Origin: Beroe forskalii
Lineage: Eukaryota; Ctenophora; Nuda; Beroida; Beroidae
Assembly (NCBI GenBank): GCA_011033025.1
Contig: WFMF01000210.1
Span: 62,001 to 126,000 of the forward strand
Direction: 5' to 3'
Length of the DNA: 64,000 bases
A model generated the notes under the pieces. It was not told the DNA's origin, made no database searches, and worked only from the letters and a program-made list of their open reading frames with translations. The translations under genes and the position numbers were made by a program. Each line of letters begins with the position of its first letter. Position 1 is the stretch's first letter. Shown piece by piece: positions 1 to 64,000 of the stretch.

Positions 1-2585
1 TTTTAAAATTTCCTTTTTTTTGCCCCTTTTGGGGTAGAACCCCGGGGGGCCCAAAAGGGAAATGCATCGGCAAAATTATGCGCCTGGGGAAAACCCCTGG
101 GAAAAATGATATTCCTTTTTTTTTCCAAAATCCCAAAAACCAATATTTTTACCTCTCAAAAACAGTGGGTCCAGGATGTTTTTCATTAGGGCACCCAAGA
201 TCCAAATCGAAAAACCCCTTTGGGGGTTGAGCTGAAAATTTGACGCCATCCATGGACGACCTAAGAAAGAATTTTCCATACTTTAGAACCCGAAACAACC
301 ATTTTTTGTCTTTTTGGGGGTTAAAAACGCCCCGGGGTTAAAACCGCCCCCCCTTTATTGGGGGTAGATGTCTCATGGCTGGTCAAATAGGGAAGGGGGT
401 TTTTGGCAAAAATTTTTTGCACCGAAAAACCCCTGAACCAAAGATATTTGCCAGTTTTCCTTTTTTTTCCAAAAAAAAAAAACCTTCAAAACAGGGTCCG
501 GTGTTTTTCTTTTTTTCTGAGGAAAACCCAAAATCCGAAATCGAAAAACCTTTGGGGGATTGAGGTTTAAAATTTGACACCATCCATGGACGAAAACCCC
601 GAAAGAATTTTCCCTACTTAGAAAATTTCCCCCAAAACAGCCATTTTTTCCGTTGGGGTTTGGGGGGGTTAAAAAGGTTTTTTGGGGTTTGCCCGCCTTC
701 CCTTTTTTGGGGGGGTAGATGTCCCATGGGTGGTCAAATAGGTGTATTTTGGTTTTATAAAAACATGCACCTGGGCCACTGGGAAACCCAAAGATATTCG
801 CCCCCAATTTTTTCCCTTTTTTTTTCCAAAAAAAAAACCTTATTTTTTTCCCCCCTCAAAAAAGTAGATCCAGGACGTTTTTCATTTCTGAGGCACCCAA
901 AATCCGGGAAAAACGAAAAAATTTGGGGGGGATTGAGCTTTAAAATTTGCACGCCATTCATAAAATTTCCCAAAAAAGAATACCATACTTCAGAATCCCG
1001 AAATCAGCCATTTTCTGTCTGTTAAGGGGGGGTTAAAATTTTTTGGCTTAAAATCCTTTTTCCCCTTATTGGGGGGATGTCTTAATGGGTGGGGTCAAAA
1101 GTGTACTAGTCAAAAAATCCGCCTGGGGGGAAAACCCCAAACCCAAAATATTCCCCCTTTTCCCTTCGTTTTCCTGTAAAAATAAAAACCCCATTTTTTT
1201 TCCCCCCAAAAAAGTGATCCAAAGGGTGTTTTTTTTCATTTTAGGGAACCCAAGATCCGAAATGAAAAAAGTCTCATGGGTGGTCAAATAGAAGGGGTAT
1301 CTGGGGCCTAAAAACCCCTGCACCTGAAAAACCCCTTGGGGAAACCGATATTCGCCAGTTTTCCTTTTTTTTCCCGTAAAACCAAAAAAACCCTATTTTT
1401 AAACCCCCCTCCAAAAAAGTAGGCCAGGACGTTTTTCATTTCTGAGGCACCCAAGATCCAAATCGAAAAATTTTAAGGGTTGAGTGAAAATTTTGGGGAT
1501 CCATGGACGAACCAAGAAAAACATACCATACTTAGAACCAGAAATCCGGGGCCCTTTCGTCTGTTTGGGGGTTAAAATGCGTTTTTTGGCTTAAAACGCC
1601 TTTTTCGCCATTTATTAAGGTCTCCGGGGTGGGTCAAAAAAGAAGTGTATCTTCAAAACATGTGCCAAAACCAATTTGAAAAAAATGATATTCGCCAGTT
1701 TTTTTCCTTTTTTTTTCCGGGTAAAAAAAACCCCTATTTTTACCTTAAAACAGTGATCTAGGGTGTTTCTTCATTTCTGAGGCACCCCACGATCCGAAAA
1801 ACAAAACTTTTAAAAATGGGGGTTGAGTTGAAAAATTTTCACGCCATCCATGGGGCCCGGGCATACCAAATTCAGGGAATCGAAATCAAAATTTTCTGTC
1901 TGGGGTTTTGGGGGTTAAAAACCCGTTTTTGGGCCCAAAAACGCCCTTTTTTGCCATTTTTCCCATTTATTGGGGGGAAAGTTTTCCATGGGTTTTGTAT
2001 CTGGGCAAAAATCATGACCTAAAAAACCCCTTTAACCAATGATACCCAGTTTTTTGTTTTCCAAAACCAAAAACCCCTTTTTCTCTCAAAAAAGTGATCC
2101 AGAAGTTTTTCATTTTGAGGCACCCAAGATCCCCCAAATCGAAAAAAATTTGATTGGGGTTTAAAATTTTATTCATAGACCCAAAAAACATCAAAAGAAT
2201 CCCCCAAAACACCATTTTCTGGGCTTTTTATGGGGGGTTAAAAAAGGTTTTTTTGGGCTTAAAACTGGGCCTTTTTTTGCCATTTATTGGGCGTAGATGT
2301 CCCCATGGGGGGTCAAAAAGTGTATCTGGTCATAAAACATGCACCCCGGGAAAACCCCTTGGGAAACCCATGATATTTTGCCAGTTTTCCTTTTTTTTTC
2401 CTGTAAAATCAAAAAAAACCCTATTTTTACCTCAAACAAGGGGTCCAGGGCTTTTTTCAAACTAAGGAACCCCAAAATCAAAACGAAAAACTTTGGGGGA
2501 TTGAGCTTAAAAATTTTCACCATCCCTGGGGCGACTAAAAAAGAACCCCTTTAAAATCCCGAAATAACCATTTTCCCTTTTTTAT
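1..2585. repeat. ~355-bp satellite, noisy copies
   Basis: Degenerate copies of the same ~355-bp satellite that is clean further right. Landmarks such as ccatccatggacgacc, aatgatattcgccagtttt and ctcaaaacagtgatcc recur at the right spacing. The copies are distorted by runs of four to nine identical bases of all four kinds and by missing bases. The short open frames here are translations of satellite and are not genes. The distortion looks like low-quality consensus rather than normal sequence decay. Confidence 0.85.
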
Positions 2586-3785
2586 GGGGGAAAATCGCGT
2601 TTTTTCCCCCAAAACTGCCTTTTTTTTTTTTCAAAAAATTTGGCCCCATTTCCCAAAAAAGTTTCCAAATAAAACCAACATAACTCTAAAAATAATCGAA
2701 TATCAATTTTGCCCAGAAACATTTTCTCTTTTCCCTTGGCCCCTGGCCCCTTGGGAAAACAATCAACGAAAATTTTTATAAAATATTCATAATTAAAATG
2801 GATATGAGATTGAACATGAAGTTTTATTATCTGGTTCCCCGTTTTCCTGTTACTCAATTTAAAACCTTCCTTTTCCTCCCGGGGAGTTTCCCGCCGTTGA
2901 CGCTTGGGTTTTTCCAACCCCCTTTCTGGGTTTTCCCGTCGCGGGGCAAACACTCTTTACAAAACCCCAAAGTCCTTCAGGCCTTTTCCTTCCGCAAAAA
3001 CTTTGGGCCGAGCCCCCCTAACACCCGGAATTGGGCGAGCCGGCCCCCAGCCCAAAACCCCATTCTTTAGCCAGCCCACAGGTGGCTTTTTCTCCCAGGT
3101 GTGAAATTTCCCCCCTTTTCCTCAACAATCTTTCGCTTTCTTCTTCACAACCCAAGAAAGATCATGTTGCTGATCTACCTTTCCCCCTGGCACCTTCACT
3201 CCCGGTTTCTTCTGACAGCACTTTTAGGGACTTGCTCTCCAAAAACCAATTTGGGTTTTATCTCCTTTTACAGTTTCCGAGCACTTTTTTCCCCGTACTG
3301 GCGTAGGTTTTAGCCCAGTTTTTCCCTGTCTCCCCGCACCTTTTTAGAGTTTTCTTCCTTCTTCGATGGCCCTTTTTTTCAAAGATGGTCTTTTTGGGGT
3401 TTGCAACCCCCAAACCCTGGTTCTAAGATTCCACCCGGGCAGCCCCCATGATAGGGGCCCCTGAGTGATCCGGGGGCCCAAAAACATTTTCCCGCCATCA
3501 CCCCAAACTTTTCCTCACCTTCATGAAAACCTAAAACCTACCTTTCAGGGGTTTTACTTCAACACCGGCCCCCATGTCTCCCTGGGTCAGGCCCTAGTTT
3601 TTTCCCCAACATCAGCCTAAGGGTTTCCCTACCAGGGCCCGTCATTAATCTTTTCCCCAAATAGGGACTGGTAATTCAAATGGGAAAAATTTAATTATAA
3701 AAGTAAATAAACAACAAACACGTTGCAATACAAGCCTTTTGGAAAATTTCAAACTGATAAAGGCCAAAAAGAAAGCGATTCAATT
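2586..3785. other. Non-satellite stretch inside the noisy array
   Basis: The satellite landmarks vanish here and return at about 3790. The stretch is C/T-rich on the plus strand in 2880-3660, with the same excess of homopolymer runs as its surroundings. I recognise no gene or mobile element; open frames up to 123 codons exist but resemble no family I know, and base-level errors make translation unreliable. Confidence 0.5.
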
Positions 3786-6700
3786 TTAACCCTTGGGGTT
3801 TCGCCCCCCCATTGGGGAGGGGTTCCCTTGGGGGGGAAAAACCCAGAAATTTTATCTGGTCATAAATCATTTAAGCCCAACCCTTGAACCCCTGATATTC
3901 CCCCTTTTTTTTTGTTTTCCTGAAATCCAAAAAAACCCTATTTTTACCCTCAAAACAGTGATCTGGGATGTTTTCATTTTGGGGCCAGATCCGAAACGAA
4001 AACTTTTTGGGCGAATGGGGGTTGAGCTGAAAATTTACGCCATCCTGGACGATGAAAGACATCCATGAATCCCAAAAAAACCCTTTTCTTTTTTATGGGG
4101 GGGTTAAAATCCGGTTTTGGGCTTAAAAAAGCCTTTTTTATTTTTTGGGTAACCCATGGGTGGTCAAAAAGAAGTGTATCGGTCAAAAACATGTGCCTTA
4201 AAACCCTTGAACCAATGATATTCGCCCAGTTTTCCTTTGTTTTTCCTGTAAAATCCAAAAAACCCTATTTTACCTCTCAAAACGGGGTCAGGATGTTTTT
4301 CATTTCTGAGCACCCCCGATCGAAAAAAAACTTTGATTGAGTAAAAATTCAGCCCTCCCTGAGACCAAAAAAGACATCCATACAGAATCCCCAAAAACAA
4401 TTTTCTGTCTGTTATGGGGTTAAAATCACGTTTTTTTAAAAAATGCCTTTTCGCCCCTTTTGGGGGGTAGATGCCCTGGTTCAAAAGAAGTGTATCTGGT
4501 AATAAATTATGCGCCTGAAACCACGAACCAATGATATTCGCCAGTTTTCCTTTGTTTTCCTGTAAATCCAAAAAACCCATTTTACCCTCAAAAAAGTGAT
4601 CCGGATGTTCTTCATTTTTGGGGACCAAAATCCGAAATCAAAACTTTGGGGGTTGAAAAATTTGCACCCATCCATGGGGCTAAAAAGACATAACCAGAAT
4701 CCCAAAACAATTTCTGTCGTTATGGGGTTAAAATCGAGTTTTCGGCTCAAAACTGCCTTTTTCGCCCCTTTTGTAGATGCTCATGGGGGGGTCAAATAAA
4801 TTATCGGTCATAAATCATACCCGAAAACCCCTAACCAATGATATTTTTTTCCTTTGTTTTCCCAAAATAAAAACCAATTTTTTCCTCCAAAAAAGGGTCC
4901 GGATTCTTCACAAACAGATCGAAACGAAAAAATTTGGGGGTTGAGGGAAAAAATTTTGGCCCTATGGGCGAAAAAGAAAAATACTTCAAATCCAAAACAG
5001 CCCTTTTTTGTCTGTTTGGGGGTTAAAATCGCGTTTTTTGGGTTAAAAAATGCCTTTTTTTTTGCCATTTTTGGGCAAAACCCTTTCAAATAGAATGTTC
5101 TGGTCTTTATGCCTAAAACCAGAAAATGATATTTCCCGTTTTCCTTTGTTTTCGCAAAATCCAAAAACCCTATTTTACCTCTCAAAAAAGTGATCCCGGG
5201 CGTTTTTCATTTCGAGGACCCAAGATCCAAACGAAAAAATTTGGGGGGGGAGTTGTTTTTCCCAAACCCTGGAACCCCGAAAAAACATACCATCTTGAAT
5301 GAAAAATTTTCTGTCTATGGGGGGGTTAAATCGTTTTAAAAAAGCCTTTTTTTGCCCTTTGGGGGGAAAGTTTTCCCTGGGTGGTCAAATAAAGTGTATC
5401 TGGTCTGCAAATCCATGTGCCTTAAACCATCAGACCAATGATATTCGCCAGGTTTCCTTTGTTTTCCTGTAAAATCCAAAAACCATGTTTACCTCTCAAA
5501 ACAGTGATCCAGGACGTTCTTGTTTTCACAGGAAAACTCTTAAGATCTGAAATCGAAAAACTTTTGGGCGATTGAGGCTGAAAATTTCCCGCCATCCATG
5601 TGGACGACCTAAGAAGACATATACTTCAAGTCGAAATCAGCCATTTTCTGTCTGTTATGGGGGTTAAATCGTGTTTTCGGCCAAAGCTGCCTTTTTTCGC
5701 CATTTATTGGGCGTAGATGTCTCATGGGTGGTTAAATAGAAGTGTATCTGGTCATAAATCATATGCCTGAAACCATTGGAACAATGATATTCGCCAGTTT
5801 TTCCTTTGTTTTTCCTGTAAAATCCAAAAACCCTATTTTACCTCTCAAACAGTGATCAGGATGTTCTTCATTTCTGAGGCACCCACGATCGAAATCGAAA
5901 AACTTTGGGCGAATGGGCGGTGGGCTGAAAATTTGCACGCCATCCATGGACGACTAAGAAAGACATACCATACTTCAGAATCCCGAAATCAGCCATTTTC
6001 TGTCTCATTTATGGGGGGTTAAAATCGCGTTTTTGGGCTTAAAAACTGCCTTTTTCGCCATTTGGGCGTGTCTGTGAAGGTCAAATGAAGGTATCTGGTT
6101 AAAAATCACCAATGATATTCGCCAGTTTTCCTTTGTTTCCTGTAAAATCCAAAAACCCTATTTTACCTCAAACAGTGATCCAGGATGTTCTTCATTTCGC
6201 TCTCAAACTTTTGCTGAATGGACGATGTCAGCCATTTTCTGTCTGTTATGGGGGGTTAAAATCGTAGATGTCTCATGGGTGGTCAAATAGAAGTGTATCT
6301 GGTAATAAATTATGCGCCTGAAACCACTGAACCAATGATATTCGCCAGTTTTACTTTGTTTTCCTGTAAAATCCAAAAAACCATATTTTTACCTCTCAAA
6401 ACAGTGATCCAGGACGTTCTTCATTTCTGAGGCACCCAAGATCTGAAATCGAAAAACTTTGGGCGATTGAGCTGAAAATTTGCACGCCATCCATGGACGA
6501 CCTAAGAAAGACATACCATACTTCAGAATCCCGAAATCAGCCATTTTCTGTCTGTTATGGGGGGTTAAAATCGCGTTTTTCGGCTTAAAAACTGCCTTTT
6601 TTCGCCATTTATTGGGCGTAGATGTCTCATGGTGGTCAAATAGAAGTGTATCTGGTCATAAATCATGTACGCCAAACCATCGAACCAATGATATTCGCCA

Positions 6701-8194
6701 GGTTTCCTTTGTTCCTGTAAAATCAAAAAACCATATTTTACCTCTCAAAACAGTGATCAGGACGTTCTTCATTTTCTGAGGCACCCACGATCGATATCGA
6801 AAACTTTGGGCGATTGGGCTGAAAATTTGCACCATCCATGGACGACCTAAGAAAGACACCATACTTCAAGAATCCGGAAATCAGCCATTTTCTGTCTGTT
6901 ATGGGGGGTTAAAATCGCGTTTTGGGCTTAAAAACTGCCTTTTTTCACTTCATTTATTGGGCGTAGATGTCTCATGAATTGGTCCAAATAGAAGTGTATC
7001 TGGTCATAAATCATGTGCCTTAAACCATCAGACCAATGATATTCGCCAGTTTTCCTTTGTTTTCCGTAAAATCCAAAAAACCCTATTTTTACCTCTCAAA
7101 ACAGTGATCCAGGACGTTCTTCATTTCTGAGGCACCCAAGATCCGAAATCGAAAAACTTTGGGCGATTGAGGCTGAAAATTGCACGCCATCCATGGACGA
7201 CCTAAGAAAGACATACAATACTTCCAGAATCCCGAAATCAGCCATTGTCTGTCTGTTATGGGGGTTAAATCACGTTTTCGGCTTAAAAACTGCCTTTTTT
7301 CGCCCTTGGGCATCGAATGTCTCAAGTGGTCAAATAGAAGTGTATCTGGTAATAAATTATGCGCCTGAAACCACTGAACCAATGATATTCGCCAGTTTTT
7401 CCTTTGTTTCCTGTAAAATCAAAAAACCATATTTTACCTCTCAAAACAGTGATCCAGGACGTTCTTCATTTCTGAGGCACCCAAGATCTGAAATCGAAAA
7501 ACTTTGGGCAATTGAGCTGAAAATTTGCACGCCATCCATGGACGACCTAAGAAAAAGACATACCATACTTCAAGTCCGAAATCAGCCATTTCTGTCTGTT
7601 ATGGGGGGGTTAAAATTGCGTTTTTCGGCTTAAAAACTGCCTTTTTCGCCATTTATTGGGCGTAGATGTCTCATGGGTGGTCAAATAGAAATTGTATCTG
7701 GTCATAAATTATGCCTGAAACCACTGAACCAATGATATTCGCCAGTTTTCCTTTGTTTTCCTGTAAAATCGAAAAAAACCCTATTTTACCTCTCAAAACA
7801 GTGATCCAGGACGTTCTTCATTTCTGAGGGCACCCAAGATCCGAAATCGAAAAAACTTTGGGCGATTGAGCTGAAAATTTACGCCATCCGAGGACGACCT
7901 AAAAAGACATACCATACTTCAGAATCCCGAAATCAACCATTTTCTGTCTGTTATGGGGGGTTAAATCGCGTTTTTCGGCTTAAAAACTGCCTTTTTCGCC
8001 ATTTATTGGGCGTAGATGTCTCATGGGTGGTCAAATAGAAGTGTATCTGGTCATAAATTATGCGCCCTGAAACCACTGAACCAATGATATTCGCCAGTTT
8101 TCCTTTGTTTTCCTAGCCAAAATCGAAAAAACCCTATTTTTACCTCTCAAAACAGTGATCCAGGACGTTCTTCATTTCTGAGGCACCCAAGATC
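3786..8194. repeat. ~355-bp satellite array, main block
   Basis: About a dozen head-to-tail monomers. Distortion fades from left to right and monomers after about 6200 agree closely. A monomer runs through ggcacccaagatccgaaatc, a ccatccatggacgacc block, gaaatcagccattttctgtc, tgggcgtagatgtctcatgg, aatgatattcgccagtttt and cctctcaaaacagtgatcc. Neighbouring monomers measured further right are spaced 354-357 bp. No coding potential is conserved. Function (centromeric, heterochromatic or none) cannot be read from sequence. Confidence 0.9.
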
Positions 8195-9970
8195 TTCGTT
8201 TCCATAAATGGTTAGCACGGTTAGCAGTGCTAATGGGAGGAAATTTTTTGATACTGGGAGGATTTTTTGAAATTGCCAAAAAATATTATTTAAAAAAATT
8301 ACAATAAGTTGCGTTCTTAGAAATAATTCCAGTAAAATTCATACAGTAGTAAACTAACTAATGCGTATGAAGTTATTGAAGCTATGAATGAAATATTGAT
8401 TATGAAGAGTACTTTCTAAGTTTGTTCCTATATGATTTAAATCGTCATCCCATCATATTAGAACATGTGCGAAATTTGTTCAATTTTTGTCTACAATTAC
8501 AAAGAGAGTAAAGTCCCTATCGAGGCTATAATTCAGTTTAATGTTCAAAATGTTTGGCTTCTGGGGCTGCTGCCCCCAGACCCCTACCCAATAGCTTATT
8601 TTCATCTCTGCTGACATTTATCATCATTAATAAGGGCCAAATACTTTGAAATTAGACTGAAATTACAGTAAAAATTCTATTCGGTTGAAAAACATTCAGC
8701 TTCTAGGTGCCGCCCCAAGACCCCCTCCTTCTGCATTTATTCTCATATCTGTACACACATATTCCGTTTCAGATACAGCCAACAGGTCAGACTGTCTGGC
8801 TTCTGGGGCTACTGCCCCCACACCCCTGCTCACTAGATTTAATTTCCATCTCTGCACACATTTTTCATCATAAATAAGGGTCAAATACTTTGAAATTAGA
8901 CTTAAATAAGAGTTAAAATCTTATTGAGATGATAATTTTATTAAGTTGAAAACGTCCAGCTTCTGGGGCTGCCGCCCCAGACCCCTACGTACTGGATTTC
9001 ATTATCATCTCTGTAAACAGTTTTCATTTCAAATACGGCCTACGGGCCAAGCAAATGCTTTGAAATCAGACTGAAATAAGAGTTTAAATCTTATTGAGAT
9101 GACAATTCTATTCGGTAAAAACGTCCAGCTTCTGGGGGCTGCCGCCCCCAGACCCCCATTCTGGATTTATTCTTATATCTGTAGAGACATATTCCGTTTC
9201 GAATACGGCCTGCAGGTCAAAACTATCTGGCTTCTGGGGCTGCCTTTGGACCCCTGCGTACTGGATTTCATTATCAACTCTGTAAACATTTTAATTTCGA
9301 ATACGGCCTACGGGCCAAGCAAATGCTTTGAAATTAGACTGAAATAAGAGTTTAAATCTTATTGAGATGATAATTCGATAAGGTTGAAAACGTCCCGCTT
9401 CTGGGGCTGCTGCCTTTAGACCCCTACGTACTGGATTTCATTATCATATCTGTAAACATTTTTCATTTCAAATACGGCCTACGGGCCAAGCAAATGCTTT
9501 GAAATTAGACTGAAATAAGAGTTAAAATCCTATTGAGATGACGATTCTATTTGGTTAAAAACGTCCAGATTCTGGGGGCTGCCGCCCCCAGACCCCTACT
9601 TACTAGTTTCAGTCTCATCTTTGTGGAATTCTTCATTTTAAAAACGGGCTAAATACTTTGAAATTATTCACAATTTTTAGTCAAATGAGCGAAAATCCTA
9701 TTGGTGAAAAGTTAATCTATTGAAAACGTCTGGCTTCTGGGGCTGCCGCCCCAGACCCCCGCAATCCACATACTGATATAGGATTAATTTATACTTGCTT
9801 CGGAAGACATTTTGTACCCCGAAATAAGACTGAAGTATAATTTAAAATCCTGTTAGTTCTGAGGGCTGCCGCCTCCATACGTCTGTTTCACTAGTTAGAA
9901 ATTCAATTTAAATTTACTGGGAGGATTTTAAATGCTGCTAATGGGAGGAAAAACCTTTTTGGAAGGCAAG
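8195..9970. mobile_element. 1.8-kb insertion in satellite with hairpin tandem array
   Basis: This block interrupts the satellite exactly: cccaagatc precedes it (8186-8194) and the same 9 bases follow it (9971-9979), as a target-site duplication would. Both ends carry the motifs ctaatgggaggaaa and tactgggaggatttt in the same orientation. The interior is about ten diverged units (see 8560-9880). There is no transposase frame, so if mobile it is non-autonomous. The superfamily is not clear; the outermost ~19 bp are only weakly inverted. Confidence 0.6.
8560..9880. repeat. ~100-170-bp units each carrying a GC stem-loop
   Basis: About ten diverged tandem units. Each contains a strong stem-loop, tctggggc-tgcc-gccccaga, followed by gacccct and, in many copies, tactggatttcattatca, aatacggcctacgggcc and gaaattagactgaaataag. 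Copies begin near 8569, 8700, 8799, 8960, 9129, 9231, 9399, 9569, 9733 and 9864. In some units the loop arms are degraded, for example 9399 and 9864. It forms the body of the insertion at 8195-9970. Confidence 0.8.
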
Positions 9971-11347
9971 CCCAAGATCCGAAATCGAAAAACTTTGGGC
10001 GATTGAGCTGAAAATTTGCACGCCATCCATGGACGACCTAAAAAAGACATACCATACTTCAGAATCCCGAAATCAACCATTGTCTGTCTGTTATGGGGGT
10101 TAAAATCGCGTTTTCGGCTTAAAACTGCCTTTTTCGCCAATTATTGGGCGTAGATGTCTCATGGGTGGTCAAATAGAAGTGTATCTGGTCATAAATCATG
10201 CACCTGAAACCACTGAACCAATGATATTCGCCAGTTTTCCTTTGTTTTTCCTGTAAAATCCAAAAACCCTATTTTTACCTCTCAAAACAGTGATCCAGGA
10301 CGTTCTTCATTTCTGAGGCACCCAAGATCTGAAATCGAAAAACTTTGGGCGATTGAGCTGAAAATTTGCACGCCATCCATGGACGACCTAAGAAAGACAT
10401 ACCACACTTCAGAATCCCGAAATCAGCCATTTTCTGTCTGTTATGGGGGGTTAAAATCGCGTTTTCGGCTTAAAAACTGCCTTTTTTCGCCTTTTTATTG
10501 GGCGTAGATGTCTCATGGGTGGTCAAATAGAAAGTGTATCTGGTCATAAATCATGCACCTGAAACCACTGAACCAATGATATTCGCCAGTTTTCCTTTGT
10601 TTTCCTGTAAAATCCAAAAAACCCTATTTTTAACTCTCAAAACAGTGATCCAGGACGTTCTTCATTTCTGATGAGGCACCCAAGATCCGAAATCGAAAAA
10701 CTTTGGGCGATTGAGCTGAAAATTTGCACGCCATCCATGGACGACCTAAGAAAGACATACCATACTTCAGAATCCCGAAATCAGCCATTTTCTGTCTGTT
10801 ATGGGGGGTTAAAATTGCGTTTTTGGGCTTTAAAACTGCCTTTTTTCGCCATTTATTGGGCGTAGATGTCTCATGGGTGGTCAAATAGAAGTGTATCTGG
10901 TCATAAATCATGTGCCTTAAACCATTGAACCAATGATATTCGCCAGTTTTCCTTTGTTTTCCTGTAAAATCCAAAAAACCCTATTTTTACCTCTCAAAAC
11001 AGTGATCCAGGATGTTCTTCATTTCTGAGGCACCCACGATCCGAAATCGAAAAACTTTGGGCGATTGAGCTGAAAATTTGCACGCCATCCATGGACGACC
11101 TAAGAAAGACATACCATACTTCAGAATCCCGAAATCAGCCATTTTCTGTCTGTTATGGGGGGTTAAAATCGCGTTTTTGGGCTTAAAAACTGCCTTTTTT
11201 CGCCATTTATTGGGCGTAGATGTCTCATGGGTGGTCAAATAGAAGTGTATCTGGTCATAAATCATGCACCTGAAACCACTGAACCAATGATATTCGCCAG
11301 TTTTCCTTTGTTTTCCTGTAAAATCCAAAAAACCCTATTTTTACCTC
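9971..11347. repeat. ~355-bp satellite, second block
   Basis: Nearly four well-preserved monomers resuming in phase after the 8195-9970 insertion. The ctattttta landmark recurs at 10269, 10624, 10981 and 11335, giving 354-357 bp spacing. Confidence 0.92.
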
Positions 11348-14300
11348 CTAGTCGGTTGCCCTGGAGACTGTCCTTAACTGCTTCATCCCTGACAGTTAGG
11401 TCTGAGCTGACGAGTCGCTAGCATTGCACTATGCTAGCAAATTCCACTACTGAACTCACCAGTAGTGGAACGCATCTAACGTTCTATTGGTTTTGTAACT
11501 TGTGTGAGTATTTTGATGTCAAGAGCCTCTCTATGATATGTCATACAAGTTACATCATCACTAGTGCAGCAAAACCAGTAAGGGATCAATATGAAGATAA
11601 TTACTACCTTTCTATATACCAACTAACCACCACTATTGCAGGAACCACATTATCTTGAATGTATCCCAACAGCTACATTCGACCACAATATGTGTCTGCA
11701 TGTGAGCTCAACAACTTAGTAGGTATCTCCATGTACCCAATAACTCAAAAAGCTCCTTGTGAGCCTAACATCCCAATAGCTCCAGGGCCTAATTTTCAAT
11801 AGCTCCAGGGGAGCCCAACAACCCAAGGGGCCCAACAGCTCAATAAGCTCAGGGGCCCAACAACCCAATAGCTCCAGGGGGAGCCCAACAACCCAATAGC
11901 TCCAGGGGGAGCCCAACAACCCAATAGCTCAGGGGGCCCAACAACCCAATAGCTCCAGGGGCCCAACAACCAATAGGGGGAGCCCAACAACCAATAGCTC
12001 CAGGGGCCAACAACAATAGCTCCAGGGGAGCCCAACAACCAATAGCTCCAGGGGGCAACAACCAATAGCTCCAGGGGAGCCCAACAACCCAATAGCTCCA
12101 GGGGAGCCCAACAACCAATAGCTCCAGGGGAGCCCAACAACCCAATAGCTCCAGGGAGCCCAACAACCAATAGCTCCAGGGGAGCCCAACAACCCAATAG
12201 CTTAAAGGGGCCCAACAACCAACAGCTCTGGGGAGCCCAACAACCCAATAGCTCCAGGGGGCCCCAACAAGGCCCAACAACTCCAGGGGGGCCCAACAAC
12301 CAATAGCTTCATGTGAGCCCATCAACCCAATAGCTCCAGGGGAGCCCAGCAACCAATAGCTCAATGTGAGCCCATCAACCCAAGCAAATCACCATGGTCA
12401 TTGGCTATTGGCAACACCCCACTCTCTTTTGTAAGTGGGTGGGTGGAAGGCTCTTTGGTGTTATCCTCCTCCCAAGAACCATGGCATGGGAGCCCAACAA
12501 CCCAATAGCTCCAGGGGAGCCCAACAACCCAATAGCTCCAGGGGAGCCCAACAACTAATAGCTCCAGTGGAGCCCAACAATCCAATAGTTCAAGGGAGCC
12601 CAACAACCCAATAGCTCCAAGGAGCCCAACAACTAATAGCTCCAAGGGAGCCCAACAACCCAATAGCTACAGGGAATTCCAACAACCCAATAGCTCCAGG
12701 AGAGCCCAACAACCCAATAGCTCCAGGGAGCCCAACAACCAATAGCTCCATGTGAGCCCATCAACCCAATAGCTCCAGGGGAGCCCAGCAACTTAATACA
12801 AACTCCATGTAGGCCCATCAACCCAAGCAAATCACCATGGTCATTATTGGCAACACCCCACTCTCAGTTAGCCTCCTTTGGCATGGGAGCCCAACAACCC
12901 AATAAATGGGGTGGCCCAAAAAACATTATAGCTCCATCAAAGTGTAGCCTAACAACTTCTCTGCAAAATAGTTTCATATAGGCTCAAAACCCCAAAGCAA
13001 TCTAATAACTCCTCACTATTACAAAACTGCCAGTTATAATCTACCTATAAGGTCACAGTTTTTGGCCAAACACTACTTTCCTTTCAAAGTGGGGTGGGTG
13101 GAGAATAACAGTGTTGTTCTCTGCCCCAAGAACAACACCTGGAAGCACTATTTGCTCCAAAACAGCTGTTTCCAGTGGGCACATGAACAATATGTAATGA
13201 ATTTAATTTAACCATATGAAAAAAACTTCATGCATTTAACAAAAATGCTTGCACCAAAATTTGCTTCAACCTAGTAGTAGTACAAAATTAAAAAAAATAC
13301 ATTACAAATTTACCAAATAAACCAATTTACCTAATCAACATGAATACTATAACCACTTTGTCAATGGAAAAAGACCACAAACTTTATTGATATAACAAAA
13401 AATCATTGCACACCAACTTCGTTAAACTGGGAAGTTTTTAGACTAATTATTCCCTTGTATCCAGTGGATAATGAAAATGCAGTTTTTAGAAACGAATAAC
13501 ACGCCATCACTTATAGAAAAACCACACAATTTTAAGCTGTCCCAGCATTAAAGTCAACCAAAAAGCCATTCTGATAGATATCAGACATAAATATTGCGAT
13601 GAAACCTACTTGAGTACATCAATGAAACACAAAAAAGCTTTTCATACACGCCAAAAAGATATGAAAAAGGACTTTGATAGTGGATACCTCATCACATGCA
13701 GTAGTAACACCATGGATAACTATGACAAGAATTCATGAATCTAATGCAACTAGCCACACCCTACCGTCAAAGGTAATCTGTGAACTGCACAAATCATAAA
13801 TTAACAGAGAAAAAGCAAGGTAACTCATAATACAGTATTATTTACTAAACATCAGCTATAAAATATGGAAGTACTGACAGAAAAATCCATCCTTTATTAG
13901 GTAAACAATGGATAAAACGAAAATGAAACAAGAAATAACTAAATTGTTAAACCATCAAAGTTATGTGAAAAGAAGGCAAAAATAATCTAAGCACGTGGAT
14001 GCTAATGATAATCGACCAGAGAACACTGCTCAGACACACTTTAGTAATAACGTAGTAAACTGCCTCATTCTTGAGCCTGAACAAAACACACTTTTTCGAT
14101 TACAAAAAGGACCTTAAGGACAGGAGCGTTACCTGCAGGAATACACAAAAAACAAACCAAGAAATAGAAACAAACCACAAAAGGGTTATTCACTCTGTTC
14201 GCCCAATAATGAGGAACATGACACAGGACATTCTTTCCCATTACTTGTCCTAGAAATAAAAGAAGAATGGGGGAGAAGATTTGGTTGCTTCATCGCCTCA

Positions 14301-14556
14301 AAGAAGCAAACTGTATGTATTCGGCTCAAGTTGAACAGACAGATAACTGCTTGAGCTGGGGCCATTGGGGTCTATTACCCAATTGGAGAATATAGATAAG
14401 CGAACAATACTCTGTATAGATATCTGTCCTCTACTATATAGATTATTAGTTATGCCAACATATTATCAGCCAAACCGCGACCGTTGCCTCTCAGACTATG
14501 AGGGGCCATGTCGTATGGCACAGCGCCTCCGCGGAAGCGCATTTTACCTACCTACC
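11348..14556. mobile_element. 3.2-kb insertion in satellite
   Basis: The satellite stops after tacctc (11342-11347) and resumes in phase with tacctc at 14557-14562, so the interval is an insertion with a possible 6-bp target duplication. The left end has two consecutive hairpins, gctagcat/atgctagc near 11418 and ccactactg/cagtagtgg near 11444. The right end has the near-palindrome gcgcctccgcggaagcgc about 20 bp before the junction. Between them lie a 27-bp minisatellite (11750-12925) and AT-rich single-copy DNA (12926-14500). No transposase or reverse transcriptase frame was seen, so the class is unknown. Confidence 0.5.
11750..12925. repeat. ~27-bp minisatellite
   Basis: More than 30 imperfect tandem units with the core aacaacccaatagctccag followed by a G run and agccc. 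The array is interrupted at 12378-12490 and again near 12830 by related single-copy segments containing gcaaatcaccatggtcatt, so the array has a higher-order duplication. The long minus-strand frames across it (repeated tryptophan, leucine and glycine) are translations of the repeat, not a protein. Confidence 0.9.
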
Positions 14557-15470
14557 TACCTCTCAAAACAGTGATCCAGGACGTTCTTCATTTCTGAGGC
14601 ACCCAAGATCCGAAATCGAAAAACTTTGGGTGATTGAGCTGAAAATTTACGCCATCCATGGACGACCTAAGAAAGACATACCATAGCAGAAAGTCCCGAA
14701 ATCAGCCATTTTCTGTCTGTTATGGGGGGTTAAAATCGCGTTTTTGGGCTTAAAACTGCCTTTTTCGCCATTTATTGGGCGTAGATGTCTCAAGGGTGGT
14801 CAAATAGAAGTGTATCTGGTCATAAATCATGTGCCTTAAACCATTGAACCAATGATATTCGCCAGTTTTCCTTTGTTTTCCTGTAAAATCCAAAAAACCC
14901 TATTTTTACCTCTCAAAACAGTGATCCAGGACGTTCTTCATTTCTGAGGCACCCAAGATCCGAAATCGAAAAACTTTGGGCGATTGAGCTGAAAATTTGC
15001 ACGCCATCCATGGACGACCTAAGAAAGACATACCATACTTCAGAATCCCGAAATCAGCCATTTTCTGTCTGTTATGGGGGGTTAAAATCACGTTTTTCGG
15101 CTTAAAACTGCCTTTTTTCGCCCCTTATTGGGCGTAGATGTCTCATGGGTGGTCAAATAGAAGTGTATCTGGTCATAAATTATGCGCCTGAAACCACTGA
15201 ACCAATGATATTCGTCAGTTTTCCTTTGTTTTCTCGTAAAATCCAAAAAACCCTATTTTTACCTCTCAAAACAGTGATCCAGGACGTTCTTCATTTCTGA
15301 GGCACCCAAGATCCGATATCGAAAAACTTTGGGCGATTGAGCTGAAAATTTGCACGCCATCCATGGACGACCTAAGAAAGACATACCATACTTCAGAATC
15401 CCGAAATCAGCCATTTTCTGTCTGTTATGGGGGGTTAAAATCGCGTTTTTGGGCTTAAAAACTGCCTTTT
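14557..15470. repeat. ~355-bp satellite, third block
   Basis: About 2.6 monomers, well preserved and in phase with the block that ends at 11347. They end within the actgcctttt landmark where the LTR-like insertion begins. Confidence 0.9.
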
Positions 15471-15793
15471 ATGGTATCCGAGCGGAGGCGAGTAAAAGAC
15501 CGTTTCACGAGAAACGTTTAATAGAATAACTGAGGAATGGGCGCAGTGCAGCCTTATAAAGGCTGTCCCGCAATAAAGGAAACTATATAATAACACGCTA
15601 TATAATAAACACTATATAAACTACTGTAATAGAAGAATCATCTGGCTAGTTGAGGGCATGGTCACACAATGCAGTTGCACACGAGTATTGAGGTGTGGCT
15701 ATACAAGGTACAATATAGGTGTCGTTCTAAGTCTAGAGGAGTGGAAGAGAATAGGAGATGAGGGAGGAACGTGGTAGACACGAGTCTACCACA
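15471..15793. mobile_element. Probable solo LTR
   Basis: A 323-bp block sits in the satellite between two copies of ctttt (15466-15470 and 15794-15798), a 5-bp target duplication. One base in, it begins TGGTATCC, and it ends TACCACA, matching the TG...CA termini of long terminal repeats. Inside are ttataaagg (TATA-like, ~15553) and caataaagg (a polyadenylation-like signal, ~15571). The last 25 bases contain a perfect 9-bp hairpin, gtggtagac/gtctaccac. No internal retrotransposon sequence remains, consistent with LTR-LTR recombination. A MITE is the alternative. Confidence 0.55.
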
Positions 15794-16435
15794 CTTTTTT
15801 CGCCATTTATTGGGCGTAGATGTCTCATGGGTGGTCAAATAGAAGTGTATCTGGTCATAAATCATGCACCTGAAACCACTGAACCAATGATATTCGCCAG
15901 TTTTCCTTTGTTTTCCTGTAAAATCCAAAAAACCCTATTTTTACCTCTCAAAACAGTGATCCAGGATGTTCTTCATCTCTGAAGCACCCAAGATCCGAAA
16001 TCGAAAAACGTTGGGCGATTGAGCTGAAAATTTGCACGCCATCCATGGACGACCTAAGAAAGACATACCATACTTCAGAATCCCGAAATCAGCCATTTTC
16101 TGTCTTTTTTTATATGGGGGGGTTAAAATCGCATTTTGGGCTTAAAACTGCCTTTTTCGCCATTTATTGGGCGTAGATGTCTCATGGGTGGTCAAATAGA
16201 AGTGTATCTGGTCATAAATCATGCACCTGAAACCACTGAACCAATGATATTCGCCAGTTTTCCTTTGTTTTCCTGTAAAATCCAAAAAAACCCTATTTTA
16301 CCTCTCATAACAGTGATCCAGGACGTTCTTCATTTCTGAGGCACCCAAGATCCGAAATCGAAAAGCTTTGGCCGATTGACTGATTGAGCTGAAAATTTGC
16401 ACGCCATCCATGGACGACCTAAGAAAGACATACCA
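15794..16435. repeat. ~355-bp satellite, last block
   Basis: About 1.8 monomers ending abruptly at agacatacca, where the sequence folds back on itself. This is the right-hand limit of the satellite in the window. One monomer has a small duplication, gattgactgattgagct, near 16376. Confidence 0.9.
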
Positions 16436-16479
16436 ATGGTATGTCTTTCTTAGGTCGTCCATGGATGGCGTGCAAATTT
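16393..16479. repeat. Perfect fold-back at satellite edge
   Basis: A 43-bp satellite segment (16393-16435) is followed, after one A, by its exact reverse complement (16437-16479). Beyond that the sequence is no longer satellite. It marks an inversion breakpoint or a template-switch artefact at the array edge. Confidence 0.95.
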
Positions 16480-17329
16480 GAGATGGGGCCGAGGGTTATA
16501 TCTTTATAAAATATAAAATGCATCGACACGATGACTAGCACTGTGTTTGAGAGGAAGTGCCTCACTGCATCAGCATGATTTCATGCTGATGCAGAGAGCA
16601 AACTTTTAATATCATTCATATTTTATTCATTTAATTCCAGACGCGGATTTAACATGAGTCAGTTTTATGTTAAATATTTATTTTTTGCAAGATGTTGTCT
16701 AGGGAAGCTGGATATCTGCCTATATCTTCACATTCTTTAAATTTCTTCGTTGAAGGGCATGTCTTTGGAGCGTACGCGATTAGCACTCATATTTATTCAG
16801 CATATCTCAGGTTTAGTCATTCCATGTTAATCGTTGCTTATTAAAACTGCAATGATCGGAATAATATAGTTGTCGGAAGAAATTCATTGTTTTCTTGAAA
16901 TTTACTGCGTCGTCCTCTGTGAAATAACTAATTGACCTAAATTGGTCATTCGTAGAATTACCGGCTGCGATTCACTTGGTCGCTACTCATCACAAGCTCT
17001 GGCCGACAATTTGAATAATGGAAGAGCGACTGTTCATATAGATTTCAGTAGCCAGCTGGAGCCATGCAGTCAGGTTACAGCCAGCAAACATTCTTAACTT
17101 CGGTCTAAGTTGGACTAACAGAAAGTCTGCACTGCTTTCAGGCTCAGCCTTATCAAAGTTTCAAATCGAGAGATCTCTCAATAAATCTTTTTGGCTCCTT
17201 CATTATCAAGAGTAAAACATCCTTGAAACTGCTATTAATAATATTATATTTTTCTTGTAGATAATTCATTAAAATCATATTCATGTAGGTAAAAGGTTGT
17301 ATATCACCTAGATGTTCTCGTTCTCGACC
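16480..17329. other. Intergenic, no gene seen
   Basis: AT-rich sequence. It includes a short inverted repeat, catcagcatgatttcatgctgatg near 16570 (shown split: catcagcatga/tcatgctgatg). There are no frames with domain character, no splice-consistent exons and no RNA gene I can recognise. Confidence 0.4.
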
Positions 17330-17437
17330 GTTATCGTTTATTTTGACCACCAATGGGGGTTGCAAAGGTCAATAAAAACTTTTAAAAGTTTGTATTAACC
17401 TTTGCAACCCCCATTGGTGGTCAAAATAAACGATAAC
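17330..17437. repeat. 108-bp near-perfect palindrome (fold-back MITE-like)
   Basis: Arms 17330-17369 and 17398-17437 are exact reverse complements (40 bp, from gttatcgtttattttgac inward). The central 28 bp continues the pairing with only two mismatches, so the whole 108 bp is a hairpin centred at 17383/17384. No clear target duplication was found. Confidence 0.9.
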
Positions 17438-17887
17438 TTGGCGTAGGTTTACCGAAAAATTTTCCACTACTTAACTTATCGAGTCATTTTTTAAATTTCA
17501 TCGAATTGCATTCCAGAAATTTTTAATTTATATTTTTTAAATTACATTTTTAATTTATATTGTACTATTCTCGTATTGTACACTAATAGCGCCCGGCCAG
17601 TGCCGCATTATTAAGATATTTATCAATATCTGTTTTCGACTGTCTCTATCTATCAACTTCTTTGTACATACACGTAATGAACGCGTTGCTGAAAAGTTAA
17701 ACAGTTATGTTGTTTTCAAGTTCAACGACAAAGTTGCTGGTAGTATTGTTAAATACATTACTTCTAACTTAACAAGTTTTCGTTTGCAGTTTCCAGTTAG
17801 AAATGTACTATGATACACTCGATCAAATGTGTAAATGTCGATGTGTGAGGCATTGTATAGGGGCAAAAGGCCGTACATACCTTATTG
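17438..17887. other. Intergenic, no gene seen
   Basis: AT-rich sequence with no frame, exon pair or RNA gene I can support. Confidence 0.35.
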
Positions 17888-18287
17888 GACATAATTATCA
17901 CGGAGTTAAAACTTCACGGACATTAATATTCACGCTTGATACTGCCACTTCAAATTTTCAACAAAAATTCGAAATTTTTTGCTTGATTCCTAATTTTTCC
18001 ACGATTTGATTATTTGAATTCATGATTTTTTGTTAATTTATGATTAATTTCCATATCGCAGTTACTAAACATGAACAAGAAGTATAATTTCCTGAAGAAT
18101 TTTATCATTTGTACATTTAAAGAGATGAAGTCAGAAAAATTGCGAGGAAAATTTCAGAGCAAATACTGGACATAATTTTTACGGACCTGAAAATCACGGA
18201 CATAAGTATCACGAGCATAATTTTCGCGGGCATTAATATTCACGCTGAGGTGCTTAGCGTGACTGTAATGTCCGTGATAATTATGTC
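17888..18287 (+). mobile_element. 400-bp MITE with gtccgtga subterminal repeats, copy 1
   Basis: Ends in a perfect 14-bp terminal inverted repeat, gacataattatcac (17888-17901) and its complement (18274-18287). Several cacggacat/atgtccgtg words, some diverged, lie near both ends, and the centre is AT-rich. The same element lies in opposite orientation at about 56975-57395, which shows it is a dispersed family. There is no coding capacity. The superfamily is undetermined. Confidence 0.75.
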
Positions 18288-19449
18288 TGACATATACCGA
18301 CCACCATGGCATTGTTGGGGCGTACTTGAGTAAATAATAAAACATAAGTGAGGCATCTAGTAAGTGAGGCATCTAGTAAATAGATAGTTATACAGTACGG
18401 TGCCCGCCACATATGATAATAAAAGAATAAACACTATTCAGTATACAGTAGTACAGTGTAAAGTATTCATATAAGTTAACTATAATATGTCAATAATAGT
18501 AGTTTAATATTATATTACTCTACGACATTGGTGTCTATAATACAAAGACACGTTTAAACTTATCGGTTCTGTAAGGCTTTATACTCTGAACGCCCTTCGG
18601 GCTGCGGGTCTTAACCGGATACATCGTATCATGAACCCGATGGGCGCGCGTCTAAAAAGCACTGTATTTGCAGTATTTCTTTATTAACTTATCAATCCAT
18701 GAGGCAAATACTCGCGACTTTCAGGGTGAAGCGTCAGTGCTTCAATCCACTCAATACTTAGGAATAGTGAATGCTTTAGTAAATAGTAAAAAGTACAAAC
18801 CGTGGTATTAGAAAATATGAGTGCCGAAGGCCTGATTGCGGTTTATCACATAATTTAGACCGACGCCAAGGGCCGAGGTTTTAATTAGCAAAGTATTTAA
18901 CAACTTTATGTGCCTTCCAAGTAGAATTGTCATTGATTGTGAGCAGTTAAAGAATGCCGAGAGGGTTTCAAAAACACTGCCTAGAAATAGCAATGGGTGC
19001 ATTATACTGACTTACAAAAATGCTTGTTATTTTGATAGCACGCCAATGACTTGTGAAACAAATAGTTCTAGGTCTTATACTAGAGTATTAGCTTACTCGG
19101 GCTCCCATTTTGCTGATATATGATTGTGATCTATAGTGATCTGGTGTCACTCATCACAATCACATATACCCGATTTTAGGAACTGTTTCAGATTGCAGCA
19201 CCTGCCCACTCCAGTCACATGATGAAAATTGACGACATGTATTCCAAAATCCATACACAAGTTGTAGAATTTTTACAAGTTACGGAATTTTTGTCGAGAT
19301 ATTGAATGCTCAATAAGTGCGACATACCTACTTTCGAATAATCCGATCAAAAATATGCGTTCAAAGTTTATTAAGTTACGTCCTGCATTTCACACATCAT
19401 TTCAACGTAAAAAGTTAACACAATTATGTTAACTTCTTTACGTTTTTTA
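18288..19449. other. Intergenic, short repeats only
   Basis: AT-rich. It includes aagtgaggcatctagta repeated twice near 18348, a cgcccttcgggct hairpin near 18590 of the kind seen in the 42654-43350 element, and the palindrome gttaacacaattatgttaac at about 19414. No supported gene. Confidence 0.4.
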
Positions 19450-19518
19450 CGCTAAAAGTGCAGAAGATCAACAGTTACTCTATATAGGGTAACTGTTGAT
19501 CTTCTGCACTTTTTAGCG
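19450..19518. repeat. Palindrome, ~29-bp arms
   Basis: cgctaaaagtgcagaagatc and the following bases (19450-19478) are answered by their reverse complement (19489-19518), with one extra T and a 10-bp loop containing tatata. It is a self-contained hairpin, probably a decayed fold-back element. Confidence 0.9.
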
Positions 19519-21379
19519 CTATCTATATAAACTTTCTATCTGGAAAACTTTATTCTGTATTTATCTGCGAGATTTGCGACAATTCCGTGATGATTAAAAA
19601 AAATTCGACGCCTCACCTTTTCCTTTTACAAAGATTCTAGCACTTATGACCATACAACAGCTGAGTTTCTTACAGTTTTTAACACCGACTTCCAGAAAAC
19701 TTCAAGATAAGTCGGGTACGGTTTCGCTCAGATATTTGTAGCTACACGAGAAGACGGCCCCCTGCGTTAATTCACTAATTACTAAACCCTACGTTAAGCT
19801 CCCGGAGGCTCCAGGTAAACAATAGGCGTTCCCGATTGCCATGTTTATCAAGGGTTTAAGTGGCCATTTGGTGGCGAATATCCACCTAATGCCATCATGT
19901 CTCCTTCCAAAAACACTGAATCCTTAGGAGTGCAGTAAACTGAAACATTATATTTATAAGGTTCTTACATAATTTCAACCCTTAATTATTTATCATTTAC
20001 TGTTTTATATCGTATATTAATCATTCAGTTATCTATGATCATTGTTTTAACCTGGTATATGATTGATTATTTTCGCAGTTGTTTAGGTATATCTTTGTAT
20101 TATCTTTGTATTTTGATTCATTTCGTTGTTATTTATCTTTGTATTATCTTTTTATTGAGAGTTTTCCTTCATCGCTCGCTTGGTTACCTATTTTCATGGA
20201 GCCAACAAATTTTAAACATTTTATTCTTAAGATCTAAGCAAGATTTCAAAGTCATGGAAGATCCATTCAATACTTCAACTTCAGTGTTTTAAACTTTACA
20301 ACAATACTTGATACAATAAAATTTGAGGTACTGATGATGTCAGTTATTCGAAAGTACTCCACCTCACAATGAAGATTAAACTTGTTGACCTTTCAGTCCC
20401 CGGCTAAATATTTCACAATTGTTGACCTTTCAATTTATTGCTCGTCTGATTTCTGGGAACAATTAACTCAATACCTCAAGAATAGTTCGCAGGGACGCTG
20501 ATAGAGTATACCTCAGAAACCTCACTTCCTCACAGAAAGTGGATAGAAAATGACCTTCTATTGCAGTGTGTATCTATCAGCCTGATAGCGTGTATTCTTT
20601 AAGCTTTTAAGTGCATGATCAATTCTACCACACACCGCCTCAGAATATTCTCCATCATCTTAAGAAAATTACCTATTATAGCACAGTTTATGTTCTCCAG
20701 AAGCGAAGTTTTCATGTATAAATATCAAATAATATGTGATAAATGGCTTGAAGCGAAAGTTATTAGGATTTTAGGGAATGTATAAACTTTTCATCCCTGC
20801 GAAGGTGCAACCTACACATTTTCCTTTCTGGCACTCACCTTTATGGTGCCAATTCTCATGGGGTTCATGCCATCTGAAAGAGGAGTGTGTTTGATGTTCT
20901 TTCAGTGTTCATTACTCGTATCGAAATTATATCGCATTGGATGATTCTATGTGGTAAAGTTTTATGTTTCTTCTGCACGTTTCTTGTTGTTGTTTTGACG
21001 TGCGCCCTACTACGTCTTATTACTCGGATTTGAAGTTTTGAAATTAGACCACAAACTATAACAGGGAGCAACCATCGTACATTCAAATTCATCTCAAATC
21101 GAGGAATAATAGATGTTAATTAGTGTCCCGTTGTGAATTTTCGATCATTCAATTTCAATATCAGAATTTAGAATTTCAAACTTCCCTGCTGAAACAAACA
21201 TCACTGGTTCTGCATAGACTTTATTGCTTTTGCTAAAACTGGCTGATGCATATAAACACCGAAACTTCATAACATCACAGGAAATCTAGTATACATTGTG
21301 CCCGCTAATTATTATATTTGACTATTGAATTGATTAAAAATCTCACTATCCTGAATCTCATGAGGCCAAGTTAAATAAT
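19519..21379. other. Intergenic, no supported gene
   Basis: Frames of up to 85 codons occur (20035-20292 plus, 20865-21092 minus), but they look like chance frames in AT-rich DNA. A minus-strand segment around 20840-20875 has a plausible acceptor (ctctttcag) and donor (gtgagt) about 35 bp apart. This could be a micro-exon of an unseen minus-strand gene, but it is unsupported. Confidence 0.3.
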
Positions 21380-21765
21380 TAATCAATGTTTGACTTAACT
21401 CAATGTTTCATTCAATGTTCATATTTAATTCATATTTAATTTAACAATGTTTGATTTAATTCAATTTTCATATCATGTTTGATTGGACTCAATGTTCATG
21501 TTTGATTGGACTCAATGTTCATGTTTGTTTGACTCAATGTTCATGTTTGATTGAACTCTCAACTCAACGTTCATGTTTGATTGAACACAATGTTTATGTT
21601 TGATTGAACTCAATGTTCATGTTTGATTGACCTCAATGTTCATGATTGATTGAACTTTCAACTCAATGTTCATGTTTGATTGAAACCCTATGTTTGATCT
21701 AACTCAACTTCTGATTAAAATCAATGTTTGATTAAACTCAATTTTTAACGGCGTATTTGTGGCGC
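21380..21765. repeat. ~22-bp minisatellite upstream of the receptor duplicate
   Basis: About 15 imperfect units of caatgttcatgtttgattga with ctcaa variants. Copies at both ends are degraded. It lies about 150 bp before the receptor duplication unit begins. Confidence 0.85.
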
Positions 21766-21918
21766 CTAGCCATCAAGTTTCCTGGTGTCAGTGTATGTAC
21801 TAAAGTAATTATTTGATTTAACTATTTAAATCTGAATGTAACGCTAAGAAAATTAAGCGGAACTACGTCAGCCTCATCGAACACACTGCTTCATGATTTA
21901 TAATACTGTTAATTTATC

Positions 21919-24846
21919 ATTTATGTTAATTCTTTCACTGTTACTATGTCATTGCTGACCAGCAGCCTTTGCCTTCGAATACAGTTTCTTTATATTAATT
22001 CTATACATTTACGCTAAAAACTATAGATTGATTTAGTGCAATTGCGGAAATTGTATTTGTTATTGAATTTGTGAAATCTGAAACTTCATTAGTTCATTGA
22101 GTGTAGTATTTGTGTGGTTCTTTTAAGTTGCCCCATTTCCAACAAAATACCTTGATATCTTTCACCCTTAGCTCAGTGGGGATAGCAGGGAATCGAACCC
22201 GGGAACTTTTGATCACGATTCAGAATTGATACCATTACCATTTCCACCAATTGCTGACCACCTATTCCCAGCAGAACATGGCCGTTCCAACAGTACTTGT
22301 CTCCAGACTATCCCTCCTCATGGTGCTGATTCACTTCAATGTGGCTGTCCTGAACGAGACGAACCTGTTCGTGAAAGAAGGTACATATGTTCTTTTAACT
22401 TGGTAATACCTTCTCACTTTTAACTTGGTAATGCCTCCTCACTTTAAGAGCCGTGTACGTAAATCTCGAACAGTGCGAGGGCGTTAGATGTCTCTCAAAG
22501 TGATCTACGAAGTTTTTTGTTATAACTTATGACGCCTTCCTTCTAATTTCTTATTCTCCACGCTAACCAATTCTCTGCACAAATGTTCTCACTGCTTCTG
22601 GCAGTTAGGTACTATCGGTAATTTTGCTGAGTATCTTTGTGTCTTATTTTCATTCCAAGGTTAAAGGTTTTTGGGTTCATAATCAAATGCCAGATTAAAA
22701 TTTTGGCATAGATTGAAATATTTTCTCTTTCAGGAAAGTACATGTTTGCATTCGTTGATCGTGATTCCGCATCGCATGCCCATGTATTACAAAACATGAT
22801 GACTTTCCAGTTCACTGTCAAGACTTACGGGAATCTGGCAAGTAAGGGTAAGTTTCTAACTTCTTTAAAGGAATATTTCAAAGGAATATTTCCAGTTGTT
22901 AAGGAAGACAGAAAATTTGGAAGATGTTCTTTACGTCAATTCATTCCATATCCAGTAAATGCCGTCTAAAATATGATCCGTCTTAATGACTCAGGGTGTT
23001 TTTTAAATTCATTGAAGTCCCGGAAGTCACTATCAAATTCCGGTAACTTGACACTTTCCGAGACCAGGCCCTTTTTTGACCTCAGAATAAAGGAATTTTT
23101 GATGGAAATCACTGAAGAGTGATTAAATGGCAATAAGGCATGATTTTCCCAATCCTTATTAATCTCCAGGAGCTGTCAATGTTGGGGATGTCGGATACGT
23201 TATCTACATCCCAGAGGACTTCACGCTAGTTTCTGATACCCTCACTGTTCTCGACAAGTACCCGAACATCATAGCCTTCTTCGGACCCAGATCCTCGTTC
23301 ATGGCTCTAAGCATCGCTTCTCTCCTCTCTAACTTACGGTTTGCACTCAGTACAGAGTATGGAGGTGGCGTGTTTATTTCATTCATTTTTGATCGCGATG
23401 TATTGTCAATTTATGTTATCTGCAAAACTTTCATTCTAACCCATATAATATGTGTACATGCATCGATCGCTGAATGGATTGATTCAGCGCATTTTCAGTG
23501 CACGCATTACACTTTTCATACTTTCATGGAATTTTTTATCTAAATTACAGATTTTTTACGTGTTTTATCGATCGATCCATGGGCACACATAATTTGGGTA
23601 ACTACTTAACTAGGGCCAAAATCTTGTGACAGGATTCCCACATTCGTGTATGGATCTTCAGTACTGGTGGACTACACCCTCGAATTGTTTGAGTGGCGGT
23701 ACGTGTTGCCCATGACTGCAACAGCAACTAAACAAGTCGAAACAGTCATTCCCATGTGAGTTGGAGTGTTGGACATGATCTCATCGGAGCTCATGAGATT
23801 ACACTCCGAAAATTCGTATGATTAGTTTTAAAATCCCTTATTGGCCTTTCTTTAGCCGGCCTTTTTTTAACCGGCCCTTCGGACAAAAATCTCAAAGTCG
23901 TTTTCGTCCTTAACTAGGTCCGGTTACAGAAAGGCCTATAAGGCATTCGAATGATTGACTCATTCCATCAATATTAAAAGAAGACTTCATTAGGCTTCAT
24001 TATCAAAAATTATCAGGATTAGATATAACTATCGAAAACTAAATATTTATAGTCTACTTCAATTTATGATGAAGTGTATGGCTTTGATATAAATATAGAT
24101 GACGAATGAGACGCTACCTAATTACTCACATGAACACTTGACAGTTTTTGCTAACATGTGTGCTGAATGGTGGCCAACCCTTCGATTTCCAGATCGTACG
24201 GGTAAATATGGCATGCTCATTTCCTAATTCAGGTTTTATTAACTATGACAACCCTGCAGGTTAGTTACAGACACCAGAGCTAACGCTGTTGTGGTGATAG
24301 CAGACGATACAGACTACGCTCAGACCCAACTTCCAATTCTCATCAGATCTCTGAAATCCTCCCACATCACCACCCTTTTACAACTAAACATTCCCGAAGA
24401 CATTGCAGCGGATGAGGAATTCATGCCAGATCTATTAGGAGAGCTGGACGAAGCAACAAAACAAAACAGAACCTTCACCATAGTATTTCTAGCGTTATCT
24501 CGTTCAATACCAAAGGTAAGTTTCCAATTCAAATGACTGGCAAGAATGAGATTATGCCGAAATGCCTGATTAAATATCTTCATAATTTGAGGCAGAAATC
24601 TGAGGCAGAAATTATCAGTGCCCATAGTGAAATGAAAGAAAAGTTACAAAAACAGTACTATTGGCAGGTACTATCAGCAATTGAAGAGCAAGCTAAACAC
24701 TTGGAACCTTACACCATCCTGGCCCTGACCAGTACCCAAGGATGCATAGCGGAGTATGATGGCAGCAGCAACGCAGATATTAACATGATTAAGATGTGTC
24801 AGACCTACCATTCCATCGCGGAGCTGGAGAACTACTTCCAGAACAT
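21919..24846 (+). repeat. 2.9-kb tandem duplication unit, upstream copy
   Basis: From ttatgttaattctttcactg (about 21919) to the middle of receptor exon 6 (24846), this matches 24847 to about 27740 nearly base for base, introns included. The spacing between aligned points is about 2899 bp. At the junction, exon 6 (cttccagaacatt...) fuses to the unit start (...catttatgttaattc), sharing catt, a 4-bp microhomology. The high similarity of introns indicates a recent event. Confidence 0.9.
22278..24846 (+). pseudogene. Partial upstream copy of class C GPCR (exons 1-6)
   Basis: Six exons matching the first six of the downstream receptor: 22278-22380 (signal peptide, MAVPTVLVSRLSLLMVLIHF), 22734-22847, 23170-23371, 23633-23755, 24260-24515 and 24668-24846. 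Splice sites and phases match the intact copy. All six exons are open and encode about 300 residues of the extracellular Venus-flytrap (ANF-receptor-type) domain. Exon 6 is cut by the duplication junction. Reading through adds a short unrelated tail ending at a stop near 24916. Differences from the other copy are few (for example IPED versus ISDN, and FLALSR versus FLAKSR). It may be a dead fragment, a secreted truncated domain, or an alternative 5' cassette, because exon 5 ends in phase 0 and could splice to the intact exon 6 at 27560. Confidence 0.75.
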
Positions 24847-25174
24847 TTATGTTAATTCTTTCACTGTTACTATGTCATTGCTGTTTCTTCATTTTGATTC
24901 TATACATTTACGCTAAAAACTATAGATTGATTTAGTGCAATTGCGGAAATTGTATTTCTTATTGAATTTGTGAAATCTGAAACTTCATTAGTTTATTGAG
25001 TGTAGTACCTATTTGTGTTGTTCTTTTGAGATGCCCATTTCCAACACAATACCTTGGTATTTTTCACCCTTAGCCCAGTGGGGATAGCAGGGAATCGAAA
25101 CCGGGATCTTTTGAGTTTTGATCACGATTCAGAATTGATACCACCAATTACTGACCACCTATTTCCAGCAGAAC
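24847..25174. repeat. Start of the downstream duplication unit
   Basis: The second copy of the 2.9-kb unit begins here with ttatgttaattctttcactg and serves as 5' flank of the intact receptor. It lacks about 25 bp present in the upstream copy after cattgctg. The start codon environment (cagaacATGgcc) is identical in both copies. Confidence 0.8.
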
Positions 25175-28100
25175 ATGGCCGTTCCAACAGTTCTTGTCTC
25201 CAGACTATCTCTCCTCATGGTCCTGATTCATTTCAATGTGGCTGTCCTGAACGAGACGAACCTGTTCGTGAAAGAAGGTACATATGTTCTTTTAACTTGG
25301 TAATACCTTCTCACTTTTAACATCTCACTTTGAGAGCCGTGTACGTAAAGCTCGAGCAGTGCGAGGGCGTTAGATGTCTCTCAAAGTGATCGATGAAGTT
25401 ATTTGTTATAACTTATGACGCCTTCCTTCTAATTTCTTATTCTCCACGCTAACCAATTCTCTGCACAAATGTTCTCACTGCTTCTGGCAGTTACTATCGG
25501 TAATTTTGCTGAGTATCTTTGTGTCATAATTTCATTCCAAGGTTTAAGGTTTTTTGGGTTCATAATCAAATGTCAGATTAAAATTTGGCATAGATTGAAA
25601 TATTTTCTCTTTCAGGAAAGTACATGTTTGCATTCGTTGATCGTGATTCCGCGTCGCATGCCCATGTATTACAAAACATGATCACTTTCCAGTTCACTGT
25701 CGAGAATTACGGGAATCTGGCAAGTAAGGGTAAGTTTCTAACTTCTTAGGAATATTTCAAAGGAATAATTCCAGTTGTTAAGGAAAACAGAAAATTTGGA
25801 AGATGTTCTTTACATCAATTTATTCCATATCCAGTAAATGCCGTCTAAAATATGATCCGTCTTAATGACTCAGGGTGTTTTATAAATTCATTGAAGTCCC
25901 GGAAGTCACTATCAAATTCCGGTAACTTGGCACTTTCCGAGACCAGGCCCTTTTTTGACCTCAGAATAAAGGAATTTTTGATGGAAATCACTGAACTCTG
26001 AAAAGTGATAAAATGGCAATAAGGCATGATTTTCGTAATCTCTATTAATCTCCAGGAGCTGTGAATGTTGGGGATGTCGGATACGTTATCTACATCTCAG
26101 ACAACTTCACGCTAGTTTCTGATACCCTCACTGTTCTCGACAAGTACCCTAACATCATAGCCTTCTTCGGACCCAGATCCTCGTTCATGGCTCTAAGCAT
26201 CGCTTCTCTCCTCTCTAACTTAAGGTTTGCACTCAGTACAGAGTATGGAGGTGGCATGTTTATTTCATTTATTTTTGATTGCGATGTATTGTCAATTGAT
26301 GTTATCTGCAAAACTTTCATTCTAACCCATATAATATGTGTACATGCATCAATCGCTGAATGGATTGATTCAGCGCATTTTCAGTGCACGCATTACACTT
26401 TTCATACTTTCATGGAATTTTTTATCTAAATTACAGATTTTTACGTGTTTTATCGATCGTCCCATCATGGGCACACATAATTTGGGTAACTAGGGCCAAA
26501 ATCTTGTGACAGGATTCCCACATTCGTGTATGGATCTTCAGTACTGGTGGACTACACTCTCGAATTGTTTGAGTGGCGGTACGTGTTGCCCATGACTGCA
26601 ACAGCAACTAAACAAGTCGAAACAGTCATTCCCATGTGAGTTGGAGTGTTGGACATGATCTCATCGGAGCTCTAGAGATTACACTCCGAAAATTCGCATG
26701 ATTAGTTTTAAAATCCCTTATTGGCCTTTCGTTAGCCGGCCTTTTTTAACCGGCCCTTTGGACAAAAATCTCATTTTCGTCCTTAACTAGGTCCGGTTAC
26801 AGAAAGGCCAATAAGGTATTCGAATGATTGACTCATTCCATAAATAACAAAAGGTGACTTTATTGTTAGGCTTCATTATCAAAAAGTATCAGGATTAGAT
26901 ATAACTATCGAAAACTAAATATTTATAGTGTACTGCAATTTATGATGAAGTGTATGGCTGAGATATAAATATATATGACGAATGAGACCCTACCTAATTA
27001 CTCACATCATGAGATCATGAACACTTGACAGTGATCGTTAACATGTGTGGCGTGTGCTGATTGGCGGCCAACCCTTAGATTTCCAGATCTTACGGGTAAG
27101 TATGGCATGCTCATTTCCTAATTTAGTTTTTTTAACTATGACAACCCTGCAGGTTGGTTACAGACACCAGAGCTAACGCTGTTGTGGTGATAGCAGACGA
27201 TACAGACTACGCTCAGACCCAACTTCCAATTCTCATCAGATCTCTGAAATCCTCCCACATCACCACCCTTTTACAACTAAACATTCCCGAAAACATTGCA
27301 GCAGATGAGGAATTCATGCCAGCTCTATTGGGGGAGCTGGATGAAGCAACAAAACAAAACAGAACCTTCACCATAGTATTTCTAGCGAAATCTCGTTCAA
27401 TACCGAAGGTAGGTTTCCTATTCAAATGACTGGCAAGAATGAGATTATGCCGAAATGCCTGATTAAATCTTCATAATTTGAGGCAGAAATCTGGCTATGA
27501 CACATCATCAGTGCCCATAGTGAAATGAAAGAAAAGTTACAAAAACAGCAATGTTGCAGGTACTATCAGCAATTGAAGAGCAAGCTAAACACTTGGAACC
27601 TTACACCATCCTGGCCCTGACCAGTACCCAAGGATGCATAGCGGAGTATGATGGCAGCAGCAGGGCGGATATTAACATGATTAAGATGTGTCAGACCTAC
27701 CACTCCATCGCTGAACTGGAGACCTACTTCCAGAACATTGAGTTCTGGAACAGTGAGGGGGTTCCCGTGAACCCCATTCTACATCACAAGATAGTGGAGG
27801 GGGGATGGTGTGAGGTGGGGAATAACAGCTGTGTGTCTGACACGGTGTTACAGAATCTCTCCGCTTCTCGCAGGCAAGGATGTACTAAATACATACCAAA
27901 TCCGTCAAAAATACAACGAATTTCCTTTCGAAGAAAATTTTGAAATACGGCAGTTTCTGCCAAAAAATACGTAACATATTTTTTAACTATTCAAAAAAAG
28001 GGTACATATTTAACAACCTTCATGCCCGCAGGTACTCAGCGTACAACCACCGGATCTATTACGCTGTCCGGGCAGCCCTCAACGTCCTGGATTCCAAGAG

Positions 28101-31100
28101 AGATGACCTGGACTTCCTGGAAGAGTTGTCAGGGCATGTGGAAGGAGGTTTGTAGAGACACGTAGGGTTTCAAAAGTTTTTTAAACGCTTGTTTTACGCA
28201 CTTCCCATTGTCCGATTTTCATGAAGCTTGGTAATATCGTGCACTTTATAATGACATTAAGAGAATTGCCAAAATTTTTAATCAAATGATCGTTTTAACC
28301 CAATTCGTCCCATGCGTCTTCACCAGGTGAGGAGGATGAGGTGATAGCTCCGCGGAATTCTGATAATTTCATGGCAGCGTTCAAGGTCGAATCGACGGAG
28401 TTTACGTATGGGTTGCAGTTCAATGAGTCGAAGAAGGACTCTAATCCGGCGTTGAATGTGGATCTGTACTACAATAAGGTGCAGTTGCCGTCGTGGATGG
28501 AGGGGTCCAAGGACAACGCTCAGATCACGGATTACTTGCAGAGGTGAGGAGGCGGTATTCAAGAAGTGAGGAGGAGGAGGAGAGGAGGAGGAGGAGGAGG
28601 GGAGGAGGAGGAGGGGAGGAGGAGGAGGAGAGGAGGAGGGGAGGAGGAGGAGGAGGAGGAGGAGGAGGAGGAGGAGGAGGAGGAGGAGGAGGAGGAGGAG
28701 GAGGAGGAGGAGGAGGAGGAGGAGGAGGAGGAGGAGGAGGAGGAGGAGGAGGAGGAGGAGGAGGAGGAGGGAGGAGGAGGAGAGGGAGGAGGAGAGGGAG
28801 GAGGAGAGGGAGGAGGAGGAGAGGGAGGAGGAGGAAGAGGAGGAGGGAGAGGAGGAGGAGGAGGAGGAGGAGGAGGGGGAGGAGGAGGAGGAGGAGAGGA
28901 GGAGGAGGAGGAGGAGGAGGAGGAGGAGGAGGATTAGAGGGAGGAGGAGGAGAGGGAGGAGGAGAGGGAGGAGGATGAGAGGGAGGAGGAGGAGGAAGAG
29001 GAGGAGGGAGAGGAGGAGGAGGAGGAGGAGGAGGAGGAGGAGGAGGAGGGTGAGGAGGAGGAGGAGAGGGAGGAGGAGGAGGAGGAGGGTGTTCAGGGTA
29101 TTTGATTAGAGAAAATTTTAGATTCATGCGACATTTCAGAAGTGATGTTTAGGATGTTCACGCAGTATTTTAAAGCTTAGAATATTTGATTGCGTAGCTT
29201 TGGAGTCATGACATAAATTGACATTCATATTTTCTTTTAAAAACACAATCATGAGCGTCGTCATATTTGCTTATTACTCAGTTTCTAACCCTGCAATTTC
29301 CAGTCGCATCTCGGAATACCCCACGAGAATGGAATGCAGTAAGGAATGCAGCCCGGGAACCTACCAGGCCACCATATACGGCACTCAGCACTGCTGGACC
29401 TGCACTAAGTGCGCAGGTAGGTGGCTGAAAACCAGCAGTGTCACGTTAGGAAGGACGTGTCTGCATATAATCCATAATCAATCATCGATAATCAATAATC
29501 GATCATGCAGCGATTTTAGCTCAATATCTGAGATCTCCATTGATCTAAACTTTCATGAAACCGATCTTAACTGGTTTTTTACACAATATTACCTCAAAAG
29601 CAACATGATCGCGGAATCTCATATAACTATCAGTGTCGTTACAGGCAACAAAGTGTCGAATGTAACTAACGCCAAAGAATGTGTGGAATGCGACGACCTG
29701 ACATGGACCAATGTGGACAGGACTAACTGCTCCGTCCTTCCCACGAGTCTCAGTCTCACCGGGGACCCGCATGGACGGGTGATACTGGGCCTGGTTATCG
29801 TGTCGAGTGCTGTCATCTTCTTAACTTTCGGTATAAATGTACTTATTTTATTCACTTATTATTCACATTGCCAGCCCCACCGTGGGTTTTCAAACAAAGG
29901 TAAGTTGGAGTAGAGCCTCCTCACATTTACTCAATCTTAGCATAGGTGTCATGATTTGATGATAAAGTCCCTGGACTCGATATCATATATTTATATCAAC
30001 ATTCAAGGCCCCCAAATTCTTGTCCACACATAACTAATGAATTGAAGTATTATTTGATAATATAATAATATTATTCGATACTAATTAGTAATTGTTGTTA
30101 GATTATATGATTAGTTATTACTAAATTGTCAGGTTTCTATGTGTACCTGTGGAAGAGTGTGGTGATCATAGCTTCAGGCCGGGATCTGGCAGTCTTCATG
30201 TTCCTAGGAATGGTCTGTGGCCTGGCTAACGCCGCCCTCATTGCTTCCAAACCTGGTAAATAGCTCATGAATTTCATGAAATATAATATATATTTCAATT
30301 GTAAGAGCCGGTAGAATTCATGTTATTTAAAGCTTTCAAGCGCTCATCCAAAGTTCCATTTTATATGGACCAATCAGTGCGTGAGTTACTTTCTAACTCG
30401 CGCGCTGATTGGTTAATGGCTGATGACGAGGACACGATGAAATGTTGAGTTATAAGCAGTCAGGTATGCCCGGCGTCTCGAGCAAATTTATAGTTTAATA
30501 GTTTATTGCTAATTGCCGCAAAGAAGCTGTTACATTTTTACTATACATCAAACATCAAACTGTTACTCGTTTTGCGACAAAATCACCAACATTCTTCCAT
30601 GAATTTGCATCAAAACTTCCAGTGATTGTCTACTCTAGCGACTTACAAATAGGTCATTAATATCGAACTTAACAATACCTATAAGTATGATTACTTAATT
30701 AACTAGCAATTATTCTTCATCAAAAATACAAATGAAAAAATAATTTACGCACAGGTGTAGCAGTGTGTACAGGCATAGAAGTCCTATCTCACCTCATGGT
30801 AATCCTCATCCTGTCTCCTCTTTTCGTCAGAACACTCAGAATCCTCGTTATCTTCAAATTCGCTGTAACCAAGAAACATCTTGTGTCGTGAGTATACTCC
30901 TGAAATACATGCGATATTTTGGGGAGAGACTGAGAGAAAATGGAAATTGTTAATTCCATCCGGTGACTGCTAATCGTGACAAAATAATCATGAAAATAAG
31001 GCAAGACGATTTGTTAGATTCTAATCACCAATTCCTGTCTGCAGGTACGTTAGCAAACAAAACATCTACATCATTATGTTCGTAGTGTCCATCCCGGTAA

Positions 31101-32522
31101 TTGGATCCTTCATAGCAACAACCTCCATCGAAGATTACAGGTAACAGGAATTTTGATTAAAACCTTGGACAAATCCTCAACTTATAACAACACAAAAACA
31201 TGTCTGCGGCGCACAGACATGTTATCTCATGTCTATACGCCGTAGAAACGTGAGCCGTGCACAACGTCATTTTGAACTGTTATGGTGTGTGAAAAGATGG
31301 GGATCTTTCCGAATCACCAAATCACAACCTCGACAGGTACAAGGAAACGAACAACATGGTGAACTACCTGGACCCTGACATGCTGATCAACACCTCGTGG
31401 ACCTTGACATGCTCCTGTTAAGTTCTGATAGGCACCTCCTGCATCGCCCTCATGGGCTTTACCCTGAGAACTACAAGGTGAGTGTAAGGTTTCAGAAAAC
31501 CCGGAGGAAATACCGTATTTCTTAATCTTACCGTTTAATATCAACAATTAGTACGCGTAAACAATTGATCATGGGCTTCTACACGAGCAAGCTTCCCGAA
31601 AACTACAAGGTGAGTGTAAGGTAGGGTTTCAGAAAACCCGGAGGAAAATACCGTATTTCTTCTTGTTTAATATCAAGGATTTAGTAGGCGTAAACCATTG
31701 AATTCGTAAACCATTGATCATGGGTTTCTACATAAGGAAGCTCCCTGAGAACTCCAAGGTACAACTACAAGGTACAAGCCGTGAAGTCTTATTTGCATAT
31801 ATTATGACAACGTGCAACATACAATAAATACTGCAAACATCGGTTTTGTAATCCAAGGATCACAGAGAAGAGAATTAATCTGAGTGGGGGGGAGTGTGAT
31901 CAGGAGATTTATAATTCTTCCTACTCTTGCAGGAAACCATGCACATCCTACTGTGCTCCCTGATAACACTGGCCTTGGTGGCTTCCAGTGTACCTGCACT
32001 ACTACTCCTGCCAGGCAAAAACCAGGTGAGATTCAGCACACAGCATACCATGCTGCTTCTCCTCCTATTGTACACTGTGTATCATGCTGTCAGCACACAG
32101 CATGGTACGCAGTATGCAATAGGAGGAGAAAATCACATGCTCGTAATTATTCACTGCACGATCGCAGTCGTAAAAAACGATATGATGCAGTTTTTGAGCC
32201 AATTCTGTAATTATATCTTCCCCGGACCGAGGAATGAATCTAGTCATTAAATTGTTGTGGTGACATAGATTCAAGTAAACTTTTAGAAATATATTTTCGT
32301 ATATTTCAGGTATTCTCCCTGGCACTCATCGTGTGCATTCTGCCGCTCACCATCAACATCGTTATCTTCTTCCCCAAGATATACGTGTGTCTGAGGTACC
32401 CTGATGAAAAGTTCCAGGCCCAACGCAGCAGTATCCGACAGTCCATCAACAACCACTCCATTACTCACCGTTTAAACAGCATCGACAGTACCTACAATAA
32501 CAAAACCACACCGGACACCTAA
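25175..32522 (+). CDS. Class C GPCR (mGluR/GABA-B-like), 16 exons, lesion in TM5 exon
   Basis: Exons: 25175-25277, 25616-25729, 26056-26257, 26513-26635, 27153-27408, 27560-27873, 28032-28147, 28327-28543, 29304-29416, 29645-29899, 30133-30255, 30755-30887, 31045-31140, 31337-~31482, 31933-32025, 32310-32522. Phases agree throughout, except at the exit of the 14th exon. Order: signal peptide; Venus-flytrap ligand domain (exons 2-8); cysteine-rich NCD3G stretch (exons 9-10, CSKECSPGTYQ, HCWTCTKC, ECVECDDLTW); seven helices (TM1 GRVILGLVIVSSAVIFLTF, ASGRDLAVFMFLG, ... VFSLALIVCILPLTINIVIF); a short tail after FFPKIYVCL, ending at TAA 32520. ENYK before TM6 and PKIY after TM7 are class C hallmarks. 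The glutamate-binding signature of true mGluRs is not recognisable, so the ligand is unknown. Exon 14 has an in-frame TAA and a frame-shifting gap (separate entry), so this copy may be a pseudogene or may contain sequence errors. Confidence 0.85.
27874..28031 (+). other. Probable GC-AG intron in the receptor
   Basis: Exon 6 ends ...tctcgcag and is followed by gcaagg; the next exon begins after cccgcag. Joining there gives SASR-RYSAYNHRIYYAV in a continuous frame (phase 2). No GT donor nearby gives that phase. CAG|GCAAG matches the known consensus of the minor GC-AG intron class. Confidence 0.7.
28549..29096. repeat. ~550-bp (GGA)n polypurine tract in receptor intron 8
   Basis: Almost uninterrupted GGA/GAG triplets with occasional extra G or single T, lying wholly in the intron between exons ending at 28543 and starting at 29304. 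The long glycine, glutamate/arginine or proline/leucine frames across it are artefacts of the repeat. Such polypurine mirror repeats can form triplex (H-DNA) structures, and the true length is likely to vary. Confidence 0.95.
31337..31765 (+). other. TM5 exon with stop codon and tandem partial copies
   Basis: The exon entering at 31337 reads YKETNNMVNYLDPDMLINTS and then meets TAA at 31419-31421, just before the TM5 residues VLIGTSCIALMGF. Its end, from atgggctttac, lacks 13 bases relative to a second copy at 31571 (MGFYTSKLPENYK before gtgag) and a third at 31720 (MGFYIRKLPENSK). Copies 2 and 3 repeat only the exon end plus the following intron (~120-150 bp units) and lack an acceptor. Only the longer version gives the phase 0 needed for the next exon (ETMHILLCSLITL). 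Confidence 0.75.
32058..32131. repeat. ~74-bp inverted repeat in receptor intron 15
   Basis: ttctcctcctattg is answered by caataggaggagaa about 45 bp later, with further imperfect pairing between (accatgctg and cagcatggt). It is a hairpin just downstream of the exon ending at 32025. Confidence 0.7.
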
Positions 32523-34164
32523 GGGGCCGTAGGATATTTACCTAGGGGTCTAGGGAGGTTAGCTTTCCTCAAACCACTACACCGAATAACCGGAAATGTA
32601 AGGGGGTTGAAATTGTGGTATATTTACCATTGGAGGTTAGCTTTGTTCAAACCACCATGCCGTAAATGTAAGCCGTAAGGGGGTTGCAATTGTGGGGTAT
32701 TTACCTAGGGAGCTGAAGTTTGAACCAAAGGATTTGGAAGGGAGACTGTCTGCCACATGTCAGTGTAGGGATTGTTGACACATTAGGATGGTTGGAAGGA
32801 CTCTTTCCAGTCTGCGACTTACGTGTTTAAGTAGCCATCAGTGCATCAGTCAGTCACTGGGCTGTGTGGACATTGTGCTTCGTATCAGCTCTAGGACGTT
32901 GAGCGGGAATGGAAGTCGTTTGCCATGAACTTGTTCATTTTTCAACATCTAGAACGAAGATGGTGATTAAGAATTTACAAAAGTTGAACAATCGCAATGA
33001 TTTGGTGAATGGTGACGAATGAATTTTATGACGTGAATTGTAAAAATGAATTCTATTTCTGCGAGTTCATTATGAATATAACATTTTCATGATGATTTTT
33101 GGCATAATTTTGAATAATTGAATGTTTGGTTTAATCTCTAAACCGTTTTTGAGAATTTCGAATTAATTCTAGATAAATGTTTTTTGTTAAAAAATCTTTA
33201 AATTGATAATTCTTGTTAATAATATCAGTGCTATTCAGTGCGTTTATCAATTTAAAAGTAACATGGCAAAACATAACGTACCACCGTTTTATAAGAAGTA
33301 CATATTGATGAAACATTGCATGAACATACTGGAAATTAATTACGATTACAGAAAACTGAGAAATATCAATTCGTATAGATTTTTCAACGAATTTTGTTCA
33401 ACAACAATTCGATAATATAGAAAAATAAATTCTGGTTAAATTTTAATTTAAACCACGATAATAATAAACAAACAATATGAATTGTCTCGTAGAGTCCACG
33501 AAACTTTCGTGTAAACAAATAATTTAGCTAAATCATAATTTGTACAATTCATTAATGTGATTAATGATTTATCTGATCAGTAGACTATAATACCTTACTA
33601 GATAGCTTTACAAAAACGATGCTACCAACCAGTAACTCAGTCACCAGATATTTTTACATTTTTATGGCAAAAACAGTTTAAAAACCCGATGAATAACAAA
33701 GATTTCGTGCAAAAATATGACGACGGGTCTAATTAGACACTTTAACAGTTAATACAAAACTGTTAACTGTGAATAACGTACCTAGATGAGATTACGTAGG
33801 TAGGTTTGTGAACAAATAACATGACAAACATATATGAAATGTGTTTAGTACCAAATAAAAACCGAGGATGATTTCTTGTTCTTGATCAATAGACAAGAGA
33901 ATATCTTCAGTCTACTACAGTACCTACTTACTAAGAAAAAGGTACCTACCTCCTTTAATCTATCATAGATGATAACTTGGCGAACATTTGAGTAGGGTTT
34001 AACCAATAAGCGATTAACTGTGACTCCTGTGTCTTGATAATAAGAATAACTTTAAAACCAGAATAATTCGCTCGAACCAGAATAATTCACTGAATAAACT
34101 TATGTACGTATCTGAATGAACATGATCCGATTCCGCAAGAGAAACCGAATCCCTTGCATCTTCA
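32523..34164. other. Receptor 3' flank and intergenic
   Basis: Two or three imperfect ~90-bp repeats (gtatatttacc, ttagctttg/cctcaaaccac, gtaagggggttg) fill 32523-32710. A candidate polyadenylation signal, aataaa, lies near 33424. For the minus-strand gene to the right, tttaat at about 33953 (attaaa on the minus strand) is a possible signal. No other gene was seen. Confidence 0.4.
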
Positions 34165-37100
34165 CTATTCTTCCCATGGTTTTACTGACACAGTTTTACT
34201 TTTACAAGTCTTCTTCCGAGCGTGTTCCTTCATATAATCCTGAAATAAGATGATATGTTAATTTATTATGATTTAATTTATCGTAGCAGCTGCTAAATTG
34301 CGGACAAAATTGGGAAGGGGCCATCCATAAAGGACGTCCGCAATGAGGGGGGAAGGGGGAGTCTGGCCAATGCGGACGTAGGGGGGAGGGGGTGTTTCAC
34401 CAAATGCGGACGTCCGCAATTCATGGAAATTTTGGGCGATTTGACGGCTATTTCACTAGAAAATCATGAAATTTCGGGGCCAAAAATGATGACCCAGAAA
34501 TTTTCAGGAGAAATGCGGACGTCCAGGGGGAGGGAGGGGTTTCTGAAATGCGGACGTTCGCGGACAAGGGGGAGGGAGGGGTCTAAAATGGCCGAAATTT
34601 TGCGGACGTCCTTTATGGATGGCCCCGAAGGTGCGGTTCCCGGGTTTAGCCGCTTGCGCGCGCGCGGCTTCGATGTTATTGTAGCTCAATAAGACTAAAT
34701 GCTTTTCATTTCAAAAACTCGTTCGGATTCCGCGCCCGATTGACTTGATTTTCTATGGTACAGCTGTGTGTCCCACGAAAATTCAACTTGTTATGAGCGA
34801 TTCTAAAGCGTTATACCTCAAGTCTTCTCTTCTTCTCGAAGGCTTTTCTCACATCTGAAGCTTTGATGATTATCTTGCGGAGTAAAATTGCTTTGAATAA
34901 GTTTTTCTCGGGTTTCCGAAGGGTCCTCCATTTTCTGATGGAGATTTTCAGCAAATATGATGCATCTTGGTTTGAAATACCTGAAATTGAGTTATCGTCA
35001 CCAAAGAAAGACTTCGAATGTGCCTCAAGAGCACCCAATCTTGAAACTAAATGATTTAGTTGAAATTGGATGTCACACGGAATGATACTTAGATAAAAGC
35101 AAATCCTCGATTTATCTATCCAAGTAAAGATTTCAGAATTCGAATGAAAAACGTGGTATTCTTCAAGCTTTCGACAGAATGCTCAAAAGTAGGCATTAAG
35201 TACTTTGAAAAGTAAGAATTTGCTGTTACGAAATGCGAGATTCTGATCAGTGAAATTCAACACTCCCTTATCACCCACACGCATGTACACAGCAGCTTGT
35301 CACAGCACTTGCTTTAGACCTACTCTTCTTACGTTTTGAAATGCATGCTCTGCTTTACCTAACGTTCCTCGCGCTGTCTCCCCTTAGCGAGGGTTTGTTT
35401 GTGAGAATAGTGAATATCTACGAGGGAGTCTACCTAGACAACACCCTGACCCCCTCCCCCCATATGGACAATTACTGGATCTACGAGGCAGGAGCTCTGT
35501 GGACGAGGGACAGAACGAGTAAGCTGTGTGTGCAGAATGAAACCACGCTGGTACTCTGTACTGACCACTCAATCAATGCTGTGACCTGGGGGTATAACGA
35601 GGGGAAGATGGAACTCAAGACACAACAGGGAACTCTTCTCTACCTCTCCCTTAGTCAGACCACAGCGAGTGTAGTGCGTGATAAGACAGGGAATGCTGAG
35701 AAGATTCTGGTGAAAGTAGCAGTGGGGGACGCTGTAGCACCACTAGCGGAATCTCTTAGCAAGTCTTTAGAGAGACTTAAAGGAGACTTGGCGAGCGTGG
35801 CAGCGAGACTTGACGTGCAGGGTAATGTGACACGAAACATAAGTGCTGAGAACGTCGTGGTGGAACGGAACAAACAAAAAACCGAAGAGGAATACGACAG
35901 ACAACTCAAGGAAATGGTGGAGGAGGTGAAGAAATTCAAGGAAAAGGTAAGGAGTGTGGTGGAAACGATAGAGGGACAGATTGCAGCAATAGCTGCTACC
36001 CAGACCAACATGTCCATGGTAACCATGCCAGCCATGGAGACAGATATCAGGGAGCTGAGAAAGAAGCCTGGGGAGTTCGAAAACAACTTGTCAGAAGTAC
36101 AGCAGGAGGTTGATGGTGAAGTGTACGGGCTGACTGAGGGCTTCAATGAGACGCTGAGGGGATACCTCAATAGGCATAGGTAAATATGTGATACCTTTTT
36201 TGGAGTTTTTTCTTTTATCTCTTTCGTAAAACTCGTCACTTTGGCTCGTAATGCTTAAAAGTCAATGGACAGCCTCTTTGTGAATTTTTCGTGAACGATT
36301 GTTAGTTTGTTACAAAGTCACAATCTCAGCTACTGAATACTCTAAACTAAGATCCAGTACTCACCCCTCCCCCCAAACTCCCACTCACTCGCCTCAAACC
36401 CCACTCACTCCCCCTCGAACCCCACTCACTCGCCCTCAAACCCCCACTCACTCCCCTTCAAACCCCACACTCCCCCTCAAACCCCCATTCACCCCCCTTC
36501 AAACCCCACACTCCCCCTCAAAACCCCACTCACTCCCCTTCAAACCCCCCCCACTCCCCTCAAACTCCCACTCACCCCCCTTCAAACCCCACACTCCCCC
36601 TCAAACCCCCACTCACCCCCCTTCAAACCCCACACTCGCCCTCAAACCCCACTCACTCCCCTTCAAACCCCACACTCCCCCTCAAACCCCACTCACCCCC
36701 CTTCAAACCCCACACTCCCCCTCAAACTCCCACTCACTCCCCTTCAAGCCCCACACTCCCCCTCAAACTCCCACTCACCCCCCTTCAAACCCCAACTCAC
36801 TCCCCTTCAAACCCCACTCACTCCCCTCAAACCCCACTCACTCCCCCTCAAACACCTACTCACTCCCCTTCAAACCCCCCTCACTCCCCGTCAAACCCCA
36901 CTCACTCCCCTTCAAAACCCCCACAATCCCCGTCAAACCCCCACTCACTCCCCTCAAACCCCACACAATCACTTCCAAACCCCCACTCACTCCTCCTCAA
37001 ACCTCAACTCACTCTCTTAAAACCCCACTCAAACCCCACTCAATCCTCTCTCTCTCTCTCTTTCCAGAGTGGCTCCCGTCTCACCCTACGACTATCTGAT

Positions 37101-39750
37101 CATTGTGTGCGTGGTGCTGTACGTGATCTACTTCATTGACATCGTGGGCAGGTGTTCAGGGTGGATGTGCTGGGTGCCCCAAGCACCAAAGAAAGCTGAT
37201 GCTATCGAGATGGAGGGACCTACCAACATAACTCCAGGTAGGGAGAATGATAATAAGCGTACAGAGACATGAGCATAGACTATTATAACGACACATTGCT
37301 GATCGTATTACAGCAACTGAGCAGCACTGTACCTTGTGTGCAGATGAAAATTAAAAGAAGTAAGCTTTGTGAAGGTAAGTCCTGTTTAAGATAATGGTGC
37401 TTAACTGCTTACTCCTTAAACATAAACTGTTCCTCAAGCATAAAGGTATATATTTCCTTATTTAAGTATTTAGTGCGTTTAGTTTAGTGGATATAAACCA
37501 CTCAAAACAGAAGTAGATTTATTATAATAAGATCATGTGACCTTACTATTAACTTAATAAGGGATTGAATGGTGAATCAATGAAAGAATGACGTTCTGGT
37601 ATGATTTAAGGCACATTAACATACTTTAGTCCGTTCTTTGATGTGTTTCGTAAAGGTATATAATCCCATGAGGGCATGATACTAAGTTTACTAAATTTCA
37701 TTAGCTTAATTGCCAAGAAACGCAGTTTTTTTTGAAAGATGGGCAGAAAATATGAGCTCTAGATCATAATTCGACAATATGAGAACATCAAAGGGCAAAG
37801 GCTCTGGATTTTTCAAAGAGCGCCTGATAACTCGTGTATAATATTATAATCTTTAAAATAGAGGACCCTATACATCTTATTAGTGTCATAGACGAACTTA
37901 ATTCAGTCAATATGCTGGTGCATCATAAGAATCTTTTGTTGCATGTTTCAACGATAAATTTTAAAAGCTAAAGCATCTTTGCCCATCTCAGAATATTTCC
38001 TGCAAGCGGATGAAACGGACGCAACGTTTGAGGTGAAGAAGGACAACATCGAGAAACATCTACGGCTGGATTCAACGTAAACTTTGATCAAAGAAAAGAC
38101 TTTATTCGAGAGCAATAAATCACAAAGTGCCTAAATGATGTCTGTGCGGCATAGGTTCACATAAGTTGAAAATCACATCCTTATCCTCCCAAGTCCCTAA
38201 ATTGAAATTTAAAGTTTATCTTCGGTATATCTTCTTCGGTATTCAATTTGAGGTAAAATTTGCTCAACATACTAACATAGGTCTTGTGTCTCGCATTAAG
38301 CAACCATTTTAACAAAATTGTCCTCGAAATTATGCAAGAGCATTTTCATTATGATACAGTGATTTATCAAACTTTTCTGCTTCTGGGGAAGAGAATATGA
38401 TTCCAGAGAAGCGAAGCATTTCCTTATTTGGTTTCAAGTCACGTAGTACATCTCAAAAATAGTTTTTCAAAATATATGTGAAAATTTTTACAGGAAAAAG
38501 AAATTTATCCTTACTCTGGGGCATGGGCCTTATCCTCCCTATGAGAAATAGATTTCAACTTTTTTGAAGGGGTGCTGTGTGGAATTGTGTCATTGTGATT
38601 AAAACTTCATGAGCTCATACCACACGTAACTCTCAAGCGAAAATCCCCTTTATTCTGAAAATAAAGAGATCTACACTTACTTGATTTAGGAGAAAGGCCA
38701 CTGGTACTCTCATCGAGACTGTTCCCGCTAGTTATTCTGCTACATGATACATCTTCTTCGGTGGTGCCACTCGACATGTCTAGCTCCAGATCCATCATGT
38801 TCAGTATGTCTGAAATAATTAACTTTTACATGCTCACTGCCTGTCATTAACAGCCAGTGAGCTGCGCACGATACGCTGCGCACGATACGCCGCGCACGTA
38901 GGAGTTTGACACGTCACAGTAATGTTAGTTGGAGCACCAGTCTGACAGCTCCAGTCACTTCACAGCCAGTCCCACAGCTTCAATGTTATCAATATGAACA
39001 CACTATGTGCTATATGCTGAGGGTGACAAATATAGCTCACAGATATACCTCAAGCAACCACACCGCTGTAGCTAAGTCTTGGGTTGTAGCTAAGTCTTGG
39101 GCAAATAAAGTTGTAGCTAAGTCTTGGGCAAATAAAGTATGGATTACAATTATTAGCACTGGTTTTATTTCTCAATGAAAGTATCATGTCTTTAAGCTTT
39201 TCTATCAACCATTTCACTGTCATCCTTGTTTTCACACCTAGAATACAGTTATTTAAAAGTTTTCTTATCAAGTCATTGCTGTTGCATAATTATTGCCAGT
39301 TTTAAACTTACAGCATAAATAATAGACTGGCAAATAATTGGTCGATGGTAATGATATTATTGAAGTATTGAATATACAGTGTTAATTAAAACCTATAAAT
39401 TTAATTGACAATTATAAGTGCTAAATACAATTATATTGCTGTAAATGATGATAAACATAATTATCAGTGTCTTCATCTAACTGAAATTATATTAATTATT
39501 GCCTACCCAAATAAAACTCCAACTTCGTTAAAAGGTTAGTTTCACTTGCTAATGGTCCAATTGCATGAGTTTCATTTAATCGCCTAAACATGAAATTTAA
39601 GAATCTATTAATAATTTCTATATCCAAGGTTTAATCAAAAAAAGTGAATGATTTACCTGAAGTTGATGGCATAGCTGGAGAGAGGTCTAAAAGAGATGAA
39701 TCTATTATCTCCTCTTTTGAATAAAATATGTCATGCTCTGATACCTCCAT
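34165..39750 (-). CDS. Four-exon gene, 153 aa, unknown function
   Basis: Minus-strand exons: 39750-39657 (ATG at 39750, with an in-frame TGA two codons upstream), 38809-38681, 34980-34817, 34239-34165 (TAG). Introns are GT-AG with acceptors ttatttcag, caatttcag and cttatttcag and donors gtaaat, gtaagt and gtataa; phases 1, 1, 0 join exactly. Each exon is too short to stand out alone. The protein starts MEVSEHDIFYSKEE. Residues 1-75 are acidic and serine-rich (MMDLELDMSSGTTEEDVSC). Residues 75-153 are basic and probably helical (KISIRKWRTLRKPEKN, ASDVRKAFEKKRRLEDYMKE, KKTCKSKTV), ending KPWEE. There is no signal peptide or membrane segment, so it is likely cytoplasmic or nuclear. I do not recognise the family. 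Intron 2 contains the whole plus-strand gene at 35341-38080. Confidence 0.65.
34316..34625. mobile_element. 310-bp MITE with 26-bp terminal inverted repeats
   Basis: Starts ggggccatccataaaggacg and ends with the exact reverse complement (26 bp each). The interior is G-rich and repeats gcggacgtcc/gcggacgttc about six times, some copies in inverted orientation. gaa flanks both ends, a possible 3-bp target duplication. It lies in intron 3 of the minus-strand gene. No coding capacity. Confidence 0.85.
35341..38080 (+). CDS. Type I membrane protein, coiled-coil ectodomain (3 exons, ~365 aa)
   Basis: Exons 35341-36179, 37068-37237 and 37992-38080, with phases 2 and 1 joining exactly (AG|A, then G|AA). 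Signal peptide MHALLYLTFLALSPLSEG. Residues ~19-125 look like a small beta-rich domain reminiscent of one repeat of an R-type (beta-trefoil) lectin (YWIYEAGALWTRD, KLCVQNETTLVLC, VTWGYNEGKM); that is a weak resemblance. Residues ~135-262 are charged heptad-like coiled coil. Six N-glycosylation sequons (N66, N162, N166, N223, N249, N269) fit an extracellular location. The membrane helix is ~288-307 (DYLIIVCVVLYVIYFIDIV), followed by WMCWVP and a short cytoplasmic tail. If exon 2 is not spliced at 37237, it reads to a TGA at 37270 (347 aa). Exon 3 ends KKDNIEKHLRLDST, and AATAAA follows 33 bp later. Function unknown; an adhesion or receptor role is a guess. Confidence 0.75.
36345..37060. repeat. 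C-rich minisatellite filling intron 1 of the coiled-coil gene
   Basis: Units of ~20-40 bp built from actcactccccttcaaacccc and cacactccccctcaaa fill most of the intron between 36179 and 37068. They end in a ctctctctctctttccag polypyrimidine acceptor. A 266-codon proline/serine frame runs through it, but it is repeat translation. The strand is almost free of G. Confidence 0.9.
38114..38119 (+). terminator. Polyadenylation signal AATAAA of the coiled-coil gene
   Basis: aataaa within gagagcaataaatcac, 33 bp after the TAA that ends the proposed third exon. Its position supports that exon being terminal. Confidence 0.6.
38860..39130. repeat. Short direct repeats
   Basis: gctgcgcacgatac is repeated side by side at about 38870 and 38884, and ttgtagctaagtcttggg occurs three times in 39075-39125, twice with gcaaataaag. 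These are small local duplications in intron 1 of the minus-strand gene. Confidence 0.7.
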
Positions 39751-40954
39751 CGCTCAGAGATGGTTGTAAGTATGTATTAGCTTTATTTCTCAAATGGGCA
39801 AACTTTAATGAACGTTTTTACTGGCTTGGATGGTTGTTGCCTGTTATACACGTTCTGCTATTTCATTCGTCAAAAAATAAGCAAGAGTACCTATAACTTA
39901 TAAATGCTTACGAAAAAAACCGTTGGGTTTCTCTTTATTTCTTTAATTGGAAGTATAGTCAATTGGATGTACGTTCAATGAGACAAATTAGGTATTCAAT
40001 AATAGAATTGGAACTTTGAACTTTTGAAAGGTTGAACATTTCATGGCACTTATGGTTAACAGACGCGGACGTATTGAGTAAAAAACGCAAGTTTTTGAAG
40101 GGTGCCAGGGTGGTAATAAAAACTTAAAAAGGGTTTTTTTATGTCAAACACAATTTCAAAGTTTGCATTCAGGCTATATTTTTTTGCACTTAATGTCGGA
40201 AGTTATGTTTAATAATACAAATAATGTTTAATAATATAGTGATGCACGGACGTGTGATGTGCACTTTATGTTTTTATGTGGCTTTAGTCTTAGCCGACCA
40301 ACTTCAATTCAATGAGGTCCAAGCTATACAGGAGCTGGAAGCCCATTGATTTAAAGTAGTACCAACTACCATTATTAGTAGTACCATTTATTCCTTCCCC
40401 GTTCATTAGTAGCTTATGTTTCTTAAACTGTAGCCTGAGCTTTTGTGTACTTTACTAACTTTACTAACTTCTTTACTAACTTCTTACACCGTACTAGCAT
40501 GAGCTTTTATGTTCTTATTTTATTATCTTTATTGACATGGACTCATCGTATAACAGCACTTCTGTACTGTAGTTTGTACACAAAATAATTCTATCAGAGT
40601 CGGTGTCTCGTGAAATTCGTTTTATTCATGTACCTTTCGTTTCTGTGTTAGTATGTTCGACAGTTACCTTTCCTTGATCATGTTGGGAGTATTAAACATT
40701 ACCTCACCCACCTTCCATCTCCTTCCCCCTGACACTACTCATATCATTGATAACTTTATAAGCACACTCTCATCTTCCATCTTCAGCTGACAATGATAAT
40801 CACATTATTTTCAAAAGCTTCTGATTTTAAAACTTTATCGTATCATTTAAACGTTTTAAACTTGCTCCTTAAATTGCCTCGCCCTTTTTTCTGCAAAAAT
40901 TAATGTTTATAATTTTCTAAATTCCTCCGACAATCACGTTGATACTAAAAGCAT
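39751..40954. other. Intergenic, 5' flank of the minus-strand gene
   Basis: AT-rich with minor tandem words (actaacttctttactaactt). No frame or exon pattern I can support. Confidence 0.4.
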
Positions 40955-41345
40955 TAACCACCCGAATCCACCCAAACCCACCCCGAAATCACTCGATTTA
41001 GCCTCAAACCCACCAGATTTAGCCTCAAAACCACCGAAAACCACGAAAACCACCTGAACCCATCTGAAATCACCTGAAACCACCCGAAACCATCAAAAAC
41101 TCATACTTTGGGTGGTTTTGCCTGGTTCCGCTTGTTTCGGGTGGGTTCAGGTGGTTCCATCTGAACCCAACCGAACCCACCTTAAGCTTAACCCACCCTA
41201 ACCCTAACTAGAGTCTTACCATAACCCTCACCCCACTCCCCAACCCTAACCTAACTGGGTAAGGGTCAAGGTTGGGGCCCAACCCCAACCCTAACCCAGC
41301 CAAACACTAAATTTTGGCTGGTTTCGTGTGGTTCCACATTTGAAA
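40955..41345. repeat. Degenerate ccacc-gaaacc repeats with an inverted half
   Basis: 40955-41100 is built of ccacccgaaacc/ccacctgaacc words. 41105-41160 is the inverse (gggtggttttg, ggtgggttcaggtggttcc), and 41190-41320 contains accctaaccctaac and caaccccaaccctaaccc runs. Related gggtggtttcgggtgg words recur at 42105-42185. It is a decayed minisatellite. Confidence 0.7.
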
Positions 41346-42280
41346 TAAAATTTGTTAATGATTACAATATTAATTTTTCATATCTTCCGACCTTCAATAA
41401 TTTATGCATTGAAAAAGTTAAATTGCATTATTGCAGATACCCACGACGTCTTAGCTGAATAATGTGATGCAATGATAGCCGAAAAGAAGGGGACGACATT
41501 TAGTGACTGGGGGGAGCAATAGCTCGTCAGCTCGAGGAGCTAGTAAGCGCTCAGACCAGTTTGTAGATTAACAAAAGGTGTAAAAAAGCCACAATGCGCA
41601 TACGAAACCAGCTACCCCAAAGCCATAGGACAGAGGCAACGCACGGCATTTCTGCATCGAGTTTGGTCACTTGAATCAAGTAAAGTTGATAGCCATTTAA
41701 AGTTTAAATCAGTACTTTTCTATTAGGTAAGTTCTTAACTTTTTTTGAAAACATATAGTGATGATGATTGTCTCAATTTTAGTGGCAGAGAGTTCCAGAA
41801 AGCAGACCTACAAAGATTAAGTTTTTTGTAAGTGCCAACCAATTTAGGACATTTATAATAAAGTTCAAGTTCTGCAGATCTGGTGGCCGTTGAATGAATC
41901 TGGTGGCCGTTGAATAAATTTTTGTGAAACTTTGCGTTAGTTTAGCAGGAAACTCCTTGTTATAGAAATACTCATAGCATAAAACGGCTATGTTGAACCA
42001 GTACAAATCTCTCAATTTTAGAATGACCGAGTTTTTTATACAAGGGTGACGTATCGGTGTAAATTTGCTTGCTTTTCATATTTCTATTAGACAATTATTG
42101 GTTTCAGGTGGGTTTGATTATTTCGGGTGGTTTTGGATGGTTTCAAGGTTAAATTGGGTGGGTTTGGTGGTTTCGGGTGGTTCCTGCTTTTAGTATCGAC
42201 GACACAACCATTAAAAGTGATTTTAATATTACTGCAAACTCGCACGGTCAAATCACTGTCAAATGGACCTGTTGCCATTT
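41346..42280. other. Intergenic
   Basis: No supported gene. The 18-bp word tctggtggccgttgaat is duplicated at about 41878-41915. No signal-anchor exon for the downstream sulfotransferase was recognised here. Confidence 0.35.
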
Positions 42281-42540
42281 AGCTTATTAAATGCGCCTTC
42301 TATCATTTACCGCCCTTAGGATGGGTACATGCCAAGCAAACAAGCAATTATAAAGCATCGACACATGAATTTAAGACATTGTTTCATGTGGTTTAGCTCA
42401 GACATGTAGCTTATTAAATGCGCCTTCTATCATTTACCACCCTTAGGATGGGTACATGCCAAGCAAACAAGCAATTATAAAGCATCGACACATGAATTTA
42501 AGACATTGTTTCATGTGGTTTAGCTCAGACATGTAGTTTA
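42279..42540. repeat. 137-bp tandem duplication
   Basis: agcttattaaatgcgccttc at 42281 recurs at 42418. The two ~125-bp copies are identical except for a cgccc/accac-type difference, so the duplication is recent. Confidence 0.9.
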
Positions 42541-42653
42541 ATTCAGACGTGTATAAATACACGTCCGAGCTTGTATTATTGAATGAGTAGTCGACTAGTT
42601 GTTATTGTTCGATCATATCAGTTATTATGCACCTATTGAGCCTGTTTTTGCAG

Positions 42654-43350
42654 TGCTTCAAAACCATTGTACCGTTCGTAATAAATTATTTCGCACTGTA
42701 GTGCCAAAATCCTGATTTATTACGCACTGTAGTTCATAATAATTTATTATGGTGCAGTGGAACAGTGCGTAATAATTTATTTCACATGGTAGAGCCAGTT
42801 GTACCTTCATACCATAATTTAACATTTAATTTAAAACATTTCCTTGTGTTTGAAAATATCCCCATTTTTACGAGTTAGGTCGGTGCATAATTCGGTTTAA
42901 TAACTCGTAAAAAGTGCAAACCTCTGCAATAAAAACCTCGGCCTTCGGCCTCGGTTTCTAATGAAGGGTTTAGTAACGAGTAAAAAGTACTAAACGTCAT
43001 ATTACACACTCGAGGGCCGGAGGCCCGAGTGTGTAATATGGCATTAAGAAACCGAGGCCGAAGGCCGAGGTTTTTAATGCTGAGTTTAGTACTTTTACGA
43101 GTTATTAAACTAAATTATGCACCGAATTTACTCGGAAAATGGCAATATTTTCAAACACAAGGAAATGTTTTAAATCAAGATTTGAAGGTACAGTTTGCTC
43201 AACTGTGTAAAATAAATTATTACGCACTGTTCTACTGCACCATAATAAATTATTATGACCTACAGTGCGTAATAAATTCAGATATCGGCACTACAGTGCG
43301 TAATAATTTATTGCACACGGTACCCTGGTGCCTATAGGGTTTTTGAAGAC
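42654..43350. mobile_element. ~700-bp fold-back element next to the sulfotransferase
   Basis: Two arms of about 330 bp are reverse complements (for example gtaccgttcgtaataaatta... at 42669 against ...taataatttattgcacacggtac ending 43323, and acatttccttgtgtttgaaa against tttcaaacacaaggaaatgt). They meet at atattacacactcg/cgagtgtgtaatat near 43019. The arms contain aaacctcggccttcggcctc hairpins. A further partial copy follows at 43375-43460. It has no coding capacity; frames such as 43029-43337 are arm translation. Confidence 0.85.
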
Positions 43351-43619
43351 ATAGCATAAACATGCCTGGAAGGTGCATAATGTGATATTACACACTCGGG
43401 CCTTCGGCACTTGTGCGTGATATCCCGGTTTGCACTTTTTACTCGTTACTAAACCCTTCATTTTACATTTGCTCTGCTGATTTGCCCTGCTGCCTTTCTT
43501 CACATTTTATTCATATTTGATTAATAACAACTTGCTTAATTATAACATTGGAAAAGATTTTTCATCTAAACGAAAACGTTGATATTTTATGGTAGTGAGC
43601 ATGACATTGATTATTTCAG

Positions 43620-44790
43620 GGATGCTTTGCAGCTTTTTGATGTTGATACCGAGTTACCTATCCTCTTAAGCAGTTCTTTTTCATTGAATCGAGGGGAATT
43701 TGAAATCCAGCAGAGATTACTGTCAAGAACGGTGGACCCTGCCTTCAATGCCCCGTTGTCAACAAAATATAAAACAATTATCCTAGTGATGTCATTCAGG
43801 ACTGGCTCCACTTTCATGGGTGAAGTGTTTAACCAAAATCCAAATATCTTATATGATTTTGAGCCATTTCATTTTGGGGGCATGAAACACAAAAAAGGAA
43901 AAGGGGTTTATGAAGGGGAGAACCAAAGGCATACAGATCATGAACTGAATATGCTATACTTACAGCAAATATTGAAAAATTGCAGTATCATCCAGAATGC
44001 TTTTGGCAAATTTCCTCACAAACACTGGTGCTGTGGTAACGAAGAGGAAAATTTAGAACTATTTGGTCAAGAAACATGCTATGAAGCTCCAGATGACCCA
44101 GCCAAAGTGAGATCAATTAGACAATACCTTTGTAAGAGAAGGAATGCAGTGGCGTTGAAGGTTATTCGTTTGCGGAGGTTAAAAGATTTGGACCTTATCA
44201 GAAACATTCAAAGTGCTGATGTTAGAGTGATACATGTTCTTCGAGATCCAAGAGGTATGTTTGGATCCCGATCTGGTTTCCCAGATATATTTTATACAAT
44301 GAAGTATCAGTTACGCTGGACAAATCATCTGGATGAAATGCACAAACTTGGACTTGAGGCTCTTTCAGAGTGTCAAAAGTTTTTGGATGACATAGAATAT
44401 GCTGAAAATAGTCCATGGCTGAAAAATCAGTATTTACAAGTAGAGTATGGATCAATGGCAGAGGATTATCAAAAGTTGATAAAAAATATTCACAAATTCA
44501 TCAACGAACCATTGACAGAGGTGGTGATGAAACATTTTGAACAGTCAGTCAATTCAGAGGAAGTATCAAATCGAAATAATTCAGTGACAAATGATTATGG
44601 TAGAGGTGGGGCTTTGGACACATTTAAAAACTCAGCAAAAGTAAACGAAAAATGGCTTCATTGGAGAATCAAGGGAATCAGACTTGTAGACAAGCATTGC
44701 TATAGACTAATTAAAAGAATGAATTGGCCTTTATTAGTTGATCATTTGGGTGACAACTTTGAATATAGACCCATTAACAATATAGTATGA
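43620..44790 (+). CDS. Carbohydrate sulfotransferase, terminal exon (partial)
   Basis: An open frame of ~390 codons ending at TGA 44790. It carries both PAPS-binding motifs of Golgi carbohydrate sulfotransferases of the CHST1-7 (6-O-sulfotransferase) type: the 5'-phosphosulfate loop VMSFRTGSTFMGEVFNQNP with DFEPFH after it (nt ~43786-43866), and the 3'-phosphate motif VRVIHVLRDPRGMFGSR (nt 44221-44271). The enzyme transfers sulfate from PAPS to sugar hydroxyls of glycans. No ATG opens this frame before the catalytic motif. A good acceptor, gattatttcag|g at 43619, shows this is a 3' exon entering in phase 2. The cytosolic tail and signal-anchor helix must lie on an upstream exon not identified here. 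Catalytic residues are intact, so it could be functional. Confidence 0.88.
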
Positions 44791-46425
44791 GGTTGTAGTC
44801 CTTTGCAGCTGTTCAGGATGTAAATATCAAAAAATGTTTGGTAGTACTTGACCATGCTGCAAATACTTGGCATGCAGCTTATCCTACAATTTGCGCCAGT
44901 TGTTGATACCAGTCCTCTGTGTCCATAGCAACTGTTACCAACGTATTGTTCTCCGGTTCTACTCGAGGGTCCTCTTAAGGGTCTACAAAAGTCTGATTCA
45001 AAGTAAAGATTGATAGTTGAGAGCAAGTGAGGGACAAGTGAAACGAGAGGTCTATAATTAAACTTTGGTTAATATTTTGGTTATCAGTACAATCAATATA
45101 ATCAATATAGTGAGGCTAAATAGCACTATCAAGTATAACGTAAATATGAAGCTGGGATAGGTTAGATCTAATAAAGGGCGTGTACGCATAAATGCGTTAA
45201 CAGTCGAGCAATAATGTGACTACTTGGTTGAGAGCGGCCCTTATATACTATAGTACAATCTCTATTCGCTAGTCCCTAGTCCCTATTCGCGAATCACCAA
45301 TTTTAATGGCTTTTGTCATAATTGCTTTTGTCCTAATAGGTCACCTGTTGGCTGGACTAGAGTCGCTTTTGATAGCTTGGATTAACTTATAAGTAGAGAT
45401 ATTTATAATTTTGAATCCACCATGGGCTTTAGGGCGATTAATTAAATGTTTAATTATTATTATTATTATTAAATGGAGCGCCGTTTTCAACAGAAGTCGT
45501 TTTACTTTGCTTATTATAACGTGAATATCATAGGGGAGGGTTCGGTTGTTGGCATCTGCAGGTTGTTGGCATCTGCAGGTAAGTTTGCGCAAATGTTCTT
45601 GTTTGTCAACATCATTAGTAGCTTGCGAGCAATCATGTAAGATGCCAACAATATGCACATGTGCAAACAAATAACGATGTGATATGACTGATTCAATACC
45701 AGAGGAATAAAACAAAAATAAGTTCCACTCAGCCCCAATGGGGGGCTGGCGGGGTTGAGTTCTGGTTTGTTCTTAGGGTAATTATATTATTCTTATGATT
45801 CACGTACCTAAATCTAAATGGAGGTACCTATGTCCATCTTTTTTGAAAGCTTGAATGATGGTACAATGTATTACTGAGTAAGGATACAGTTATTGAGTAA
45901 TTAATTTAGGTATTCAATCTTTTGACTTGATCATAAAAGTGCTGTTTTAAGTTTTATACTTGATATAGTCAAATTTGAGACCTGAATATGTTTTGGACGA
46001 CAAAATTAATTGCCATTAAAGAAGCACATCGTTTCCATTTACATTTGTCTATTGAGTCAAAAGAGAATAAATTAAGTACTGTACTAACCAATTATACATT
46101 TCGTCCGTTTTTTTTTATTAATAGAGTTCAAAAGCCCTTAGTGGTGCCCCTTGGCTTATTGCCTGAGGGAGGGGAAAGAAAATAGAGCGATAGACATACT
46201 GGCAGAATTCACTTAAGTAAACAAAGTTTTGAGTAAACAAAGTTTTTTATTGATCTCCAAAAATTACTCTCTCTATCTCATAGTTTTATTGATATTGTAT
46301 TTCCTTCAAACAACATGTGCACTCTTGCTTATAGCCTGTAAACCATTCAAATATTTGTTCCTATGAGAATTTCTCTAATTATTTAATTACCTTCAATCTA
46401 GTGCATAGTTAGGTTGGGGAACTAT
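44791..46425. other. Sulfotransferase 3' flank and intergenic
   Basis: attaaa near 45052 and aataaa near 45171 are possible polyadenylation signals. The word ggttgttggcatctgca is duplicated at about 45544. (tta)n lies near 45455. No other gene was recognised. Confidence 0.4.
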
Positions 46426-46429
46426 TATG

Positions 46430-46740
46430 GGGACAAATATTTCTGCTCTAAACCCAGCAAACAGCTGGTTGCAATTAATGAGGGCAAAATTTTGTAATCA
46501 TTTGCACCCAGCATCGCTCATTTGTGCTCAATTGAGCTTATTTGCACTTTTTGCAGTCATTTTGTGCTCACAGTGCAAATGTGTGCAACAATTCAAAGGC
46601 AGGAAAAAGCAAGCAAATAAATGCATATGGGTGCAAAGAAAGTTATGGTCGCAAATGAGCCCTCAGTTTTTATGGGCACAAAAATGTTCTGCTCTGCAAA
46701 TTTTTGCTCAATTGAAATGCTGAGCCAAAAAAAATGATTT
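46430..46740. repeat. Cluster of gcaaat/atttgc and ttgagc words
   Basis: About 300 bp dense in gcaaa, atttgc, gtgcaaa and gctcaattgag words in both orientations (atttgcaccc, tttgtgctcaattgagc, gtgcaaatgtgtgcaa). It is bracketed by similar ends, caaatatttctgctct and caaaaatgttctgctct, in the same orientation. No simple period was found. Confidence 0.5.
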
Positions 46741-46749
46741 CATGGGTAA

Positions 46750-47660
46750 GGGTCTTAGTTAGGGTCTGGGTAAGGTTTCAGGATAGGGCACTACCTGTTG
46801 AGTGTTGACCCCCTGGACCCTGGTGAACCCCTACTGACCCTCTGGTTAACCTCTACTGACCACTTTCTGATCATTGTTTTAACTCTTATTGTGACTGTTT
46901 TTGAACATTGTAAAGCAATTTAAATTTCACTTTGCCTTATCATGACGATTCACATGTCAATGACCAGTCGACTGACACACCCTCAACCAAAATACCATAA
47001 ACTCAACCTTTAAGTTATTAAGTTAAGTAAGTTAATAAGTTATGTTAGTTATGTTAGTCTTTTAGCTATGTTAGTTATGTTATCTTTGTTAGTTATATAA
47101 CAAACATAAATAAAAAAAAACTAACACAACTTACATAGTTAAAAGACTAACATAACTAACATAGCTATAAGAGGTATAACACTAACATGACCACCATAAC
47201 ATACTTAACTCATAGGGTGCCTTTATGGTAATTTGGTGCATTGGGTGCATCAGTCAACTGGTCATTGAGGCCTCAAACATCATAATAAGGCAAAGTGAAA
47301 TTTAAAGTGCTTTTGAATGTTCAAAAACATTCATGATTAGAGTTAAACAATGATCAAAAAGTGGTCAGTAGGGGGTCAGCAGGAGGTCAGTATAGGTTGA
47401 CAGGGGGTCAGTAGGGGTGCACCAAGGAATTGACAGGGGTTCAGCTGGGGTCAGTAGGGAGTCGTTGGTATACTTTCATATGAAAGTATGGTTCTCTACT
47501 GAACCCCTACTGACCCCCTGATGACCCACAGGTGAACCCCTGCTGACCCCCTGGACCCTGGTGACTGGTGAGTCCCTACTGACCTCCTGCTGAACCCTTA
47601 CTGACCTCCTGGTGACCCCATGGTGAACCCCTACTGACCCCCTACAGACCACTTACTGAT
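46750..47660. repeat. Fold-back of ctactgacccc minisatellites
   Basis: Left block 46790-46865 and right block 47480-47650 carry ccctggtgaacccctactga units, while 47355-47465 carries the inverse (ggggtcagtaggggt). Between them, 46855-46960 (tgatcattgttttaactctt, aatttcactttgccttat) is the reverse complement of about 47285-47375. The centre is a gttagttatgtta/taacataactaac inverted array. It is a fold-back element about 0.6-0.9 kb long. Confidence 0.75.
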
Positions 47661-47718
47661 AATTATAATTAAATTTATCATGACTGCTTTAAAAGCATCA
47701 CTCAGCCTTAGGCACCTG

Positions 47719-47853
47719 CATCGTTCCGCGTCGATCAAATGAATTGATCAAATGAAAAATGCGCACAATTCCTGTTTTGCGCGGACGTAATCGTAAATGT
47801 GTATTGTGCGTGTTGTTCATTTGATCAATCCATTCGATCGACGCGGAACGATG
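47719..47853. repeat. 135-bp terminal-inverted-repeat element
   Basis: catcgttccgcgtcgatc at the left is exactly complementary to gatcgacgcggaacgatg at the right. Pairing continues inward with small gaps (gatcaaatgaa, tgcgcacaat/attgtgcg). The loop contains gcgcggacg. MITE-like, with no clear target duplication. Confidence 0.85.
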
Positions 47854-49811
47854 AAACCACCTAATATCGAGGTTTCACTCAGGAATGACCATGACTCGGG
47901 ATGGTGGATATGTAAAAATATGGCGATGCCCAACAAACCTCTTTATAGGGCATAGAGCTATGAAGTTCTGTAATTCAAAATTCATAAATTCATCTGGAAG
48001 TTTGGATAAATTATCAATTACAAATAACACAATCGAAGGATCTATCCTTGACCAAACGTGAAGGGAAAAAGAAATGAAATGTGTTGTAAAGTGAATGACA
48101 GTCCAAAAACGTTTGCAACTGATTCCAATGAACAACAACAATATGGATGTCATTGGCTTTCATGTTTTAATGAGAGTATACACACGACGCATCAGGTCTT
48201 CCTGATAATCAATTGTTACAATGCTATACAAGCAACTCTTCATAAAAAAATAAAAATAAATGGTTTTGATAAGTACATCAACACTGTTTTCATAAAACTA
48301 CCTTCAAACTTCCACTTTCAACTGGATCTTCCAGCCACTAATGAGATACTGAAAATTTAAATTAAATCTATATAACAAAACCTGCAATAATGCAAAGAAG
48401 TGTTAACCAGAGCATTAATTAATCTGTTAATTAAAAACTGGAAAATATGCTTCAAGTAATTGAGATAAATTGAAAATTATCAAACTGAATATAATAAGTT
48501 AGATTAAATTAAATTAAATTAAAGTAATCAGTCTGATGAAAATAAGCTTCCCATGAAATTAAGAGATAGGTCATTAAAAAGGCGAAATTCAATGAAGTTT
48601 AAATACTTATTACTAATACATATTAGTGTAAAACAATTTGAAAAAGCATGTAACGTTTAAATACTTAGGAAGTTAAAATGAATTTACTCCCATCTTGACC
48701 TTGTTTTTTACCTAGGTATACGACCCCAAGGGGCACTATGAAGCAAACCGCCACTGTGCTCCTTTCTCCAGCCGCATTTCTGCTCTGCCATTCTTGGTCG
48801 TTATTTATTTAAATTGGCCGATCTCTACCTTAGGCTTCTCAAACAGTGCAGTTTGACCATGGGTGTGCTAGAGGTTCAGACCAGTTTATGAGGCCTGAAT
48901 TGCCTCGTGTGGTCAATATAGTTTATAGAAAGCTCTCAATTTGTGCAGTCCAAACTTTATACAGGATGATTCATCATCCTGTATAGTCAGATTTTGGGTG
49001 TGAATGTATAACACCCACCCACACTGCACATTGGTATAAGAAAGTGCCCTATACCATTTATTAACTGTCTAGTTTGCTTTTCAACCCAGAGACATGGGTT
49101 CTACAAATGTGGACATGTTAGGATCATTTTCAAATTTAGATATCATCAAATTGTATCTAAGCTCAACCATGAAGAATGCAAGTAAAATATCAATTTTTAT
49201 AGAAATACTGTATTCATTGATAATTAATAAGTAAAACCCATCAATTTAACAAATTGCCCCACAAATTTCCTTCATTTAACTTGTTACACCCAAGACATTA
49301 TACCCAAGACATTCTATAGAGCTTGTATTTAAATAGTTAAATAAATACCTTTCAAGCTTACTTTGACTTATTCTAGGCTAACAGAAATAATTATCCTAAG
49401 AGCAAGACCTCATTTGTATTTCGTGTGTGTGTGTTTTGAATTGTATATTGTGGAGATGAATAAAAATCATTCTTTTACTAAATCATTCTTTTACTATAAT
49501 GTAACTTTATTGGTCAATGACCACACGATCAATGCACTCTAAACACATGCTTAAGCACTAAGACCATAAACACACTCACAGTTAAGTTAGTGATATTTGT
49601 AATGTTTGATATAATATATAAGCCTAGATCAATGTGAAAAAAACAAAACTGTCTAATATAAGTATAAGAACCAGTTTTCAGGATAAACATCGTTTTGCAA
49701 TCAAAACAGAAGAAAATGCATATGATTTAGCACGAGTAAGATCAATAATAGTCAAACTATTTTTCACCCTGCTACTTCACAAAATTGAATATTTTAAATT
49801 CCGTTAATTTA
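47854..49811. other. Intergenic, no supported gene
   Basis: Minus-strand frame 48153-47875 (92 codons, ending FTYPPSRVMVIPE) and plus-strand frame 48058-48360 overlap on opposite strands. Neither has a recognisable domain or convincing splice context. gtgtgtgtgt lies near 49430 and aaattaaattaaatta near 48500. Confidence 0.35.
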
Positions 49812-50012
49812 CGGTGGCCGAGCAGGCTCACTTTTTTTACATAAAAAAATTTTACATAAAAATTTTTTATGTAAAAATTTTTGAGCCTTTTCGTCCAACC
49901 CCGTGGCCGAGGAGGATCAAAAAATTTTATGTAAAATTTTTTGAGCCTTTTCGTCCACTGCAGTGGCCGAAAAGGATCACTTTGTTTCACATAAAAAATT
50001 TTTATTCTCATC
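49812..50012 (+). mobile_element. GAGCC/CGGCC AT-rich repeat family, copy 1
   Basis: cggtggccgagcaggctcac followed by alternating poly-T, tacataaaa and atgtaaaa words, with periodic gagccttttcgtcc and ggccgaggaggatca. The same composite in reverse orientation lies at 61447-61712, showing a dispersed family. Within each copy the parts are themselves inverted (tttttacataaaa/ttttatgtaaaa). Confidence 0.65.
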
Positions 50013-50896
50013 GCTTCCATAGATCTAATTTCAGCATAATGGCCATTGGCCACGTCGTTTGCACCTGCTGTGGCCGCGCGCGCGTTAGGCGGCCGATCTA
50101 GCGCGCGCGGCGCACGCGCAGATGGAATTCTGACAAATTATTTGAGTCGATTTTTTGTATTTTTTGCCTTGAGCAGTAATTATTCAAATTAATTCGATGA
50201 AAAGGCCGTAGAATTAGTTTTCTAATGAACCATGGGCACGTGTTTTGAAATAAATGTTTCTGTTGAATCAATGATCTTAAATGTCAGTATTAAATCAAAA
50301 TATCCTATAAATCATTTAAATTATTTATTTATATGAATTTATTTGAAATAAAAATAAATCTTTCTTCAAGACATCAATGTCTATGAATAGAAGTATTCTG
50401 CTGTGGATAGAGCTTCATGGATACTTTGGTTAATTGGGCTATCCATCTGAATGCTTTTAATGCTATAAATCAAATTATTTTATGTTGTTAATGTTGTTAA
50501 TTGATTCATGAATTATGAATTATCTTATGAATTATGTTTTATAAAAGGATTGGGGCTATATTTGTGACAAATGTAAACTGTTTCTATGCTTGTACATTTT
50601 GATGTTCTAAAGAAAGTCTTTATTTTATGGATTTTTCTCTACTAAATTGGTAACTGCTGCTTCTCCAACATAGCCCTTTAGCCGCAAAAGTCATGCCACA
50701 ATAATGCAATGTCCCAGAAATAATATAGACCATTCAAGACTCTTTCATTTTAGAGATTGAGGCAATTATTGCATCCACTTCATCCACATGACATAGTGAA
50801 ACCAGGTTTGTGGCATAAAAAATTAACCCTTTCATAAATGCAAGCTAGCTTCCTTATTTGGACATGAACAAATTTAAATTAACAACAATTCATACT
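50013..50896. other. Intergenic with a CpG-dense palindromic patch
   Basis: tggccgcgcgcgcgttaggc and gatctagcgcgcgcggcgca at 50070-50120 form an unusually CpG-rich island in otherwise AT-rich DNA. The rest has no supported gene. Confidence 0.45.
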
Positions 50897-51497
50897 TAGC
50901 CTGTGCCCTTTTGAAAAATTTTCTCGGATTTTTGAGGCACCGTGATTATATGGTCAATTGGGTCATTACTAAGTACTGTGCAAAGTTTTGGGTCGAAAAA
51001 ATGAATTTAAATCATTTGTAAGCCACGCCTATTTTTGAACAAGAATTGCCCATATCTCGGATAATATTCGAGCTATGAATTCGAGAAACGGGTCAATTCT
51101 AATTTACTACTTCCGATGCAATACAATCGAAAAGAATTGTACCACGTTCATTTTGTATGATTTGAATGATTGTTGCAGCACGCTCATGCTCCTCTGCACA
51201 ATTTAATTAGAGCTCGCTCGCATCCAGTGAGCTGTCACGTGATTAGCCTCTCTGCTCGCGCGTCACGTGATCAATCAGAGAGGAAGAACTGCGGAATTGT
51301 TTATGTTTCGGGATGGGCCCTTGTACAAGTGGCGGGTTAATGTTTCGATTATTCGATTGACTGCTCTACGCTGCAAATATCCTCCAGATACACTCGAGAG
51401 TAAGCTGTAAGTGTACGCAATTACGATTATCATATAGGTAATAAGTAAACGAGCTGCTCAGTGTAAGACGCAAACGTAAAGGTAAAATAGTGAAAAT
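50897..51497. repeat. Left terminal inverted repeat of the Mutator-like element
   Basis: 601 bp matching the reverse complement of 53932-54538. It includes gatcacgtga/tcacgtgat words, cactcgagagtaagctgtaa, and the inner limit gtgaaaat. Confidence 0.9.
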
Positions 51498-51932
51498 GGT
51501 CAAGCATAAGCTGTTGATATACTATTCAATAATTCAAAATTATTCGACGGGATTAATCATTAAACCTCGAGCTCTATCTTATATTTTAAAATTATACAAA
51601 GCATCTTATCAGGTATAAATATCCACAATAGGCACCTTCCAGGCAAGTTTATGTACATGCAGCGTATTCAAAATCACGCACATAGTTCAGCATCTGCACC
51701 GACTTGAGTATCGCGGACATTAGTTATAGTATTACGAACATTGATTATATTATTTCCGATAAATCAGTCTAATAACTCGTAAAAAGTACAATATTAAGCA
51801 ATAAAAACCTCGGCCTTCAGCCTTGGAGTCGGTCCTATAATGTTGATTAATACTGTTCGTTTGTACCTAATAGTAATACGAATATCTCGTAATTCTCATT
51901 TCACATTTCATCTTCATTAATATATAATTTTT

Positions 51933-52286
51933 TCAATCTTTATTGAATAGACGCTTTCTAGCAGCACTGGGCATCTCTGACTTGCACTTTTCAGCCATCA
52001 AAGCTTGCCTGAGCTGCAAGTGGTATTTCATTTTTTGAAGACGTGGCCTCGGATGTGGTTCGAACACCACGCTCACAGGGCTGCGAAAGTGACAGAGAAA
52101 GTCCGTGAATAAGGGCTTTCTTATAAATCCAACAATCTCAGCCCTTGAGTAGTTCCTAAGAAGTGGGGGGATAGTCATCCGCACTTTCCGCCTTCTGACA
52201 TCATCCTTATAAAACGACGCTGGAGTGTAGTAATAGTGTCCCACGCCGTCATGCCTAACGTTTATCAGCTTGCTGAAGTTTCTCAT
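51933..52286 (-). CDS. 117-codon frame inside the Mutator-like element
   Basis: An open minus-strand frame with an ATG start at 52286 and a stop at 51933, rich in Arg and Lys (DVRRRKVRMTIPPLLRNYSR, RPRLQKMKYHLQLRQALMAE). It has a more protein-like composition than other frames nearby. It has no domain I recognise and does not resemble a MULE transposase catalytic region. It could be an accessory-protein relic, a captured host exon, or chance. There is no evidence of expression. Confidence 0.3.
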   Translation of the reverse strand: MRNFSKLINVRHDGVGHYYYTPASFYKDDVRRRKVRMTIPPLLRNYSRAEIVGFIRKPLFTDFLCHFRSPVSVVFEPHPRPRLQKMKYHLQLRQALMAEKCKSEMPSAARKRLFNKD

Positions 52287-52389
52287 TAAACATTTAAATT
52301 AAAAATTTAAATTCCTACACTTGAGGAGTTACCAAAGAGGTGTAGAGGGCACCAAACTATAAGTATAGCGTAGCAAAAAGTTATATACG

Positions 52390-53115
52390 GTAAAAACAGT
52401 GTTACTTTGTCATAACGGCATTACACTATTATATAACAGTATCGTAACATGGCGTTACTTTAGCCTGAATGTGTCCTATAACGGCCGTACTGTGTCGTAA
52501 CGTCTTTACATGTGTTGTGACGGTGTTACTGTGTCGTAACGTCCTTACTGTGTTGTGATAGTTTTACTGTGAAGTGACGTAACAATGAAACTGTGTCATA
52601 ACGGTGATGCTGTCATAACAACTTTGTCGTAACTGCGTGGTATTCGTAACGGTGTTACTGTGTCGTTACTGCGTGACTGTGTCGTAATGGTGTTACTTTG
52701 TTGTAATGGTGTTACTGCGTAACTGTGTTGTAACGGTGTTAATGTGTCGTAGCAATTAAACTGTGTCGTAACGTCCTTACTGTGTCGTAACGGTTCTACT
52801 GTGCCGAAACGGTTCTACTCTGCCGTTACAATGAAACTGTATCGTAATGGTGTTACAGCTGTGTCGTAACGGCGTTACTGTGTAGTAACTGAGTAACTGT
52901 GTCGTGAGGGTGTTATTGTGTGAGTGTCATAACGACATGTTACTGTGCTGTTAAGGCGTTACTGTGTCGTATTAACGGTGTTAGTGTTACTGTGTCGTAA
53001 CGGTGCCACTGTGTTGTAACTGTGTCGTAACGGTTCTACTGTGTCGTAACGGTGTTACTGTGTCATAGTGGTTCTACTGTCTCGTCAATGCAATATTACT
53101 GTATCGTAACACTGG
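52390..53115. repeat. gtgtcgtaacggtgttact minisatellite in the Mutator-like element
   Basis: About 30 imperfect ~20-25-bp units of actgtgtcgtaacggtgtt. The unit is itself quasi-palindromic (gtaac-ggt-gttac). Units vary between gtcc, gttct and gtgtt centres. Confidence 0.9.
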
Positions 53116-53261
53116 TTCATGTTGTTGTTGATGCTGTTTAGCTGTTTAGTGTTATTAATGTCACAGACCTGTGCGAGGAATTATCGTAAAATGTTACCTG
53201 CACGGCCAGCAGGAATTATATTTTCAAGGGAAACACGCCCAAATCAGTTCAATTTTAACAA

Positions 53262-53560
53262 ATTAGCGATCAGCGCTGATCGGCGCCGATGAGGGAAAAC
53301 GTTGTCTGACAAGGAAAACGGCGTTAACGAAGGCTCTTTTGCAGGCGTTTTTTGTCGGCGCTGATCAGCGCTGATTTTAGGCCGTCAGCGCTGACTGATC
53401 GATGATCAGCGCCGATCAGCGCCGACAACCACCGGTCCACCGAAGAGAATTATAAAATTTCCGATCGGGCCCGCGCCCCCGATCAGCGCTGATCAGCACC
53501 AATCACCGCTGATCAGCGCCTATCGGCGATGCAGTGAATCGGCGCTGATCGGCGACGATT
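53262..53560. repeat. Cluster of gatcagcgctgatc palindromes
   Basis: About ten copies of gcgctgatc/gatcagcgc in 300 bp, several forming the perfect 14-bp palindrome gatcagcgctgatc. Related ggcgccgat and cgatcagcgccgat variants are interspersed. It is much more GC-rich than its surroundings and lies between the minisatellite and the right TIR. Confidence 0.85.
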
Positions 53561-53931
53561 GCAAAGTAAACATCTGCCGCGATTTAGTCTACCAGTACCA
53601 GGAACTTTTGGGCCGAGTTCCGAGCGGACTAAAGTAGTAAAAGTCTGTTGACAGACACCGCCACGTTTTTCTCGGTCTCCGTTATGGTAATTTTGTGAAG
53701 ATCTGATCAAATCTGAGCAGAGTCCGTTCAAAGTCAAATCTGCTAGCAGCTTGGAACTGCAGCTCCGTTTTTAAAATTTTAGGTACCACTGCTCCACTGC
53801 TCCACTGATCCGCTGAAATTGATAATTTAAAGCGGGTACCTACCCTTGATTATGTCTGATGAGATGTGTACGAATAGTGACTGTTACTTTTGGAAATTGA
53901 ATAGAGCTCCGTTTAATCATTGAGCTGATCA

Positions 53932-54538
53932 ATTTTCACTATTTTACCTTTACGTTTGCGTCTTACACTGAGCAGCTCGTTTACTTATTACCTATATGAT
54001 AATAGTAATTGCGTGCACTTACAGCTTACTCTCGAGTGTATACGGAGGATATTTGCAGCGTAGAGCAGTCAAACGAATAATCGAAACATTAACCCGCCAC
54101 TTGTACAAGGGCCCATCCCGAAACATAAACAATTCCGCAGTTCTTCCCTCTCTGATTGATCACGTGACGCGCGCGAGCAGAGGCTAATCACGTGACAGCT
54201 CACTGGATGCGAGCGAGCTCTAATTAAATTGTGCAGAGGAGCATGAACGTGCTGCAACAATCATTCAAATCATACAAAAATGAACGTGGTACAATTCTTT
54301 TCGATTGTATCGCATCGGGAAGTAGTAAATTAGAATTGACCCGTTTCTCCGGAATTCATAGCTCGAATATTATCCGAGATATGGGCAATTCTTGTTCAAA
54401 AAATAGGCGTGGCTTACAAATGATTTAAATTCATTTTTTCGACCCAAAACTTTGCACAGTACTTAGTAATGACCCAATTGACCATATAATCACGGTGCCT
54501 CAAAAATCCGAGAAAATTTTTCAAAAGGGCACAGGCTA
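53932..54538. repeat. Right terminal inverted repeat of the Mutator-like element
   Basis: 607 bp, the reverse complement of the left repeat, starting attttcactattttacc and ending gggcacaggcta. Frames 53996-54428 are TIR translation only. Confidence 0.9.
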
Positions 54539-54584
54539 ATTCATACTCTGCACCAAAGGCAGCATTGCTCAAAAATTTCCTGAG

Positions 54585-55970
54585 AAGCTCTTATAGTTAC
54601 AATTGAAAGTTGTTATTTCATTTTAAAAGTTTAATGGTTGTTCAGTTGTTATAACTCGTGTAGGTAATACGATTTGCCTACTCCTGTCCAGGTTCGCCTA
54701 CTCCTGTCTACTTGTGCCTCCTTGAACTGCAGAAGAAGGTTCCCTGATATGATGTGAGCTACAAATTACCTACCGCTTGCAGCTGCAGACTTCTTGCAGT
54801 TGAATACAATACAATGCAACAGGTTAACTATAATAATCATGAAGCAACATTTCGAGATAAGAAACTGGAAAGATTTAAGATTTCAATATTGCCAGATATT
54901 GAATATGTCATTAATTCATTGTAACTATAAGGTTGATGGTCATTAATTTGTTAAAACTCATGTAATTGTAATACCTGTCCAGGTTTGTCTACTCCTGTCT
55001 CCTGCCTTCAGTGAACTGCTGAAGTATGTTTCCTGATCTGAAGCAAGTTACTAAGAACCTACCACATGCAGACCTTTTCAACACAATGTAATCTAACAGG
55101 TAAACAGTGCTAGATTTCATAAATATGTTTGAATGTTGAAATAAGGGACTTGATGGGGTTGGCAAATATAGGAGCCCCAAATAAACGCAATTTTGACCTC
55201 AAATGCCCATGATCCTTCATATATTGGGTTATTCGAAGGTGTGGACTCCATCATATATGATGGAGTCCACTATACTACCATACTGTGTGAGGGGTATGAT
55301 TGGAGTTAAACCCATGTCAAGGAGGCAAAAAGCCCATGTATCTCAAAATTGATACATGGGCTACCCCTACTTACCAGCACCATAGAATGGACAGATATTA
55401 AATAATGCAGTAATCACATTGCCATTTCAGTGTATGAGTAGAAGGTTGACGGTTGTCAATAACTTGTTCAAACTCATGTAATTGAAAAACGTGTCCAGGT
55501 TTGCCTACTCCTGTCTTCTCATAGACTTGAAATGCTGAAGAAGGTTCCCTGATCCGATACATGCTACTGAGCACTGCCCCACACCTGCTGACCTGCAGAC
55601 CTTTTCGATGCAACATAATCCAACAGGTAAACTATGATAATCATTAGCAGGTGGGGATCAGAAACTGGAAAATTTAATTGAATTCTGAATGGTCTGATAT
55701 TGATTAATAATCATTGATGGTTAATTAGTTGTGAAAACTCATGTATCATACGTTTTCAGGATTGACTGCTCCTGCTGATGCTTCTTTGGTCGGTGCTTAT
55801 CCTGGTACTTCCTTGAACATTTGATGAAGATTCTCTGATCCGATAGGAGCTTCTGCCTCGCACCTGCTGACTTTCCGATACTGCAAGCAGCACAAAATAG
55901 CACCTTGGAATCGAAAAATTGGGAGAATTCCATTGATGGACCTCAGAATGGACAGATATCAATTAATCAT
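54585..55970. repeat. Four diverged tandem copies of a ~300-bp segment
   Basis: Copies start near 54600, 54920, 55440 and 55710. Each has ttgt..aaaactcatgtaat, gtccaggtttgcctactcctgtct, gaactgctgaagaaggttccctgatc, gcagaccttttc and, in the first three, aacaggtaaac. The recurring ccttcag acceptor-like and acag|gtaaac donor-like sites would fit repeated non-coding exons, but no long frame is shared. Confidence 0.7.
55241..55270. repeat. Perfect 30-bp palindrome
   Basis: gtggactccatcata directly followed by its exact reverse complement tatgatggagtccac. Another hairpin, agcccatgtatc/gatacatgggct, lies 60 bp downstream. Confidence 0.95.
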
Positions 55971-56139
55971 GATAATATTCTATCCCATCGTATAAGCATA
56001 TGATTAGGTAGATGGTGTACGTTTTGATACATGTGTCTTCGTGCATTTGATTTTGAGCACTTGCATCACCGACTTTCGCTCGAACGACCGTAAATAATTG
56101 AGGGAAGCAATTAATTTAATGAAAACAGGCTATAGGTAC

Positions 56140-56275
56140 CGTTCACATATTACGTAATCATTTTTTGGGCATTTTCCCCTTCTCCCCTCTCCATAATCAA
56201 ACGTTGTCTCGACCAACCCCCCCCCCTCTTTTGGCAAATATTACGTAATCACGGCACGACCCCCCCTCCAGAAAG
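56140..56275. mobile_element. Probable MITE fragment with atattacgtaatca repeats
   Basis: ggtaccgttcacatattacg, a C/T-rich middle with a nine-C run, and a second copy of atattacgtaatca followed by cggcacgaccccccc. This resembles fragments of DNA-transposon-derived repeats common in animals. Ends are not defined. Confidence 0.4.
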
Positions 56276-56974
56276 CTGAAACAAAGTTCTTTACTTTAGC
56301 ATGTTATTATTGCATTGAAAACATACTTCTTCAGATGTGCTTTTTCAGACAATATTGATGACGTGCAAAACTTGATTGACTTAAAATTTTAATTTTTTAT
56401 GGAGGGCAAAAGGCAAGATTTTTTGTTGATATAACTACTAGATTTAATGTTTTATATTACCATAATGCTCATTTGTGATTAAATGTTCTTGAAAAGGATC
56501 CAAAAGGATGTGAAACGTCACTCAACACTTACCGCTTAGATGCCTAGAGAATTGAGTTTCTTAATTATGGTTAAGCGGGTTAAAAATGTGTGCTTTATTA
56601 TTATAATTGATAATCATTTTAATGATTAATGTTCAGCGAAACTGAATGCCTAACGAACACAGTTTGGCTAGTATTGAAATATAATTAGAACTATAGAAAT
56701 ATTGGAAATTGCCTTTTTTACACTTTTAGCCCAGAAAAATCGTATATTCGTCCACGCAAAAATCTTGAAAATATGTTTTATCCTACAGTCTACAGAAACT
56801 ACTTTTTGGCCCAAATTTATGAAAATAGGAGGGTGAAAATTTCGTATTCAGTCTATCAGTTTTTTTTAGATTTGAGATCTCCATTGAAATGCAATTTTTA
56901 TCGAATGATGGTCAAATCTTTTGGATAAGGAGCAGTTTTTGTCATGAAACTTAGAGGTCATGAAACTTAGAGGT
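56276..56974. other. Intergenic
   Basis: AT-rich, with gtcatgaaacttagaggt duplicated at about 56940-56975. No gene was seen. Confidence 0.4.
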
Positions 56975-57395
56975 ATACCTTATCGGTCATGATTAACACG
57001 GACATTAAAATCACGCAGCTAAGCACATCAGCGTGAATATTAGTGTCCGTGAAAATTTTGTCCGTGATACTATTGTCCGTGATTTTCAGGTCCGTGAAAA
57101 TTAAGTCCGGTATTTCCTCTTAAAATTTCTAGGGTAGAGAAGCAAAATTTCTAACTTTATCTCTTTAAACGCAATAACAAAATTTTTAAGGAAATTATGC
57201 TTCTTTTTATGCTTAGAACCTGCTATATGGAAATTTATCATATTAATTAACGAAATATATTGAAAAAATCTTGAAATCAAGTATTCAAATCGTTGTAAAA
57301 ATGGAAAAAATCGAACCGAAAATTTCGAGATTTTCTTGAAATTTGAAGTGGCAGGATCGAGCGTGAATATTAATGTCCGTAAAATTTTGATAATT
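56975..57395 (-). mobile_element. gtccgtga MITE, copy 2 (reverse)
   Basis: The reverse complement of this segment aligns end to end with 17888-18287: gtgaatattaatgtccgt and gaagtggcag at one end, cagcgtgaatattagtgtcc and repeated gtccgtgat words at the other. The centre is diverged, so the two copies are not recent. Confidence 0.7.
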
Positions 57396-58010
57396 ATGAT
57401 TTTTGGTTAATTTTGCCGTTTTATATCGGGCGATTAACAAACGAATGGGATATCGAAAATTATCACACGAGGCGTCAGCCGAGTTTGACAATTTTCGATA
57501 TCACACGATCCATGAGTTTGTTAATTGTATTATTACTCGACAAAACAGTTCTCCCTCCCACTCGGGTCTGACGACCCTCTTCTGAATTCAACGTTTTTAT
57601 AGATTTTCGAGTGCTCCTTCATAAAATCAACAATTTATTTAACGATATTCTGCTCTATTATTCCGCCACTTCGCAGTAGTTCTACAAAGGAGTGATATAT
57701 CGATAATTATTACACTGGAGTTTGAGCCACGGGAGGGAATAATCGATTTTAAAACTTTCTGTTCTTTTTCAAAGGTTAAAGTGTAATTTTTTGAATCTGA
57801 AATGATTTAACCTTGGAAACTGACCAAATTCACTGAAGGAAAGAAAGAACTAAGTTAGGAATTTTAATTTGGAGCCCGGTTAATCATACATCAGAGGGGT
57901 GATATTTATGATTGGCATGGTTTTCGATAATCTTTTGATAGAATTTTGATTTTCCTCTACTTTGCGACAAAATAGTAATTTAAATATGCTAACTGAGGGT
58001 AACTGAGGAG
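57396..58010. other. Intergenic
   Basis: tatcgaaaattatcacacga near 57450 is answered by gacaattttcgatatcacacga, a small inverted repeat. No supported gene. Confidence 0.4.
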
Positions 58011-58049
58011 TGTGACGGGCTTTCTTAGGAGTGCGACTGGCATTGACTT

Positions 58050-58345
58050 TCTTAGGAGTTTGATAGGCTTACTTACGGGTAACACACCCCTCTCAACTCA
58101 TAACATACCCCTATCTCATCATAACCCACCCCTTTCCACTCATATTATTCCTCTATCCACTCATATAACACCCTTCTCAACTCATAACGCACCCCTCTCA
58201 ACTCATAACACACCCCTCTCCACTCGTAACACACCTCCGCCACTCATATTATACCTCTCTCCATTCATAACACACCTCTCTCAACTCATAACAGACCCCT
58301 GTCAACTCAAAGCACACCCCTCTCCACTCATAACACACACCTGAA
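58050..58345. repeat. ~24-bp minisatellite
   Basis: About ten units of caactcataacacacccctct with attat and tatcc variants. The serine/threonine/proline frame 58012-58344 is repeat translation. Confidence 0.85.
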
Positions 58346-58539
58346 CAAACCTCCCGTACCTCAGAAATCAGAGAAACCCACTGCAGACTCTTCAAGCGAC
58401 CTTTTCTTTAACGTTTCGAGCATTTCCCTTTAAATTTTTAAGCAATATCACAACTTTTTCGACCTTTTCCCAATTTTAAGGGAATCCCTCATTTCTGCAC
58501 TAACAGTTTATTTGTTATTATTAACGCAAGACAAAAATT

Positions 58540-58970
58540 TCTAAAATATATATAACTAGCAGGCCCGTTCGGCGCTGCTACGCACCATCACACCCGCAAA
58601 TTAATGAAAAACTTTTTTAAAGCATTGAAAAATTCGAATCAGAACTAAAGTTGTTGAGTGGAGTAGCGTATCAAAACCAACAAAGCAAGAAATGAAATTC
58701 ACACACATGTTACCATAGCAACGCAAGCATTTCCCACTATCTGCACGTGCATGCCGACACAAACCCATACACACATCGACACAGTGCCCATACACACGGT
58801 TTTCCATTCTAATCTATGATGCCGACACAATGGCCCATACACACGCCGACACAAAATCCACACACGCCGACACAGTGTCCATACACACGGTTTTCCCATT
58901 CTAATCTATGATGCCGACACAATAATCCACTCACACGCCGACACAAAATCCATACACACTTACCAAATTA
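58540..58970. repeat. cacacgccgacacaa tandem repeat after a decayed repeat end
   Basis: A repeat-end-like segment (ataactagcaggcccgttcg) is followed by units of catacacacgccgacaca. The longer block attctaatctatgatgccga is present twice (58806 and about 58901). Confidence 0.7.
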
Positions 58971-59200
58971 TAATTAGAGATATCACCTCTATATCTGGTG
59001 GAAGCAGGGATGGAGCACAATGTAATCTGTATCCCCAGTCTGGGGATCAAAATAAAGATAACACAGACTTGTGGTCCATTTTATGATTTTGTTTTGTTAT
59101 ATTTCATATCTTTTGCTGTCGTGTTTGATGTGTCAGAGTTTATTTCTTGAGTTTTAAGTTAGGGTTTTAAGATTGGTATTATTTGTTGCCTCAGGGTTGT

Positions 59201-59356
59201 TTTGATGATTGTGATCAATCAATAAGCAAATTGGTAATTGATGAGTCTGATGTTTATGATGAACTTATGTCAATTGATATTTATAAGAGCTTTGGTCCTG
59301 ACAATGTTCATCCTAAGCTGCTTAAATCTCTAGCAGACAGTCCCAGTTTTTTTTAA
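59201..59356 (+). mobile_element. LINE reverse-transcriptase fragment
   Basis: In frame from 59201 the sequence reads SDVYDELMSIDIYKSFGPDN, then VHPKLLKSLADS and a stop at 59354. The pattern L..(D/N)..KS.GPD..HP.LLK.LAD is the signature at the start of the reverse-transcriptase domain of CR1/jockey-like non-LTR retrotransposons. Only ~50 codons remain; the downstream fingers and catalytic region are absent. It is a dead fragment. Confidence 0.75.
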
Positions 59357-60329
59357 GTGTCTTACATCTTTTTACTTGAAATGTGCCAAAGAAGAATGTA
59401 TAGATATTAAATATACATGCATATTGGCGCCATTCCCATTGCTCGATGTACTTTACACTATACTCCCGCTTAAGCATGTTGTGATCATTGGCCTCTGTAT
59501 TTATTTGTTACATAATACCATGGCGCTATGATTAGGCATTTATGCTACATTGACTTTTTATGAATTAACGAATGGCGAAGGGAGTGTCAACTTTTTCAAC
59601 CTCTTCGATCATGATATAAAGAAATAATGTATGATGTGCATATAATTCTTGAAACGATGATTCATATGAAACACTGATTCGTATGAATTGTTTTCAAAGC
59701 GTTTGCTTTCATTGTTTCGTATATGGCAGGGTATTGATACAGTAAATGCTCACATGGGTATTTGAATAACCATCGTAATTGCACTCGAAAGCTCGTGCAA
59801 TGACTTCAATTAATGCACTCGCAAGCTGGTGCATTTATTGCATGAATCCCACTAGCAAGGTCGTGCATTTATTGCATGGATCCCACTCGCAAGTGTGCAT
59901 TTACCGTATATTACATGATTCCTAAATTTGCACGCCCGTGAAAAAGCCAGTTATATTCTCCTTTTAACTGCATAATATAGAGTTACATAACGAGCAACAG
60001 TGAAGTAACATGATTTATGCCTCGAGCGAAGCGAGTGGCATAAATTGCATTATTCACCGAAGCCGAAGGCTGAGTTGAATAATGATTTGTTTTCATCGAG
60101 GGCGCAGCCCGAGTTGAAAACAATTTGTTACTTCGCTGTTGGGAGTTATGTAACGATATTATTTACCAAGTTTTTCAAACGCAAGAAAACATTTTCTTCA
60201 CTCTCAGCATATAAATATAACTTTTGTCTTTAGACGGTAGGCTTTACGTGGTGAGCAATACGACTTGCTTATCAAAGCTTTGATGTGAGGCTCCGTCCCG
60301 GAGTTCCTTTAGGAACTCTTGACAAGAAG
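59357..60329. other. Intergenic with short repeats
   Basis: 59770-59905 has four ~37-bp units of ctcgcaagctcgtgcattta/ttgcatg type. 60010-60150 has gaagcgaag and gccgaaggc style hairpins in the style of the 42654-43350 family. No supported gene. Confidence 0.5.
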
Positions 60330-60600
60330 TGTGTATATAATATTGAATACTGTGAAAATAATAGAAAAATTATGGAAATAATATCAAATACTATGAAAAT
60401 AATAGCAAAACTATGAAAATAATAGCAAAACTATGAAAATAATAGCAAAACTATGAAAATAATACCAAAAACTATGAAAATAATACCAAAAACTATGAAA
60501 ATAATACCAAAAACTATGAAAATAATACCGAAAGTGTGAAAATAATATCAAAAGTGTGAAAATAATATCAAAAGTATGAAAAAAAACTCAAAAATAACAC
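60330..60600. repeat. ~20-bp minisatellite
   Basis: About 13 units of aactatgaaaataatagcaa with accaa and tcaaaagtgtg variants in an ordered drift from left to right. Confidence 0.92.
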
Positions 60601-61440
60601 ATCTTACTTAACCGCTATATCCGGCCACGCGGTAAATAATAGGAGTTATTTGAACTTGAGTGGTGATAAGAATTTTGAAAGATATACTCATTTTATCTAT
60701 AATGATTGTGAAATATAATTGGACAATTAATGAACTAAATATATAAAGTGTATTATTTTGTCTCTTCAAATTTGTTACTGAACTTCTTTCATTTCAAATT
60801 AGCTATACCAGAACTGAACCAAAATTGTATCAGGGACCCTAAAGGCACGACAAGATTAAAACTCCTTGACAAAGCTTCGTTTTGTCAACGAAAAATTACA
60901 GATTGTTATTGTAATACGTTCTTTCAAAATGCCTCAGTGAGACCATTAATACTTGCGAGTCACGACTCACGCATCTTAAAGATTAAATGAAGAACTCCAA
61001 CGGTCGCCGTATATTTAGCTGAAGTACTGACGTGAATCGGTCACCATATACCTCGAATATTGATTTAATTTTGTTATGCCTTTCGGGACACCTGGATAGT
61101 TAGGTATGAAATGGGGCTATCAGTACCGGTCAGCTCTCCTGGTTGAGTTTCTGATAAAGACGAATAAATGTGAAAACTTTGAATTATACGAATATGGTGA
61201 CCTTTGTCCGTAGTCGAATTCGTACGTAAGTGTGGCAGCTTGTCGATTCTGCTATGCACCATATTAAAATAAGCTGTGAGTCGTCATTAACTTACTATAT
61301 AAAAGTGTGATAATGACGACATCTCGACCGCTTATTTATCAAATGTGCATGAATTTCGTATATTATGGAACACGCTACCATTCTCTTACAAGCACTTCAG
61401 CGCGGGATTTGAGCGCGCACGCGAGTTTTTATTGAAAAAA
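60601..61440. other. Intergenic
   Basis: AT-rich single-copy sequence. Frame 60748-60990 (80 codons) shows no domain. A CpG-rich patch, gcgcgggatttgagcgcgca, lies near 61400. Confidence 0.35.
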
Positions 61441-61712
61441 GTGATGCCCTGGAGTGAGCCTCCTCGGCCACGGGCATGGACGAAGAGGCTCACTTTTTTT
61501 ACATGAAAAAAAGTGAGCCTAAAAATTTTTTTCATGTTTTTTTTTCTTGAAAAATTTTTTATAGTAAAAAAAGTGATCCTCCTCGGCTACGGGGTTGGAC
61601 AAAAAGGATCAAAAAATTTCATATAAAAAATTTTTCGAGTAAAATTTTTTATGAAAAAATTTTTTATGAAAAATTTTTTATGTAAAAAAGTGAGCCTGCT
61701 CGGCCACCGTAG
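61441..61712 (-). mobile_element. GAGCC/CGGCC AT-rich repeat family, copy 2
   Basis: Ends gtgagcctgctcggccaccg, the reverse complement of the start of the copy at 49812. The middle is homopolymer-rich atgaaaaaattttttatg with gtgatcctcctcggctacgg units. Confidence 0.65.
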
Positions 61713-62270
61713 ACTGGTGCCAAATGTCCGAGCTTCACGCACTGCGAGTCCGATTCAGTAAAAAACCCTGCGAAACCGCCAATTCTTCGGCACTGGATAA
61801 GCTTGAGTGTAAACTAATGTTATGTATTGTGCAGTGTATTGTGCTGTGTATTGTGCAGTGTATTGTGCAGTGTATGGTAATTGTGTAGTGTATTGCTCCC
61901 AGTCCCTCTGCCCTCAGTCTGCTGTCGAGCCATGTTTAAACATTAAATTGCTTTGTGAAAAACATGTTTTCATCCTATCAATATCAGTTTGCTCTTTCCT
62001 TACTTCCTTACCTGTCATCAATCGAGATATCATTTTATCATGCCATTTATGAGGTACGAGTAGCTGGGATTTAATTGTGATATATCTATTATCTTGCATG
62101 TTGATGCCTAACCCAAATTATAATGCTTCCAGTTCCTTGTCGAGCCATATTTACAGTGTTTTAATATTCAACTTAAAACATTAAATTGCTTTGTGATATT
62201 CCTATTGTGACTTTGTGATAAATAGTTCGTGTTTTCATCCTATCAAGGCAAAATGGTACCACAGGAACAC
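61713..62270. other. Intergenic with a gtgtattgtgca microsatellite
   Basis: gtgtattgtgcagtgtattg repeats at 61826-61880. Two diverged copies of a segment containing cattaaattgctttgtga and gttttcatcctatcaa occur at 61940 and 62180. No gene was seen. Confidence 0.5.
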
Positions 62271-64000
62271 GACAAAAATTAGCCTCCATTAGCCTCCATT
62301 AGCCTCCATGGAGGCTGAGTGGAGGCTGAGTGGAGGCTGAGTGGAGCCTAAGTGGAGGCTAATTTCAAAAATTAGCCTCCACGGAGGCTAGTGGAGGTAT
62401 GAGGCTAATTTTCGAAAATAGCCTCCACTATGGAGGCTATATTAGCCTCCACTAGCCTCCACTAGGCTCACTAGCCTCCACCAGCCTCCACTCAGCCTCC
62501 ACTCAGCCTCCATGGAGGCTAAATTTCTAGTTTAGCCTCCACTAGCCTCCACTAGCCTCCACTCAAGATTTAGCCTCCATTAGCCTCCACGGAAATTTAA
62601 AAAGTCATTTTTGGATTCTATGGAAGCTATTTTGACAGTGCTAGTGGAGGCTATAGCCTCAAATGGAGGCTAAAATCATGAAAAAACACAGATAATATGC
62701 TAGCCTCCACAAAATTGAATTTATGTCATGTTTTTACAAAAAGAGTACATTTTGTAACATAGACCAAAGTCTAGTATTAGGCACCACTAGGCCTCCACTA
62801 GAATCCACTCAGCCTCCACTAGGCTCCACTAGGCTTCACTCAGCCTCCACTAGGCTCCACTCAGCCTCCACTAGGCTCCACTCAGCCTCCACTAGGCTCC
62901 ATTCAGCCTCCACTAGCCTCCACGCAGCCTCCACTCAGCCTCCATTAGCCTCCACTCAGCCTCCACTAGGCTCCACTCAGCCTCCACTAGGCTCCACTAG
63001 CCTCCACTAGGCTCCACTAGCCTCCACTAGGCTGGTGGGCTAAAGTGGAGGCCTGAGTGGAGGCTGGTGGAGCCTAGTGGAGGCTGAGCCTGGTGGAGGG
63101 ATGGGAAAGCCTAGTGGAGGCTGTGGAGGCCTAGTGGAGGCTGGTGGGCTCCAGTGGGAGTGGGGTGAAGTGGAGCTAGTGGAGGCTGAATGGAGCCTAG
63201 TGGAGGCTAGTAGAGCCTATTGGATCTAGTGGAGGCTAGTGGAGCCTAGTGGTAGCCAGTGGAGCCTAGTGGAGGCTGAGTGGAGCCTAGTGGAGGCTAG
63301 TGGGGTCTGAGTGGAGCCTAGTGGAGGCTGAGTGGAGCCTAGTGGAGGCTAAGTGGAGGCTAGTGGAGGCTGAGTGGAGCCTAGTGGAGGCTGAGTGGAG
63401 CCTAGTGGAGGCTGAATGGATCCTAGTGGAGGCTAGTGGAGCCTATTGGATCCTAGTGGAGGCTAGTGGAGCCTAGTGGTGGCCAGTGGAGCCTAGTGGA
63501 GGCTGAGTCGAGCCTAGTGGAGGCTAGTGGGGCCTGAGTGGAGCCTAGTGGAGCCTAGTGGAGGCTGAGTGGAGCCTAGTGGAGGCTGAGTGGAGCCTAG
63601 TGGAGGCTGAGTGGGCCTAGTGGAGGCTGAGTGGAGCTAGTGGAGGCTGAGTGGAGCCTAGTGGAGGCTGAGTGTAGGACAGTTGGAGCTGTCTGAAAGT
63701 TTGAAGCTATATATTGTTTTCACATTAGTACACATAAATCACCATTTTCAGCAAGAAATTTGTGTTTTGTAGGCTTATTGATTTAGGCTCCACTCAGCCT
63801 CCATAGCCTCCACTCAGCCTCCATTAGCCTCCATTAGCCTCCATATGGGCTTTAGCCTCCACAAAATGACTTTTTAAATTTCTGTGGAGGCTAATGGAGG
63901 CTAATTCTTGAGTGGAGGCTAGTGGAGGCTAGTGGAGGCTAAACCAAAATTTAGCCTCCATGGAGGCTGAGTGGAGGCTGAGTGGAGGCTGAGTGGAGGC
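62271..64000. repeat. Fold-back minisatellite of tggaggct units (continues past window)
   Basis: About 150 units of ~10-11 bp (gtggaggctga, gtggagccta). The orientation flips: C-rich strand at 62400-62590 and 62770-63035, G-rich at 62310-62345, 63040-63670 and 63880-64000. The flanking block around 62500-62612 (ctcaagatttagcctccatt, aaatttaaaaagtcattttt) is the reverse complement of about 63866-63985, so the array is the core of a large inverted-repeat element whose right end is outside the window. The 95-codon frame at 62723 is repeat translation. Confidence 0.88.

Follow-up and report, generated by a model that had tools for sequence, protein, structure and literature searches.

A class C receptor gene of the ctenophore Beroe forskalii has its first six exons present twice, which raises the question of whether the two sets act as alternative 5' cassettes on one shared receptor body, as an initial annotation had proposed. 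The locus lies on contig WFMF01000210.1 (assembly GCA_011033025.1), in a stretch of 64,000 nucleotides referred to here as the window. Judged from the DNA, the duplication is real in the assembly and appears mostly ordinary; cassette use stands as a hypothesis.

The Duplicated Unit and Its Junction

A repeat search and an end-to-end alignment reveal a direct tandem duplication of 2.9 kb, in which the class C GPCR gene is present twice from its first exon to the middle of exon 6 (Table 1). The alignment of copy A with copy B comprises 2733 identities, 115 mismatches and 130 gap columns, i.e., 95.96% identity without gaps, which confirms the duplicated receptor exons initially described; this resemblance is not due to chance. 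The two copies are direct and adjacent, with one breakpoint within the gene, as in a partial tandem duplication. Since this breakpoint falls inside exon 6, the native donor of exon 6A is gone, in line with the truncation already noticed at this place.

Table 1. Features of the receptor locus (positions within the window).
Feature	Position	Strand	Basis
Copy A of duplicated unit, from 360 bp 5' of start codon into mid exon 6	21918..24847	+	repeat search, alignment
Copy B of duplicated unit, from 331 bp 5' of start codon to equivalent exon 6 point	24844..27739	+	repeat search, alignment
CATT, four bases common to both breakpoints	24844..24847	+	overlap of repeat families D8/D20, alignment
Dispersed SINE-like element just 5' of exon 1, also in copy B	22147..22238	.	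alignment
Exon 1A, start codon and apparent signal peptide	22278..22380	+	exon model
Exon 2A	22734..22847	+	exon model
Exon 3A, donor ACG/GTTTGC, weaker than AAG/GTTTGC of 3B	23170..23338	+	exon model, donor scores
Exon 4A	23633..23755	+	exon model
Exon 5A, ends in phase 0	24260..24515	+	exon model
Exon 6A, cut at junction, native donor lost	24668..24847	+	exon model, donor scores
Exon 1B	25175..25277	+	exon model
Exon 2B	25616..25729	+	exon model
Exon 3B	26056..26224	+	exon model
Exon 4B	26513..26635	+	exon model
Exon 5B	27153..27408	+	exon model
Exon 6B, complete, GC donor CAG/GCAAGG	27560..27873	+	exon model, donor scores
Exons 7-8, end of Venus-flytrap region	28032-28147, 28327-28543	+	exon model
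Exons 9-10, cysteine-rich NCD3G and TM1	29304-29416, 29645-29830	+	exon model, domain search
Exons 11-13, helices by eye	30133-30255, 30755-30887, 31045-31140	+	exon model, domain search
Exon 14, TM5 by eye, in-frame TAA 31419-31421	31337..31477	+	exon model
TM5/ICL3 exon tail, two additional tandem copies (match starts 31567 and 31716)	31552..31760	+	
Exons 15-16, TM6, TM7 and tail by eye	31933-32025; 32310 to TAA 32520-32522	+	reading frames

The same picture could be produced during assembly, if two haplotypes about 4% apart had been laid end to end, with no duplication in the animal. The divergence and the low omega (see below) resemble allelic variation. When 181 bases of exon 6 were searched against the same assembly, the two matches (two candidates, both scored) were copies A and B of this contig, and the lack of close off-contig matches for both exon 6 and the protein is expected if both haplotypes were consumed here. 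Several features of the junction argue against this origin. The whole window, junction included, is free of N, and a scaffolding join should show Ns, because the sole gap in a sample of the assembly is a run of 100 N; four shared bases are, moreover, too short for an overlap join. This sample (14 pieces of 10 kb, 140 kb, chosen and not random) contains no comparable adjacent two-copy unit: its direct pairs of at least 300 bp lie in repeat arrays (six pieces), apart from one separated 577-bp pair (84.6%; L047). An assembly artefact is considered unlikely.

Exons, Splice Sites, and the Predicted Product of Copy A

All six exons of copy A are open, with GT donors kept in exons 1A-5A and AG acceptors in exons 2A-6A, so that the initial description of intact upstream exons holds. 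Exon 1A does carry its own start codon; the signal peptide attributed to it is apparent, by eye only. Ends of exon 3 at 23364 and 26250 were rejected, and those at 23338 and 26224 accepted. Exon phases are equal in A and B. Exon 5A leaves in phase 0 and exon 6B enters in phase 0, as previously pointed out and now verified from the exon phases; the repeated unit fits the constant exons in this respect, as in a cassette gene, and the phases would permit splicing of 5A to 6B and of every kA to (k+1)B onto the one body.

GT sites that could replace the lost donor of the cut exon are weak. By donor scores, of which the order alone is meaningful, the best GT in 24668-25174 (the GT of its own acceptor excluded) reaches -0.8; of the 20 donors in the gene model 18 score higher, the exceptions being those of exons 3A and 10; a single GC donor candidate follows the start of exon 6A, at position 24688 (score 1.5). 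Read-through from exon 6A meets a TAA at 24914-24916, in agreement with the initial annotation, for a predicted product of 337 residues.

This open frame, with its start codon and apparent signal peptide, speaks for copy A alone encoding a secreted decoy domain. Its ANF_receptor match scores 44.3 bits and extends to position 285 of the 353 in the profile, no worse than that of the B protein (42.5 bits, to position 298), and a natural relative devoid of the seven helices is known, the SmGBP of Schistosoma (PMC3206071). However, the receptor sequence proper of A stops at residue 315, and read-through supplies the final 22 residues. Of the B protein, the product would lack the segment between residue 316 and the cysteine-rich domain (at 481), including the ligand-domain exons 7-8, and the first AATAAA or ATTAAA 3' of the junction is found at 25577, 661 bases beyond the stop. 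Use of this frame as a secreted decoy seems extremely improbable.

Divergence between the Two Copies

The A and B proteins differ at 11 of 315 residues, in agreement with the handful of differences announced for the two ligand lobes, and residues 90-216 are identical. The coding change (dN 0.018, dS 0.091) corresponds to an omega of 0.20 (bootstrap 0.08-0.45), and indels are absent from 945 coding positions, compared with 25 in 1903 noncoding ones (P 0.002 if A alone were neutral). Whether copy A looks constrained depends on the yardstick. With synonymous sites as the measure, neutrality of A is rejected (P 2e-4); on the intron yardstick, the 13 non-synonymous changes are close to the 15.3 expected if A evolved neutrally while B stayed frozen (P 0.34), and A may be neutral. 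Synonymous sites diverge about twice as much as introns. Restrained coding change would look alike if two alleles had been joined by unequal exchange, and the mildly over-dispersed divergence along the unit (chi2 23.1, 11 df, p 0.017) fits an allelic or converted history.

These values bear directly on the possibility of functional alternative cassettes, in which A and B, each with its own promoter or entry, would be spliced to exon 6B to give two regulated forms. Apart from the fitting phases, the 5A donor scores above that of 5B (8.5 vs 5.9), and copy A is open, with a low omega and no coding indels. An acceptor-like TTCCCAG or TTTCCAG lies immediately 5' of both start codons, and could admit an upstream exon or a spliced leader into either copy. 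Chelicerate sDscam offers a precedent, with 5' cassettes arrayed in tandem before a common body (PMC4835542). Yet there are two near-identical copies only, with the long identical segment noted above, the non-synonymous changes fit a neutral A by the intron measure, and the shared body contains a stop codon. Nothing in the DNA sequence itself shows a choice between the A and B cassettes. Of the original proposal, the compatible phases stand, while the identical segment and the interrupted body weigh against it, and such regulated use appears quite unlikely.

The Shared Receptor Body

The B protein matches ANF_receptor (Venus-flytrap) with 42.5 bits against a cut-off of 25.4 (residues 85-394, profile to 298) and NCD3G with 39.6 bits against 38.9, the cysteine-rich domain lying at 481. 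The 7tm_3 match (48.3 bits, cut-off 33.5) covers profile positions 5-141 of 251 only, up to the TAA of the TM5 exon. Exons 15-16 (TM6 and TM7 by eye) searched separately matched no Pfam family, 7tm_3 included, the TM4-5 piece by itself likewise had no match to 7tm_3, and an exon-by-exon 7tm_3 search of the same assembly listed 10 places, none of them on contig WFMF01000210.1. An end of exon 10 at 29899 was rejected in favor of 29830. The stretch following TM1 (residues 572-593 of a 711-residue query) was likewise rejected as receptor sequence and taken for a dispersed repeat; with this wrong stretch the 7tm_3 score was 29.3 bits, below the cut-off, and it rose to 48.3 bits without it. Searched against the assembly, the 711-residue query had 49 matches, 19 of them on this contig; 26 of the 30 others overlap residues 572-593 and are thus not taken as a sign of relatives. 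The best solved relatives, CaSR and mGlu, are remote (lowest phmmer E 1e-8, over query residues 479-673, with the model before correction). The 64-kb window has no Rfam match at the gathering threshold and no tRNA.

Two defects of the shared body had been overlooked initially, namely the in-frame TAA at 31419-31421 and a 13-nt deficit in the TM5 exon. Exon 14 lacks these 13 nt relative to a downstream tandem copy of its own tail, and hence ends in phase 2, whereas entry into exon 15 calls for phase 0; with the tail copy at 31552 counted as an exon, the phases would agree once more. The tail of the TM5 exon forms a second, smaller intragenic tandem duplication, and a long GAG array lies in the intron 3' of exon 8.

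The whole locus could accordingly be a decaying pseudogene, the duplication being one of several neutral scars, a reading compatible with partial duplication. It would explain the stop codon, the phase mismatch, the recurrent tandem scars of the TM5 exon and the GAG array. The remaining exons of B and of the body are nevertheless open, with consistent phases up to exon 14, and the coding difference between A and B is restrained. The lone TAA might reflect an error in the consensus or represent one segregating allele, and the tail copy might restore the phases. General decay is judged somewhat unlikely.

Proposed Origin of the Two Copies

We tend to favor, with slightly more confidence than doubt, a partial tandem duplication in which break-and-join copied the 5' half of the receptor gene, the low coding change coming from an allelic past or from leftover constraint. 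The joining would have used the four shared bases, with the right end inside exon 6. Copy B, continuous with the receptor body, would be the gene, and copy A an incomplete upstream copy retaining the native upstream flank. Because B has just 331 bp of duplicated 5' flank, the native promoter may sit on the A side. RNA begun there would reach the body by omitting exon 6A, through 5A-6B or another kA-(k+1)B join, whereas RNA begun within the duplicated flank of B would use B alone; the product would be a nearly identical receptor whichever start is used. A and B may have been alleles for much of their divergence, put in tandem by unequal exchange, unless the restraint is left over from earlier function; a selected choice between two ligand lobes would be a poorer account of the restrained coding difference. 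No second haplotype was found among ten class C loci (L003-L012) compared pairwise, the only matches being overlaps among three same-contig loci, and one of the ten (L004), compared with the assembly (40 of 1979 candidates scored), matched a dispersed palindromic repeat only.

Plain partial tandem duplication accounts for everything seen, save the synonymous divergence about twice that of introns. Two further observations go against it: copy A may still be in use, given its lack of coding indels, and the TAA at 31419 leaves room for the whole locus dying. As seen, the locus adds one case to the known partial tandem duplications. It serves mainly as a warning that gene models may merge A with B or separate them at this place, and that the receptor body, as assembled, has a stop codon.

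Comparison with Known Systems

The Beroe receptor has the same order of ANF_receptor, NCD3G and 7tm_3 as other class C GPCRs (CaSR, mGlu, T1R), but it is remote from CaSR and mGlu, with an interrupted TM5 exon. The titles and abstract starts of the literature matches listed, which leave out most of the hits, name no class C receptor with tandem 5' cassettes, and this is no proof of absence; a narrower search, on alternative promoters and tandem duplications of exons in these receptors, had no match, and the main text of a Styela clava class C receptor paper, as far as available (PMC9138782), contains neither "exon" nor "splic". The SmGBP of Schistosoma mansoni, a truncated mGlu-like protein, resembles the hypothetical A product in having a ligand domain without seven helices; unlike it, SmGBP comes from a separate full-length transcript with demonstrated glutamate binding, according to the accessible part of the report (PMC3206071).

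A close match for the favored origin comes from Drosophila yakuba, where tandem duplications capture partial genes, as here, and can yield chimeric structures with exon shuffling; expression was measured in that work (PMC5460883), whereas the Beroe locus, with copies 4% apart, is known from DNA alone. UGT1 and the clustered protocadherins also have repeated 5' coding units able to join one constant exon set, but these are arrays of variable first exons, each with a promoter in UGT1, instead of a multi-exon unit in two copies (PMC1885805, PMC3325998, both from excerpts). In chelicerate sDscam, as the available text describes it (PMC4835542), multi-exon 5' cassettes precede a shared body with phases allowing several joins, as in Beroe; sDscam has tandem cassette arrays with alternating promoters, documented by RNA, in contrast to two near-identical copies seen in DNA, the upstream one cut within its last exon. 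A newborn cassette gene, with 5A routinely spliced past the cut exon 6A to 6B and two ligand-domain versions on one body, would be a first step on a path such as that leading to sDscam-like arrays, a prospect that we consider very doubtful. If the A-to-B junction were used, the locus would offer a young example of how 5' cassette arrays begin, in a receptor class without such a case among the literature matches listed.

Organization of the duplicated unit

The first six exons of the receptor gene are indeed doubled, as the initial annotation proposed, in a 2.9-kb unit present in two copies in direct orientation, on a 295,571-base contig of a 216 Mb assembly. Aligned end to end, copies A and B agree at 2733 positions and mismatch at 115, with 130 gap columns (95.96% identity without gaps). 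Copy A starts in noncoding DNA, 360 bp 5' of its start codon, and the right end of the unit falls within exon 6, which is truncated in copy A as had been described, with loss of its native donor.

Joining of two haplotypes into one contig during assembly looks an improbable origin of the pair, since the junction contains no N and a mere four bases are common to both breakpoints, although the divergence of A and B resembles that of alleles and no other contig gave a close match. For comparison, 14 pieces of 10 kb were sampled, chosen rather than random, two of them flanking the window; they contain a single gap, of 100 consecutive N. Direct pairs of at least 300 bp were found within repeat arrays in 6 of the 14 (L046, L053, L054, L055, L057 and L058), one separated 577-bp pair (84.6%) in L047, and none in the other seven.

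Features of the locus and of other elements (window positions unless another contig is named)
Feature	Position	Remark
Tandem pair	21918-27739	A, 21918-24847; B, 24844-27739
Junction	24844-24847	CATT
SINE-like element	22147-22238	~92 bp, also in the matching part of B; dispersed across the assembly (40 of 309 first-look candidates scored); tRNA B-box-like stretch, judged by eye
GC site	24688	donor score 1.5
Read-through stop of A	24914-24916
First AATAAA/ATTAAA past junction	25577
GAG array	28568-29088	long, in intron after exon 8
Start of intron after TM1	29831-29899	open reading; part of a dispersed repeat
Exon 14 (TM5)	31337-31477	phase 2 out
TAA	31419-31421	in the frame set by upstream exons
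Repeats of TM5 exon tail	31567; 31716	second small intragenic tandem duplication
Exon 15	31933-32025	phase 0 in
Arrays, with breaks	4167-11347; 14557-15470	unit ~312-354 bp
Single long ORF	43570-44787	sulfotransferase domain (46.9 bits)
Array on contig C536	~306552 to 323549; 327011-327884 after a gap	unit ~353 bp, copies up to 98-99% alike
Palindromic dispersed element (L004)	C41:2341-2581	~245 bp; L004 as query gave 1979 first-look candidates, 40 scored

The receptor and its shared body

Exons 1B-14, joined as far as the stop, encode a predicted 715-residue protein with ANF_receptor (42.5 bits), NCD3G (39.6) and 7tm_3 (48.3, profile positions 5-141 of 251) in that order, which identifies the gene, by its predicted domains, as a class C receptor. 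The best solved relatives are calcium-sensing and metabotropic glutamate receptors, found with a query model in which some sequence following TM1 was incorrect. The intron start at 29831-29899 is overlapped by 26 of the 30 off-contig matches of the first protein query.

A hydrophobic stretch directly follows the TM5 exon stop in the same frame, and the first tail of this exon lacks 13 nt relative to the nearer repeat. If the tail copy beginning at 31552 served as an exon, the frame would by phase be restored, with the stop still present. The interruption may reflect an error, allelic variation or genuine decay. It matters because a choice of cassettes would be idle on a body unable to make a receptor.

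Divergence of the two copies

Ligand lobes differing at a handful of residues had been anticipated, and 11 of 315 residues differ (57, 64, 65, 87, 88, 89, 217, 227, 249, 290 and 310). Residues 90-216 are identical; they include the GPRSS and YGSS segments, which are putative counterparts of mGlu ligand-contact loops. A weak match of this region to T1R2 (E 0.045) is consistent with this assignment.

The proposed comparison of coding changes gave 19 synonymous and 13 non-synonymous differences (dN 0.018, dS 0.091, omega 0.20, 0.08-0.45). Each of the 25 indels lies outside coding sequence, and 20 have lengths not divisible by three; 6.2 coding indels would be expected if A alone were neutral (P 0.002). 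The synonymous yardstick predicts 30.9 non-synonymous changes (P 2e-4) and the intron yardstick 15.3 (P 0.34), a disagreement arising because synonymous sites are about twice as diverged as introns (8.6% vs 4.2%, Fisher P 0.010). These patterns suggest that A may have stayed under constraint once duplicated; they are fitted as well if most differences arose as alleles that unequal exchange then joined.

Splicing and the limits of copy A

Exons 1-5 have the same phases in both copies, and the upstream exons are open, with GT donors kept in 1A-5A and AG acceptors in 2A-6A. Exon 5A ends in phase 0, as 6B requires; these points of the initial annotation all hold. Joins from each A exon to the next B exon are likewise phase-compatible, and splicing of 5A to an acceptor-like site before exon 1B would also keep the frame, judged by eye.

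For exon 6A, the best GT in 24668-25174 (the GT of the exon's own acceptor excluded) scores -0.8, under 18 of 20 gene-model donors, on a base-frequency scale of which only the order is meaningful. A weak donor may nevertheless exist, since those of exons 3A (-2.0) and 10 (-3.5) score lower still. Read-through of A gives 337 residues and stops where predicted. Its receptor sequence ends at residue 315, ahead of exons 7-8, and A is considered incomplete because everything between residue 316 and the cysteine-rich domain is missing. The Pfam match by itself gives no sign of this loss (44.3 bits to ANF_receptor position 285 for A; position 298 for B).

Because the native 5' flank is retained by A, and just 331 bp of it is present in B, RNA from a promoter further upstream would have to run through A, then skip to 6B, pass from an A exon to the next B exon, or enter B via the acceptor-like site that precedes B's start codon. 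Transcripts started within the duplicated flank would use B. The likely outcome is a single, nearly unchanged receptor, with A as a by-product. The phases would permit alternative splicing of A or B exons 1-5 onto the shared body, but this proposal is judged improbable: the TM5 stop, the loss of the 6A donor and a ligand-domain core that does not differ between the copies all weaken it.

Comparison with known systems

A class C relative without seven helices is on record (PMC3206071). Chelicerate Dscam has multi-exon 5' cassettes on a common body, where promoters alternate and splicing is mixed (PMC4835542); the present locus would be at most similar to it in its working. In Drosophila yakuba, exon-shuffling partial tandem duplications change expression (PMC5460883); the present locus is a partial tandem duplication like these, and this is the sole membership established for it.
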